DNA of 50,476 bases, taken from positions 1 to 50,476 of the forward strand of contig JAJJBE010000061.1 of the NCBI GenBank assembly GCA_020996635.1. The letters are read 5' to 3'. The DNA comes from Bathymodiolus brooksi methanotrophic gill symbiont (GTDB taxonomy: Bacteria > Pseudomonadota > Gammaproteobacteria > Methylococcales > Methylomonadaceae). Each line of letters opens with the position of its first letter. Position 1 is the stretch's first letter. A program made the translations under genes and the position numbers. Below, one piece after another: positions 1 through 50,476 of this stretch. The notes under the pieces were generated by a model. The model had not been told where the DNA came from. It searched no databases and saw only the letters and a program-made list of their open reading frames with translations.

Positions 1-236
1 GTCAATCTAAGGACTTGTTTTTTCAATCGTTTTATTTCATTTTCATTCGACTCGTTGCTAGCCACGTTAGTATTACCCTTGGGTTTTGAAGCGTTATGAA
101 CCCAAGTATAAAGAGTGTTGGAATTAACGCCCAAATTTTTAGCGATTTGAGGGATAGATTCATCAGAATCTAAGGCTAATTTAATAGCAGATTCTTTAAA
201 TTCGAGCGTGTAAGTATTTAGCTTTTTCTTAGTCAT
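1..236 (-). CDS. IS3-family transposase OrfA (HTH subunit), partial at window edge
   Basis: Seventy-eight codons are visible from an ATG at 236 running off the left edge. The protein starts MTKKKLNTYTLEFKESAIKL and continues with a helix-turn-helix (IPQIAKNLGVNSNTLYTWV). A Glu/Lys/Leu-rich stretch follows (NEIKRLKKQVLRL) that looks like the start of the OrfA leucine zipper. This is the layout of HTH_Tnp_1 proteins, the DNA-binding half of IS3-family transposases. In that family the catalytic OrfB is usually made by -1 frameshifting just downstream, which would lie outside this window. The fold is clear; the exact IS name cannot be given. Confidence 0.85.
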   Translation of the reverse strand, partial: MTKKKLNTYTLEFKESAIKLALDSDESIPQIAKNLGVNSNTLYTWVHNASKPKGNTNVASNESNENEIKRLKKQVLRL

Positions 237-296
237 TTTGGGTACTCTATATTTAGGGGGTAAATCTTAGTTTTTGTGTCCTAAATAGTGTATCCA
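1..296 (-). mobile_element. End of an IS3-family insertion sequence (partial)
   Basis: The OrfA reading frame begins about 60 bases from the point where the adjacent sulfotransferase frame stops making sense. IS3 elements usually have a short untranslated left end before orfA, so the terminus is probably between about 285 and 297 (read on the minus strand, near TGGATACACTATTTAGGACAC). The opposite end and any target duplication lie outside the window, so the boundary is an estimate. Confidence 0.55.
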
Positions 297-773
297 CATC
301 ATACATTGTTTGTAATAGCTTTCAATAAAGAGGAGTGGCTCACGAAACCAGACCCAAATTTCAATATCAAAGAGGTTACTCAACTCAGATAAAATCTTTT
401 TTGATTCGTCAGGAAAATCCCACCAATCATTATAAATACCTTCGGATGACAGAATAATGGTGTGGGTGTTTTTTTGAACTTGCGAGATTATGTTTTTAAA
501 GTTTTCTAGGAAGCTTTCTAAGTTTGTTGTGGCTAAGTTTTTCTCAAACCACTGGTGTTTTGGTGCGGAGGTGTTTTGTAATTTTTCAAGATTATGCGGG
601 TAAAGAATCCCTTTGCTTCTGAGTTTGTATTGTTTTTTATCTAAGTAGGTTTGTAAGCTCGTTGTGCCTGTTTTGGGAGTGCCTGCATGGATAATTAGCT
701 TTAGTTTCTGTTGTTCAAGTGGTGTTAATTGCTCAGCTAATTCTTTAGCAAAATGCATGTTTGATGGTTCCAT
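267..773 (-). pseudogene. Sulfotransferase-like protein, C-terminus cut by the IS3 element
   Basis: The 168-residue frame carries IIHAGTPKTGTTSLQTYL near residues 27-44. This is the 5'-phosphosulfate-binding P-loop of PAPS-dependent sulfotransferases. A later stretch (IWVWFREPLLFIESYYKQ) resembles the conserved R-P region of the 3'-phosphate-binding site. Members of this family are normally about 250-350 residues, so roughly the last third is missing. The final residues (about HYLGHKN) appear to be encoded by the end of the neighbouring IS3 element. Such enzymes sulfate carbohydrates or other small acceptors; the substrate cannot be read here. I infer inactivation by insertion. An alternative start lies five codons in (Met at 758). 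Confidence 0.7.
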
Positions 774-898
774 TTTTATATAACAAGCCTTTAAAAAGAA
801 GGTGGGATAAAAGTGTTGCTTTATTTTAATCTGAGCTTAATGACTAAGCTATCAATAGTATTATCCATAAGTGGGAGGAAGGCTAAATTTCTGTATTG

Positions 899-958
899 CA
901 CAAAGTTAACTAATTAGTCACAATTTATAAAAAATGTAACTAATTAGTTAACTTTGTG
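899..958. promoter_or_regulatory. Large inverted-repeat operator upstream of the RND-TetR operon
   Basis: Two 23-base arms (899-921 and 936-958) are reverse complements with one mismatch, separated by 14 bases. Each arm also contains a shorter palindrome around TTAACTAATTAG. The repeat ends eight bases before the start codon at 967, and an A/T-rich TATAAA-like -10 candidate lies between the arms. TetR proteins bind as dimers to such palindromes, and a TetR gene overlaps the end of this operon. I infer that this is its autoregulatory operator, possibly holding two dimers. Confidence 0.7.
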
Positions 959-966
959 GCGGGTAG

Positions 967-3423
967 ATGATAAATAAAAATTGGCGACTTCGGGTAGAAG
1001 GTAAATTTGAGCATTATTCGAATGCTATTTATCGCAATAAGTTTAAAGTCTTATTGTTGATAATCTCCTTGGTTGGCTTAATGGCGAGCAATGTACCTAA
1101 TATTACTTTTGATACATCAACGGAAGGGTTTTTGTATAAAACTGATCCACAGATTATTAATTACAATGCGTTTAGAAATCAGTTTGGATGTGATGAGCGA
1201 ATTATTATTGCGATAAAAACTAAGGATATTTTTGCGCCTGAGTTTTTAAAAACCTTGTTTGCTTTGCATACAGAGATTGAGAATACTGCGCCTTATATAA
1301 AAGAGGTAAATTCATTAAAAAATGCACGCAAAACCACGGGTAATTTAGAAGAGTTAATTGTGGAAGATTTGTTTGAAGAAGGCATTCCAGATGATGCGGC
1401 AGAGTTAGCAGCCATTAAGCAATTTGTGATGGAGAATGCAATTTATAAAAACATCTACTTAAGTGAAGATGCGACCTTTACTACTTTAGTGATTACCATG
1501 CAGACTTATAGTTCAATCGGCATTAAACAAGAATCGGAAGAAGAGCTGTTAGAGAGTAGCTTTGATGATGAGGTTTTGGCGAATGAAAGTATTGATGAAA
1601 ATCGTGAGTTTATTAATGTTTTAGAAACCAATGAACTGATTGATTTTTTAGAAAGTATTATCAGCAAATATCAAACTGCTGAGACACAAATCTATATGGC
1701 GGGATCGCCGATTGTGACTAAAAATTTACAGTCTTCAATTATTCAAGATATGTCGAGTTTTATTCGCTATGTTATCGCTGTGATTGCTGTCTTACTGTTA
1801 TTTATGTTTAGGCGGCTTAGCGGTATTATTTTACCTTTATTAGTGGTTATTTTAACCTTGGCTACAACGATTGGCACGATGGCTCTATTTGGCGCACCAA
1901 TAACAGCATTAACGCAGCCATTGCCTTCATTATTATTAGCCGTTGGTGTGGGAGCCTAGGTTCATTTGTTAGCGATGTTTTATAAGAAATATGATGAAAT
2001 TAAAGATAAGCAACAAGCGATTGCTTATGCTTTAGGGCATTCAGGCTTAACGATTCTTATGACATCTTTAACCACGGCAGCTTCTCTGGCATCATTTTCT
2101 TTTTCGGAGATTGCTCCCGTTGCTAATTTAGGTGTTTTTGCTGCAATAGGGGTGACTTATCAGTTAATTTTAACCTTAGTCTTTTTACCTGCCATGATTA
2201 GCTTATTGCCATTACGAGCAAAAAAACATTCGGTGTTAGAAAAGCCGGTGTTATTAGATAAGTTAGTTCATCAACTTGGTGTGGTTTCTATTACTTACCC
2301 TAAAACTATTGTTAGTGTTGCTATGTTGATTATTCCCATATCTTTATTTTTGGCATCGTCTATGCGTTTTTCACATAACCCTCTTTATTGGTTTCCTGAA
2401 GGTAATTCTGTTCGGGTGAATACAGAAGTGATCGATAAAGAATTAAAAGGTTCGATTACGATTGAGGTGGTGTTAGATACGCAAAAAGAAAATGGCGTAT
2501 ATGAGCCAGAATTTTTAAATAAATTGGAAAAAATAACAGAAACAATTTACCAATTTAAAGGAGAGCATTATTTTATCGGCAAAATTATTTCGATTAATGA
2601 TGTTTTAAAAGAGATTAATAGAGCGCTGAATGAGAACCAAGAGAGTGCTTATGTTATTCCACAAAATAAAGATTTAATCGCACAGGAATTTTTATTGTTT
2701 GAAAATAGCGGCAGTAATGATTTAGAAGAAATTGTGGATAGCCAATTTTCTAAAACACGCTTTTCTATTAAAGCCCCTTGGGTGGATTCGATTGAGTATG
2801 TGGGTTTAATTGCGGAAATAGAAACACTTTTAAACTCAGAGTTTGAGGGCGTAGCAACGGTTGCGGTGACTGGAACTTTACCTATTTTATCCGATACCAT
2901 TACCAAGGCAATTACCAGTAGTGCAGAAAGCTATGTGATTGCATTTGCAGTTATTATCATCTTAATGATGTTGTTATTGGGTAGTGTTAAATTGGGCTTG
3001 TTGAGTATGTTCCCTAATTTAACGCCGATTATGATGGGCATTGCTTTTATGGTGATTTTTGATTTGCCTTTGGATTTATTTACGGTATTAATTGGCACGA
3101 TTGCTATTGGGATGGTGGTCGATGACACTATCCATTTTATGCACAATTTTAACCGTTATTATGTGGAAACAGAGAATGTAGATGAATCCATCTTACTTAC
3201 TATTAATTCAACAGGGCGTGCTATTTTTATGACCTCGATTGTTTTAAGCTCAGGATTTTTTGTCTTTATGTTTGCCAATATGACCAATTTATATAATTTT
3301 GGCTTAATTACCGGTGTGATTGTTTTATTTGCGATGGCGGCAGATTTAATTTTAGTGGGTGCTATGTTAAAGCTGATTATTAAGCCTAAGCTACCCACGG
3401 AAGGCAGGGTAAAAAATGGCTAA
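967..3423 (+). pseudogene. RND/MMPL-family exporter interrupted by an in-frame TAG stop
   Basis: Two frames in the same phase (967-1959 and 1966-3423) together encode about 818 residues, the normal size for a COG1033-type predicted exporter. Each half has the expected plan: one N-terminal membrane helix, a large periplasmic loop, then a helix bundle. The only break is a TAG at 1957-1959, inside the conserved motif after the fourth helix (GVGA-stop-VHLLAMFY). The equivalent motif in the second half is GMVVDDTIHFMHNF. In the family the interrupted position is often Ser or Thr, so a TCG-to-TAG change would explain it. There are no other frame defects, so the lesion is recent, is suppressed, or is a sequencing error. 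The gene overlaps the TetR gene by 8 bases and is followed by a LolA-like protein and a barrel protein, suggesting a trans-envelope lipid or hydrophobic-compound exporter. Confidence 0.8.
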
Positions 3424-4048
3424 AATAAAAACAGCAGAAAAAATCTTAATGGGCGCAACGCGTTTATTTGCACAGCATGGGTATGATGGTGCGATTATGG
3501 ATGATTTAGCTGAGCAATGTGGTGTAAATAAAGCCAGTATTTATTATCACCATAAAGACAAAATAACGCTCTATGAACATTGTTTAGAGGCTTTATTTAC
3601 GCCAATAGTGGATGCAATTATTGTTGCAGTGGAGCAAGAATCTGGTGCGCAGGATAAATTAGCAATGCATATTAATACTTTTGCTAAAGAAAGCGCGGCT
3701 AAGCCTTATTTCGCTGCTATTTTAATGCGTGAAATGGCATCAGGTGGGACTAACTTGCCTGTATTAGCACGTACGCAAATGCAGCGTATTTTACGTTTAT
3801 TAAAACAAGTTTTGGCGCAAGGTGTAGATGAAAAGGTTTTTAAAAAAACAGAGCCTTTGATAGTACATTTTATGATTGTTGGCACGATTAACTTATTTGT
3901 TGCAACGATTCCTTTGCGTAATGCTTTGGCTATGGAAGAAGGATGTCAGTCATTGAAAGTATCAAATGTGAAGCCTGTTGGCAAACAGCTAGCAAAAACT
4001 ATTATTAGATCTTTATTAACTGATGTTACGCACCCAATGCCACCGTAG
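3416..4048 (+). CDS. TetR/AcrR-family transcriptional regulator
   Basis: This is a 210-residue protein. Its N-terminal helix-turn-helix spans about residues 10-52 (GATRLFAQHGYDGAIMDDLA, then a recognition helix with NKASIYYHHKDK), as in TetR repressors. The C-terminal part is helical and would form the ligand-binding and dimer domain. The start overlaps the exporter gene by 8 bases (ATGGCTAA), so translation is coupled. The likely target is the large palindrome at 899-958, giving autoregulation of the operon. The last residues (HPMPP) and the stop codon run into a palindromic repeat element at 4045, so the native C-terminus may have been altered by its insertion. The ligand is unknown. Confidence 0.9.
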   Translation: MAKIKTAEKILMGATRLFAQHGYDGAIMDDLAEQCGVNKASIYYHHKDKITLYEHCLEALFTPIVDAIIVAVEQESGAQDKLAMHINTFAKESAAKPYFAAILMREMASGGTNLPVLARTQMQRILRLLKQVLAQGVDEKVFKKTEPLIVHFMIVGTINLFVATIPLRNALAMEEGCQSLKVSNVKPVGKQLAKTIIRSLLTDVTHPMPP

Positions 4049-4148
4049 GGGTGCCCCTTGTGGGTACCTGCATATCACAGCGTTAAAGGGTAGCCGTTGT
4101 TTGTGGATATTGTGTCCATTCTGGGCAACCACAAGGGATTGCCCCTAC
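4045..4148. repeat. About 104-bp palindromic MITE/REP-like element
   Basis: The left end (GTAGGGG...CCCTTGTGGG) and the right end (4123-4148) form an imperfect long inverted repeat. The right end, read on the minus strand, begins GTAGGGGCAATCCCTTGTGG and is identical over 26 bases to 48577-48602. The element supplies the stop codon of the preceding TetR gene. The transcript could fold into a long hairpin that separates the regulator from the downstream pair of genes. Confidence 0.75.
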
Positions 4149-4218
4149 AATAACAACTCACATCTTAGAATATTGTTACTTATGCGTAACATCAGTTATT
4201 AATTGAGAGAGAAATCAA

Positions 4219-5019
4219 ATGAAACTAAAACAAATCGCTTTAATTTATTGTTTATTGATGCCAGCCGTGGTTTTTGCATTAACGGCAGATGAAATTGCAC
4301 AGCGTGTTGATGCTCGTGATGATGCTCGTGATGATGGTGATAAGTTAATTTCCACCATGGAAATGACTTTGATTGATAAAAATGGCAATCAACGTATTCG
4401 AGTCATGAAAAATCATTCAATGGATAAAAAAAATGCAACACACAATGTGATCTTTTTTATCTCGCCTGCGAATGTGCGTAATACGGCATTTTTAACTTAT
4501 GATTATGATGCATCAAAGCTTGATGATGATCAGTGGTTATATTTATCGGCACTGCAAAAAACCAAGCGCATTGCCTCAAGTGATAAAAGTAGTTCGTTTA
4601 TGGGGTCTAATTTTACTTATTCAGATATGACAACTCGAGATATTTCTGATTATAGCTATCGTATCGCCAAAGAAAGCAAAGTGCGTGGGCATAAAGTTTG
4701 GATCATGGAAAGTACCCCTAAAACAGAAAAAACCATTGCAGAAACAGGCTATAAAAAATCTTATATGTTTGTACGCCAAGATAATTTTGTGGTGGTACGT
4801 GCTTTACATATTTTGCAAGAGAAGGGTAAAAAGAAGTATCTGGATGTGAAAAAGTTAGAATTAATTGAGGGTATTTGGGTCGCAACTGAAATTGAAATGA
4901 AAACCACACAAGATAAAAAGCTGTTACATAAAACCCTATTAAAGCTTAGTGATGTTAAATTTAATCAAGATTTAGATGATTCATTCTTTACGGTACGCCG
5001 CATCGAAAAAGGCTTGTAA
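4219..5019 (+). CDS. Outer membrane lipoprotein-sorting (LolA-like) periplasmic protein
   Basis: A 266-residue protein with a signal peptide (MKLKQIALIYCLLMPAVVFA, cleavage near residue 20) and the features of the LolA_like/lipoprotein-sorting family: a beta-rich body with motifs such as LIDKNGNQRIRVM and YMFVRQDNFVVVRALHI. These proteins often sit next to RND/MMPL exporters and are thought to carry a hydrophobic cargo across the periplasm. A 12-base tandem duplication near 4309-4332 gives a repeated DARD-DARD segment at the mature N-terminus. The next gene starts directly after its stop codon, so the two are almost certainly co-translated. The cargo is unknown. Confidence 0.8.
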   Translation: MKLKQIALIYCLLMPAVVFALTADEIAQRVDARDDARDDGDKLISTMEMTLIDKNGNQRIRVMKNHSMDKKNATHNVIFFISPANVRNTAFLTYDYDASKLDDDQWLYLSALQKTKRIASSDKSSSFMGSNFTYSDMTTRDISDYSYRIAKESKVRGHKVWIMESTPKTEKTIAETGYKKSYMFVRQDNFVVVRALHILQEKGKKKYLDVKKLELIEGIWVATEIEMKTTQDKKLLHKTLLKLSDVKFNQDLDDSFFTVRRIEKGL

Positions 5020-6510
5020 ATGAAAGCGCTGCTTTTATTCTTTACTCTATTATCTTCATTTAGCTTAAATGCTGATGAGCTGGATGAGGCTATGTCAGGT
5101 TTTGATGAGCCCATTGAAGATGAGTTGGGAGATTTAGATGAAAGTGGCTTTGATGATTTAGAGATTGTCGTTCAAAAACCGCTAGAAAATAAGGCGCTAG
5201 AAAGCCATAAGGAAGATTGGTATCGCATTAGTGGTTATGGGGCTTTGCAGTTTTCTTATAATTATATGCAGGCCAGTGAGAGTACTGTAGCGCCAGGTGA
5301 TATGCCAATGGATTTTAGTGGGCTATCTTCGCTAAAGTTCAAGGCAGGACTTACTTTAGACATGAAACATAGTAAAAATTGGCGCTCTAAAATTGAAGCT
5401 ATTGCATGGTATGACAGTGCATGGGCTATTAAAGGTAAATCGGGGTACACGGATGATGTTTTAGATCGATATGAATATTTTTTAGATATTAAAGATGCTT
5501 ATATTCAAGGTTCATTAACTAAAAATTTAGATATAAAAGTAGGGCGACAAAAGGTTATTTGGGGTAAGTCTGATTCTATCCGTGTGACAGATATTATTAA
5601 TCCTTTGGATAATCGCTCTCCTGGTATGGTTGATATTGAGGATCAGCGTTTGAGTGAGTTAATGACTCGTTTGGATTATTATTTTGGTGATTGGGGGTTG
5701 AGTGGCATTATTATTCATGAACCTAGATTGGAGATTGAGCCAGCATTTGGCAGTGACTATCGCCCCAGCGATACCTTTGGCACACCGATTCCTTACGCAA
5801 AGTTTCCTGAGCGAGAGAAGCATAATTGGAGCGGTGAAAATATGCAGTATGCCTTAAGTTTAGACGGGCATTTTACCGGCAGGGATATGTCTTATTATTT
5901 TGCACGTGTTTTTGATAATCGTTTTGGTGTGCAATATTCAGGTGTAGGGGCGATACGGACGGTTGATTTAATTAATATGGTGGGTACTGCGGGCAATGTG
6001 GTGATAGGAAGTTGGTTGTTAAAAGGCGAGTTAGCTTTAATAACGGATATTAATTATCGCAGTACGGGGCGAAAAAATCGTTTAGATGCCTTAATCGGTG
6101 TGGATTATATGGGAATCAAGGATACCGTTATCTCATTGGAATTTGCAAACCGGCATATTTTTAATTACGAAGATAAAATGTTGACCATGAGTATAGAGGA
6201 AGCTGTTGCACAAAATGTGTTTCCTGATTTTGTGCGTGAAGACAGTATGCAAATGGCTTTTCGTTCGTCTTATAGTTTTGATCATGATAATGCACAAATT
6301 AATTATTTATTATCTTTAGCTTTCGGTAATGGAGTAGGGAGTGGTTTTGATGGTGGGTTTCAGCGTTTATGGCTGGACTATAAGGCGACCGATGCGCTTT
6401 CTTTGAATGCAGGGGTTGTACATTATATTGCTGGCAGTAGTTTGATTCCTTTTTATCAAGCGATAAAAGATAATGGCCGAGTTTTTTCAGAAATAAAATA
6501 TAGTTTTTAA
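5020..6510 (+). CDS. Predicted outer-membrane beta-barrel protein (DUF1302-like)
   Basis: A 496-residue protein with a signal peptide (MKALLLFFTLLSSFSLNA). A very acidic leader follows (DELDEAMSGFDEPIEDELGD), then alternating aromatic/hydrophobic strands typical of an outer-membrane barrel, ending in EIKYSF with the usual C-terminal Phe. Internal motifs such as LDIKVGRQKVIWGKSD and PLDNRSPGMVDIEDQRL resemble DUF1302-type barrels. The ATG abuts the stop codon of the LolA-like gene (TAAATG). With the exporter and periplasmic carrier it completes a plausible inner-to-outer membrane route. Substrate unknown. Confidence 0.75.
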   Translation: MKALLLFFTLLSSFSLNADELDEAMSGFDEPIEDELGDLDESGFDDLEIVVQKPLENKALESHKEDWYRISGYGALQFSYNYMQASESTVAPGDMPMDFSGLSSLKFKAGLTLDMKHSKNWRSKIEAIAWYDSAWAIKGKSGYTDDVLDRYEYFLDIKDAYIQGSLTKNLDIKVGRQKVIWGKSDSIRVTDIINPLDNRSPGMVDIEDQRLSELMTRLDYYFGDWGLSGIIIHEPRLEIEPAFGSDYRPSDTFGTPIPYAKFPEREKHNWSGENMQYALSLDGHFTGRDMSYYFARVFDNRFGVQYSGVGAIRTVDLINMVGTAGNVVIGSWLLKGELALITDINYRSTGRKNRLDALIGVDYMGIKDTVISLEFANRHIFNYEDKMLTMSIEEAVAQNVFPDFVREDSMQMAFRSSYSFDHDNAQINYLLSLAFGNGVGSGFDGGFQRLWLDYKATDALSLNAGVVHYIAGSSLIPFYQAIKDNGRVFSEIKYSF

Positions 6511-6590
6511 GTAACGACTTTGCGAAAATTTAAAATAAATATAATCCCTTGCGAGAAGAGCTGCGGGGTAAGGTATTAAGGCTTTGTATA

Positions 6591-6692
6591 TTCAAAATCA
6601 AGAAGGTGCGTGATTTGAACTAAACGGAGCAGCGGTCTTTAGCCGCTGCAATCACACATCAAGTATTCCGCGACTAAAGATCGCAGTTCCAT
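6591..6692 (+). repeat. Dispersed palindromic repeat, copy A
   Basis: About 100 bases closely match a second copy at 49973-50065. The shared core is AGCAGCGGTCTTTAGCCGCT (one change in the other copy), followed by GCAATCACA and ending in a GTTCCAT box that is roughly complementary to the GGAGC/GGAAC box before the core. It fills the 213-base gap between the barrel gene and the cytochrome gene. It is probably a small non-autonomous element (MITE/REP type). Confidence 0.7.
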
Positions 6693-6723
6693 TTTTAATA
6701 GAATAAATTATTGGAGTAATAAA

Positions 6724-7155
6724 ATGAGGAAGTTGGTCGTTGCGAGTCAATTCGTGATAGTTAGTTTAATGGCTAATTCAGCTTATGCTGAAACAAATGA
6801 AGAGCCGATGAAAATACGTGAAATCATGCAGGGAATGCAAGTTAATATGCAACAAATTGAGCAAGGTATTGCTCAGAAAGACTGGGAGTTAGTTAGCCAA
6901 AATTCACTATTAATTGCCGAGCATCCAGCGCCACCATTATTTGAGAAATTAAGGATTTTTGCTTATATCAATACAGAAATGGGTGCGTTTAAAAAGTTGG
7001 ATAAAAAAACGCATACAACAGTAAAAGAGTTAGCTGAGTTAGTATTGCAGAACGATAAAGGTAACGTTGAGTTAAAATTTACTCAACTAAGGGAGAGTTG
7101 TGAGCAATGTCATCAAGTCTTTCGTGAAGAGTTTCAAGCGTATTTTTATGAGTAG
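6724..7155 (+). CDS. Cytochrome c'-like (class II c-type) periplasmic protein
   Basis: A 143-residue protein with a signal peptide (ending SAYA near residue 22), a long helical body and a single haem-binding CEQCH at residues 126-130. The haem motif lies close to the C-terminus (SCEQCHQVFREEF), which is the arrangement of class II cytochromes c'. The haem would be attached covalently in the periplasm. Cytochromes c' bind NO or CO or carry electrons. A GGAG ribosome-binding site precedes the ATG. The gene stands alone between a repeat and the convergent regulator gene. The exact subfamily (c' versus c-556-like) is not resolvable by eye. Confidence 0.8.
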   Translation: MRKLVVASQFVIVSLMANSAYAETNEEPMKIREIMQGMQVNMQQIEQGIAQKDWELVSQNSLLIAEHPAPPLFEKLRIFAYINTEMGAFKKLDKKTHTTVKELAELVLQNDKGNVELKFTQLRESCEQCHQVFREEFQAYFYE

Positions 7156-7187
7156 GTGGTAACTATTTCTTTATAGGGTAATTGATT

Positions 7188-7841
7188 TTAGCGTGTGCCA
7201 AAAACAACAATAGATTTTCCATGCGCTGAAATAAGTTCTTTATTTTCCATTTCTTTTAGTACACGGCCAGCCATTTCACGAGAGCAACCTACAATGCGGC
7301 CAATTTCTTGGCGAGTAATATGTAGTTGCATGCCATCTGGGTGAGTGATTGCATCAGGCTCTTTGGTTAAGTCAATAAGGGCATGGGCAACACGGCTTTC
7401 AACATCAATAAAGGCTAAATCAGAGTATTTTCTGCTAGTAGTTAGTAGACGAACAGAAAGTTGTTCTCCAAATAAATAAAGCAAATCTAATGCAAAAGGA
7501 GCTAAATCTGTTTTGAGTAGTGTGTGGATGCAGTCATAGCTAATTTCAGCTAATTTACTAGCAGATCTTGTTTTAACAGAAACTTGCCGAATTTCTGAGC
7601 CTTTAAAAATACCAATTTCACCAATAAAATTATTTTTATTTAGATAAGCGAGAATTAGTTCATGGTTATTATCATCTTCAACATGGATACTAACCGAACC
7701 TTCAATAATAAAATGTAAACAGTCACCAGTATCGCCGGGGTGAATAATAGTGGTTTTATTTGGATAGCTGCGCACATGACAAAAATGTAATAAAGCGCTA
7801 ATTGCTTTTTCGCGATCATCTGAGGAAGGTGAGAATGACAT
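7188..7841 (-). CDS. crp: Crp/Vfr-type cyclic-nucleotide-responsive regulator
   Basis: A 217-residue protein with an N-terminal cyclic-nucleotide-binding barrel (about residues 15-115), a dimerisation helix and a C-terminal winged helix. The recognition segment (ITRQEIGRIVGCSREMAGRV) is almost identical to E. coli CRP and Pseudomonas Vfr, and the end VVFGTR also matches. The cAMP pocket keeps the GE pair, the Arg equivalent to CRP R82 and the TTS segment. The residue equivalent to S83 is Gln (EIRQVSV). DNA specificity should therefore be CRP-like, while cAMP affinity may differ. Its left neighbour is convergent; rnpB lies upstream on the same strand. Confidence 0.88.
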   Translation of the reverse strand: MSFSPSSDDREKAISALLHFCHVRSYPNKTTIIHPGDTGDCLHFIIEGSVSIHVEDDNNHELILAYLNKNNFIGEIGIFKGSEIRQVSVKTRSASKLAEISYDCIHTLLKTDLAPFALDLLYLFGEQLSVRLLTTSRKYSDLAFIDVESRVAHALIDLTKEPDAITHPDGMQLHITRQEIGRIVGCSREMAGRVLKEMENKELISAHGKSIVVFGTR

Positions 7842-7905
7842 AATTTATTTAGTTTAAGTAAAAGACATTGTTGTGTCTTGTTAATAAAGAAGTCGAGAAT
7901 TAAGT

Positions 7906-8259
7906 AGAGTTGGTCGTAAGCCGGGTTTTGTCTAGGACAGCCATTCATCTAGGCCATAAGTCACCTTATGGCTCAAGCGATCTACCCAGAAGCCGCGCGA
8001 GCAGCGCGTCTGCTTCTCTATTTGATCTTGCTCCAGATAGGGTTTACCATGCCACAGCTGTTACCAGCTGCGCGGTGCGCTCTTACCGCACCATTTCACC
8101 CTTACCGAATACCCGAAGGTATCAGGCGGTTTATTTTCTGCTGCACTTTCCATAGGCTCACGCCTCCCAGAAGTTATCTGGTATCTTGCTCTGTGGAGCC
8201 CGGACTTTCCTCTGTATTAATTGTAAACAAGTAAATAAAGCGACTGCCTGACCAACTCT
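7906..8259 (-). ncRNA. rnpB: RNase P RNA (type A)
   Basis: Read on the minus strand the RNA begins AGAGTTGGTCAGGCAGTCGC and contains the universal GAGGAAAGTCCGGGCTCC block. It ends ...AACCCGGCTTACGACCAACTCT, so the two ends form the P1 helix (AGAGTTGGTC with GACCAACTCT). The length of about 354 bases fits bacterial type A RNase P RNA, the ribozyme that cleaves 5' leaders from pre-tRNAs. It lies just downstream of rsmI. Small open frames within it are chance. Confidence 0.96.
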
Positions 8260-8292
8260 ACTGAGTATTATAGCCGATTTGAGTGTGTTTGG

Positions 8293-9153
8293 TTATGATT
8301 GATTCTGTGCTGCTAGTTGTAAGGCAGTTTGGTAGAGTAATTTCTTGCGAACTCCTGTAATTTTAACGGCTAAGCTGACGGCTGTTTTTATACTGCATTC
8401 GCTTAATAATAGTGTCAGTGTCATTAATTGATGTTCATTTAATGATTCTGGTTTTTTTTCTATGGGTTTGGGGCTGACCATCACTACAAATTCACCGCGG
8501 CGCATATTGCTATCTTCATTAACAAGTAATAGCATTTTTTCAATGCTGGTTTTAATGATAGTTTCGTGTAGTTTTGTTATTTCTCTGGCAATAGAAATTT
8601 CATGGTTTGCTGGTAGTACACTAGATAAGTCTTCAATACATGCTGCAATGCGGTGGCATGATTCATAAAAAACCCAAGTGTGTGGTGTATTGAGTTGTTC
8701 TTTGAATAAGCTTTGCCGAGCGCTAGAAGTGCGCGGTAGAAACCCTAAAAAGGTAAAGTGGCTAACAGGTAGCCCAGAGGTGGATAAAGCAGCAATTAAT
8801 GCACAAGCACCAGGAATAGGGGAGACTTGAATGCCTTCGGAGTGCGCTAAAGCAACTAAGGGCATGCCAGGATCGCTAATTAACGGAGTACCGGCATCGG
8901 AAATAATGGCTATTGATGTACCCGTTTTTATTTTTTCTATTAAACCTGCCGCTGCGTGTTCTTCATTATGCTGGTGTAATGCAATACAGTGCGTCGTTAT
9001 TCTATAATGTTGCAATAATGTGCGTGCGTGTCGAGTATCTTCTGCACAAATAATATCAACATCTTTTAGGGTTTCAATTGCTCGTAGGCTAAAGTCAGCT
9101 AAATTGCCGATAGGGGTTGCAATAACATAAAGAGAACCTTGTGATTGGGACAT
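8293..9153 (-). CDS. rsmI: 16S rRNA (cytidine-1402-2'-O)-methyltransferase
   Basis: A 286-residue tetrapyrrole-methylase-fold protein. The N-terminus SLYVIATPIGNLADFSLRAI and the downstream CAEDTRHARTLL and ISDAGTPLISDPG motifs are signatures of RsmI, which uses SAM to 2'-O-methylate C1402 of 16S rRNA. Length matches E. coli RsmI (286). It is divergent from lpoA, the same arrangement as yraL-yraM in E. coli, with a short shared promoter region of under 90 bases. Confidence 0.95.
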   Translation of the reverse strand: MSQSQGSLYVIATPIGNLADFSLRAIETLKDVDIICAEDTRHARTLLQHYRITTHCIALHQHNEEHAAAGLIEKIKTGTSIAIISDAGTPLISDPGMPLVALAHSEGIQVSPIPGACALIAALSTSGLPVSHFTFLGFLPRTSSARQSLFKEQLNTPHTWVFYESCHRIAACIEDLSSVLPANHEISIAREITKLHETIIKTSIEKMLLLVNEDSNMRRGEFVVMVSPKPIEKKPESLNEHQLMTLTLLLSECSIKTAVSLAVKITGVRKKLLYQTALQLAAQNQS

Positions 9154-9238
9154 ATTTTTAATTTTAGGGTATTAGGGCGCGCTGGATAATAATAGTAGTA
9201 TTATACGTTGCGTATTGTATAAGCGTGAAGTATCGGTG

Positions 9239-11164
9239 ATGGTTAGTTTTTATTATTGGAGCAGGTTAGGCGTGTTATTTTTGAGAAGAAATGCAAAACG
9301 GTGGGCTTTTTTATCTATTTTTTTGGTTGCGAGTTGTGTTTCGCAGCCTAATGAGGGAAGAGCGCAGTATGAACAAACGTTGCAAATTACTTATGAAGCA
9401 GAGGAGTTGTTAGCTAAAAAACATTATCAGCAAGCCTCTGATTTATTTTTGCGTTTAGCACAAGAAAGGCCTCAACAAGCTGAGTTTTTTAAATTACAAG
9501 CTGCGCAAGCTCAATTTAACGCAGGGCAAGATGCAAAACCAGCATTAATAATGAATTCAGTTGATGTTAATCAGCTAACTGAGCAGCAACGTAATCAATG
9601 GAGGTTATTATCTGCACAGCTATTTTTAAATGAAGGAGGGGCCGAGCAGGCAATTGAGCATTTAATTTTAGTTGTAGAGAGTAGCTTAACTTCTGAGCAG
9701 AAAAAGATTTATTACGAGTCAAATGCATTTGCTTATGCGTTGATAGGTCAATTAAATAAAAGTGTGCAAGAGCGAATTTTACTAAGCCAGTTTTTAATTG
9801 AACATGAAGAAAAGCTGCGGAACCAAAGAGCAATTATGGCATTGTTAAATTTAATGCCTTTAGATACATTGGAGCAGAAGGTAGCACAGCAACAAAACGA
9901 GCTATATACCGGTTGGATTGAATTGGCGATCATAGAAAGAACGGAGCTAAAAGGCACTCCAGAGTTTAAACACCAGTTAAGCGAGTGGGAGGGGCGTTAT
10001 TTATTTCATCCGGCACACGCATTGATTACATCAGAGTATTTTTTAAATATTCAGTTATCTGTTGCTAATATTCGGAATATCGCAGTCTTTTTGCCGGAAT
10101 CTGGTGTGTATACTGAGCATGCAAAGGCGATAAAAGAGGGCTTTATGGCTGCTTATTATCAGCAAGAAGAAGTCTTGCGGCCTAGTATACGTTTTTATGA
10201 TACCAGCAAGTCAGCCATTGATTTGTTATATCAGCAAGCAGTTACTGAGAGTGCGCAGTTAATTATTGGTCCACTGAATAAAAAGACTTTAAAAAAGTTA
10301 GTAAAAGCAGGGGCGCTAAAAGTGCCAATTTTAGGTTTAAATTATGCTGAAGAGTTAAGTGATGCAAATTTATACCAGTTTGCCCTAAGTCCAATTGACG
10401 AGGTAAACCAAGCTGTTGCACAAGCGCAGAGTGAAGGATACCAAAATGCGTTGATTTTGGCGCCAGATAGCATGATGGGTGAGCGTATTGCAGGTTATTT
10501 TCAGACAGCCTGGGAGGCGACCGAAGGACAAGTACTAGCAGTACAGAAGTTTACATTAGGCATAACGGATTTTAGTGAGCCTGTTAAAGCAATGTTGAAT
10601 GTACAAGAAAGTGAATTTCGATACCGTAAATTACGGCAGGTAGCAGGTGCTATTGAATATAATTCACGTAGGCGACAGGATATTGATGTTATTTTTATGG
10701 TGGCAAATCATCAGCAGTCACGACTTATTAATCCTCAGTTCTATCACCATCGGGCCGGTGGTGTTCCAGTCTACGGCTTATCTCGGGTATATGGTGGGCA
10801 GCAAGACTTGATGAATAATATCGACCTTAATGGCGTGAGGTTTTGTACGATTCCGTGGTTATTTAAAGGTGTATATCAAGGTGATTTGACGATGCAGGCT
10901 TTGAGTGAAACTTGGCAGCAGTTCCCTGATAAATTTCTTAGTTTAATTGCCTTTGGAATGGATGCTTACAATGTTGTGCCGCATTTGAATGAATTAAAAA
11001 CCATGCAGTACCAAGGGGCGACAGGTGAGCTATCATTAAATGATGCGAACAGAATAGAAAGAAAGCTTGTATGTGCAAATTTTGAACAAGGGTTAGCGAA
11101 GTTAATGACTGAAGATGAAGAGATAGGTGAGCCTCAACTAAAGCCTAAGTTAGTTAATGAATAA
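9239..11164 (+). CDS. lpoA: Penicillin-binding protein activator, outer-membrane lipoprotein LpoA
   Basis: About 641 residues. A lipoprotein signal ends in the lipobox LVASC, then a helical TPR-like N-terminal domain (to about residue 270) is followed by a periplasmic-binding-protein-like C-terminal domain (starting near NIAVFLPESGVYTEHAKAIK). This matches LpoA/LppC, which activates PBP1A from the outer membrane. The start is uncertain: a TTG at 9215, the ATG at 9239 and a GTG at 9272 are all in frame. The GTG would give a more usual 22-residue signal and follows GGAG. The gene overlaps yraN by 8 bases. Confidence 0.9.
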   Translation: MVSFYYWSRLGVLFLRRNAKRWAFLSIFLVASCVSQPNEGRAQYEQTLQITYEAEELLAKKHYQQASDLFLRLAQERPQQAEFFKLQAAQAQFNAGQDAKPALIMNSVDVNQLTEQQRNQWRLLSAQLFLNEGGAEQAIEHLILVVESSLTSEQKKIYYESNAFAYALIGQLNKSVQERILLSQFLIEHEEKLRNQRAIMALLNLMPLDTLEQKVAQQQNELYTGWIELAIIERTELKGTPEFKHQLSEWEGRYLFHPAHALITSEYFLNIQLSVANIRNIAVFLPESGVYTEHAKAIKEGFMAAYYQQEEVLRPSIRFYDTSKSAIDLLYQQAVTESAQLIIGPLNKKTLKKLVKAGALKVPILGLNYAEELSDANLYQFALSPIDEVNQAVAQAQSEGYQNALILAPDSMMGERIAGYFQTAWEATEGQVLAVQKFTLGITDFSEPVKAMLNVQESEFRYRKLRQVAGAIEYNSRRRQDIDVIFMVANHQQSRLINPQFYHHRAGGVPVYGLSRVYGGQQDLMNNIDLNGVRFCTIPWLFKGVYQGDLTMQALSETWQQFPDKFLSLIAFGMDAYNVVPHLNELKTMQYQGATGELSLNDANRIERKLVCANFEQGLAKLMTEDEEIGEPQLKPKLVNE

Positions 11165-11507
11165 TAATTTAACCACGATTAAAAAAGGTGTGTATTACGA
11201 AGATTTGGCTCTTCGGTATTTAATGCAGCAAGGGCTAAAATTAAAAGAACGAAATTATCTATGTAAATTAGGTGAGTTAGATTTGCTAATGCAAGATAGT
11301 GAGTTTCTAGTTATTGTCGAAGTGAGGTATAGGAAAAATAATTTTTATGGTGGGGCTATAGAAAGTATTACTAAGACAAAGCAAAAAAAGATTATTGCAG
11401 CAACACAGCACTATTTGCAGCAATCAAAAATAAAATCACCTATACGCTTTGATGTTGTAGGGATAACAGGAGAAAGTGCGCCTGTATGGATAAAAAGCGC
11501 CTTTTAA
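11157..11507 (+). CDS. yraN: YraN/UPF0102 family predicted endonuclease-like protein
   Basis: A 116-residue protein with the compact restriction-endonuclease-like fold typical of UPF0102: an N-terminal helix (YEDLALRYLMQQGLKLKERNY), then GELDLLMQDSEFLVIVEVRYR. This carries the E-D-ExR pattern (E, D and the VEVR strand) expected for a metal-dependent nuclease core. Its cellular role is not well established in any organism. It overlaps lpoA by 8 bases and is followed after 3 bases by diaA, the conserved gammaproteobacterial order. Confidence 0.92.
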   Translation: MNNNLTTIKKGVYYEDLALRYLMQQGLKLKERNYLCKLGELDLLMQDSEFLVIVEVRYRKNNFYGGAIESITKTKQKKIIAATQHYLQQSKIKSPIRFDVVGITGESAPVWIKSAF

Positions 11508-11510
11508 ATT

Positions 11511-12107
11511 ATGAGCTTGCAAGAAAATATAAAGCACCAAATTACTGAGAGTATTCAAACTCAGCAAATAGTAATGGCCGAAAAAGGAGAGTATATAGAG
11601 GTTGCAGCACAAAAAATTGTTGATGCTCTATTGGCAGATAAAAAAATACTTTGCTGTGGTAATGCAGGGTCAATTTCAAATGCACAATATTTTGTTTCAT
11701 TAATGATTAATCGATTTGCAAGAGAGAGGCCGTCTTTGCCTGCAATTTCTTTAGTTAATGATGTGCAAATGATTAGCAGCATCGCAAGTATGCAAAGTTA
11801 TGATGAGGTTTATGCCAAACAATTGCGGGCGCTTGGGCAAAATAATGATATTTTATTAATCTATTATATTGATGGAGATACGCTGAGTTTATTAAAGTTG
11901 ATTAATGCGGCACATGATAAAAATATGCCAGTGATCTTATTTTCTGGTGAAAATGATATGTCTTTAGAGGGGGCGTTACGTGAAAATGACCTTTGTGTTA
12001 GTATTCCTAGTCAGGTTGTGCATAGAATAAATGAGAGTCAGATGTTAATAACGCACTGTGTATGTGATTTGGTAGATAGTCAGTTATTTGGTAATCAATT
12101 GACATGA
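11511..12107 (+). CDS. diaA: SIS-domain protein DiaA (DnaA initiator-associating)
   Basis: A 198-residue SIS-domain protein. The nucleotide/sugar-phosphate-binding region begins KKILCCGNAGSISNAQYFVS and continues through NDILLIYYIDGDTLSLLKLI. It resembles both GmhA (phosphoheptose isomerase) and DiaA. The position between yraN and the BON lipoprotein gene matches diaA, whose tetramer binds DnaA and promotes timely replication initiation. The usual SGxS/SGNS loop is changed to YIDGDT here, so sugar-phosphate binding may be weak. It overlaps dolP by 4 bases. Confidence 0.87.
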   Translation: MSLQENIKHQITESIQTQQIVMAEKGEYIEVAAQKIVDALLADKKILCCGNAGSISNAQYFVSLMINRFARERPSLPAISLVNDVQMISSIASMQSYDEVYAKQLRALGQNNDILLIYYIDGDTLSLLKLINAAHDKNMPVILFSGENDMSLEGALRENDLCVSIPSQVVHRINESQMLITHCVCDLVDSQLFGNQLT

Positions 12108-12709
12108 AAAAAAATATAGTCATTGTGATGTTATTAATGCTGACAAGTTGTACGCAGGTTATGGCAAATTTAACTGGGATGGAGTTTTTGCACGATAGAA
12201 GGTCTCGTGAAGAAATTTTAATAGATGCAGGTATTGAGAAAAATGCAGTTAGTATAATTGAGTCATTAAGTGAGTTAAACCAGAAAGTACGAGCCAAAGT
12301 AAGTGCGTATAAAGGGAAGGTTATAGTCACAGGAGAGGCGGAAACAGCAGCAGCAAGAGATAAAATTATTGCGAATATTAGAATTATAAAAAATATACGA
12401 GTCATATATAATGAATTGCAGCTTATGCCTCTAGCGGGTGCGGAGGTAATGAATAAGGATGTCGCAATGCGTAAGGAAGTTATAGATGCTTTGAAGGGTA
12501 TTAATGACTATTCAGGTTTTGATGAAACACGAGTTAAAGTAATCGTATCAGCATCAAATGTGTATTTGATGGGCTTATTATATAAAGAGGAGGCTAAAGT
12601 AGTTTCTGTTAAAATACAAAAAATAGAGAATATAAGTTGTATAGTGACTTTATTTGAATATATCGGGCAGGAAAAGCTACAAAAAGAAAAGAACAAGAAT
12701 GCTATCTAG
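12104..12709 (+). CDS. dolP: Dual BON-domain outer-membrane lipoprotein (YraP/DolP)
   Basis: A 201-residue lipoprotein with a lipobox (LMLTSC, Cys16) and two BON domains: about residues 55-108 (VRAKVSAYKGKVIVTGEAET) and 120-172 (VKVIVSASNVYLMGLLYKEE). In E. coli DolP sits at anionic lipids of the outer membrane and supports BAM function and envelope integrity. This is the last gene of the lpoA-yraN-diaA-dolP run. It ends with a short Lys/Asn-rich tail. Confidence 0.88.
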   Translation: MKKNIVIVMLLMLTSCTQVMANLTGMEFLHDRRSREEILIDAGIEKNAVSIIESLSELNQKVRAKVSAYKGKVIVTGEAETAAARDKIIANIRIIKNIRVIYNELQLMPLAGAEVMNKDVAMRKEVIDALKGINDYSGFDETRVKVIVSASNVYLMGLLYKEEAKVVSVKIQKIENISCIVTLFEYIGQEKLQKEKNKNAI

Positions 12710-12966
12710 ATAAAAAGATGTTTTAAGCAGCTAAAATGGAAGATTACTGTAAAATGTAAAATTCTTCTTGTTAAAAAACAAATAACTAGAGGGGTTATTT
12801 CAGCTAAAGCCGAGAATGGTTAGTTGCTGAAAGAACTATGCAAAGAAAGTTAAATAGAGCTTTAAATGCCAATAGAGATTGACATTGACCAGCATTCTGA
12901 TTTAAAGTTCCGTTCGCATAAAAATAAAAGTATGTCACAAAATTATAACTAAATTGGAGTATTAAC
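12710..12966 (+). promoter_or_regulatory. Intergenic leader and promoter of the RuMP genes
   Basis: This 257-base gap holds a small hairpin (12781-12799, AATAAC with GTTATT). A plausible sigma-70 promoter follows, with a perfect TTGACA at 12879-12884 and TTTAAA at 12901-12906 (16-base spacer). A ribosome-binding site (GGAG, 12956-12959) lies seven bases before the hps start codon. The promoter is predicted from sequence only. Confidence 0.5.
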
Positions 12967-13608
12967 ATGGCAACACCATTAATTCAAATGGCATTAGATT
13001 CTTTAGATTTCGACGCAACTGTAGCACTTGCTGAGCAAGTGGCTGATTCTGTTGATATCTTCGAAATCGGTACACCATGTATCAAGCATAACGGTATTAA
13101 CTTAGTAAAAGAGCTAAGAGCAAGATTTCCTAATCACCTACTTTTAGTTGATTTAAAAACTATGGATGCTGGTGGATATGAATCAGCTCCTTTCTACGAA
13201 GCTGGCGCAGATATCTGTACAGTATTAGGCGTTTCTGGTTTAGCGACTTGCCAAGGTGTTATTGACGTTGCAAACGCAAACGGTGCAGAAGCACAAATTG
13301 ATTTAATCAACGTTGCTGATAAAGCAGCAGTTTCAAGAGAATGTGTTGCAGCTGGCGCGCAAATCGTTGGTGTTCACACAGGTCTTGATGCACAGGCAGC
13401 TGGCCACACACCTTTCGATGACTTAGCATTAATTGCTGACTTAGCGCTAAACGTACGTGTTTCTGTTGCTGGTGGTATTAACCAATCTACAGTACAAGAC
13501 GTAGTTCGTGCTGGTGCAGACATCATTGTTGTTGGTGCAGCTATTTACGGTGCAGCATCTCCAGCAGAAGCAGCACGTGAAATTCGTGAATTAGTAGATG
13601 CTGCATAA
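12967..13608 (+). CDS. hxlA: 3-hexulose-6-phosphate synthase
   Basis: A 213-residue TIM-barrel enzyme of the orotidine-decarboxylase superfamily. It joins formaldehyde and ribulose 5-phosphate to make hexulose 6-phosphate, the fixation step of the RuMP cycle. The metal/catalytic strand LLVDLKTMDAGGYES carries the family D-x-K-x-x-D motif. A phosphate-binding region follows (VRVSVAGGINQSTVQDVVRA, then GADIIVVGAAIYGA). Codon use is biased to C-ending Asn, Phe and Ile codons more than in neighbouring genes, as expected for a very abundant protein. It is followed after 14 bases by hxlB. Confidence 0.96.
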   Translation: MATPLIQMALDSLDFDATVALAEQVADSVDIFEIGTPCIKHNGINLVKELRARFPNHLLLVDLKTMDAGGYESAPFYEAGADICTVLGVSGLATCQGVIDVANANGAEAQIDLINVADKAAVSRECVAAGAQIVGVHTGLDAQAAGHTPFDDLALIADLALNVRVSVAGGINQSTVQDVVRAGADIIVVGAAIYGAASPAEAAREIRELVDAA

Positions 13609-13622
13609 GGCGGAGAATCAAT

Positions 13623-14168
13623 ATGTGGCAACAAGAAAATCAGCAATTAGTCGTTAATAAGATTTCAGAAATTCTTGATGCGACTGATCTTGCTTATGCA
13701 GAGCAAATGACTGCAATGTTTGATAATGCACGGAGGATTTTTATCTCTGGTGCGGGTCGTTCAAAGTTAGTCGGTAACTTTCTAGGTATGCGTTTAATGC
13801 ATAGTGGTTACGATGTTAGCATGGTAGGTGAAATTGTTACTCCTAGCATTAAGGATGGTGATTTATTAATTATCATTTCTGGCTCGGGAGAAACAGAGCA
13901 ATTAGTAGCATTCACAAAGAAAGCGAAAAGCGTGGGTGCAAAAATTGTATTGATTTGTTCAAAAGAGAAATCGACTATCGGTGATTTATCTGATGGTGTT
14001 TTTCAAGTTGGTAAACAAGAGCTGTATGAAACAGTAAAAGGTATGCCAATGGGAACTGTTTTTGAACTATCTACCTTATGTTTCTTAGAAGCGGTAATTG
14101 CTCATATGATCTGGGAAAAAGGTATTCCAGAAGAGAAGATGAGAGAAAGACACGCTAATATGGAATAG
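13623..14168 (+). CDS. hxlB: 6-phospho-3-hexuloisomerase
   Basis: A 181-residue SIS-domain isomerase that converts hexulose 6-phosphate to fructose 6-phosphate, the second RuMP step. The SIS motifs are clear: FISGAGRSKLVGNFLGMRLM, then GDLLIIISGSGETEQLVAFT and a C-terminal GTVFELSTLCFLEAVIAHM. The size and the close link to hxlA are standard. A strong terminator follows the gene, so hxlAB can be transcribed as a two-gene unit. Confidence 0.96.
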   Translation: MWQQENQQLVVNKISEILDATDLAYAEQMTAMFDNARRIFISGAGRSKLVGNFLGMRLMHSGYDVSMVGEIVTPSIKDGDLLIIISGSGETEQLVAFTKKAKSVGAKIVLICSKEKSTIGDLSDGVFQVGKQELYETVKGMPMGTVFELSTLCFLEAVIAHMIWEKGIPEEKMRERHANME

Positions 14169-14177
14169 CATAAAGAA

Positions 14178-14205
14178 ACGAGTAGCTTTGCTGCTCGTTT
14201 TTTTT
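14178..14205 (+). terminator. Rho-independent terminator after hxlB
   Basis: A 9-bp stem (ACGAGTAGC / GCTGCTCGT, one G-U pair) with a TTT loop is followed directly by a run of T residues. Confidence 0.9.
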
Positions 14206-14291
14206 CTGCTAACCAAGAATTTCAAATAGAGGCATGAAGAAAACTCATGTCTCTTTTACGTTTACTAATTTATAAAATTCAGGAGAAGAAT

Positions 14292-16277
14292 ATGTCTTCG
14301 CGTAGAGAACTTGCGAACGCCATACGCGCTTTAAGCATGGATGCCGTACAAAAAGCTAAATCAGGTCACCCAGGTGCACCAATGGGAATGGCTGATATAG
14401 CAGAAGTGTTATGGAATGATCATTTAAAGCATAACCCTAGCAATCCAAATTGGTCTGATCGTGATAGATTTCTTCTATCTAATGGTCATGGGTCTATGTT
14501 AATTTACTCATTGTTACATTTGTCAGGTTACGACTTGCCAATGGATGAGTTAAAAACATTTCGTCAATTACATTCTAAATGTGCGGGACATCCAGAGTAT
14601 ACTTATGCTCCTGGAATTGAAACAACAACCGGCCCTTTAGGGCAAGGCATCACTAATGGTGTTGGTTTTGCAATGGCTGAAAAGTTATTAGCAGCTGAAT
14701 TTAACCGTCCAGGTCACGATATCGTTGACCATAATACCTATGTATTCCTAGGTGATGGTTGTTTAATGGAAGGTATCTCTCATGAAGCTTGCTCTTTAGC
14801 GGGTACATGGGGTTTAGGTAACTTAATTGCGTTCTGGGATGATAACAACATCTCTATCGATGGTCATATTGATGGTTGGTATACAGACGATACAGTTAAA
14901 CGTTTTGAAGCTTACCAATGGCATGTTATTTCTGTAGACGGCCATGATTCTGATGCAATTAATGCTGCGGTTGTAGATGCTAAAAAAGTAACTGACAAAC
15001 CAACACTAATTTGTTGTAAAACAATTATTGGTTTTGGTTCACCTAATAAATCAGGTAGCCATGATTGTCATGGTGCTGCATTGGGTGATGAAGAAGTTGC
15101 ATTAACTCGTAAAGAATTAGGTTGGACTTCAGCTCCTTTTGAAATTCCTGCTGATGTCTATGCAGGTTGGGATGCTAAAGAAGCAGGCGCTAAAAAAGAA
15201 GCATCTTGGGATGCTAAATTTGCAGCTTACGCTAAAGAATTCCCTGAGCTAGCGGCAGAATTCAAACGTCGTATGGCGAAAGAATTACCAGCAAACTGGA
15301 CAGAAAAAACGGATGCAATTATTGCTGATGTTAATGATAAGGCTGAAAGTTTAGCTTCTCGTCAAGCATCACAAAAAATGATTGCTGCATTAGCACCTGT
15401 ACTACCTGAGTTCTTAGGTGGTTCTGCTGATTTAACCGGTTCTAACCTAACTAGCTGTGCTGATTTCAAACACGTTAGCGGTAAAGAGAATGGTAATTAC
15501 ATCTCTTACGGTGTACGTGAATTCGGTATGTATGCAATCATGAACGGAATGGCTTTACACGGTGGCTTAATGCCATTTGGTGGCACATTCCATATGTTCT
15601 CTGATTATGCAAAAAGTGCTTTCCGTATGGCTGCACTGATGAAAATTCGTACGGTTGCTGTTTTAACTCATGACTCTATTGGTCAGGGTGAAGATGGTCC
15701 TACGCATCAGCCTATTGAAAATACATCAGCAATGCGTTTAATTCCAAATATGGATGTATGGCGTCCTTCTGATTCAGTTGAAGTTGCTGTTGCATGGACG
15801 GCTGCTGTTGAACGTTTAGATGGTCCTTCAAGCTTAATCTTAAGCCGCCAGGGTATTCCTGGACGTAAACATGATACTGCTGATTTTGCTTCAATGCGTA
15901 AAGGTGCTTATGTTCTATTGGAAGCGAAAGGTGAGGCACAAGCTATCATTATCGCAACGGGATCAGAAGTTGATTTAGCGATGAAAGCACAGGAAGCACT
16001 AGCTACTGAAGGTGTTAACGTACGTGTTGTTTCTATGCCTTCAACTAATGTATTTGATCGTCAAGACCAGGCTTACAAAGATAGCGTATTAACTCCAGGT
16101 GTAAAACGTGTTGCAGTTGAAGCAGGTGTTACTGATTTCTGGCGTAAATATGTTGGCTTAGAAGGTGCTGTTGTTGGTATCGATACTTTTGGTGAATCTG
16201 CACCAGGTGGCGTATTAATGCAACATTTTGGATTTACAGTAGAAAACGTTGTTAAAACGGTTAAAGAAGTACTGTAA
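14292..16277 (+). CDS. tkt: Transketolase
   Basis: About 661 residues from the ATG at 14292, chosen because it follows AGGAGAAG and gives the usual N-terminus ([20 protein letters not shown]). An upstream in-frame ATG at 14247 would add 15 atypical residues. The thiamine diphosphate motif is [13 protein letters not shown]...WDDN. The substrate His-rich loop ([18 protein letters not shown]) and the C-terminal pyrimidine-binding region ([16 protein letters not shown]) are present. In this context it rearranges sugar phosphates to regenerate ribulose 5-phosphate for the RuMP cycle. Confidence 0.96.
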
Positions 16278-16324
16278 TTCTAGAGTAAGCAAATACTAGG
16301 TACGTTGAGTATCTAATTTCGAAT

Positions 16325-16349
16325 GATCACTGGTCATTAACCAGTGGTC
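16325..16349 (+). terminator. Hairpin after tkt (weak terminator candidate)
   Basis: GATCACTGG pairs with CCAGTGGTC (one G-U) across a 7-base loop. The following TTCGTTTCTT is only partly T-rich, so termination may be incomplete and allow read-through to the next two genes. Confidence 0.5.
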
Positions 16350-16379
16350 TTCGTTTCTTACGATAAATAGGTGAATTGC

Positions 16380-17021
16380 GTGAAAAAAAATAATTTAAAA
16401 AAAGGTATCTTTACTGCCTTATTACTTGCTAGTTCGGTTGTAACAGCAGGAACCAAATACCCAGCGGCGGATTTTCAGCCCAAAGTTGTATACCAAGATT
16501 CAAGCTATGAGCATAGTAGCTCTTCTTCAAAATCTACAGTAGATTTTGGTGAAAAAGCTAAAGATGATAGTAATTACCCTGCAGCAACATTTAAGCCACA
16601 AGTTTTATTTGCTGATGAAAGCTATAAACATAATACAAAAGTATCTAATGTTGCAAATTCAGCAGGTGAAAGCTCAGTTAGTAATACAGAAAATGCTGAC
16701 TCATCTGAAGCATCAGCTTCTGGTGAAAGTGTAAGCCCAATATTGGCTCTTATTATATTAGCCGTTGCAGTTTTCTTATTCCGTAAAAAATCTGGGTTAA
16801 AAGCTAGCTCAGGTGGTGACTCAAGTAAATTAACTGGGGTAGCTCAATACCTTAAAAATAAAGCACCGAAAATTTCTGGTGTTACTAAATACTTGGAAAA
16901 GCATCAACCTACTCCAAAATCTGGTGTTGCTAAATATGTAGCAAGAAGGTTGGTAGAAGTAAAAAAAGCAGCAGCTGAAAAAACAACTGGTGTAGAAAAA
17001 TATATGCGTAAAAAAGGATAG
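16380..17021 (+). CDS. Unrecognised membrane-anchored protein with four [ST]GVxKY[LV] repeats
   Basis: Not recognised as a named family. I chose the GTG at 16380 (AGGTGA five bases upstream; clean signal peptide MKKNNLKKGIFTALLLASSV) over GTG 16371. Layout of the 213 residues: signal peptide 1-23; two exported copies of a YPAA-x-F-x-P-x-V segment (27-45 and 66-84); a Ser-rich linker; a membrane helix (about 119-134) followed by RKK. The RKK predicts a cytoplasmic C-terminus. That tail holds four repeats: TGVAQYL (152), SGVTKYL (166), SGVAKYV (181) and TGVEKYM (203). The next gene, 3 bases on, carries eight more copies. The location between transketolase and transaldolase suggests a link to central carbon metabolism or its membrane, but no function can be assigned. 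Confidence 0.7.
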   Translation: MKKNNLKKGIFTALLLASSVVTAGTKYPAADFQPKVVYQDSSYEHSSSSSKSTVDFGEKAKDDSNYPAATFKPQVLFADESYKHNTKVSNVANSAGESSVSNTENADSSEASASGESVSPILALIILAVAVFLFRKKSGLKASSGGDSSKLTGVAQYLKNKAPKISGVTKYLEKHQPTPKSGVAKYVARRLVEVKKAAAEKTTGVEKYMRKKG

Positions 17022-17024
17022 ATA

Positions 17025-17681
17025 ATGGGGTTTTTATCAAAAATTTTTCCTAATAAATCTGTAGCGAAAAATACTTATCATAAAGAGACTCGCGTTAAGC
17101 CGAGTGTTAAATCGAGTGTAGATAAATATATTGAAACTCAGAGTAGTAATTCGTGTAATTCAGGCGTTCTTTCTAAGAAGTTAACGTGTGTTGATGAATA
17201 TTTTAATGCTAAGAATGAAGCAGTAGTTGAGTTGACTAGTGTGGAAAAGGATGAGATAAATATTCGAATTACTGAAAAAATAAAACTGAGAAAATCTGAG
17301 GAGAGCTTGATGAGTGTTGAAGACAAAGAACTTAGTGGTGTAGCTAAATATGTTGAAAGCCAAAAAGAGGCAAATGCAGCGGCTGAATTGAATGTACAAG
17401 CTCCTACTGGCGTCGCTAAATATTTGGCAGATATTATTAGCAATAGATCTGTAGCAACCGGTGTTTCTAAGTATTTATTAAATCGTACTGAAGCGACTGT
17501 AAGTAGTGTTGACCGGTATGTTATTAGTAAATCTTTAGCAGATAAAAATAAACCCGTAGTTGTTATTATTCCTGACTCAAGTGTTACTAAATATTTAGAA
17601 GATATTTCAACGATGCAAACAAGTCGTGTTGCTAAATATCTTGCAAAGAAAGTAATTTCAGATAAACAAGTAGTGGCTTAA
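17025..17681 (+). CDS. Unrecognised soluble protein with eight [ST]xVxKY[LV] repeats
   Basis: Not recognised as a named family. The 218 residues show no signal peptide or membrane helix, so the protein is predicted cytoplasmic. Repeats are spread through the length: SSVDKYI (30), TCVDEYF (54), SGVAKYV (104), TGVAKYL (128), TGVSKYL (145), SSVDRYV (160), SSVTKYL (185) and SRVAKYL (200). They are separated by variable, charged, probably flexible spacers. The ATG lies 3 bases after the stop codon of the membrane-anchored partner, so the pair is co-expressed. The pattern suggests a multivalent linear-motif protein that binds one partner many times, or self-assembles. This is inference from the repeats alone. 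Confidence 0.7.
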   Translation: MGFLSKIFPNKSVAKNTYHKETRVKPSVKSSVDKYIETQSSNSCNSGVLSKKLTCVDEYFNAKNEAVVELTSVEKDEINIRITEKIKLRKSEESLMSVEDKELSGVAKYVESQKEANAAAELNVQAPTGVAKYLADIISNRSVATGVSKYLLNRTEATVSSVDRYVISKSLADKNKPVVVIIPDSSVTKYLEDISTMQTSRVAKYLAKKVISDKQVVA

Positions 17682-17720
17682 TTTTCTAATTGTTATTCTT
17701 GTTAAATCGGATATATTTGA

Positions 17721-17760
17721 TAGTTATCACTTTTGATTTGAATCTCAAAAGTGATAATTA
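17721..17760 (+). other. Perfect hairpin after the KY-repeat genes
   Basis: TTATCACTTTTGA (17724-17736) pairs exactly with TCAAAAGTGATAA (17745-17757), extendable to 16 pairs. It lacks a T run on either side, so it may stabilise the mRNA end rather than terminate. Confidence 0.6.
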
Positions 17761-17771
17761 ATTTAATATTT

Positions 17772-17818
17772 AAATCTATTTTCCTTAATGCTAATTAAGG
17801 AAAGTAGATTTTGTTTTT
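17772..17818 (+). terminator. Long hairpin terminator after the KY-repeat genes
   Basis: An 18-bp stem (17772-17789 with 17794-17811, one G-U) closes a 4-base loop and is followed by TGTTTTTAT. This is the best terminator candidate for the two repeat-protein genes. Confidence 0.7.
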
Positions 17819-17825
17819 ATGCATA

Positions 17826-17855
17826 AAGGCTATTAATGTATAAGGTAATAGTCTT
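17826..17855 (+). other. Third hairpin in the tal leader
   Basis: AAGGCTATTA pairs with TAATAGTCTT (10 pairs, one G-U) across a 10-base loop, followed by A-rich sequence. Function unknown. Confidence 0.5.
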
Positions 17856-17907
17856 AAAAACTCAATCTAATATTTATAAATGGCTATTTTCAGCCTATCT
17901 AATTTTT

Positions 17908-17935
17908 CAACATACTTTAACTATGTTGTTTTTTA
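17908..17935 (+). terminator. Terminator-like hairpin just before tal (possible attenuator)
   Basis: CAACATA (17908-17914) pairs with TATGTTG (17922-17928), followed by TTTTTT. It ends about 30 bases before the tal start codon, too close for a promoter plus leader between them. It may act as an attenuator in the tal leader. Confidence 0.5.
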
Positions 17936-17966
17936 TTTTAACTTTTAATACATAAGGTGTCTTATT

Positions 17967-18950
17967 ATGGCTAATTTATTAGATCAACTTAAAGCGGTAA
18001 CGGTTGCTGTTGCAGATACAGGCAATATTGGTGCTATCAAAGAATTTACTCCACGTGATGCAACAACAAACCCTTCATTAATTACTGCGGCAGCTCAAAT
18101 GCCAGAGTATCAAGGTATTGTTGATGATACATTAAACGCTGCGCGTGAAACTTTAGGTGCATCTGCAAACGCAAAAGAAGTGGCTGTGTTAGCATTTGAT
18201 CGTTTAGCGGTATCTTTTGGTTTAAAAATTTTAGAAATCGTTCCACAGCGTGTTTCTACAGAAGTTGATGCTCGTTTATCTTATGATACAGATGCTACCA
18301 TTTCTAAAGGTCGTGATTTAATTGCACAATATAAAGCAGCTGGTGTTGATTCTGATCGTATCTTAATTAAAGTGGCAGCAACTTGGGAAGGTATCCAAGC
18401 GGCTAAAATTTTAGAAGCAGAAGGTATTCATACTAACTTAACTTTAGTATTTGGCTTACACCAAGCGATTGCTTGTGCTGAAAATGGAATTACCCTGATT
18501 TCTCCTTTTGTTGGTCGTATTCTTGATTGGTACAAAAAAGATACAGGTCGTGATTCTTACGATCCAGCTGAAGATCCAGGTGTTGTTTCTGTTACAGAAA
18601 TCTACAACTACTACAAAAAATTTGGTTTCAAAACAGAAGTTATGGGTGCAAGTTTCCGTAACTTAGGTGAAATTACCGAATTAGCAGGTTGTGATTTACT
18701 AACTATCGCACCAGCATTATTAGCTGAGTTACAAGCAACTGAAGGTGATTTACCTCGTAAATTAGATCCTGAAGCGGCTAAAACAATGGATATTACAGAA
18801 ATCAATGTTGATAAAGCAACATTTGATAAAATGCATGCTGAAAATCCTATGGCAACAGAAAAACTAGCTGAAGGTATCAAAGGCTTTGAAAAAGCACTAG
18901 AGTCTTTAGAAGAGTTATTAGCTAATCGTTTAGCTGAAATTGAAGCTTAA
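17967..18950 (+). CDS. tal: Transaldolase
   Basis: A 327-residue class I aldolase-type barrel. The N-terminus [20 protein letters not shown] and [16 protein letters not shown] are typical of the TalA/TalB subfamily. The Schiff-base Lys is in [19 protein letters not shown], equivalent to K132 of E. coli TalB. It interconverts sedoheptulose 7-phosphate plus glyceraldehyde 3-phosphate with erythrose 4-phosphate plus fructose 6-phosphate, completing acceptor regeneration. The ribosome-binding site is AAGGTG. The protein is about ten residues longer than E. coli TalB at the C-terminus. It follows a 285-base leader with several hairpins. Confidence 0.95.
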
Positions 18951-18970
18951 TAATTAAGTTTTGAGCAAAG

Positions 18971-18997
18971 AAAAGGCCTACTTAGTAGGCCTTTTTT
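18971..18997. terminator. Bidirectional terminator between tal and metG
   Basis: An 11-bp perfect stem (AAAAGGCCTAC / GTAGGCCTTTT) with a TTA loop. A T run follows on the plus strand and the complementary A run precedes it, so it can serve both convergent genes. Confidence 0.9.
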
Positions 18998-19024
18998 ATG
19001 TCTGCTAGGTTTTTTTAGCAGGTT

Positions 19025-21046
19025 TTATTTAACACGCATGCCAGCAGTAGCTCCATCATCAGGATGTAAAACCCACAAGTCTTCACCGCCAGGGCCAGCA
19101 GCGAGAACCATACCCTCAGATAGGCCAAATTTCATTTTCCGTGGTTTTAAATTAGCGACGACAACCGTTAATTTTCCTTCCAAATCTTCAGGTACATACG
19201 CAGACTTTATACCGGCAAAAACGTTAATTTGAGAGTCACCAATATCAACGGTAAGTTGCAGTAATTTTTTTGCACCTTCTACGTGTTCAGCTTTAACAAT
19301 TTTAGCGATACGTAAATCAATTTTAGCAAAATCATCAAATTCAATTTCAGGGGCAATCGGATCGAATTTAGGAGTAACTGGATCTGCAATTTTCTCTAAA
19401 TTTTCTTTTGATTCTTCGATAATCGCTGCGATTTTAGTTTCATCGACACGAGTCATTAAGGCTTTAAATACTTTGATATCATGACTGAGTAATGGAGTGG
19501 TTTCTTTAGTAATCCATTGTTGAGCTTCAATATTTAAGAACTCCTCACTGTCCATTGCAAGTTTTGGTAGCACAGGGCTTAGGTAGCTAACTAACAAACG
19601 GAATAAATTAATTCCCATCGAGCAGATGTCATGTAGTTCTTGCTCTTTGCCTTCTTCCTTAGCGACTAACCAAGGCTTTTTATCATCTATATACTGGTTG
19701 GCTTTGTCAGCTAAGGCCATAATTTCACGCATGGCTTTACCGTATTCGCGTGATTCATATAAGGCTGCGATACTTTCAGATTCCGCAGTAAATTGTGCGA
19801 ATAGTTCAGGTTCAGAACATTGTGCAGATAATTTTCCATCGAAGCGTTTTTTAATAAAGCCACTACAGCGGCTGGCAATATTGACTACTTTTCCAACCAA
19901 ATCTGAATTCACACGTAAGGTGAAATCTTCAAAGCTTAAATCAATATCATCGATGCCAGAGCTAAGTTTAGCGGCAAAATAGTAGCGTAAATATTCAGGG
20001 TCTAAGTGATCTAAATAGGTGCGTGCTTTGATAAACGTACCGCGTGATTTAGACATTTTTTCGCCATTAACCGTTAAGAAACCGTGTGCGAAAACAGCAC
20101 TAGGGGGGCGAAAATTTGCTCCTTCTAGCATTGCAGGCCAAAACAAAGCATGGAAGTAAATAATATCTTTACCAATAAAGTGATATAATTCAGTTTTGCT
20201 GTCTTTAGCCCAGTACTCATCAAAATCTAGATCTTGTTTGTCACAAAGGTTTTTAAAACTTGCCATATAACCCACAGGGGCATCTAACCAGACATAAAAA
20301 TATTTACCGGGTGCATGAGGGATTTCAAAGCCAAAGTAAGGTGCATCTCGTGAAATATCCCAGTCTTGCAAGCCACTTTCTAACCATTCGGCAAGCTTGT
20401 TACTCACTTCAGGCTGTAGATGACCTTCTGTTGTTGTCCATGTTTTTAACAACTCGTTGAAATCTGCTAAATTAAAAAAGTAATGTACCGAATCTTTTTC
20501 AATGGGTTTTTCACCGGAAACCGCAGAAACTGCATTTTTTAACTCAATAGGAGAGTAGGTAGCACCACAAACTTCACAGTTGTCACCATATTGCTCTTTA
20601 GCATCACATTTGGGGCAATCACCTTTAATAAAGCGATCCGGTAAGAACATTTCTTTTTTCGGGTCGTATGCTTGTGTAATGCTACGTGAGCTAATATGCC
20701 CGGCATCGCGTAATCGTGTGTAAATAAGGCTAGAAAAATGTTTATTTTCTTCCGAGTGCGTACTGTGGTAATTATCAAAAGCAATACCAAAATCGATAAA
20801 ATCTTGTAAATGCTCTTTACCAACTTGTGCAATTAATTCTTCAGGTGTAATACCTTCCCGATCTGCTTTAAGCATAATGGGCGTACCGTGCGTATCATCG
20901 GCACAAATATAATGACACTGATTGCCACGTTTTTTTTGAAATCTGGCCCAAATGTCTGTTTGAATGTATTCAACTAAATGACCAAGATGGATAGGGCCGT
21001 TAGCGTAAGGGAGCGCACTGGTGATGAGTATTTTTCTATCTGACAT
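19025..21046 (-). CDS. metG: Methionyl-tRNA synthetase
   Basis: About 673 residues. The class I HIGH motif is HLGH within [20 protein letters not shown], a zinc knuckle follows ([18 protein letters not shown]), and the KMSKS loop is [11 protein letters not shown]. The C-terminal EMAPII-like tRNA-binding domain is present ([20 protein letters not shown] through [14 protein letters not shown]). I chose the Met at 21046 ([14 protein letters not shown]) because it matches family N-termini; an upstream ATG at 21067 would add seven residues. Neither has a good ribosome-binding site. It charges tRNA-Met for elongation and initiation. Confidence 0.95.
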
Positions 21047-21163
21047 AAAGAAGGTAAAGGGTGACATAAAGGTAAATAAAATAGCTGTGTATTATGGCAT
21101 AAAATAGCTTATTATTTTGATATGAACAGCGACAAATTGTTGTTAAAACTAGAATGACTCAAC

Positions 21164-21192
21164 ATAACCTAGTAAAATACTAGGTTATTATT
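21164..21192 (+). promoter_or_regulatory. Perfect hairpin in the mrp leader
   Basis: ATAACCTAGTA pairs exactly with TACTAGGTTAT across AAA and is followed by a weak T-rich tract, 33 bases before the mrp start codon. It could be a leader attenuator or a terminator of upstream antisense transcription. Confidence 0.4.
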
Positions 21193-21224
21193 TTAAGTAA
21201 TCTAATTTCAGTAGTTGAACTCCT

Positions 21225-22310
21225 ATGATTAAAAAAGAGCAAATAGAAAACGAATTAAAAAATATTATTGATCCCAATGTAAATACAGACTTAGTAACGG
21301 CTAAATCGGTTAAATCATTGCAGGTTGAAAATGGATGTATGCAATTAAAAATTGAACTGGGTTATCCCGCTAAAAGTTTTATTGAAGGCTTTAAACAGCA
21401 AATTACCGATAAACTTCTAGCAATGGAAGGTGTTGAAGCTGTTGATGTCGATATTAGCGTTAAAATTGTGACGCATGGTGTGCAAAATAGCTTAAAACCT
21501 ATTAAAAACATTAAAAATATCATTGCTGTTGCATCAGGCAAGGGCGGGGTAGGTAAATCAACAACCTCTGTTAATTTAGCACTTGCTTTGGCATCTGAAG
21601 GGGCACGAGTGGGTATTTTAGATGCTGATATCTATGGGCCAAGTATTCCTACAATGCTGGGTTTATCAGGGTACCCTGATAGCAAAGATAATAAAACTAT
21701 GATGCCTAAAGTATCTTATGGCATACAGACGATTTCTATCGGCTATTTAATTGATGCTGACCAGCCTATGATTTGGCGTGGCCCAATGGTGACTAACGCT
21801 TTACAGCAACTTTTAAGTGATACTAATTGGGATAACTTAGATTACCTTATCGTTGATTTACCTCCAGGGACAGGTGATATTCAGCTAACATTATCACAAC
21901 AGATTCCTGTTAGTGGCGCTGTTATTGTGACGACACCGCAAGATATTGCTTTGATTGATGCACAGCGTGGTTTGGGTATGTTTGAAAAAGTAAATGTACC
22001 AGTGCTAGGAATCATAGAAAATATGAGCATGCATATTTGCAGTAATTGTGGCCATGAAGAAGCTATTTTTGGTGAAGGTGGCGGTGCAGCGATGGCAGAG
22101 AAAAATAGCCTAGAATTATTAGGCTCTTTACCTTTAGATAAACAAATTCGTGAATTTGCAGATTCTGGCCGTCCAACAGTAGTTGCAATACCTGATAGTC
22201 GTCCTGCAGAAATTTACCGAGAAATTGCGCGTAAAATGTCTGCTAAATTAGCACTAAAAAGCAAAGATTTCAGCAGTAAATTTCCTAATATAGTTGTACA
22301 GAATACGTAA
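21225..22310 (+). CDS. apbC: Mrp/ApbC-type Fe-S cluster carrier ATPase
   Basis: A 361-residue protein with an N-terminal MIP18/DUF59-like domain (about residues 1-85) and a P-loop ATPase domain beginning IIAVASGKGGVGKSTTSVNL, the deviant Walker A of the MinD/Mrp family. The CxxC of the cluster-binding site is CSNCGHEEAIFGEGGG. These homodimers hold a bridging 4Fe-4S cluster and pass it to apoproteins. Divergent from metG, a pairing common in proteobacteria. Confidence 0.93.
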   Translation: MIKKEQIENELKNIIDPNVNTDLVTAKSVKSLQVENGCMQLKIELGYPAKSFIEGFKQQITDKLLAMEGVEAVDVDISVKIVTHGVQNSLKPIKNIKNIIAVASGKGGVGKSTTSVNLALALASEGARVGILDADIYGPSIPTMLGLSGYPDSKDNKTMMPKVSYGIQTISIGYLIDADQPMIWRGPMVTNALQQLLSDTNWDNLDYLIVDLPPGTGDIQLTLSQQIPVSGAVIVTTPQDIALIDAQRGLGMFEKVNVPVLGIIENMSMHICSNCGHEEAIFGEGGGAAMAEKNSLELLGSLPLDKQIREFADSGRPTVVAIPDSRPAEIYREIARKMSAKLALKSKDFSSKFPNIVVQNT

Positions 22311-22496
22311 GGGGACTTTGATTAAGTTGCTGAGAATTTAGGTAGAAAAACGGTCGCTATTTTAACGAAGAGAGTAGTAATGGTTGTTTTGTTGCGACAA
22401 ACTTCGTGGGAAATATTGGCTGTTTTAACGGGCTAAAAATAATTAGACTTGATTGTGGGCTTTCTTAAGCGGTTTATATAAATTGAAAGAAATTTT
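22311..22496. other. Intergenic stretch with no recognised feature
   Basis: No gene, tRNA or recognisable repeat is visible between the end of the Mrp gene and the large terminator hairpin. Short frames are interrupted by stops and have no ribosome-binding sites. Confidence 0.5.
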
Positions 22497-22540
22497 AAAA
22501 GGCGGTAATAATTCAGTAAAGTGAATTATTACCGCCTTTT
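22497..22540. terminator. Very long perfect hairpin terminator
   Basis: A 19-bp perfect stem (22497-22515 with 22522-22540) around AAAAGGCGGTAATAATTCA and a 6-base loop ends in TTTT, with the mirror A run on the other side. It probably terminates the Mrp transcript and blocks transcription in both directions. Confidence 0.85.
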
Positions 22541-22603
22541 GTGTGTGGATAGCAGTACTGCTTCAATTTTTATGGCACAATACAAGCAATTTTTAAACCA
22601 ACA

Positions 22604-22609
22604 TATAAT
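22604..22609 (+). promoter_or_regulatory. -10 element very close to the caxA start codon
   Basis: A perfect TATAAT lies six bases upstream of the ATG at 22616, and no ribosome-binding site is present. The expected transcription start would fall at the ATG, so a leaderless message is possible. The -35 (TACAAG region) is poor. Confidence 0.35.
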
Positions 22610-22615
22610 ATTCAG

Positions 22616-23587
22616 ATGGATTATCTTGTTTTAGCTCTTGGGCTGGTTGTTTTAGTGTTTGCCGCAGATTGGTTTGTGGATGGCGCTTCTGCTATCGCTA
22701 AAAACTTTGGGGTTTCGCCATTATTAATTGGTTTAACCATTGTTGGTTTAGGGACTTCAGCGCCCGAGATTCTTGTTTCTTCTATTGCCTCTTTTCAGGG
22801 GAACCCTGGTTTAGCAATTGGTAATGCAATTGGGTCTAATATCGCTAATATGGGGTTGATTTTAGGTTGTACTGCCTTAATTGCCCCGCTTGCTTTCCAT
22901 TCGGGTTTATTAAGGCGTGAATTACCTGTTTTAATGCTGATTAGTATTTTTTGTTATGTATTGGCTTTGGATGGCTTAAGTGTTTTAGATGGCATTTTTA
23001 TGTTGCTGGCTTTAGTTGCTTTTTTATATTGGCTGATTCGGTCTGGGATAAAAGCACGTAATAATCAGGATATTCTAACTCAAGAAATAGAAGATGAATT
23101 ACCTAATGCATTGCCAACGAAAAAAGCGTGGATCTATTTAGTGGTGGGTTTAGTAGGTTTATTAATCAGCTCTAAAGTCCTAGTTTGGGCGGCGGTTAAT
23201 ATTGCGCATACAATGGGTGTCAGTGATTTAGTTATTGGTTTAACGATTGTTGCTTTAGGAACCAGTTTGCCAGAGCTGGCGGCTTCTATTAGTAGTGTGC
23301 TGAAAGGTGAGGATGATTTAGCCATTGGGAATGTGATTGGCTCGAATGTTTATAATCTTTTAGCGGTGTATTCTTTACCTGCTTTGATTGCACCGGGCTT
23401 GGTTGAGTCTAGTGTTTTAGAACGTGATTTTCCTGTTTTATTAGCATTTACAGCGGTGTTGTTTCTTTTGGGCGCCAGCTTTGTGAAACTGGGCAAGATT
23501 AATCGCTGGGAAGGTGCTGGTTTGTTATCAGCTTATTTGTATTACCAATGGGTTATTTATCAAAGTACGCTGGTTGTAGCTGCTTAG
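22616..23587 (+). CDS. caxA: Inner-membrane calcium/sodium:proton antiporter (YrbG family)
   Basis: A 323-residue membrane protein with about ten helices and the two inverted alpha-repeat signatures of the cation:Ca2+ exchanger superfamily. The first is GLTIVGLGTSAPEILVSS and IGNAIGSNIANMGLILG; the second is GLTIVALGTSLPELAASI and IGNVIGSNVYNLLAV. The acidic Glu in each GTSxPE motif binds the cation. As in E. coli it precedes the kdsC-lpt cluster, although kdsD, which usually lies between, is missing. Transport substrate (Ca2+ or Na+) is by family. Confidence 0.9.
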   Translation: MDYLVLALGLVVLVFAADWFVDGASAIAKNFGVSPLLIGLTIVGLGTSAPEILVSSIASFQGNPGLAIGNAIGSNIANMGLILGCTALIAPLAFHSGLLRRELPVLMLISIFCYVLALDGLSVLDGIFMLLALVAFLYWLIRSGIKARNNQDILTQEIEDELPNALPTKKAWIYLVVGLVGLLISSKVLVWAAVNIAHTMGVSDLVIGLTIVALGTSLPELAASISSVLKGEDDLAIGNVIGSNVYNLLAVYSLPALIAPGLVESSVLERDFPVLLAFTAVLFLLGASFVKLGKINRWEGAGLLSAYLYYQWVIYQSTLVVAA

Positions 23588-23686
23588 TAGGTGTAAATGT
23601 TATATGTTGTGTGATGCTTAAGGAAGCTTTAAGCAATTTAACCAGAGGTCTTAAGGATTTTATCAAAATTAAAAGAAGTAAAGTAT

Positions 23687-24211
23687 ATGCAGAGTAGAAT
23701 TGAGAAAGCTAAGAAAATTAAAGTATTGGTTTTAGATGTAGATGGTGTTTTAACAGATGGTACTTTATTTTTTGATAATAAAGGTAAAGAATATAAAGGC
23801 TTTAATGTGCAAGATGGCTTAGGTATTAAGCTAATGCAAAAAGCGGGAATTCAAATTGCAGTTATTTCTGGGCGTAGCTCTAAACCTGTTGAGCTAAGAA
23901 TGGCAATGTTAGGTGTTAAATTAGTTTATTTAGGAAAGCTAGAAAAAGGTATTGCACTAGAAGAAATCTTACATAAAACAGGGTGTAATGCTGATGAAGT
24001 TGCGCATGTAGGTGATGATTTAATTGATTTACCTGTTTTTACGCGCGTTGGTTTTGCCGTTGCGGTAAGAAATGCAAATGAACAAATTTTACCTTATGTT
24101 GATTGGCAGACTGAGTTGTCAGGTGGGCAAGGTGCGGTGCGTGAAGTGTGTGATTTTATTTTACAATCACAGGGTAAATTGGAGGCGTTGGTTGAATCAT
24201 TTAAAACTTAA
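23687..24211 (+). CDS. kdsC: 3-deoxy-D-manno-octulosonate 8-phosphate phosphatase
   Basis: A 174-residue HAD-superfamily phosphatase without a cap domain. Motif I is VLDVDGVLTDG, motif II is VISGRSS, and motif IV is HVGDDLIDLPVF. These match KdsC, which removes phosphate from Kdo-8-phosphate on the way to lipopolysaccharide core. It is somewhat shorter than E. coli KdsC (188). The next gene, lptC, starts 2 bases after its stop codon. Confidence 0.94.
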   Translation: MQSRIEKAKKIKVLVLDVDGVLTDGTLFFDNKGKEYKGFNVQDGLGIKLMQKAGIQIAVISGRSSKPVELRMAMLGVKLVYLGKLEKGIALEEILHKTGCNADEVAHVGDDLIDLPVFTRVGFAVAVRNANEQILPYVDWQTELSGGQGAVREVCDFILQSQGKLEALVESFKT

Positions 24212-24213
24212 TA

Positions 24214-24780
24214 ATGCTGCAGAATTATAAAGGCTTTGTTGCTTTAGTTATTTTGGCAGTGTTTTCTATGTGGATGTTGAAGCGCATGCCTGAAGTCATT
24301 GAAGTTAAACAGTTAGCGAAAGCTGAGCATGATGTGGATTACTTTTCGGTAGGCTACACAAAGTTACAAATGGATGAGTTTGGTGTGCCTAGTAATAAAT
24401 TAATTGCTGATTATGCGGTACATTATCGTGATACTTCAGAAGTTAAATTAATTAACCCCGTTAATATTATATTTAAAATGTTAGCGCCGCCTTGGGTGGT
24501 CAGCTCTGAAGAAGGTGTTTTTGCTGATTCAGGTGAGACGCTTTTTCTTAAAGGTCATGTGGATATAAAAAGGAAAGCAGCAGAGGGAGGGCAGCAGATC
24601 GATATTCAAACCCGTAATTTAATGGTGGAACCAAAAAAACAGTTTGCTGAAACGGTTGAGTGGGCTGAAATGGTAATGGGGCAAGATACGATATCAGGCA
24701 TTGGAATGAAATTATTTTATGAGTCACCCATGCGAATAGAGTTATTATCAAAAGTAAGAGGGCTGTATGTTTATAAATAA
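24214..24780 (+). CDS. lptC: LPS export ABC transporter periplasmic protein LptC
   Basis: A 188-residue protein with one N-terminal membrane helix (about residues 6-22, FVALVILAVFSMWML) and a periplasmic beta-jellyroll domain (for example YTKLQMDEFGVPSNKLIADY). It bridges the LptBFG extractor to LptA and passes LPS across the periplasm. It overlaps lptA by 14 bases. Identification rests on position and fold more than on strong motifs, since LptC is poorly conserved. Confidence 0.9.
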   Translation: MLQNYKGFVALVILAVFSMWMLKRMPEVIEVKQLAKAEHDVDYFSVGYTKLQMDEFGVPSNKLIADYAVHYRDTSEVKLINPVNIIFKMLAPPWVVSSEEGVFADSGETLFLKGHVDIKRKAAEGGQQIDIQTRNLMVEPKKQFAETVEWAEMVMGQDTISGIGMKLFYESPMRIELLSKVRGLYVYK

Positions 24781-25285
24781 GGTAAGCCGCTTAGGCTATT
24801 TCTTCTGTTTACTATTGGCGACATTTCCTATTATTGCATTAGAAGGTGATACAAAGGAGCCTGTTACACTGGAGTCTGATTCTGGTTTTTTTGATGATAA
24901 AGAAGGTGTTAGTATTTACATGGGTGATGTGATTATCATTCAGGGAAGTTTGCGAATGGATGCGGATAAAGTTGTTATTTATATGGATGATAAACGCGAA
25001 ATACAAAAAATGATTGCGACAGGTAATCTTGTTAAGATAAAGCAAACAGCAGAAGAAGGTAAAAAATCCCTTCATGGTAGAGCTTTAACAATTAATTATA
25101 ATCCACTTAAGCGATTATTGGTTATGACAGGAAGCGCTGTGTTATGGCGGGGTGGTAATAAAACGGCCAGTGAGTTTATTGAGTATGACCTTGAGAGTGA
25201 AATTATTAAAGCAGGTGATAGTAAGTTGAGTGATAAGCGTGTACATGTCACTTTACAGCCAAACAGTGAACCTAGTACAGAATAA
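24767..25285 (+). CDS. lptA: LPS transport periplasmic protein LptA
   Basis: A 172-residue periplasmic protein with a signal peptide (ending [11 protein letters not shown]) and the OstA-like beta-jellyroll ([20 protein letters not shown], then [20 protein letters not shown]). It forms the periplasmic bridge carrying LPS from LptC to LptD. It ends one base into lptB's ATG, so the genes are tightly coupled. Confidence 0.92.
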
Positions 25286-26010
25286 TGGCAGAATTAAGAG
25301 CAGAAAAGATAGGCAAAGTTTATGGCAAACGGACGGTTGTGTTTGATGTTTCTTTGTCTGTTAATAGTAATGAAATTGTTGGCTTATTAGGGCCAAATGG
25401 TGCAGGAAAAACCACGAGCTTTTATATGCTGGTGGGGCTGGTAAAAGCAGATGCAGGCAAGATTTTTTATGGTGGCAAAGATATTACCGCCTACCCTATG
25501 CACGAAAGAGCTCGATTAGGGATTGGTTATTTGCCGCAAGAAGCTTCTGTGTTTAGAAAATTGAGTGTGGCGGATAACTTGCGTGCAGTGTTGGAGTTAA
25601 GGAAGGAGTTATTAAAGGGTCAAAGAGAGCAAATTATTAATGATTTGTTAGATGAATTTAGTATTACCCATATACGCGATAATATAGGCATGGGTTTATC
25701 GGGTGGTGAGCGACGGCGCGTAGAAATTGCACGTGCTTTAGCGACTGATCCTGAATTTATTTTATTAGATGAGCCTTTTGCAGGAGTTGATCCTATTTCA
25801 GTCCTGGAAATACAGAAAATTATTTCGCACTTAAAAGAGCGTAATATTGGCGTATTAATTACTGAACATAATGTCAGAGAAACATTGGGTATTTGTGATA
25901 GAGCTTATATATTGAATGCTGGGAAAGTGATTGCAGAAGGCAGTTCGGAAGAAATCGTTGCGAATGAAGAGGTACGACGTGTTTATTTGGGCGAAAATTT
26001 CAGTTTATGA
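25285..26010 (+). CDS. lptB: LPS export ABC transporter ATPase LptB
   Basis: A 241-residue ABC ATPase with Walker A ([15 protein letters not shown]), Q-loop ([13 protein letters not shown]), signature ([15 protein letters not shown]), Walker B ([14 protein letters not shown]) and switch His (LITEHNVRE). It powers LPS extraction by LptFG, which are not in this window. The high similarity of these motifs to E. coli LptB and the place between lptA and rpoN make the call secure. Confidence 0.97.
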
Positions 26011-26047
26011 TAATAACAAATAATCAGCCGCGATTAATGGAGTTTAA

Positions 26048-27505
26048 ATGAAGCAGTCATTACAGCTTCGAATGGGGCAGCAGTTATCAATGACCCCACA
26101 GTTACAGCAGGCAATTAAGCTGCTGCAACTATCTACACTGGATTTACAGCAAGAAATTCAACAAGCCTTAGATTCTAATATGATGCTTGAGGTTGAAGAG
26201 GAAGAGCTTTCATCTTTAGCAAACCAAGAGCTTGTTGAAGAGAAAGTGGATGTCAGTGATCAGATTAAAAGTGATGGGTCACAATCAGATATTCCAGATG
26301 AATTACCGATAGATACATCGTGGGATGATGTTTTTGAATCAGTACAGATGGGAACTGCAGCTGCACCAGCAGCAGATAATGATTTTCCGGATTTTGAAAC
26401 GCAACGTAGTAAAGCAGAAAGCCTTCAAGATCATTTGACTTGGCAAATGGAAATGCAAGTTTTTACCGACAGGGATCGTGTTTTGGCGATTGCGATTATT
26501 GATGCAATTGATGAATGCGGTTTTTTGAGTATGACGGTAGATGAGCTGCACGAAGGTATGTTATTACAGCTAGAAGAATTAGATCTAGCTGAAGTTTATA
26601 CTACCTTGCATCGAATACAGCAGTTTGATCCGTCAGGTATTGCGGCGGAAAATTTACAAGATAGTTTGCGGATACAAATATCTCAGTTAGATGATACAAC
26701 CCCCTGTAAAGCAGAAGCACTGGAACTAGTTGAGCGATTTTTAGATTTATTAGTTGCGCAAGATAGAGCCAAATTAATGAAGAAATTGCTCGTATCTGAG
26801 TCTAAGTTAACAGCTATTATTAGCTTGGTGCGTTCATTAGACCCAAGGCCAGGTGAAGCGATTGCCGTTAAAGTATCAGAATATATTGTGCCCGATGTGT
26901 TTGTTGCTAAAGTGGGGGGGGGGTGGCGCGTGGAATTGAACCCTGATATCTCACCTAGGTTACGAGTCAATCCTTTTTATTCTGGCTTAATTAAACGTGC
27001 TGATAATAGTAAAGATAATACCAGTATGAAGGAGCATCTACAGGAAGCGCGCTGGTTTATTAAGAGTTTGCATAGCAGAAATGATACTTTGTTACGTGTA
27101 GCAAAAAGTATCATAGAAAAACAAACAGAATTTCTTGAGCATGGCGCTATTGCTATGAAACCAATGGTGTTAAGGGATATTGCTGAAGAATTAGAGTTGC
27201 ATGAATCAACTATTTCTAGAGTAACAACACAGAAATATATGCACTTACCTAATGGAGTGATAGAGTTTAAATACTTTTTTTCTAGCCATGTTTCTACTGC
27301 TGGTGGCGGTGAATGTTCGGCAATTGCTATTAGGGCATTTATAAAAGAGTTAGTGAGTAATGAGAATCCAGTAAAGCCGTTAAGTGATAATAAAATGGCG
27401 GAGTTGTTAAAAGAGAAAGGAATAAATGTTGCGAGGCGAACCATAGCAAAGTATCGTGAGGCAAGTTCTATTCCATCATCAAGCCAAAGAAAGCGGCTTT
27501 TGTAA
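26048..27505 (+). CDS. rpoN: RNA polymerase sigma-54 factor
   Basis: A 485-residue protein. Region I is Gln-rich (LRMGQQLSMTPQLQQAIKLL) and binds activators. An acidic region II follows, then the core-binding domain and a helix-turn-helix. The RpoN box near the C-terminus (ARRTIAKYREASSIPSSSQR) contacts the -24 promoter element. Sigma-54 drives genes such as nitrogen assimilation and motility with enhancer-binding activators. A run of ten G residues (26914-26923) encodes part of VGGGW in the middle of the gene and is a possible slippage site. Confidence 0.96.
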   Translation: MKQSLQLRMGQQLSMTPQLQQAIKLLQLSTLDLQQEIQQALDSNMMLEVEEEELSSLANQELVEEKVDVSDQIKSDGSQSDIPDELPIDTSWDDVFESVQMGTAAAPAADNDFPDFETQRSKAESLQDHLTWQMEMQVFTDRDRVLAIAIIDAIDECGFLSMTVDELHEGMLLQLEELDLAEVYTTLHRIQQFDPSGIAAENLQDSLRIQISQLDDTTPCKAEALELVERFLDLLVAQDRAKLMKKLLVSESKLTAIISLVRSLDPRPGEAIAVKVSEYIVPDVFVAKVGGGWRVELNPDISPRLRVNPFYSGLIKRADNSKDNTSMKEHLQEARWFIKSLHSRNDTLLRVAKSIIEKQTEFLEHGAIAMKPMVLRDIAEELELHESTISRVTTQKYMHLPNGVIEFKYFFSSHVSTAGGGECSAIAIRAFIKELVSNENPVKPLSDNKMAELLKEKGINVARRTIAKYREASSIPSSSQRKRLL

Positions 27506-27561
27506 GAAAGTAGTACAATACAAAATTATTTTTATCAGAACATTATAATTAGGAGAAGGAT

Positions 27562-27855
27562 ATGCAAGTTAGCATAACAGGTCATCATGTTGATGTAACA
27601 GAAGCAATGAAACAACACGTGGAAGAAAAAGTTGGCAAATTAAAACGTCATTTTGATAACGTTGTTGATGTTCATGTGATTTTAACAGTGGAAAAATTAG
27701 AGCAAAAAGCAGAAGCAACTGTACAAATTAGTGGTGCAAAGTTATTTGCAGAAGACACACAAGAAGACATGTATGTCGCTATTGACCATATGATTGATAA
27801 ATTAGACCGCCAAGTTATTAAGCATAAAGAAAAAGCACAGGCTCACAGAGCATAG
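27562..27855 (+). CDS. hpf: Ribosome hibernation promoting factor, short form
   Basis: A 97-residue protein of the HPF/YfiA family: MQVSITGHHVDVTEAMKQHV, then KLKRHFDNVVDVHVILTV and VQISGAKLFAEDTQEDMYVA. The short form lacks the C-terminal dimerising domain of long HPF. It binds the 30S subunit and supports 100S ribosome dimers in slow growth. It has a GGAGAAGG ribosome-binding site and follows rpoN as in E. coli; ptsN, usually next, is absent here. Confidence 0.95.
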   Translation: MQVSITGHHVDVTEAMKQHVEEKVGKLKRHFDNVVDVHVILTVEKLEQKAEATVQISGAKLFAEDTQEDMYVAIDHMIDKLDRQVIKHKEKAQAHRA

Positions 27856-27932
27856 TGGTTTAAGTCGCCTGAGTATTATTTATATAAAATCAGGCGGCCT
27901 ATTACATGTTTAAAAATTAATAAATGATAGGT

Positions 27933-27983
27933 CTTGTAAGTATTTTTTTTAAGAAATTTAGAACGCATACTTACAAGGTTTTT
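27933..27983 (+). promoter_or_regulatory. Hairpin with T tract in the mgtE leader (possible attenuator)
   Basis: CTTGTAAGTAT (27933-27943) pairs perfectly with ATACTTACAAG (27967-27977), with a 23-base loop and a following GTTTTT. It ends about 35 bases before the mgtE start. A weaker stem (CGCCTGA/TCAGGCG, 27866-27896) lies upstream. This is either the hpf terminator or an mgtE leader control element. The canonical M-box was not recognised. Confidence 0.5.
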
Positions 27984-28017
27984 AAAGGCTTAGTTAAATT
28001 GTAACAAAAGGATGAAT

Positions 28018-29367
28018 ATGTCAACAATCATAGCGCAAGAGCAATCAGATCTACATTTGCAACAAATTATGAGTGACCTCGATAATAATGCGCTTTATGA
28101 CGCAAGAGGGCATTTGCAGGGTTTACATCCAGCAGAGATTGCATTATTACTGAGCTCGTTACCGATTGATTATCGAAACCAGATTTGGGGAATTATCGCG
28201 CCGGAAATGATGGGTTCTGTGTTAGTTATTTTACAAGGTGAAGTACGCACAGGGTTGATAGAGCAAGCAACAGCGCAAAACTTAATTGATGCCACCAGTG
28301 AATTAGATATTAATGATCTAGCTGTTTTAGTAGGTGATTTCCCAGCCTTTGTGCGGGAAAAGGTGTTAGAGAAAAAAGGCGATAGCCGACTAGAGACTGC
28401 TTTAACCTATGATGGGCGAACCGCTGCTGGAGTAATGGACATAAATGTCTTAACTATTCAAGCGGATTTAACGGTTGAAGCTGTTTTACAGTTTCTTCGA
28501 GAGCAGCCAAAAATAGCAGCTAATATGGATAGTTTAGTTGTTGTTGATGAAGATAATAAATACCGAGGCATGGTACATTTACCAACCTTGCTTACTAGTG
28601 ATATACATATTGTTGTTTCATCCATTATGGAGTTAGATAAGGCAATTGCTTTGAATATGGCGGTTGCAGATGTGGCACTATTATTTGAGCAGCGCGATAT
28701 TTTATCTGCTGCGGTTATTGATGAGCACGGTGTCGTAAAAGGTCGTGTTACGATTGATGATGTGCTTGATATTGTAAGGGATGAAGCGGAGCATGTGGTA
28801 TTAAGTTCCGCAGGGCTCGATGAAGAACATGATTTATTCTCACCTGTTTTGGTGAGTGCAAGACGACGAGCTGTTTGGTTGGGTGTCAATCTTTTTACTG
28901 CCTTTTTGGCATCATGGGTCATAGGTTTGTTTGAAGCGACCATTGCTGAAATTGTTGCCTTAGCTGTTTTAATGCCCATTGTAGCCAGTATGGGCGGGAT
29001 TGCAGGAAGCCAGACTCTTACATTGGTAATTCGAGGCTTAGCATTGCACCAAATTAGTCCATCAAATTCCATGAAATTCTTGGGTAAGGAAATAGCTATT
29101 GGAGCGGTTAACGGTGTTGTTTGGTCTATTGTGGTCGCAACGCTTGCTTCGTTATGGTTTTCAAGCTGGGGTTTAGGCTTAATGTTGGGTGGTGCAATGA
29201 TTATTAATTTATGTTGCGCATCTTTAGCCGGTGTATTAATTCCATTATTTTTACAGAAAAAAGGTATTGATCCTGCGTTAGCGGGTGGAGTGCTGCTGAC
29301 AACCGTCACAGATGTTATCGGTTTTATGTCATTCTTAGGACTGGCGACTATCTTTTTAACTAACTAA
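28018..29367 (+). CDS. mgtE: Magnesium transporter MgtE
   Basis: About 449 residues. I chose ATG 28018 because AAAAGG lies six bases upstream (an ATG at 28012 is too close to it). Layout: N-terminal superhelical domain (residues 10-125), two CBS domains (about 130-255; VMDINVLTIQADLTVEAVLQ), and five membrane helices from about residue 285. These include the pore motif region PIVASMGGIAGSQTLTLVIR and C-terminal TTVTDVIGFMSFLGLA. It is a gated Mg2+ channel that closes when cytosolic Mg2+ binds the N and CBS domains. The next gene starts 27 bases after its stop codon. Confidence 0.95.
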   Translation: MSTIIAQEQSDLHLQQIMSDLDNNALYDARGHLQGLHPAEIALLLSSLPIDYRNQIWGIIAPEMMGSVLVILQGEVRTGLIEQATAQNLIDATSELDINDLAVLVGDFPAFVREKVLEKKGDSRLETALTYDGRTAAGVMDINVLTIQADLTVEAVLQFLREQPKIAANMDSLVVVDEDNKYRGMVHLPTLLTSDIHIVVSSIMELDKAIALNMAVADVALLFEQRDILSAAVIDEHGVVKGRVTIDDVLDIVRDEAEHVVLSSAGLDEEHDLFSPVLVSARRRAVWLGVNLFTAFLASWVIGLFEATIAEIVALAVLMPIVASMGGIAGSQTLTLVIRGLALHQISPSNSMKFLGKEIAIGAVNGVVWSIVVATLASLWFSSWGLGLMLGGAMIINLCCASLAGVLIPLFLQKKGIDPALAGGVLLTTVTDVIGFMSFLGLATIFLTN

Positions 29368-29394
29368 ATTAATGTAGTACAGAGAGGAATAAAA

Positions 29395-29748
29395 ATGACA
29401 ATTAAAAAAGCACCTTTAGCGATTGCAGTAGGAACAACTTTATTGGGTGGCTTAGCGGCAACTAGTGCTAATGCAGAAATGAATGCTGATTTAGGCTTAG
29501 TAAATAATCCTTTCTCTTTAAATGAAATGGATAGCGGTTATATGCAGCTAGCAAAATCGGATTCTAAAAAGAGTGCGGTAAAAATGCAAGATGGCGCATG
29601 TGGAGAAGGTAAGTGTGGCGCTAGCATGATGCCTAAAGGCGCTTTAGAGAAAACAGTAGAAGGCAAGTGCGCAGGAAATAAACCGATGCCTAATGCTAAA
29701 AAAGGCATGACAAAGGGTGATGAAGGCAAGTGCGGTAATAATATGTAG
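29395..29748 (+). CDS. Small secreted EGKC-motif protein, HvfA-like metallophore precursor candidate
   Basis: A 117-residue protein with a signal peptide (LGGLAATSANA, cleavage near 27), a NPFSLNEMDSGYMQLA segment and a Lys/Gly/Met-rich tail. The tail has three EGKC motifs: GACGEGKCG, TVEGKCAG and DEGKCGNN. This layout closely resembles HvfA-type peptides, in which EGKCG cysteines are modified by DUF692 (MNIO) enzymes to bind copper. No HvfB/HvfC-like partner gene is in this window. The good ribosome-binding site (AGAGAGGAA) and the 27-base gap suggest co-transcription with mgtE. In a methanotroph, copper handling would be a sensible role. If not modified, it may be a simple Cys-rich secreted metal buffer. 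Confidence 0.72.
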   Translation: MTIKKAPLAIAVGTTLLGGLAATSANAEMNADLGLVNNPFSLNEMDSGYMQLAKSDSKKSAVKMQDGACGEGKCGASMMPKGALEKTVEGKCAGNKPMPNAKKGMTKGDEGKCGNNM

Positions 29749-29787
29749 TGTTAATTTGGCTGATTCAGTCTAAATTGGTACTTTTTT

Positions 29788-29833
29788 AAAGCTCCTAAGT
29801 TGCAATATTTATTGACAATTTAGGGGCTTTTTT
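29788..29833 (+). terminator. Terminator after the EGKC-motif gene
   Basis: A 15-bp stem with G-U pairs (29788-29802 with 29816-29830) ends in a T run (TTTTTT). Confidence 0.8.
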
Positions 29834-30043
29834 ATTGCTCAAAATTTAGTTGCAAGCAATGCGGATGAGGGAACTTTTAGTATTAGTAAAATCATATATT
29901 CCTAAGCTATAATTTACATTAACAAATAAAAATAAAGAATTGATAGATATTATTTTTTTTATAGGTAATTTGACTGTTATTTTATGGCTTAAAAAATTAC
30001 CTAAGCTATTGTAGGGAAAAGAAAATTTAATCTAGCTACTGCC
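29834..30043. other. AT-rich intergenic stretch before the dcw promoter
   Basis: No gene is visible. A TATAAT occurs at 29908-29913 without a convincing -35. The rest is AT-rich spacer. Confidence 0.4.
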
Positions 30044-30072
30044 TTGACTAAAAAATTTAAGGGAATTATTAT
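30044..30072 (+). promoter_or_regulatory. Sigma-70 promoter of the dcw cluster
   Basis: TTGACT (30044-30049) and TATTAT (30067-30072) are separated by exactly 17 bases, placing the start of transcription near 30079, just before the MraZ-type repeats. Confidence 0.65.
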
Positions 30073-30082
30073 TGTTCGTAAG

Positions 30083-30107
30083 TGGTGAAAAGTGGCGAAA
30101 AGTAGTT
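30083..30107 (+). promoter_or_regulatory. MraZ-type operator: 10-bp-spaced direct repeats
   Basis: TGGTG, TGGCG and a degenerate TAGTT occur at exact 10-base intervals (30083, 30093, 30103), separated by AAAAG-type spacers. MraZ binds such TGGxx repeats one helical turn apart upstream of its own gene, so autorepression is likely. Confidence 0.7.
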
Positions 30108-30144
30108 TTTTTTGGTGTTAATTGCAAGGTAAGGGAGGCGGAAA

Positions 30145-30612
30145 ATGTTTCGAGGTGTAACCGCCATTAATTTGGATGCGAAAGGTCGCTTTGCAATCCC
30201 TACCCGTTACCGAGAAGAACTCAATGAATGCTGTGATAACCAAATGGTTGTGACCATTGCGATTAATGAAAAGGGTGTTGGTGAGCCAGGTTGTTTGTGG
30301 TTGTACCCTCTAGCTCAATGGGAAGAATTAGAATTGTCTATCAGTAGGGCACCTGCAATGAACCCCATGGTGGGGAAATTGCGCCGTTTTGTGATTGGTA
30401 ATGCGACAGAAGCTGTTATGGATAAGCAAGGGCGCTTATTATTATCGGATAAATTAAGAGAATTTGCAGGGATGGATAAAAAAATGATGTTAGTTGGGCA
30501 GCTGAATAAATTTGAAATTTGGGATGAGGCTGCTTGGACGGCAAAAGAAAATGCATGGATGGGAAGTAGTGAAGGTGATGATTTAGCCATTCTAAATACT
30601 ATTTCATTTTAA
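30145..30612 (+). CDS. mraZ: Transcriptional regulator MraZ
   Basis: A 155-residue protein of two SpoVT/AbrB-like halves. The first begins FRGVTAINLDAKGRFAIPTR; the second has AVMDKQGRLLLSDKLREFAG. Each carries the DxKGR/DxQGR signature. MraZ forms a ring that binds repeats in the dcw promoter and represses the cluster. It is first in the operon and is followed after 8 bases by rsmH. Confidence 0.96.
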   Translation: MFRGVTAINLDAKGRFAIPTRYREELNECCDNQMVVTIAINEKGVGEPGCLWLYPLAQWEELELSISRAPAMNPMVGKLRRFVIGNATEAVMDKQGRLLLSDKLREFAGMDKKMMLVGQLNKFEIWDEAAWTAKENAWMGSSEGDDLAILNTISF

Positions 30613-30620
30613 GGGTTTAA

Positions 30621-31547
30621 ATGATGCATTTACCCGTACTTTATAATGAAGCATTACGTGAATTAAAGATAAAACCTGATGGTATTTATGTTGATTGTAC
30701 CTTTGGGCGCGGCGGACATAGTAATGGCATACTTCAGCAGTTAGGGCCTGAAGGAAAATTGCTGTCCTTAGATAGAGATATCACAGCTATTGAATCTGAT
30801 CTTGCGCAAGAGATGTTGCAAGATTCTCGATTTGAGTTAGAGCACTGTTGTTTTTCGCAATTGCAAGAGGTAGTAGAGCAGCGCGGCTGGCAAGCTAAAG
30901 TGGATGGCATATTAATGGATTTTGGTGTTTCTTCACCTCAATTAGATGATGCGGATCGTGGCTTTAGTTTTATGCGTGATGGGCCGTTAGATATGCGTAT
31001 GGATCGTACGACTGGATTATCAGCAGCTGAATGGTTGGCAGTAGTTCCTGAGGATGAGCTAGTGCAAGTGCTGTTTGATTATGGTGAAGAAAAATTTGCA
31101 AGACGTATAGCAAATGCTGTTGTTACCCAGCGTCTAGAGTCAAAGCTAGAAACAACTAAACAGTTTTCTGATTTAGTCGTAGCGGCTATCCCTTATAAAG
31201 AAAAGCATAAACCCCCCGCGACTCGTAGTTTTCAAGCGGTAAGAATTGCAGTAAACCATGAGTTAGATGAAATTAAAGCGGTATTGGAGCAGGCAGTCAA
31301 TGTTTTAAATATTGAAGGTAGAATGGCCGTCATTTCATTTCATTCCTTAGAAGATAGAATTGCTAAACGCTTTATTCGAGATGAGTCGCGAGGTCGATAT
31401 ACTGATTCAAAATTACCAATATTGGCAGAGCAAGAAGTTTTATTGCGGTTAAAAAAATGTGGCAAAACAATTAAAGCGGGAAGAAAGGAGCTAGAAGAGA
31501 ATCCAAGAGCGCGTAGTGCTGTTATGCGCGTGGCAGAGCGCAGATAG
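30621..31547 (+). CDS. rsmH: 16S rRNA (cytosine-1402-N4)-methyltransferase
   Basis: A 308-residue SAM-dependent methyltransferase. The SAM-binding motif is YVDCTFGRGGHSNGIL, a substrate region is MDFGVSSPQLDDADRGFSFM, and the C-terminus contains SFHSLEDRIAKRFIRD. It N4-methylates C1402 of 16S rRNA, the same nucleotide modified by RsmI, also encoded in this window. Start is ATG 30621 or the next codon, ATG 30624, both after AAGGG. Confidence 0.96.
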   Translation: MMHLPVLYNEALRELKIKPDGIYVDCTFGRGGHSNGILQQLGPEGKLLSLDRDITAIESDLAQEMLQDSRFELEHCCFSQLQEVVEQRGWQAKVDGILMDFGVSSPQLDDADRGFSFMRDGPLDMRMDRTTGLSAAEWLAVVPEDELVQVLFDYGEEKFARRIANAVVTQRLESKLETTKQFSDLVVAAIPYKEKHKPPATRSFQAVRIAVNHELDEIKAVLEQAVNVLNIEGRMAVISFHSLEDRIAKRFIRDESRGRYTDSKLPILAEQEVLLRLKKCGKTIKAGRKELEENPRARSAVMRVAERR

Positions 31548-31552
31548 ATTGG

Positions 31553-31816
31553 ATGGAAAAGCTGTTAATACCTTTTTTACTTCTTATTGTAATGCTTTCA
31601 GGATTAAATGTTATTTATAGCAAGTATGAATCACGGAAGGCATTTATTGAGATACAAAAAGCAGAGCAAGCTTTAGATCAACTGGAAGTGAGTTGGGAGC
31701 GTTTAACTTTAGAAGAAAAAATGATGTCAGGGCACAATCGAGTAGAGCAAATTGCTCGTAAGAAAATGAAATTAATTTTCTTGGATCGAAAAGCGATTGT
31801 GTATATAAAGCTGTAA
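31553..31816 (+). CDS. ftsL: Cell division protein FtsL
   Basis: An 87-residue bitopic protein with a membrane helix at about residues 4-20 (LIPFLLLIVMLSGLNVIYS) and a periplasmic coiled coil (IQKAEQALDQLEVSWERLTL). FtsL pairs with FtsB and FtsQ and regulates FtsWI. FtsL sequences are poorly conserved; the call rests on size, topology and position between rsmH and ftsI. Confidence 0.9.
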   Translation: MEKLLIPFLLLIVMLSGLNVIYSKYESRKAFIEIQKAEQALDQLEVSWERLTLEEKMMSGHNRVEQIARKKMKLIFLDRKAIVYIKL

Positions 31817-31818
31817 TT

Positions 31819-33576
31819 ATGCTGAAGCCAAAGGTAAAACAACAAAACTTTTCAGCAAGAAGAAAGTGGCTGTATTTTATAATGATTTCAGCCATGCTGG
31901 GACTCATTGGTAGGGCTGTGCATTTACAAGTATTTGATAAGGATTTTTTGCAGAAGCAAGCAAGAAATCGACATATTAGTAAAGTTAAAATCTCTGCGTA
32001 TAGAGGGCAGATTAAAGATAAAAATGGAGAGAGTTTAGCTGTCAGCGCACCTGTCGAGTCAATTTGGGTTAATCCTCAATATTGTTCTTTTTCTAAGTCA
32101 GAAAAAGAGACATGGGCGACAAAAAAAATTAAACAAAATTGTGCAAGATTAAATAAAGCGACAAAAAGAAAGGTTGCACAAATTTTAGGAATAGCAAATA
32201 AAAAAGTAGAGCGAGCATTTAATGTCAATAGCAAGCGGAAGTTTGTTTACTTAAAGCGTCGGGTCCCCCCGAGTGTAACAAGAAAGATTAGGTCACTAAG
32301 CTTACCGGGTGTTGGGTTTATTAGAGAGTTTAAACGATTTTATCCAGCGGGTGAGGTGACGTCACATTTATTGGGTTTTACCGATATAGATGATAGGGGG
32401 CAGGAAGGCCTAGAGCTAATGTATGACAGTCAGATCAATGGTATATCAGGTAGTAAATTAGTCATACGTGATGGTAAGCGGCGCGTTATTGAAGAGCAGA
32501 ATATTGAAAGTATTAAAGAGCCAGAAGCTGGACAAGATATAGAATTAAGTATTGATCAGCGTTTACAGTATTTGGCGTATAGAGAGTTAAAAGCGGGAGT
32601 GGTTCGGCATAAAGCAAAATCAGCTTCATTGGTGATTTTGGAAGCAAAAACAGGGAATATATTGGCGGTTGTTAATCAGCCTTCATTTAACCCCAATACA
32701 CGAAGACATTTAACGATAGATCGTTACAGAAATAGAGCAATCACAGACCTTTTTGAGCCGGGTTCAACAATGAAACCTTTAGTTGTAGCGGCAGCATTGG
32801 ATGGTGGGTTTATTAAGCGTAGGCAGTTGTATTCAACCAAAGATTACAAAATTGGTCGTAACTGGGTGCGAGATGGACATAAGTATGGCCTTTTAAGTTT
32901 AAGTAATGTGCTTAAAAAATCGAGTAATGTTGCTGCAAGTAAAATTGCTTTAGCTATGCCGGCAGATTATTTTTGGCGTTTTTATCATGATTTAGGTTTT
33001 GGGGTATCAGCAGCCGTTGGTTTTCCTGGAGAAGCGAGTGGTGTTTTGCCTGAATATGATGGTTGGAGTAAGTTTGAGCATGCGACTTTATCATTTGGCT
33101 ATCGTGTGTCCATGTCGGTTTTGCAGTTAGCTAGGTCTTATACGGCTTTAGCGGATGACGGATTATTGCATTCAGTCAGCTTACTGAAGCGAGAAAAAGA
33201 TGAATATGCAGTACGGGTGTTGTCGGCTAAGACAGCTAAATCGGTACGAAGAATGATTGAAAAAGTAGTTCATAAGGGTGGCACCGCTTATCAAGCAAGA
33301 ATAAATGGTTATCGAGTTGCTGGTAAAACCGGCACGGTAAAAAAAGCAACTAAAGGTGGTTATGGGAATGAATATCTTTCCATTTTTATCGGTATGGCAC
33401 CAGCAAGTAACCCAGAATTGGTTATTGCTGTATTGGTTGATTCGCCGCAAGCGGGGCAGTATTACGGTGGGCAGGTTGCTGCTCCTATTTTTTCTAAAGT
33501 AATGGCGGGTGCATTAAGAGTTTTAAATGTAGCGCCAGACGAAGAGAAAACTATGTCTGTATTACTAAAGAAATAA
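31819..33576 (+). CDS. ftsI: Septal peptidoglycan transpeptidase FtsI (PBP3)
   Basis: A 585-residue class B penicillin-binding protein. An N-terminal membrane helix (about 16-38) is followed by a basic, Lys-rich pedestal domain and the transpeptidase domain. Active-site motifs are SxxK (FEPGSTMKPL; Ser316, Lys319), SxN (KKSSNVAASK) and KTG (VAGKTGTVKK). It cross-links septal peptidoglycan together with FtsW. The region around residues 85-130 is rich in Lys. Confidence 0.96.
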   Translation: MLKPKVKQQNFSARRKWLYFIMISAMLGLIGRAVHLQVFDKDFLQKQARNRHISKVKISAYRGQIKDKNGESLAVSAPVESIWVNPQYCSFSKSEKETWATKKIKQNCARLNKATKRKVAQILGIANKKVERAFNVNSKRKFVYLKRRVPPSVTRKIRSLSLPGVGFIREFKRFYPAGEVTSHLLGFTDIDDRGQEGLELMYDSQINGISGSKLVIRDGKRRVIEEQNIESIKEPEAGQDIELSIDQRLQYLAYRELKAGVVRHKAKSASLVILEAKTGNILAVVNQPSFNPNTRRHLTIDRYRNRAITDLFEPGSTMKPLVVAAALDGGFIKRRQLYSTKDYKIGRNWVRDGHKYGLLSLSNVLKKSSNVAASKIALAMPADYFWRFYHDLGFGVSAAVGFPGEASGVLPEYDGWSKFEHATLSFGYRVSMSVLQLARSYTALADDGLLHSVSLLKREKDEYAVRVLSAKTAKSVRRMIEKVVHKGGTAYQARINGYRVAGKTGTVKKATKGGYGNEYLSIFIGMAPASNPELVIAVLVDSPQAGQYYGGQVAAPIFSKVMAGALRVLNVAPDEEKTMSVLLKK

Positions 33577-33580
33577 TTTT

Positions 33581-35029
33581 ATGTTATTAGCAGAATTATT
33601 AGAAAATTTAGCGGATGTTAAAAATGATATTGAGTTTTCTCAGATTGAATTAGATAGCCGAAACATAAAAAAAGGTGATGTTTTTTTTGCTGTTGTAGGG
33701 CATCAGCAGCATGGAATGCAATATGCCGAGGCAGTTATTGAGCAAGGTGCAGTAGCAATTGTTTATGACCCTGCACATGAAGGGCAGGTAATAGCGAGTG
33801 AATTAAATTTTAAGAATTTAATTGCTATTGGCGACTTAAGTGAAAAATTAGGTGAAATTGCAGGTCGATTTTATGTAAGGCCAACAGAGCAGTTAAATGT
33901 AATAGGTATTACAGGAACCAACGGAAAAACATCATGTAGCCAGTTTTTAGCTCAGATGATGGTATCCACTGCAGTGATAGGAACATTAGGTTCGGGGTTA
34001 TACGGTGATTTACAAACATCGAATAATACAACACCAAATGCGTTTGATTTACAAAAGCTTTTAGCTGGGTTTGTTCGGCAAGGCGTGAAAAATGTTGCAA
34101 TGGAAGTTTCATCACATGGTTTAGAGCAAGGTAGAGTCAAGGCGGTAAATTTTTCAGCCGCGGTATTTAATAATTTAAGTCGTGATCACTTAGATTATCA
34201 CGGCAATATGGAAAATTATTTCCAAGCTAAGAAGCAGCTATTTAAATGGCCAAGTTTGCAGTTTGTGGTATTAAATGCGGATGATGAATATTCAAAGCGG
34301 ATTAAATTTGAATTGAATGCAAGGGTTCAAGTATTAAGTTATAGCCTAAGTAATGGGAGTAATGAGGATTTAGTTGCAATAAATATTCGATATACAGCGC
34401 AAGGAATTAGCTGTGATGTGCTATGGAAAAAGCAATGTGAAGCATTAAATGTTGCTTTATTAGGTGAGTTTAATTTGCAAAATATATTGGCGGCAATGGC
34501 TGTTTTATTAATGCAAGGATACTCACTTTTTGAAAGTGCTTTAGCCGCAAGTAAAGTGCAGCCGATTATTGGCAGAATGGAATGTTTTAAAGCTAAAAAT
34601 GAAGCCTTGATTGTCGTGGACTATGCGCATACACCGGATGCCTTAAAAAAGGTATTAATGACTTTAAGACAGCACTGTAAAAAACAGTTAAAAGTGGTTT
34701 TTGGTTGTGGTGGTAATCGAGATATCGGTAAGCGAGGGCAAATGGGGCATATTGCGGAACAGTTGGCGGATGACATTATTGTTACCGATGATAATCCTCG
34801 GTTTGAAGATAGTCAGTCGATTATTGATGCAATCGTAACGGGTTTAGATGAACAAAAAATAAGCTGTATTGCTGATAGGGAAACGGCAATTAGGCAAGCC
34901 ATAGCAAGCTCTGAAAAGGGTGATATTGTATTGATTGCAGGCAAAGGGCATGAGGAATACCAAGAGGTTAATGGTATTAAAACAACGTTTAGTGATAGGG
35001 CTTTAGTGCAGGAAATAATAAATAGATGA
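33581..35029 (+). CDS. murE: UDP-MurNAc-L-Ala-D-Glu:meso-diaminopimelate ligase
   Basis: A 482-residue Mur ligase with ATP-binding loop VIGITGTNGKTSCSQFLA and the substrate motif VTDDNPRFED. The DNPR sequence selects meso-diaminopimelate rather than lysine, which indicates Gram-negative-type peptidoglycan. It adds the third residue of the stem peptide. It overlaps murF by 4 bases (ATGA). Confidence 0.96.
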   Translation: MLLAELLENLADVKNDIEFSQIELDSRNIKKGDVFFAVVGHQQHGMQYAEAVIEQGAVAIVYDPAHEGQVIASELNFKNLIAIGDLSEKLGEIAGRFYVRPTEQLNVIGITGTNGKTSCSQFLAQMMVSTAVIGTLGSGLYGDLQTSNNTTPNAFDLQKLLAGFVRQGVKNVAMEVSSHGLEQGRVKAVNFSAAVFNNLSRDHLDYHGNMENYFQAKKQLFKWPSLQFVVLNADDEYSKRIKFELNARVQVLSYSLSNGSNEDLVAINIRYTAQGISCDVLWKKQCEALNVALLGEFNLQNILAAMAVLLMQGYSLFESALAASKVQPIIGRMECFKAKNEALIVVDYAHTPDALKKVLMTLRQHCKKQLKVVFGCGGNRDIGKRGQMGHIAEQLADDIIVTDDNPRFEDSQSIIDAIVTGLDEQKISCIADRETAIRQAIASSEKGDIVLIAGKGHEEYQEVNGIKTTFSDRALVQEIINR

Positions 35030-36390
35030 TAGATCTTACGTTACATGAAATTAGCAAACTAGTGAACGGTGGGCTGTATGGTACTGACAAAGTGATAAGT
35101 AATGTCAGTATTGATACACGCAAACTTTCAGAGCATGCGTTATATGTAGCGATTAAAGGGGATCTTTTTGATGGGCATGATTTTATTGAGCAAGCAGAAA
35201 AAGCAGGTGCAGCAGCATTGTTGCTTAGTCAGAAAGTGGACTCAGTATTACCGCAAATTGTAGTAACAGATACACGTATTGCATTAGCTGAGTTAGCCGG
35301 GGTGATAAGAGATAAAGCAGACGTTAAAGTCTGTGCTATTACAGGGAGTAATGGCAAGACAACAGTGAAAGAGATGGTTAACGTTATTTTAGCAGTGAAT
35401 TCATCGGTTTTAGCTACATTAGGGAATTTTAATAATGATATTGGTGTGCCTTTAACTTTACTTAGGTTAAAGCAAGAACATGAATTTTCAGTGATCGAAA
35501 TGGGGGCAAATCATGCAGATGAAATTGCTTATAGCTGTCACTATGCAAAACCAGATATTGCTGTTATCACGAATGCAGCAGAAGTACATATAGAAGGGTT
35601 TGGTTGTATTGAAGGAGTCGCATCGGCTAAGGCTGAAATTATTGAATCACTCTCTGATGAAGGTGTGGCTATTTTAAATATGGATGATGATTATTTTAAT
35701 TTATGGCGGGCGATTGCAGGACAAAGAGCTTGTATTTCTTTTGGTTTAAATAGCATGGCAGATGTGCGCGCTGAAAATATTAGTAGTGCAATAAAAAATG
35801 AGCAATTAATGAGTACATTTAATTTACTCATAAACCAGCAGAAAATATCGATTAATTTAGCCTTAGCAGGAGAGCATAATGTGAAAAATGTATTAGCTGC
35901 AAGTGCTGCCTGTACAGCGCTAGGGGTTGGTATAAAGCAAATAAAACAAGGATTAGAACAGCTTAATGCAGTAAAAGGGCGTATGCAGTTAAAAATTTCG
36001 GCTGAGGGCTATCAAGTGATTAATGATAGCTATAACGCTAACCCTGCTTCATTACAGGTTGCGCTGGATACAATGAAAGAAACGGGTAAAGAATTCTGGC
36101 TTGCATTAGGTGAGTTTGGTGAATTAGGGGCTGAAAGTTCGCAGCTACATACAGAGATGGGTTTGCAAATCAAGCAAGCGGGTGTACAGCGGTTATTTGC
36201 AATAGGTGATTTAACCAAGAATACGGTTGCAGCATTTGGTGACAAAGCGAGTCATTATGCAAAACAAGAGGATTTAATTGCTGCAATACAAGATGAAATA
36301 AATAGCAATGTCATGCTATTAGTAAAAGGTTCAAGATCTCAAAAGATGGAAGTTGTTGTAGATAGCTTAATAGGCAAGGTGAGAAATTAG
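35026..36390 (+). CDS. murF: UDP-MurNAc-tripeptide:D-Ala-D-Ala ligase
   Basis: A 454-residue Mur ligase with the ATP loop [20 protein letters not shown], the metal/nucleotide motif [20 protein letters not shown] and the C-terminal-domain motif [19 protein letters not shown] typical of MurF. It adds D-Ala-D-Ala to complete the pentapeptide. Its stop codon is followed after 2 bases by mraY. Confidence 0.96.
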
Positions 36391-36392
36391 AC

Positions 36393-37475
36393 ATGTTATT
36401 GACTTTATTTGATTATTTAACACAATTTGAAGCGGGTTTTGGGGTTTTTAAATACCTAACATTACGTGCTATTTGTGCTGCTTTAACGGCACTTGTTATT
36501 TCATTTGTCATAGGGCCGACGATGATTCGTCGTTTGAGTAATAACAATATTGGCCAAAGTGTCAGAGATGATGGGCCAGAAAGCCATTTTGAAAAAGCAG
36601 GCACGCCAACAATGGGTGGCACTCTTATTTTAGTGAGTATTACAGCAAGTACCTTGTTATGGGCTGATTTAAATAATAGTTATGTTTGGGTTGCCTTGTT
36701 AGTGACTTTAACTTTTGGAGTGGTAGGTTTTATTGATGATTATAAAAAAGTAAAACTAGGTAATAGTGATGGCTTATCAGCCAGAGCTAAATATTTATGG
36801 CAATCAATTATTGCGTTAACAGCAGCATTATTTTTATTTAACACAGCAGAAGTACCCGCAGAAACGCAATTTATCGTCCCTTTCTTTAAAGAAGTGATGC
36901 TAGATATGGGCTGGACCTATGTTGTTTTAACTTATTTTGTGATTGTCGGTACGAGTAATGCGGTTAATTTAACGGATGGTTTAGATGGCCTAGCTATTTT
37001 ACCAACCGTTATGGTGGCAGGTGCATTTGCAATCTTTGCTTATTCAACAGGGCATGTGAAATTTGCAGAATATTTAGCTATTCCTTATATTCCGAAAGCA
37101 GGGGAATTAATCGTATTTTGCGCTGCGTTAGTGGGAGCAGGTTTAGGTTTTTTATGGTTTAACGCATACCCTGCAATGGTTTTTATGGGTGATGTGGGTG
37201 CTTTAGCATTAGGTGCTGCTTTAGGTGTTGTTGCTGTTTTAGTCAGACAAGAAGTTGTGCTGGTTATAATGGGAGGAGTATTTGTTATGGAAACAGTTTC
37301 TGTGATTGTGCAGGTTGCCTCTTTTAAATTAACAGGAAAGCGTGTTTTTAGAATGGCACCGATACATCATCATTTTGAATTAAAAGGGTGGCCAGAACCA
37401 CGCGTAATTGTTAGGTTTTGGATTATTACCTTTATTTTAGTTTTGATTGGCTTATCAACTTTAAAGTTGAGATAA
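36393..37475 (+). CDS. mraY: Phospho-MurNAc-pentapeptide transferase
   Basis: A 360-residue integral membrane enzyme with about ten helices. Signatures are [11 protein letters not shown], the catalytic acidic pair in [33 protein letters not shown] and the final [20 protein letters not shown]. It transfers phospho-MurNAc-pentapeptide to undecaprenyl phosphate, giving lipid I. Length equals that of E. coli MraY. Confidence 0.97.
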
Positions 37476-37478
37476 AAA

Positions 37479-38849
37479 ATGAATAAAGAAGCTATTTTAA
37501 ACAGATTAAAAAGTCAATTTTCCTTAGAAAGATCGACAGCTAAAGTATTGGTTGTTGGCCTAGGAAAAACAGGGCTGTCTGTTGCTTATTATCTGTGTCA
37601 ACTCAATATTGAGTTTGCAGTTGTAGATAGCCGAGATAAGCCTGCGTTCAATGATGAGTTGCTAGAGAAAATGCCAGATGTCCCAGTTTTTACGGGTGGT
37701 TTTGATGCGAGTCTTTTTGAATTAGCAACACATATCGTAGTGAGTCCTGGGATTTCCATGCAGGAGCCTGTTATTCAGCAAGCTTTATCTCAAGGAGTCG
37801 TTTCTTTAAGTGATATAGATATATTGGCTTGCTCGGTTAACAAGCCTATTGTTGCGATTACGGGGTCAAATGGAAAGAGCACAGTAACGACCTTACTAGG
37901 GGAAATGGCAAAAGCTGACAAGGTAAAAGTTGCTACTGGAGGTAACTTAGGTACACCAGCACTCGATTTAATTAGTAATGAAATTGAGCTGTATATATTA
38001 GAGCTTTCTAGTTTTCAGCTAGAGCGCACTAGCCAGTTAAATGCAACAGTCGGGACTGTGCTTAATATTTCTGAAGATCATTTAGATCGTTATACTGGGA
38101 TGGATGATTATATAAAGCAAAAACAGAATGTATTTGCAGGTGGTGGCGTTATGGTTATTAACGTAGATGATGCAGAAGTATTGAAAATGCAAAAGTCATC
38201 AAGAGAAATGATTACTTTTGGACTAAATTATCCTGCTGATTACCATATTAAAGAAACAAAGCAGGGAAGGTTTTTAGCTTTTAAAGAGCAAGAAATATTA
38301 GCGGTTAATGAATTAAGAATTGTAGGCAAACATAATCAAGCAAACGCATTGGCTGCACTTGCTTTAGGTAAGGTGGTTAATTTATCTGAAGACGCGATGT
38401 GTTATGCCTTAAAGCATTACAAAGGCTTAAAGCATAGAATGCAATTTGTTGCTGATATTAAAGGTGTACGTTGGATTAATGATTCTAAAGCAACCAATAT
38501 TGGTGCCTGCATTGCTGCATTGGAGGCCTTTGAAGGTAAAAAAATAATTTTGATTGCCGGTGGTGATGCAAAAGAAGCGAATATGTCAGAGTTACTGCCT
38601 AGCTTAATTGAAAAAGTACAAACATTATTAGTGATCGGTAAGGATGCTGAATTAATTAAACAAGCCGTGAGTGATTTAATTCCAGTTATCGAAGTAGGTA
38701 CTTTAAAAAAAGCAGTTAAAAAAGCTAAGAAAATAGCGGATGTAGGTAATATTGTTTTGCTATCACCCGCTTGTGCCAGCATAGATCAGTTTGAAAACTA
38801 TAAAGAAAGAGGGAAATGTTTTTCTTCAGAAGTTAGAGCATTAATTTAA
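37479..38849 (+). CDS. murD: UDP-MurNAc-L-Ala:D-glutamate ligase
   Basis: A 456-residue Mur ligase. The N-terminal nucleotide-sugar fold begins AKVLVVGLGKTGLSVAYYLC; the ATP loop is [20 protein letters not shown]. The central metal-binding region includes LELSSFQLERT, and NDSKATNIGACIAALEAF is the ribose-binding motif. It adds D-Glu, the second stem residue. It shares its last base with the ftsW start codon (TAATG). Confidence 0.96.
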   Translation: MNKEAILNRLKSQFSLERSTAKVLVVGLGKTGLSVAYYLCQLNIEFAVVDSRDKPAFNDELLEKMPDVPVFTGGFDASLFELATHIVVSPGISMQEPVIQQALSQGVVSLSDIDILACSVNKPIVAITGSNGKSTVTTLLGEMAKADKVKVATGGNLGTPALDLISNEIELYILELSSFQLERTSQLNATVGTVLNISEDHLDRYTGMDDYIKQKQNVFAGGGVMVINVDDAEVLKMQKSSREMITFGLNYPADYHIKETKQGRFLAFKEQEILAVNELRIVGKHNQANALAALALGKVVNLSEDAMCYALKHYKGLKHRMQFVADIKGVRWINDSKATNIGACIAALEAFEGKKIILIAGGDAKEANMSELLPSLIEKVQTLLVIGKDAELIKQAVSDLIPVIEVGTLKKAVKKAKKIADVGNIVLLSPACASIDQFENYKERGKCFSSEVRALI

Positions 38850-40018
38850 TGATGCCGGTGTGGAGTGAGAAATTATTGGGTGGCAATGTTCACTTTGATA
38901 AAACTTTAGTGTTTGCCAATATTAGTTTGCTTTGTATCGGCTACTTAATTGTTTCTTCTGCTTCATTGCATATAGGGTTAACGGGAATGGGAAGTATTTT
39001 TTACTACCCAGTAAAACAATTAATACATATAACGATGGGGATAGTTGCAGCATTAGCCGTTTATTGTGTACCGATGCGATTATGGGAAACCTATGGTACA
39101 CAGTTGTTTTTTCTTGGCATTGCTTTATTAATTTTAGTGTTAATTCCTGGCTTGGGTGTCAAAGTAAATGGCAGTACGCGGTGGATTGCACTGCCGGGTT
39201 TTAGGTTTCAAGTATCAGAAGCCGTCAAATTAAGTGTTGTTATTTATATGGCTGGATTTGTAACAAGGCATAGAGATTTAGTTGCCGATAGTGCTTATGG
39301 CTTGATTAGACCACTAGCTTTTTTATCAACAGCGTGTGGTTTGTTACTAATGGAACCCGATATGGGGTCTGCTGTAGTTGTTATGGTGATCGCCATGGGC
39401 GTTATGTTTTTAGGCGGTGCGCGAATACAGCAATTTATATTGTTAGTGGCATGTATTGTTGTTGCGGGGGCTTTGGCCATTGTTTTTTCGGAATATAGGC
39501 AGAAAAGAATAAATAGTTTTTTACACCCTTGGGATGACCCTTTAGGAGATAGCTTTCAACTCATTCAAGCATTGATTTCATTTGGGAGTGGTGGGCGGAC
39601 CGGTGTAGGCTTGGGAGCTGGAGTACAAAAATTATTTTATTTACCAGAAGCCCATACGGATTTTTTATTTTCAGTATTAGCTGAAGAATTAGGTTTTATT
39701 GGAGTGCTCACTGTGATTGTATTGTTTGCCGTGATTGTATGGCGAGCTTTTGTGATTGGTGAAATGGCAGAAGCACTCGGTGAGAGGTTTTCGGCCTTTA
39801 TTGCTTATGGTTTGGGAGTTTGGTTTGCATTTCAATCCTTCGTTAATATGGGTGTCAATATGGGGATATTGCCAACCAAAGGATTAACCCTACCCTTTAT
39901 GAGTTATGGCGGAGGTAGTATGATTATTATGTGTAGTGCGATGGCTTTGTTATATCGAGTAAATACAGAAATTCAGCAAAAGTTATCTGCTGGTAAAAAG
40001 GAAGTGCATTATGGGTAA
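38849..40018 (+). CDS. ftsW: Septal peptidoglycan glycosyltransferase FtsW
   Basis: A 389-residue SEDS-family membrane protein with about ten helices. Family motifs include GSTRWIALPGFRFQVSEAVK, PDMGSAVVVMVIAMGVMFLG, QKRINSFLHPWDDPLGDSFQ, the catalytic-loop region EAHTDFLFSVLAEELGF, and GILPTKGLTLPFMSYGGGSM. It polymerises lipid II at the septum with FtsI. It overlaps murG by 8 bases. Confidence 0.96.
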   Translation: MMPVWSEKLLGGNVHFDKTLVFANISLLCIGYLIVSSASLHIGLTGMGSIFYYPVKQLIHITMGIVAALAVYCVPMRLWETYGTQLFFLGIALLILVLIPGLGVKVNGSTRWIALPGFRFQVSEAVKLSVVIYMAGFVTRHRDLVADSAYGLIRPLAFLSTACGLLLMEPDMGSAVVVMVIAMGVMFLGGARIQQFILLVACIVVAGALAIVFSEYRQKRINSFLHPWDDPLGDSFQLIQALISFGSGGRTGVGLGAGVQKLFYLPEAHTDFLFSVLAEELGFIGVLTVIVLFAVIVWRAFVIGEMAEALGERFSAFIAYGLGVWFAFQSFVNMGVNMGILPTKGLTLPFMSYGGGSMIIMCSAMALLYRVNTEIQQKLSAGKKEVHYG

Positions 40019-41063
40019 GCGTATTGTGATTATGGCAGGTGGTACAGGAGGGCACATCTTTCCTGCACTTGCTGTTGCCCAGTATTTAAAAAAACAAAAC
40101 TGGCAAGTGAGTTGGGTAGGAACACATAAAGGTATGGAGAGCCGAATTATTCCAGAAAATAACATAGAAATTGATTGGTTAACAGTTAATGGTTTACGAG
40201 GCAAAGGCACTTTATCATTATTGAAAATGCCTATTATGTTGATTAAAGCCTGTTTAGAAGCAAGAGCAATCTTAAAGAAAAGAAAACCTGATATCGTTTT
40301 AGGGATGGGAGGGTTTGTTGCAGGGCCAGGTGGGTTAGTTGCGAAATCATTAGGTATTCCACTGGTGATTCATGAGCAAAATAGAGTGCCAGGTACAACC
40401 AATAAATTATTAGCTAAAATTGCAACAAAAGTATTACAGGCTTTTCCTGATAGTTTCAGCAGCAATAAAAAAGCGATTTTTACTGGGAATCCGTTAAGAG
40501 CAGAGTTTTTACAGAAAACTAAAGCAAGCGTAAAAGAAAGTAGTGCAAGTTTACACTTGTTAGTTATTGGTGGAAGCCTAGGTGCACAGGGTCTAAATCA
40601 GCTTATGCCAGAAACAGCAAAGCTCTTAGGGGATGTGGAAATAAGACATCAGACGGGTAGCAAAATGCAAGCTGAGGTCGAACAGAATTATGAAGACAGA
40701 AAAATAAAAGCCACAGTCACTGTTTTTATAGATGATGTAGCAGCAGCATACCGGTGGGCTGATTTAGTGATTTGTCGTGCGGGAGCAATGACTATTAGTG
40801 AGCTTGCAGCAATGGGTGTGCCATCAATTTTAGTGCCGTACCCTTATGCGATTGATGATCACCAAACAGCTAATGCACAATATTTAGTTGATGCGGGGGC
40901 TGGTTTTATTATTCAACAAGATAAATTAGAAATTGGTTATTTAGCAGAAAAAATTAAAGAATTGCTAAAGAATAAAGAAACGATGGCGAGAGCAGCAAAA
41001 CAAAGCGCTAAATTAGATGCAACACAACAAGTCGCAAATTACTGCATGGAGGTAGCCAAGTGA
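40011..41063 (+). CDS. murG: UDP-GlcNAc:lipid I N-acetylglucosaminyltransferase
   Basis: A 350-residue GT28 glycosyltransferase. The N-terminal loop is [18 protein letters not shown]; other signatures are [52 protein letters not shown] and [20 protein letters not shown]. It makes lipid II at the inner face of the cytoplasmic membrane. It overlaps murC by 4 bases. Confidence 0.97.
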
Positions 41064-42496
41064 AATTTTCCAATCATTTAGCCATTCGTCAGCCTTTAGG
41101 TGATATACAAAATATACATTTTGTTGGAGTGGGTGGTACGGGAATGAGTGGTATCGCCGAAGTACTGTGCAATCTTGGTTATGCTGTTTCAGGATCAGAT
41201 ATTAAAGAAAGTCCAGTAACAAAACGCTTACAATCTGTAGGTATTGAGCTTTTTATTGGCCAGAACGCAAGTAATGTCGCTAAGGCGGATGTTGTTGTGA
41301 CATCAACAGCGGTAGATAAAAATAACGCGGAAGTAAAGCAGGCACATAAAAACCGTATTCCTGTGATTCCTAGAGCAGAAATGCTGGCTGAAATTATGCG
41401 TTTTCGTTTTGGTATTGCTATTGCTGGAACACACGGAAAAACGACAACAACGAGTTTGGCGGCAAGTATGTTAGCTGAAGCAGGTATGGATCCTACCTTT
41501 GTTATTGGCGGACGGTTAAATAGCGCAGGAACTAATGCCAAACTGGGGCAAGGTCAATATTTAGTTGCTGAAGCGGATGAAAGTGATGCGTCATTTTTAC
41601 ACTTACAGCCAATGATTGCAGTGGTCACAAATATAGATTATGACCATATGGAGACCTATGAAGGCAGTTTTTCTCGGCTAAAAGATACTTTTGTTGAGTT
41701 TTTACATCATGTGCCATTTTATGGGCTTGCAGTCATGTGTATTGATGATGAAGAGGTGCGTGATATTTTACCGCGTGTTTTAAAACCCATTCGTACTTAT
41801 GGAACACGTGAGGGAGCAGATATTAGAGCAACTAATATTCAGCAGCAAGGGCTATGTACTAGTTTTACGGTACAGCGTTGGGATAAACATGAAGATTTGC
41901 AAGTGACATTAAATATGCCGGGTGAGCATAATATGCTCAATGCATTAGCGGCAATTACGATTGCAACTGAATTAAAAGCCGGAGATGCAGCGATTATTAA
42001 AAGTTTGGCTGAATTTAGCGGTGTTGGACGACGCTTTCAATTAAATGGAGAGCTAGCATTATTAGACGGTTCGGTCACTTTGGTTGATGATTATGGGCAT
42101 CACCCAACAGAAGTAAAAGCAACTATACAAGCACTAAAACAGGCATGGCCAGATAAACGTTCGGTTGTTGTTTTTCAGCCACATAGATATACACGAACAC
42201 GTGATTTATTTGAAGATTTTGTTAATGCCTTATCTGCAGTAGATGTGTTAATTTTATTAGATGTTTATACGGCAGGTGAGGAGCGAATTACAGGTGCTGG
42301 TGGGCGGGCATTAAGTGGAGCCATACGAATGCGCGGGCAAGTTGACCCTGTTTTTGTGGAAAATATTGATGATTTAGCAGAAATTCTAGCGGGTTTATTG
42401 CAGGATGGAGATGTGTTGTTAACAATGGGCGCTGGAAATGTTGGCCATATTTCAACAGAATTACCTGCTCAAATTACAGCAGTTTTACAAAAATGA
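41060..42496 (+). CDS. murC: UDP-MurNAc:L-alanine ligase
   Basis: A 478-residue Mur ligase. The N-terminal fold has [20 protein letters not shown], the ATP loop is [20 protein letters not shown], and the C-terminal domain has [20 protein letters not shown] and [20 protein letters not shown]. It adds the first residue (L-Ala) of the stem peptide. It overlaps murB by 4 bases. Confidence 0.97.
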
Positions 42497-43389
42497 ATGT
42501 GTCCGAGCAGTCATTAGCGGGGCGGATATTACGCCAAGAAAAACTGGCGAAATATACCAGTTGGCGGGTAGGTGGCGTTGCTGAAAAAATGTTTATCCCA
42601 AATGATAAAGAAGATTTGGAGCTTTTTATTGCAAGTTTAAATAAAGATGAAGATGTTCTTTGGCTGGGCTTAGGAAGTAACCTATTAATACGAGATGGAG
42701 GGGTGGAAGAAACCGTTATTAATACTCGCGGTAAAGTTAAGCAAATGTACTTGCTAGATACAACACATTTGTACGTGGAATGTGGTGTACCTTGTGCGCA
42801 TATTGCCCGGTTTTGCGCAGAAAATGACTTAAGCAACGCAGAGTTTTTTGCGGGCATACCCGGAACAATGGGGGGAGCATTGAAAATGAATGCAGGGGCA
42901 TTTGGCTCGGAAACATGGGATTTAGTTGAGCAGGTTGAAGTTCAGCTGCAGGGCGAGAAAGTAACCAAGAAAGCAGCAAATGAATTTGAAATAGCGTACC
43001 GATCAGTAAGTGGCATAGATAATGCATGTTTTTTGTCGGCAATATTAAAATTAGAGGCTGCTAAAGATACTAAAGGGCAGGCACGAATTAAAGAATTATT
43101 AGCTAAACGTAATGCAACGCAGCCAACTAGCTTACCAAGCTGTGGTTCTGTTTTTAGAAACCCTGAAAATGATCATGCGGCACGGTTAATTGAAGTTAGT
43201 AATTTAAAAGGCTACAAAATTGGGGGGGCAGAAGTATCCACCAAACATGCTAACTTTATTGTTAATACAGGTAACGCAACAGCCGCGGATATAGAACAAT
43301 TAATTACTTATGTGCAGAATGAAGTGTATAAACAGCAAGGCATTAAATTACAAACAGAAGTTTGCATTATAGGGAAATCAGCAGTATGA
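42493..43389 (+). CDS. murB: UDP-N-acetylenolpyruvoylglucosamine reductase
   Basis: A 298-residue FAD enzyme. Motifs are [64 protein letters not shown] and [19 protein letters not shown]. It reduces the enolpyruvyl group to give UDP-MurNAc. In E. coli murB is elsewhere; its place between murC and ddl is the arrangement of several other gammaproteobacteria. A G7 run occurs near 43224. Confidence 0.96.
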
Positions 43390-44303
43390 ATAGGGGGGAC
43401 GACTTTGGCCGTGTTGCTGTATTAATGGGAGGAAATGCTGCTGAGCGAGAGATTTCATTAAGCAGTGGAGGCGCTGTTTATAAGTCACTAATTCGTAGTG
43501 GTATTAATGCGGTTGCAGTGGATGTAACCAGTAATATTTTAGATGCACTGCAAGGGCAGGTGTTTGACCGCGCTATTAATATGATTCATGGACGTGGTGG
43601 TGAAGATGGTGTTGCTCAAGCTGTTTTGGAAACATTAGATCTGCCTTATACCGGTAGTGGTGTACTTGCTTCCGCATTAAGTATGGATAAATTACGTACT
43701 AAACTTTGCTGGCAGGGTGCAGGGTTATTAACCCCGCAATGGTTTGTATTAAAGAGTGAGTTAGATGTTGAGCTATGTGCTGCAGCATTAAGTTTTCCTG
43801 TGATTGTTAAACCTGCACAAGAAGGATCTAGTTTAGGCATGAGCCGGGCTGAGAATAAAAAAGAATTGTTACTTGCCTGGCAAGAAGCTGTCAAATATCA
43901 GTGTGATGTGTATGCAGAAGCATGGGTATTAGGGCAAGAATATACGGTGGGTATTTTGGTAGGCAAAGCCTTGCCGGTTATTCGTTTGGATACACCGCAT
44001 GTTTTTTATGATTTTGATGCAAAATATCGCGCTAATACAACACAATATCATTGTCCAGCAGGTTTAAGTGCACAAGAGGAATCTGCCCTAGCAGATTTAG
44101 CATTGCAAGCTTGTGAAATTGTTGGAGTTAGTGGGTGGGGAAGGGTAGATGTATTTATTGATGAGCAAGGAAATAGTCAGTTAATTGAAGTGAATACCGT
44201 GCCAGGAATGACAGACCATAGTTTAGTGCCAATGGCTGCAAAGCAGGCAGGAATGAGCTTTGATGAATTGGTGCTGCAGATTTTAGAGACGAGTATTCAG
44301 TAA
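43386..44303 (+). CDS. ddl: D-alanine-D-alanine ligase
   Basis: About 305 residues from the ATG at 43386, which overlaps the murB stop codon (ATGA) and gives the usual N-terminus (FGRVAVLMGGNAAEREISLS). A further upstream ATG at 43362 would lie inside murB. The ATP-grasp features are FPVIVKPAQEGSSLGMSRAE, GWGRVDVFIDEQGN and LIEVNTVPGMTDHSLVPMAA. It makes the dipeptide used by MurF. It shares one base with ftsQ. Confidence 0.95.
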   Translation: MNRGDDFGRVAVLMGGNAAEREISLSSGGAVYKSLIRSGINAVAVDVTSNILDALQGQVFDRAINMIHGRGGEDGVAQAVLETLDLPYTGSGVLASALSMDKLRTKLCWQGAGLLTPQWFVLKSELDVELCAAALSFPVIVKPAQEGSSLGMSRAENKKELLLAWQEAVKYQCDVYAEAWVLGQEYTVGILVGKALPVIRLDTPHVFYDFDAKYRANTTQYHCPAGLSAQEESALADLALQACEIVGVSGWGRVDVFIDEQGNSQLIEVNTVPGMTDHSLVPMAAKQAGMSFDELVLQILETSIQ

Positions 44304-45013
44304 TGACTGAAGAAGTACGACAGCGATTAGGTTTTGCTTTATTTATTGCACTAGCCTTATTGTTAAGCTGGATACCTATTAGTCAATTTATTAAAGACTT
44401 GCAACCGATTCGTTTTGTGCGTGTGGGCGGGGAATTTCAATATATTAACAAGGAAGAGGTTAAAGAAAAAATTACCCCGTTATTAAATGCAGGGTATTTT
44501 TCGGTTGATTTATTAGCGATACAGCAAGCGGTAATGAGTTTGCCGTGGATAGATAAAGTATTAGTACAGCGTGTTTGGCCTAATCGATTAGAGTTAAAAG
44601 TGTATGAGCAACAACCAGTAGTACGTTGGCGTGAAAAAGAATTATTAAATGCACGCTCCGAATTTTTTAAGCCGACTAATATAGAAGACTTTAAGTCTTT
44701 ACCTGTGCTGAATACGCCAAATGGGTTACAAAAAGAATTTTTACTGACGATGCAAGAGATGAATCAAGCATTATCAGAGCATGATTTAGAGTTAATAGAA
44801 TTTAGAGTCAATAAAAGGTTAGCATGGTTTGTTTCGTTAAAAAATGGCATGCAAATAAGCTTAGGGCGAGTTGAACCTTTACAGAAATTTATGCAATTAA
44901 TGAATACATTAAGTATCTTGGGTAAGAACGTAAGGCAAATAGTTTATATAGATATGCGTTACCCCAATGGTTATGCAGTACGTTGGCGAAAGAATACAAA
45001 AATAAACTGGTAG
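44303..45013 (+). CDS. ftsQ: Cell division protein FtsQ
   Basis: A 236-residue bitopic membrane protein. The membrane helix is at about residues 9-27 (LGFALFIALALLLSWIPI). A POTRA domain follows (PIRFVRVGGEFQYINKEEVK, then VMSLPWIDKVLVQRVWPNRL) and then the FtsQ beta domain with DMRYPNGYAVRW at the end. It scaffolds FtsB and FtsL at the divisome. Confidence 0.94.
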   Translation: MTEEVRQRLGFALFIALALLLSWIPISQFIKDLQPIRFVRVGGEFQYINKEEVKEKITPLLNAGYFSVDLLAIQQAVMSLPWIDKVLVQRVWPNRLELKVYEQQPVVRWREKELLNARSEFFKPTNIEDFKSLPVLNTPNGLQKEFLLTMQEMNQALSEHDLELIEFRVNKRLAWFVSLKNGMQISLGRVEPLQKFMQLMNTLSILGKNVRQIVYIDMRYPNGYAVRWRKNTKINW

Positions 45014-45058
45014 AAAATAAGTAGTTTAATTTGATAAGGCGAATGAAAGGCAATTGTC

Positions 45059-46285
45059 ATGGCAAAACAGGTAGATCGTAATTTAATTGTAGGGTTGGAT
45101 ATAGGAACCTCGAAGGTTGCTGCAATCGTTGGTGAGCTCAACGAAGATGGTGAAATAGAAGTTATTGGTATTGGGTCTACTCCTTCACGGGGCTTAAAAA
45201 AAGGGGTTGTGATTAACCTAGAAGCAACAGTTGTTTCAATTCAGCGAGCAGTTGAAGAGGCTGAATTAATGGCGGGTTGTGAAATAAGCTCTGTTTATGC
45301 AGGAATTGCAGGAAGCCATGTAAAAAGCTTAAATTCGCATGGAATTGTTGCCATTAGAGAAAAAGAAGTCACCCAATATGATATAGACCGAGTAATTGAT
45401 TCGGCTAGAGCGGTAGCTATTCCAGCGGATCAAAAAATATTACATATAGTGCCTCAGGAATTTATTATTGATATGCAAGAGGGAATTAAAGAGCCTATCG
45501 GTATGTCAGGAACACGCTTAGAAGCTAAAGTTCATATGGTGACGGGTAGCGTTAGTGCCTCGCAAAATATTATTAAGTGCATACGTCGCTGTGACTTAGA
45601 TGTGGACGATATTGTATTAGAGCAGCTTGCGTCTTGCTCATCAGTTTTAACTGATGATGAAAAAGAGCTAGGGGTCTGTTTGATTGATATTGGTGGTGGA
45701 ACAACGGATATCGCGATTTTCTCACAAGGGGCGATTAAACATACTGCAGTCATTCCTATTGCGGGCGATCAAGTCACTAATGATGTTGCCGTTGCTTTAC
45801 GTACACCAACACAAAGTGCTGAAGAAATAAAAAAATCTTATGCTTGTGCATTAACGCAATTAGCAGATGCTAATGAAATGATTGATGTACCCAGTATTGG
45901 AGACCGACCACCACGAAAAATTTCCAAACAAAATTTAGCGGAAATTATAGAGCCACGGTATGAAGAGTTAATGCTGTTAGTGCAGGCAGAGTTAAGACGC
46001 AGTGGCTACGAAGGTTTAATTGCTGCGGGAATTATTCTAACGGGTGGTAGTTCAAAAGTAACAGGGTTGATTGAGTTAGCTGAGGAAATATTTCATATAC
46101 CGGTACGCTTAGGTATTCCACAGCATATTATTGGCTTGACAGATGTAGTAGAAAATCCGATTCACTCAACAGGAGTGGGGTTGTTGTTATATAAAAGAGA
46201 TCATGTTGTTAGCAGTGAGCAGCTGGCAGACTCGGGAGACGGTATTTTTTCTAAAATGAAAGGCTGGTTTCAAAGAAATTTTTAA
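45059..46285 (+). CDS. ftsA: Cell division protein FtsA
   Basis: A 408-residue actin-like ATPase. The phosphate loops are VGLDIGTSKVAAIVGELNED and CLIDIGGGTTDIAIFSQGAI; the adenosine motif is AAGIILTGGSSKVTGLIELA. The C-terminal amphipathic helix (IFSKMKGWFQRNF) anchors it to the membrane. It tethers FtsZ and recruits later division proteins. It is separated from ftsQ by 45 bases, with an AAGG ribosome-binding site. Confidence 0.97.
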   Translation: MAKQVDRNLIVGLDIGTSKVAAIVGELNEDGEIEVIGIGSTPSRGLKKGVVINLEATVVSIQRAVEEAELMAGCEISSVYAGIAGSHVKSLNSHGIVAIREKEVTQYDIDRVIDSARAVAIPADQKILHIVPQEFIIDMQEGIKEPIGMSGTRLEAKVHMVTGSVSASQNIIKCIRRCDLDVDDIVLEQLASCSSVLTDDEKELGVCLIDIGGGTTDIAIFSQGAIKHTAVIPIAGDQVTNDVAVALRTPTQSAEEIKKSYACALTQLADANEMIDVPSIGDRPPRKISKQNLAEIIEPRYEELMLLVQAELRRSGYEGLIAAGIILTGGSSKVTGLIELAEEIFHIPVRLGIPQHIIGLTDVVENPIHSTGVGLLLYKRDHVVSSEQLADSGDGIFSKMKGWFQRNF

Positions 46286-46343
46286 GTGTGCTGTCGTTAC
46301 TTTTAAAACAAAAAAATTAATTAAGATAAATTAGGGCGTAATC

Positions 46344-47507
46344 ATGAAATATGAGTTAATGGATTTAGGGCTGGAAAACGCAGTTATTAAAGTAGTGGGT
46401 GTTGGCGGCGGCGGCGGTAATGCTGTTAATTATATGCAAAATAAAGATGTCGAAGGTGTCGAATTTATTTGCGCCAATACAGATGCGCAAGCATTACGTC
46501 GTTTAGATGTTGAAAGTGTTATTCAATTAGGTGCAGAGCTAACACAAGGGTTAGGAGCAGGAACTAACCCAGAAATAGGTAGAGAAGCAGCCGAAGAAAA
46601 TAAGGATTTAATTCGTGATGTTTTAGAAGGCGCTAATATGTTGTTTTTAACTGCTGGAATGGGTGGAGGCACAGGAACAGGTGCTATTCCTGTTATTGCA
46701 GAAATAGCAAAAAAGTTAAATATATTAACTGTGGCGGTTGTGACAAAACCTTTTGATTTTGAAGGGAAGAAAAAACAACAAGTTGCTGAATTAGGGGTTG
46801 CTGAATTAGAAAAATTTGTTGATTCATTGATTATTATTCCTAATCAAAAATTGCTACCAGTTTTAGGTGCAAATGCTTCAATGAATAAAGCTTTTGGCGC
46901 TGTTAACGATGTACTACTGGATGCAGTGCAAGGTATTACAGAGCTAATTACATCACCAGGTATTATCAATGTTGATTTCGCAGATGTGAAAACCGTTATG
47001 TCTGATATGGGTGCTGCTATTATGGGTACGGGACAGGCGAATGGTGAAAATAGAGCACGCGTTGCGGCAGAAAAAGCAATTTCTTGCCCTTTATTAGAAG
47101 ATACTAACCTAGAAGGTGCACGTGGTATTTTAGTTAATATTTCTGCTGTTGATATAGGGATTTCAGAATTTGATGAAGTTGGCCGTATTGTTCATGATTT
47201 AGCTTCAGACGACGCAGTGATTAAAATTGGAACAGCAGTTGATGAAACCTTGGGTGACGATATCAAAGTCACTGTTGTTGTAACTGGGATGGGCAGTAAA
47301 ATAGCGCTTAATAAACCTGTAAAACTTGTTCCTCCTGTTGTGGCAACAGCACCAGCACCAGGAACAGATTATTCAAGATTTGATACACCAACAGCAACAC
47401 GTAAATTAACAGAAAGCAGAGAAACACGTCTTGGTGTGCAACCAAAAAATAATACAGATGTAGATTATTTAGATATTCCTGCTTTTTTGAGAAGACAAGC
47501 AGATTAA
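46344..47507 (+). CDS. ftsZ: Cell division GTPase FtsZ
   Basis: A 387-residue tubulin homologue. The tubulin signature is GMGGGTGTGAIPVIAEIAKK, and the N-terminus contains VIKVVGVGGGGGNAVNYM. A short variable linker (about 320-375) leads to the C-terminal peptide DYLDIPAFLRRQAD, which binds FtsA and ZipA. It polymerises into the Z ring. It lies 58 bases after ftsA. Confidence 0.98.
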   Translation: MKYELMDLGLENAVIKVVGVGGGGGNAVNYMQNKDVEGVEFICANTDAQALRRLDVESVIQLGAELTQGLGAGTNPEIGREAAEENKDLIRDVLEGANMLFLTAGMGGGTGTGAIPVIAEIAKKLNILTVAVVTKPFDFEGKKKQQVAELGVAELEKFVDSLIIIPNQKLLPVLGANASMNKAFGAVNDVLLDAVQGITELITSPGIINVDFADVKTVMSDMGAAIMGTGQANGENRARVAAEKAISCPLLEDTNLEGARGILVNISAVDIGISEFDEVGRIVHDLASDDAVIKIGTAVDETLGDDIKVTVVVTGMGSKIALNKPVKLVPPVVATAPAPGTDYSRFDTPTATRKLTESRETRLGVQPKNNTDVDYLDIPAFLRRQAD

Positions 47508-47626
47508 TTTTGCTTCATGCTGCAGTTAAGTTGTTAAAATATGTCTAAAATAAAAGATATTTTCATTTCAAGATGGAAACTATCTTATTTAGATAGCTAA
47601 GATTAGGCAGATAGGTTGCACAGTCA

Positions 47627-48547
47627 ATGATAAAACAAAGAACATTAAAAAATACAATTAGAGCAACAGGTGTTGGATTACACACGGGCGATAAAATCTA
47701 TTTAACGCTACATCCAGCCGCTGAAAATACAGGTATTAAGTTTAGACGGGTGGATTTAGAAGAGCCAGTAACTATTGATGCAAATGCTTATAATGTTGGT
47801 GAAACGATTTTATCAACGACTTTAGTTCAGGACGGCGTGAAAATATCAACGATTGAGCACTTGCTTTCTGCAATGGCAGGGTTAGGGGTTGATAATGCCT
47901 TGGTTGATGTTTCTGCAGCCGAAGTACCTATTATGGATGGTAGTGCTGGACATTTTGTTTTTTTACTACAGTCTGCAGGGGTGAAAGAGCAAGATGCACC
48001 TAAGCAATATATAAAGATCAAGCGTGAAATAAAAGTAACAGAGGGTGATAAATGGGCTGCGTTTGTGCCTATGGATGGTTTTAAAGTTACTTTTACTATT
48101 GATTTTGAACATCCTGCTTTTGAAGATGATGTGAAAACAGCCACGATGGACTTTTCTTCTACTACGTTTGTTAGAGAAGTCAGCCGTGCGCGTACTTTTG
48201 GCTTTATGAAGGATATAGAGTTTTTAAGAGAGAATAACCTTGCTCTAGGTGGCAGCCTAGATAATGCCATTGTGATTGATGATGACAAAATAATTAATGA
48301 AGGCGGCTTACGTTATGCCGACGAATTTGTAAAACATAAAATGCTAGATGCAATAGGTGATTTATACCTTTTAGGGCATAGCTTGATTGGAGAATATCAA
48401 GGCTATAAATCAGGGCATGGTTTAAATAATCAATTGCTTAGAGCTTTATTAGCCGATACGGATGCCTGGGAAATGGTGACCTTTGAAGACGAAGCAGATG
48501 CACCCATTTCTTTTATGCGTTCAGCAGAAACAAGAGCAGGGGACTAA
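47627..48547 (+). CDS. lpxC: UDP-3-O-acyl-N-acetylglucosamine deacetylase
   Basis: A 306-residue zinc deacetylase. Zinc ligands are in [20 protein letters not shown] and [20 protein letters not shown]; the general acid-base His is in [13 protein letters not shown]. The N-terminus ([20 protein letters not shown]) is typical. It catalyses the committed step of lipid A synthesis. It closes the dcw cluster; the palindromic repeat at 48577 follows. Confidence 0.97.
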
Positions 48548-48576
48548 GTAGTCCCGGATATTTAATTTAACATTTT

Positions 48577-48602
48577 GTAGGGGCAATCCCTTGTGGTTGC
48601 CC
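48577..48602 (+). repeat. Copy of the MITE/REP end repeat
   Basis: These 26 bases begin GTAGGGGCAATCCCTTGTGG and are identical to the right end of the element at 4045-4148 (opposite strand). GGGCAA and TTGCCC within it form a small stem, which may help end the lpxC transcript. Confidence 0.75.
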
Positions 48603-48626
48603 ATTAATGACACAATCATTATCGAG

Positions 48627-49533
48627 AAGGTGTCAGGTCTTGCCTTTTGCTCCTAAAGTGTTAGTATTTTCCCATGACAAGACCGATAAGAATAGAGTTT
48701 GCAGGGGCGTTGTATCACGTTACGTCAAGAGGCAACCGACAAGAAGATATTTATATTGATGATGAAGACCGGTTGAGTTTTTTATCGTTGCTGTTTCAAG
48801 TGTCAAAAGACTATAACTGGCTTATTCATGCCTATTGTCTTATGGATAATCATTACCACTTATTAATTGAAACGCCAGATGGAAATTTAAGTCGAGGAAT
48901 GCGGCAACTCAATGGGGTATATACACAAATAACTAACCGCCACCACGGAAAAGTGGGTCATGTTTTTCAAGGGCGTTATAAAGCCATACTTGTTCAAAAA
49001 GAAACGTACTTACTTGAACTGGCTCGTTATATTGTATTAAACCCAGTTAGAGCTAGAATGGTAAGAGAAGCAAAAGATTGGCCGTGGAGTAGTTATCAGC
49101 AAACAGCAGGAATAAACACAATTAATTCATGGCTAGCAAGCGAATGGATGCTGTCAGCCTTTGGCACTGACTTAGGTACTGCACAGAAAAAATATCGACA
49201 ATTTATATCAGAAGGAAAAAACCAGCCTGCACCTTGGGAGTCATTGCAAAATCAGGTGTTTTTAGGCAGTGAAACCTACGTAAAAGAAATATTCAAAAAA
49301 ATCGATTTAAAAAAAGATTTAAGCGAAATGCCGACATCGCAACGTAGAGAAAAAGCCAAACCTTTATCCTGGTATGAGGAGCAGGCGAAACAAGAAATGA
49401 AGGTATCACGTCAGCTTATAATAGCGGCGGTTATAGCATGAAAGAGATAGGGAATTACTATCAGCTGCATTATTCAAGAGTGAGTCGAATCATTGCACGG
49501 CAAAGAAAGGCAAAAGGCAAGACCTGACACCTT
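48627..49533 (+). mobile_element. REP-associated tyrosine transposase (RAYT) element
   Basis: A 24-base sequence at 48627-48650 (AAGGTGTCAGGTCTTGCCTT plus TTGC) is an exact inverted copy of 49510-49533. Between them lies a single Y1-transposase gene. The right repeat contains the gene's ancestral stop codon. A second, direct GACACCTTTTTT occurs just beyond the right end. The layout is that of a domesticated or mobile TnpA_REP unit flanked by its REP sequences. Confidence 0.8.
48674..49441 (+). CDS. REP-associated tyrosine transposase, C-terminus frameshifted
   Basis: A 255-residue Y1_Tnp/TnpA_REP protein: N-terminus RPIRIEFAGALYHVTSRGNR, the HUH metal site in CLMDNHYHLLIETPDGNL, the catalytic Tyr region LNGVYTQITNRHHGKVGHVF, and LARYIVLNPVRARMV. 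Such single-strand nucleases act on REP hairpins. The family's usual end is a small helix-turn-helix (KEIG.Y..LHYS.VSRI). Here it is found in another frame, from about 49400 to the TGA at 49525-49527 (RNEGITSAYNSGGYSMKEIG, then NYYQLHYSRVSRIIARQRKA). One indel near 49380-49400 therefore separates the catalytic part from its DNA-binding tail. The current frame ends in a short unrelated tail (RQLIIAAVIA). Confidence 0.85.
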   Translation: MTRPIRIEFAGALYHVTSRGNRQEDIYIDDEDRLSFLSLLFQVSKDYNWLIHAYCLMDNHYHLLIETPDGNLSRGMRQLNGVYTQITNRHHGKVGHVFQGRYKAILVQKETYLLELARYIVLNPVRARMVREAKDWPWSSYQQTAGINTINSWLASEWMLSAFGTDLGTAQKKYRQFISEGKNQPAPWESLQNQVFLGSETYVKEIFKKIDLKKDLSEMPTSQRREKAKPLSWYEEQAKQEMKVSRQLIIAAVIA

Positions 49534-49556
49534 TTTTGTGACACCTTTTTTTTAAA

Positions 49557-49791
49557 CCGTATAGCTCTTGGGAAAGAGGATTAGCATGAGAATGCTAATG
49601 GCTTATTAAGACAGTATTTTCCTAAGGCAATGGAGTTGATTGATGTCACGATAAAAGAAGTTTTTAGGGCGATTGATAAGCTAAATAGCCGTCCTAAAAA
49701 GTGCCTTAATTACAAAGCACCCTATGAAGTATTTGAAGAGCTGACTGGGGTCGATATGAAAAATTTACTGGGTTATGCACTTATGAGTTGA
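49557..49791 (+). pseudogene. IS30-family transposase remnant (C-terminal end)
   Basis: Translation gives YSSWERGL, then after one extra base at about 49584 the frame continues HENANGLLRQYFPKAMELID and later LNSRPKKCLNYKAPYEVFEE, ending ALMS-stop at 49791. This is the conserved C-terminal end of IS30-family DDE transposases (SWERGxNENxNGLxRQYFPK). The N-terminal two thirds are gone, and the remnant abuts the RAYT element's right repeat. It is non-functional. Confidence 0.85.
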
Positions 49792-49863
49792 ATTCAGCAC
49801 TTTCAAGTGATTTTCGTGCAAAGGTCTCCTTATCTAACATATTTTTTCAAGTCCAATAAACTA

Positions 49864-49883
49864 CCCCGCCGCAAGCGGCGGGG
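49864..49883. repeat. GC-rich REP-like palindrome
   Basis: CCCCGCCGC and GCGGCGGGG form a perfect 9-bp stem with an AA loop. It stands out against AT-rich surroundings and looks like a REP-type hairpin. Confidence 0.6.
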
Positions 49884-49972
49884 AATAAAACCCCAAGGGA
49901 TTTAAGTCCGATTGCCCTGTTAGTGCACTAAGGTACAATATCTATTATTTAATGTAAGTGTTATCCTTATAC

Positions 49973-50065
49973 TCAAAATAAATGAAGATGCGTAATTTTA
50001 ACTAAATGGAACAGCGGTCTTCAGCCGCTGCAATCACATATCAACCATAAAGCTCGCGGTTCCAT
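49973..50065 (+). repeat. Dispersed palindromic repeat, copy B
   Basis: This matches 6591-6692 over most of its length: TCAAAAT, AACTAAA, the core ACAGCGGTCTTCAGCCGCTG, CAATCACA, and the end GCGGTTCCAT. It lacks about seven bases near its right part compared with copy A. Confidence 0.7.
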
Positions 50066-50146
50066 TAAGTGAGCACCTTCAAGTAGTTTGGGTATATACC
50101 AAGATTGAGATTTCTCAGTCTACTTACAGTGTTTTAAAATTTTTAA

Positions 50147-50224
50147 AGCCAACCTTGGTGTGAACCAAGTAACGGAAAGCCTCAGGTCTCTAAGTAATTT
50201 ATATTTAAAGATAGCTGGGTTGCA
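50147..50224 (+). promoter_or_regulatory. Probable cyclic di-GMP-I (GEMM) riboswitch
   Basis: The stretch has the GEMM-I layout. An outer helix pairs CCAACC with GGGTTG. A 6-bp hairpin (CTTGGT/ACCAAG) is capped by a GNRA loop (GTGA). The conserved core AACGGAAAGCCTCAGGTCT follows, then GATAGCTGGGTTGC. These align in order with the Vibrio Vc2 aptamer (GACGCAAAGCC... and GGTAGCGGGGTTACC). It ends about 22 bases before the next start codon, so it would control the short secreted peptide in response to c-di-GMP. Confidence 0.65.
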
Positions 50225-50245
50225 TTTTCAATACAGGAAAATGTC

Positions 50246-50359
50246 ATGAAAAAATCACTACTTCTTGCAACATCGATGCTATTCACTAGCTCTGCTTACG
50301 CCGTACCAGTAACTTTTTTTGATACTGTTGCAGCTGGGCAAGCTTCTTTTAATTTCTAA
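50246..50359 (+). CDS. Short secreted peptide (37 residues), truncated PEP-CTERM-like protein candidate
   Basis: AGGAAA lies five bases before the ATG. The peptide is MKKSLLLATSMLFTSSAYA (signal peptide) followed by VPVTFFDTVAAGQASFNF. Only 18 residues would remain after cleavage. The mature start resembles the first residues of longer secreted PEP-CTERM-type proteins, which often follow c-di-GMP-I riboswitches in related bacteria. It may be a truncated gene (stop TAA at 50357) or a genuine small peptide. No known family is assigned. Confidence 0.5.
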   Translation: MKKSLLLATSMLFTSSAYAVPVTFFDTVAAGQASFNF

Positions 50360-50367
50360 TAAGTAAA

Positions 50368-50386
50368 CCCCCAGCTCTGCTGGGGG
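50368..50386 (+). terminator. GC-rich hairpin after the short peptide gene
   Basis: CCCCCAGC pairs perfectly with GCTGGGGG around a TCT loop. There is no T run after it, so termination would not be of the standard intrinsic type. Confidence 0.4.
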
Positions 50387-50425
50387 ACTCACAAAGTTTG
50401 ACAATTACGGGAATCATCGAGATTC

Positions 50426-50464
50426 TCCTTATCTGTGAACCGCCTAAAGTTCAAAAGATAAGGA
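50426..50464 (+). promoter_or_regulatory. Hairpin that buries a ribosome-binding site
   Basis: TCCTTATCT (50426-50434) is exactly complementary to AGATAAGGA (50456-50464), and GAAC/GTTC pair inside it. The right arm contains the AAGGA Shine-Dalgarno of the next start codon, so folding would block translation. This fits a leader with translational control. Confidence 0.5.
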
Positions 50465-50468
50465 AAAA

Positions 50469-50476
50469 ATGATGAA
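50469..50476 (+). CDS. Start of a gene running off the right edge
   Basis: ATGATGAA follows AAGGA by five bases. Only the first two codons are visible, so the product cannot be identified. Confidence 0.35.

Follow-up and report, generated by a model that had tools for sequence, protein, structure and literature searches.

A pair of motif-repeat proteins encoded among RuMP-cycle genes of methanotrophs: a candidate membrane-anchored docking scaffold

ORF A and ORF B, two adjacent genes embedded among RuMP-cycle genes, encode members of a real, deeply conserved and unnamed protein family with a strong RuMP link. Both proteins carry copies of one short motif, and we propose that they act as a membrane-anchored, multivalent and flexible docking scaffold for RuMP enzymes, a reading to which we assign a probability of about 0.57. 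The direct partner of the motif is likely HPS, and TKT or TAL are possible partners.

Results

The window, that is, the whole stretch of 50,476 nucleotides analysed, carries hps (12967..13608; TIGR03128 above cut-off, and locus linkage), phi, encoding 6-phospho-3-hexuloisomerase (13623..14168; TIGR03127 above cut-off), tkt, encoding transketolase (14292..16277, with 14247 as its start in the ORF list; TIGR00232 above cut-off), and tal, encoding transaldolase (17967..18950; TIGR00874 above cut-off), all on the + strand. Two open reading frames on the same strand lie three bases apart between tkt and tal, just as the original prediction had placed them: ORF A (16380..17021, +) and ORF B (17025..17681, +). 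The genes hps and phi are upstream of both. ORF A begins with a GTG codon. A second, in-frame GTG is found upstream at 16371, but it overlaps the AGGTG ribosome site, so that the GTG at 16380 is most likely the start; the AGGTGAATTGCGTGAAAAA stretch is unchanged across six relatives.

The product of ORF A has the topology of a tether, in agreement with what had been predicted. It starts with a signal peptide (16380..16448, +), recognisable in the sequence, modelled as helix 7-21, kept in an alignment of 29 A proteins (alignment A1) and presumably cut after VTA. A periplasmic segment follows with two repeats, YPAADFQPKVVYQDSSYEH (16458..16514, +) and YPAATFKPQVLFADESYKH (16575..16631, +), both near-invariant columns of alignment A1, and then a single membrane helix (16737..16790, +), identified from the sequence and as model helix 123-140 with residues numbered from 16371. 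RKK stands directly after this helix, and therefore the C-terminus of A, with its four motifs, is cytoplasmic. The same succession of signal peptide, two periplasmic repeats sharing a near-invariant YPAA[DT]F.P.V.Y.D, Ser-rich linker, membrane helix and basic residues is found throughout alignment A1, which usually has four motifs per protein, the final one close to the C-terminal end (TGVEKYMR.RG). An AlphaFold2 model of A built on this alignment (pTM 0.18) showed no globular fold; its helices were 7-21 (signal), 123-140 (membrane), 156-164, 170-177, 185-203 and 207-215, that is, one short helix per motif, beginning just past the motif S/T. A Foldseek search with the model returned nothing at E <= 0.001, and no known folded domain was found to include the repeats, as had been anticipated.

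ORF B had been described as soluble. We doubt that it is freely so, because a hydrophobic N-terminal segment is conserved in B proteins. Nearly all B relatives possess one, MGFLSKIFPNK in the window and ...GLFFFMKR in others; in locus L243 it reads MDENYFIGLIVLFILSFAIFKKDK, a plain membrane helix, and in f97, a family outside the order, GFFASICGFFKSLFSS. The hydrophobic or amphipathic MGFLSKIF of the window (17025..17048, +), similar in character across B families, is thus a putative membrane anchor, and B is probably membrane-associated. The remainder of the protein consists of eight motifs on flexible spacers. Among 37 B proteins, some of them fragments, lengths ranged from 76 to 480 aa with 2-18 motifs each, and one B of 544 aa has 18-20, the count varying with the pattern used. 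The structural model of B was built from one single sequence and so says little; that of A came from an alignment.

The motif copies, all on the + strand and found by motif count, are in A TGVAQYL (motif A1, 16833..16853; model helix 156-164), SGVTKYL (motif A2, 16875..16895; helix 170-177), SGVAKYV (motif A3, 16920..16940; helix 185-203) and TGVEKYM (motif A4, 16986..17006; helix 207-215), and in B SSVDKYI (B1, 17112..17132), the degenerate TCVDEYF (B2, 17184..17204), SGVAKYV (B3, 17334..17354), TGVAKYL (B4, 17406..17426), TGVSKYL (B5, 17457..17477), SSVDRYV (B6, 17502..17522), SSVTKYL (B7, 17577..17597) and SRVAKYL (B8, 17622..17642). The predicted 4 and 8 copies of one motif in two otherwise different proteins were hence recovered with [STLC]xVxxY[LVIMF] (12 in all), and 3 plus 7 with the strict pattern, which in 20,000 shuffles per protein occurred on average 0.0012 (A) and 0.0015 (B) times and at most once. 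The remaining ORFs of the window (14,924 aa) have zero motifs. A GVxKY DNA pattern gave six matches in the pair (motifs A2-A4 and B3-B5) and stood at background level elsewhere in the genome, and protein searches of this genome detected no motif protein besides A and B.

The consensus that emerged is [TS]-G/S/R-V-A/E/S/D-K/R-Y-L/M/V-x-K/R-Q/K. Under relaxed patterns its Tyr position was Y in 456 of 461 copies and its Val position V in 456 of 457. A comparison of three closely related genomes gave identities of 0.89-1.00 at motif residues and 0.68-0.82 elsewhere, and many synonymous sites differed; the motifs are therefore under selection. The spacers, originally called irregular, are so in the window, but longer relatives prefer a period of 20 residues, the most frequent spacing (116 intervals).

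ORF A is present in 149 of the 151 genomes of the family of the source bacterium, in all 29 of its genera and in 128 of 128 near-complete genomes. B-type repeats were detected in 124 of these 151 genomes with the window's B as query, and in nearly all sampled genomes of the family with a repeat-rich B, a query that also catches the repeats of A. The searches were confined to Pseudomonadota, where 348 other genomes gave no match; at the class level, alignment A1 also recovered three genomes of f97, a family with motif proteins in 52 of its 57 genomes. All full homologues keep the repeats, which are absent only from small periplasmic-repeat proteins and from HPS-bearing members of f6, a family inside the order. 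The expected co-occurrence with hps held among 29 chosen genomes, where A matched in 21 of 21 with HPS and in none of six without it. HPS without the motif is found in f6 and in G608, a genome outside the order; therefore, the scaffold is not required for the RuMP cycle as such. Two f6 genomes with HPS encode a protein with the signal, periplasmic and membrane parts of A and an acidic tail devoid of motifs. This A-like protein (L190 near 8054, L191 near 8008-8433) has a tail ending in NRQRANKTKR.RRR, and HPS is encoded elsewhere.

Searches of Pfam, NCBIfam, PHROGs and PDB sequences yielded no significant relative of A or B, which bears out the original view that they belong to no described family. 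Two candidate assignments were discarded. A relation to PEP-CTERM/PEF-CTERM sorting (TIGR03024) scored 13.8 bits against a cut-off of 23, and the match fell on the internal membrane helix and not on the C-terminus; PF25195 (diatom pyrenoid component 2) matched one relative with a non-significant score of 17.7 bits, where the cut-off is 70.

The gene order hps-phi-tkt-A-B-tal is conserved across the sampled genera of the source bacterium's family, so that the pair does keep its predicted place beside tkt and tal in related genomes, and in many of them a 359-aa gene, probably for fructose-bisphosphate aldolase, follows tal. The linkage to hps persists even where the order differs. Genomes that lack B beside A often carry it, with 4-20 motifs, at an additional hps locus (hps-phi-B, hps-B, B-hps or hps-tkt-B); further arrangements are hps-tkt-A'-B, in which A' has the signal peptide and periplasmic repeats only, and the tandem duplicate hps-phi-tkt-B-hps-phi-tkt-A-B'-tal. 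In f4, which belongs to the order as well, A immediately precedes hps, and the duplicated RuMP loci of f4 match those reported for Methylococcus (PMC517821, PMC8527097). The order in f97 is hps-B-tal-hps-phi, and in 30 of the 30 loci examined both hps and tal are no more than about 1.5 kb away from the motif gene. Three arrangements with the same partners are thus directly observed in three bacterial families, which is hard to attribute to shared operon history alone, and HPS is the one enzyme that all the independent arrangements have in common close to the motif gene. Few HPS columns (E108, E205 and others) track the motif, in a comparison with only three control sequences. The pair in the window combines an anchor (that of B being predicted from its sequence) with at least two [ST]GVx[KR]Y[LIVM] motifs and a RuMP gene (hps, phi, tkt or tal) within 4 kb, a combination to which exceptions exist.

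Short A' proteins upstream of B at a second hps locus, with signal peptide and periplasmic repeats, were seen at L099:7932-8219, L103:7988-8269 and L104:201-479. At L074:12787-13561 (-), a decayed B gene, split into several pieces by frame breaks, adjoins a partial second hps.

That A and B share their motif and are usually adjacent could also mean that the motifs bind each other, the two proteins self-assembling into a membrane-bound network or filament without the enzymes as direct ligands. We hold this to be improbable, since an A-B pair is not required: A occurs without a nearby B in several genomes (L073, L081, L091), and in the f97 loci read the motif protein beside hps is of the B type, without an A partner.

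The association of the motif with RuMP loci stood up for 84 of the 94 motif ORFs in the examined loci, each of the 84 having a RuMP gene no more than 4 kb away, in a sample that deliberately included loci away from hps. It is not exclusive. A ChpA/CheA-like hybrid kinase of f97 (2035 aa, L231:4748-10852, -), encoded far from hps, has about five motifs in its linkers (TGVERYT, TGVETYI, TGVARYL, STVDRYL and TSVDRYL), possibly linking chemosensing or twitching to the same motif partner. Matching ORFs of 1800-2065 codons, similar in size to this kinase, are present in many f97 genomes. In a third architecture, the motif repeats precede a C-terminal domain that is Cys-rich and conserved (TQCQAxTxKGTQCK...VCxQHN); these proteins (L203:2737-3519, -; L236:7148-8485, -; L239:7942-8769, +; L242:8007-8843, +) match no Pfam family and have no RuMP gene nearby, as is also the case for orphan membrane forms with the motif in f4 (L194, L237, L238). 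The motif may consequently have clients or readers beyond HPS. Such bearers invite the explanation that the motif serves as a general address tag for a hub, for example the cell poles or the membrane, with RuMP-linked proteins merely its commonest bearers. This is unlikely, if somewhat less so than self-assembly: the cases are a minority, the genome of the source bacterium encodes no other motif protein, and the RuMP enzymes in the loci read carry no motif, whereas a tag would require it there.

The motif tail of A has a net charge of +13 and B of +7, against -17 for HPS, -23 for TKT and -19 for TAL, values that are compatible with docking but unspecific. Basic tails, together with the short V-Y-L/Lys-Arg helix at each motif in the model of A and the hydrophobic N-terminal segments of B, would equally suit motifs that bind membrane lipid and not an enzyme, as amphipathic Lys-rich helices stacking or bending the intracytoplasmic membrane. 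We give this a small chance, between those of the two preceding alternatives. The motif helices are short and their residue identity is strict at the Tyr and Val positions, which suggests protein recognition; the genes are linked to hps and not to methane monooxygenase genes; and the motif proteins of f97, presumably methylotrophs without intracytoplasmic membranes, stand beside hps and tal.

A hairpin of terminator or attenuator type occupies the gap between tkt and A (16325..16349, +), and the hairpin search located two terminator-like ones in the gap between B and tal (17721-17760 and 17772-17811, together 17721..17811, +). In the window and its relatives (alignment A2), the stem of the first is preserved, its sequence varies, and it is placed just before the invariant ribosome site and start region. 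This hairpin is likely an attenuator, and, together with the strong hairpins after B, it suggests that expression of the pair differs in level from expression of the enzymes, which would fit a sub-stoichiometric scaffold. Different expression and operon linkage would also suit a role of A and B in regulating or stabilising HPS or TKT (as an activator, chaperone or degradation adaptor) and not in positioning it; this is very improbable, the least favoured of the explanations weighed here, as 4-20 repeats and a membrane anchor would be needless for a regulator.

Discussion

The handling of formaldehyde by methanotrophs, which make this toxic compound outside the cytoplasm and need it inside, is a long-standing question. 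Their methanol dehydrogenase is located in the periplasm; formaldehyde thus crosses the membrane on its way in, and within the RuMP cycle HPS is the first to accept it. In our proposal, A and B belong to a single new family of RuMP scaffold proteins that are membrane-anchored and intrinsically flexible. Their [ST]GV[A/E/S/D][K/R]Y[L/M/V]x[K/R][Q/K] motif would fold into a short helix capped by Ser/Thr, with a V-Y-L face and Lys/Arg flanks, and each such helix would dock a RuMP enzyme. With four motifs on the inner side, A would pin a motif array to the membrane, either cytoplasmic or intracytoplasmic; B, with its N-terminal anchor and 4-20 motifs, would multiply the docking sites and, by cross-linking the enzymes, build a layer or condensate bound to the membrane. 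HPS held at the inner face of the membrane could then catch formaldehyde on its entry to the cytoplasm. The HPS of Methylococcus capsulatus was reportedly once described as particulate.

A bolder version of this proposal, which we put forward only tentatively and consider rather doubtful, is that the gammaproteobacterial methanotrophs and a second methylotroph family possess a membrane-bound condensate or layer of HPS, perhaps of the whole RuMP cycle, that is a formaldehyde-fixing counterpart of the algal pyrenoid, depends on one lineage-specific docking motif and, by way of the YPAA repeats in A, connects across the membrane with a partner in the periplasm.

The Chlamydomonas pyrenoid is the nearest functional analogue, in the sense of working like it and not of being one. 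In that system EPYC1 and the transmembrane RBMP1 and RBMP2 share a Rubisco-binding motif (PMC10473226). The likeness would lie in a disordered linker with several short motifs accompanied by transmembrane proteins bearing the same motif, in a motif that is short, multivalent and confined to one lineage, and in a linked enzyme that fixes C1 carbon. Several short helix-forming motifs on a disordered protein are found in the model of A (that of B being single-sequence); A has a membrane helix and B shares the motif, but B itself may be membrane-bound. The two systems differ in that we found no sequence relation between them, the motif is another one, the presumed enzyme is HPS instead of Rubisco and the proteins are bacterial; moreover, A has periplasmic repeats, B its own N-terminal anchor, and docking is here a prediction. 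If A and B do hold HPS at the membrane, the pyrenoid principle would have arisen a second time, by convergence.

CsoS2 of alpha-carboxysomes is a bacterial disordered repeat protein that collects a carbon-fixing enzyme. A and B resemble it in being bacterial disordered repeat proteins for which the gathering of a carbon-fixing enzyme is proposed, but they would have a membrane anchor in place of a protein shell. An assignment to the carboxysome was rejected, as there is no match to the CsoS2 family and no shell genes are found nearby.

Methanol use improves when HPS, PHI and methanol dehydrogenase are combined in engineered assemblies (PMC13001265, PMC8879981), and a natural version is therefore plausible. 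These assemblies gather the same enzymes to limit the loss of formaldehyde; however, they are artificial, made through SH3 ligand or linker fusions, whereas the scaffold proposed here would be natural and membrane-bound. Should A and B indeed hold HPS at the membrane, they would offer a ready natural scaffold for synthetic methylotrophy, a field that already benefits from artificial HPS assemblies. Fused HPS-PHI enzymes (NF041755), noted in Methylococcus (PMC8527097), also couple RuMP enzymes physically and occur in the same order of bacteria, but by covalent fusion and without motif repeats. No natural RuMP scaffold or metabolon was found in the open-access literature searched.

With regard to the periplasmic repeats of A, a tie to methanol dehydrogenase was considered and rejected, since repeat-only proteins adjoin transporter genes and no recognised methanol dehydrogenase. 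These are small secreted proteins made up of YPAANFQPKV repeats only, and each is encoded beside ABC transporter genes for a permease, an ATPase and, in most cases, a binding protein, so the periplasmic repeat of A belongs to a wider periplasmic element. They were observed at L102:7907-8251, L185:8186-8440, L202:3547-3927 and L234:8386-8712.
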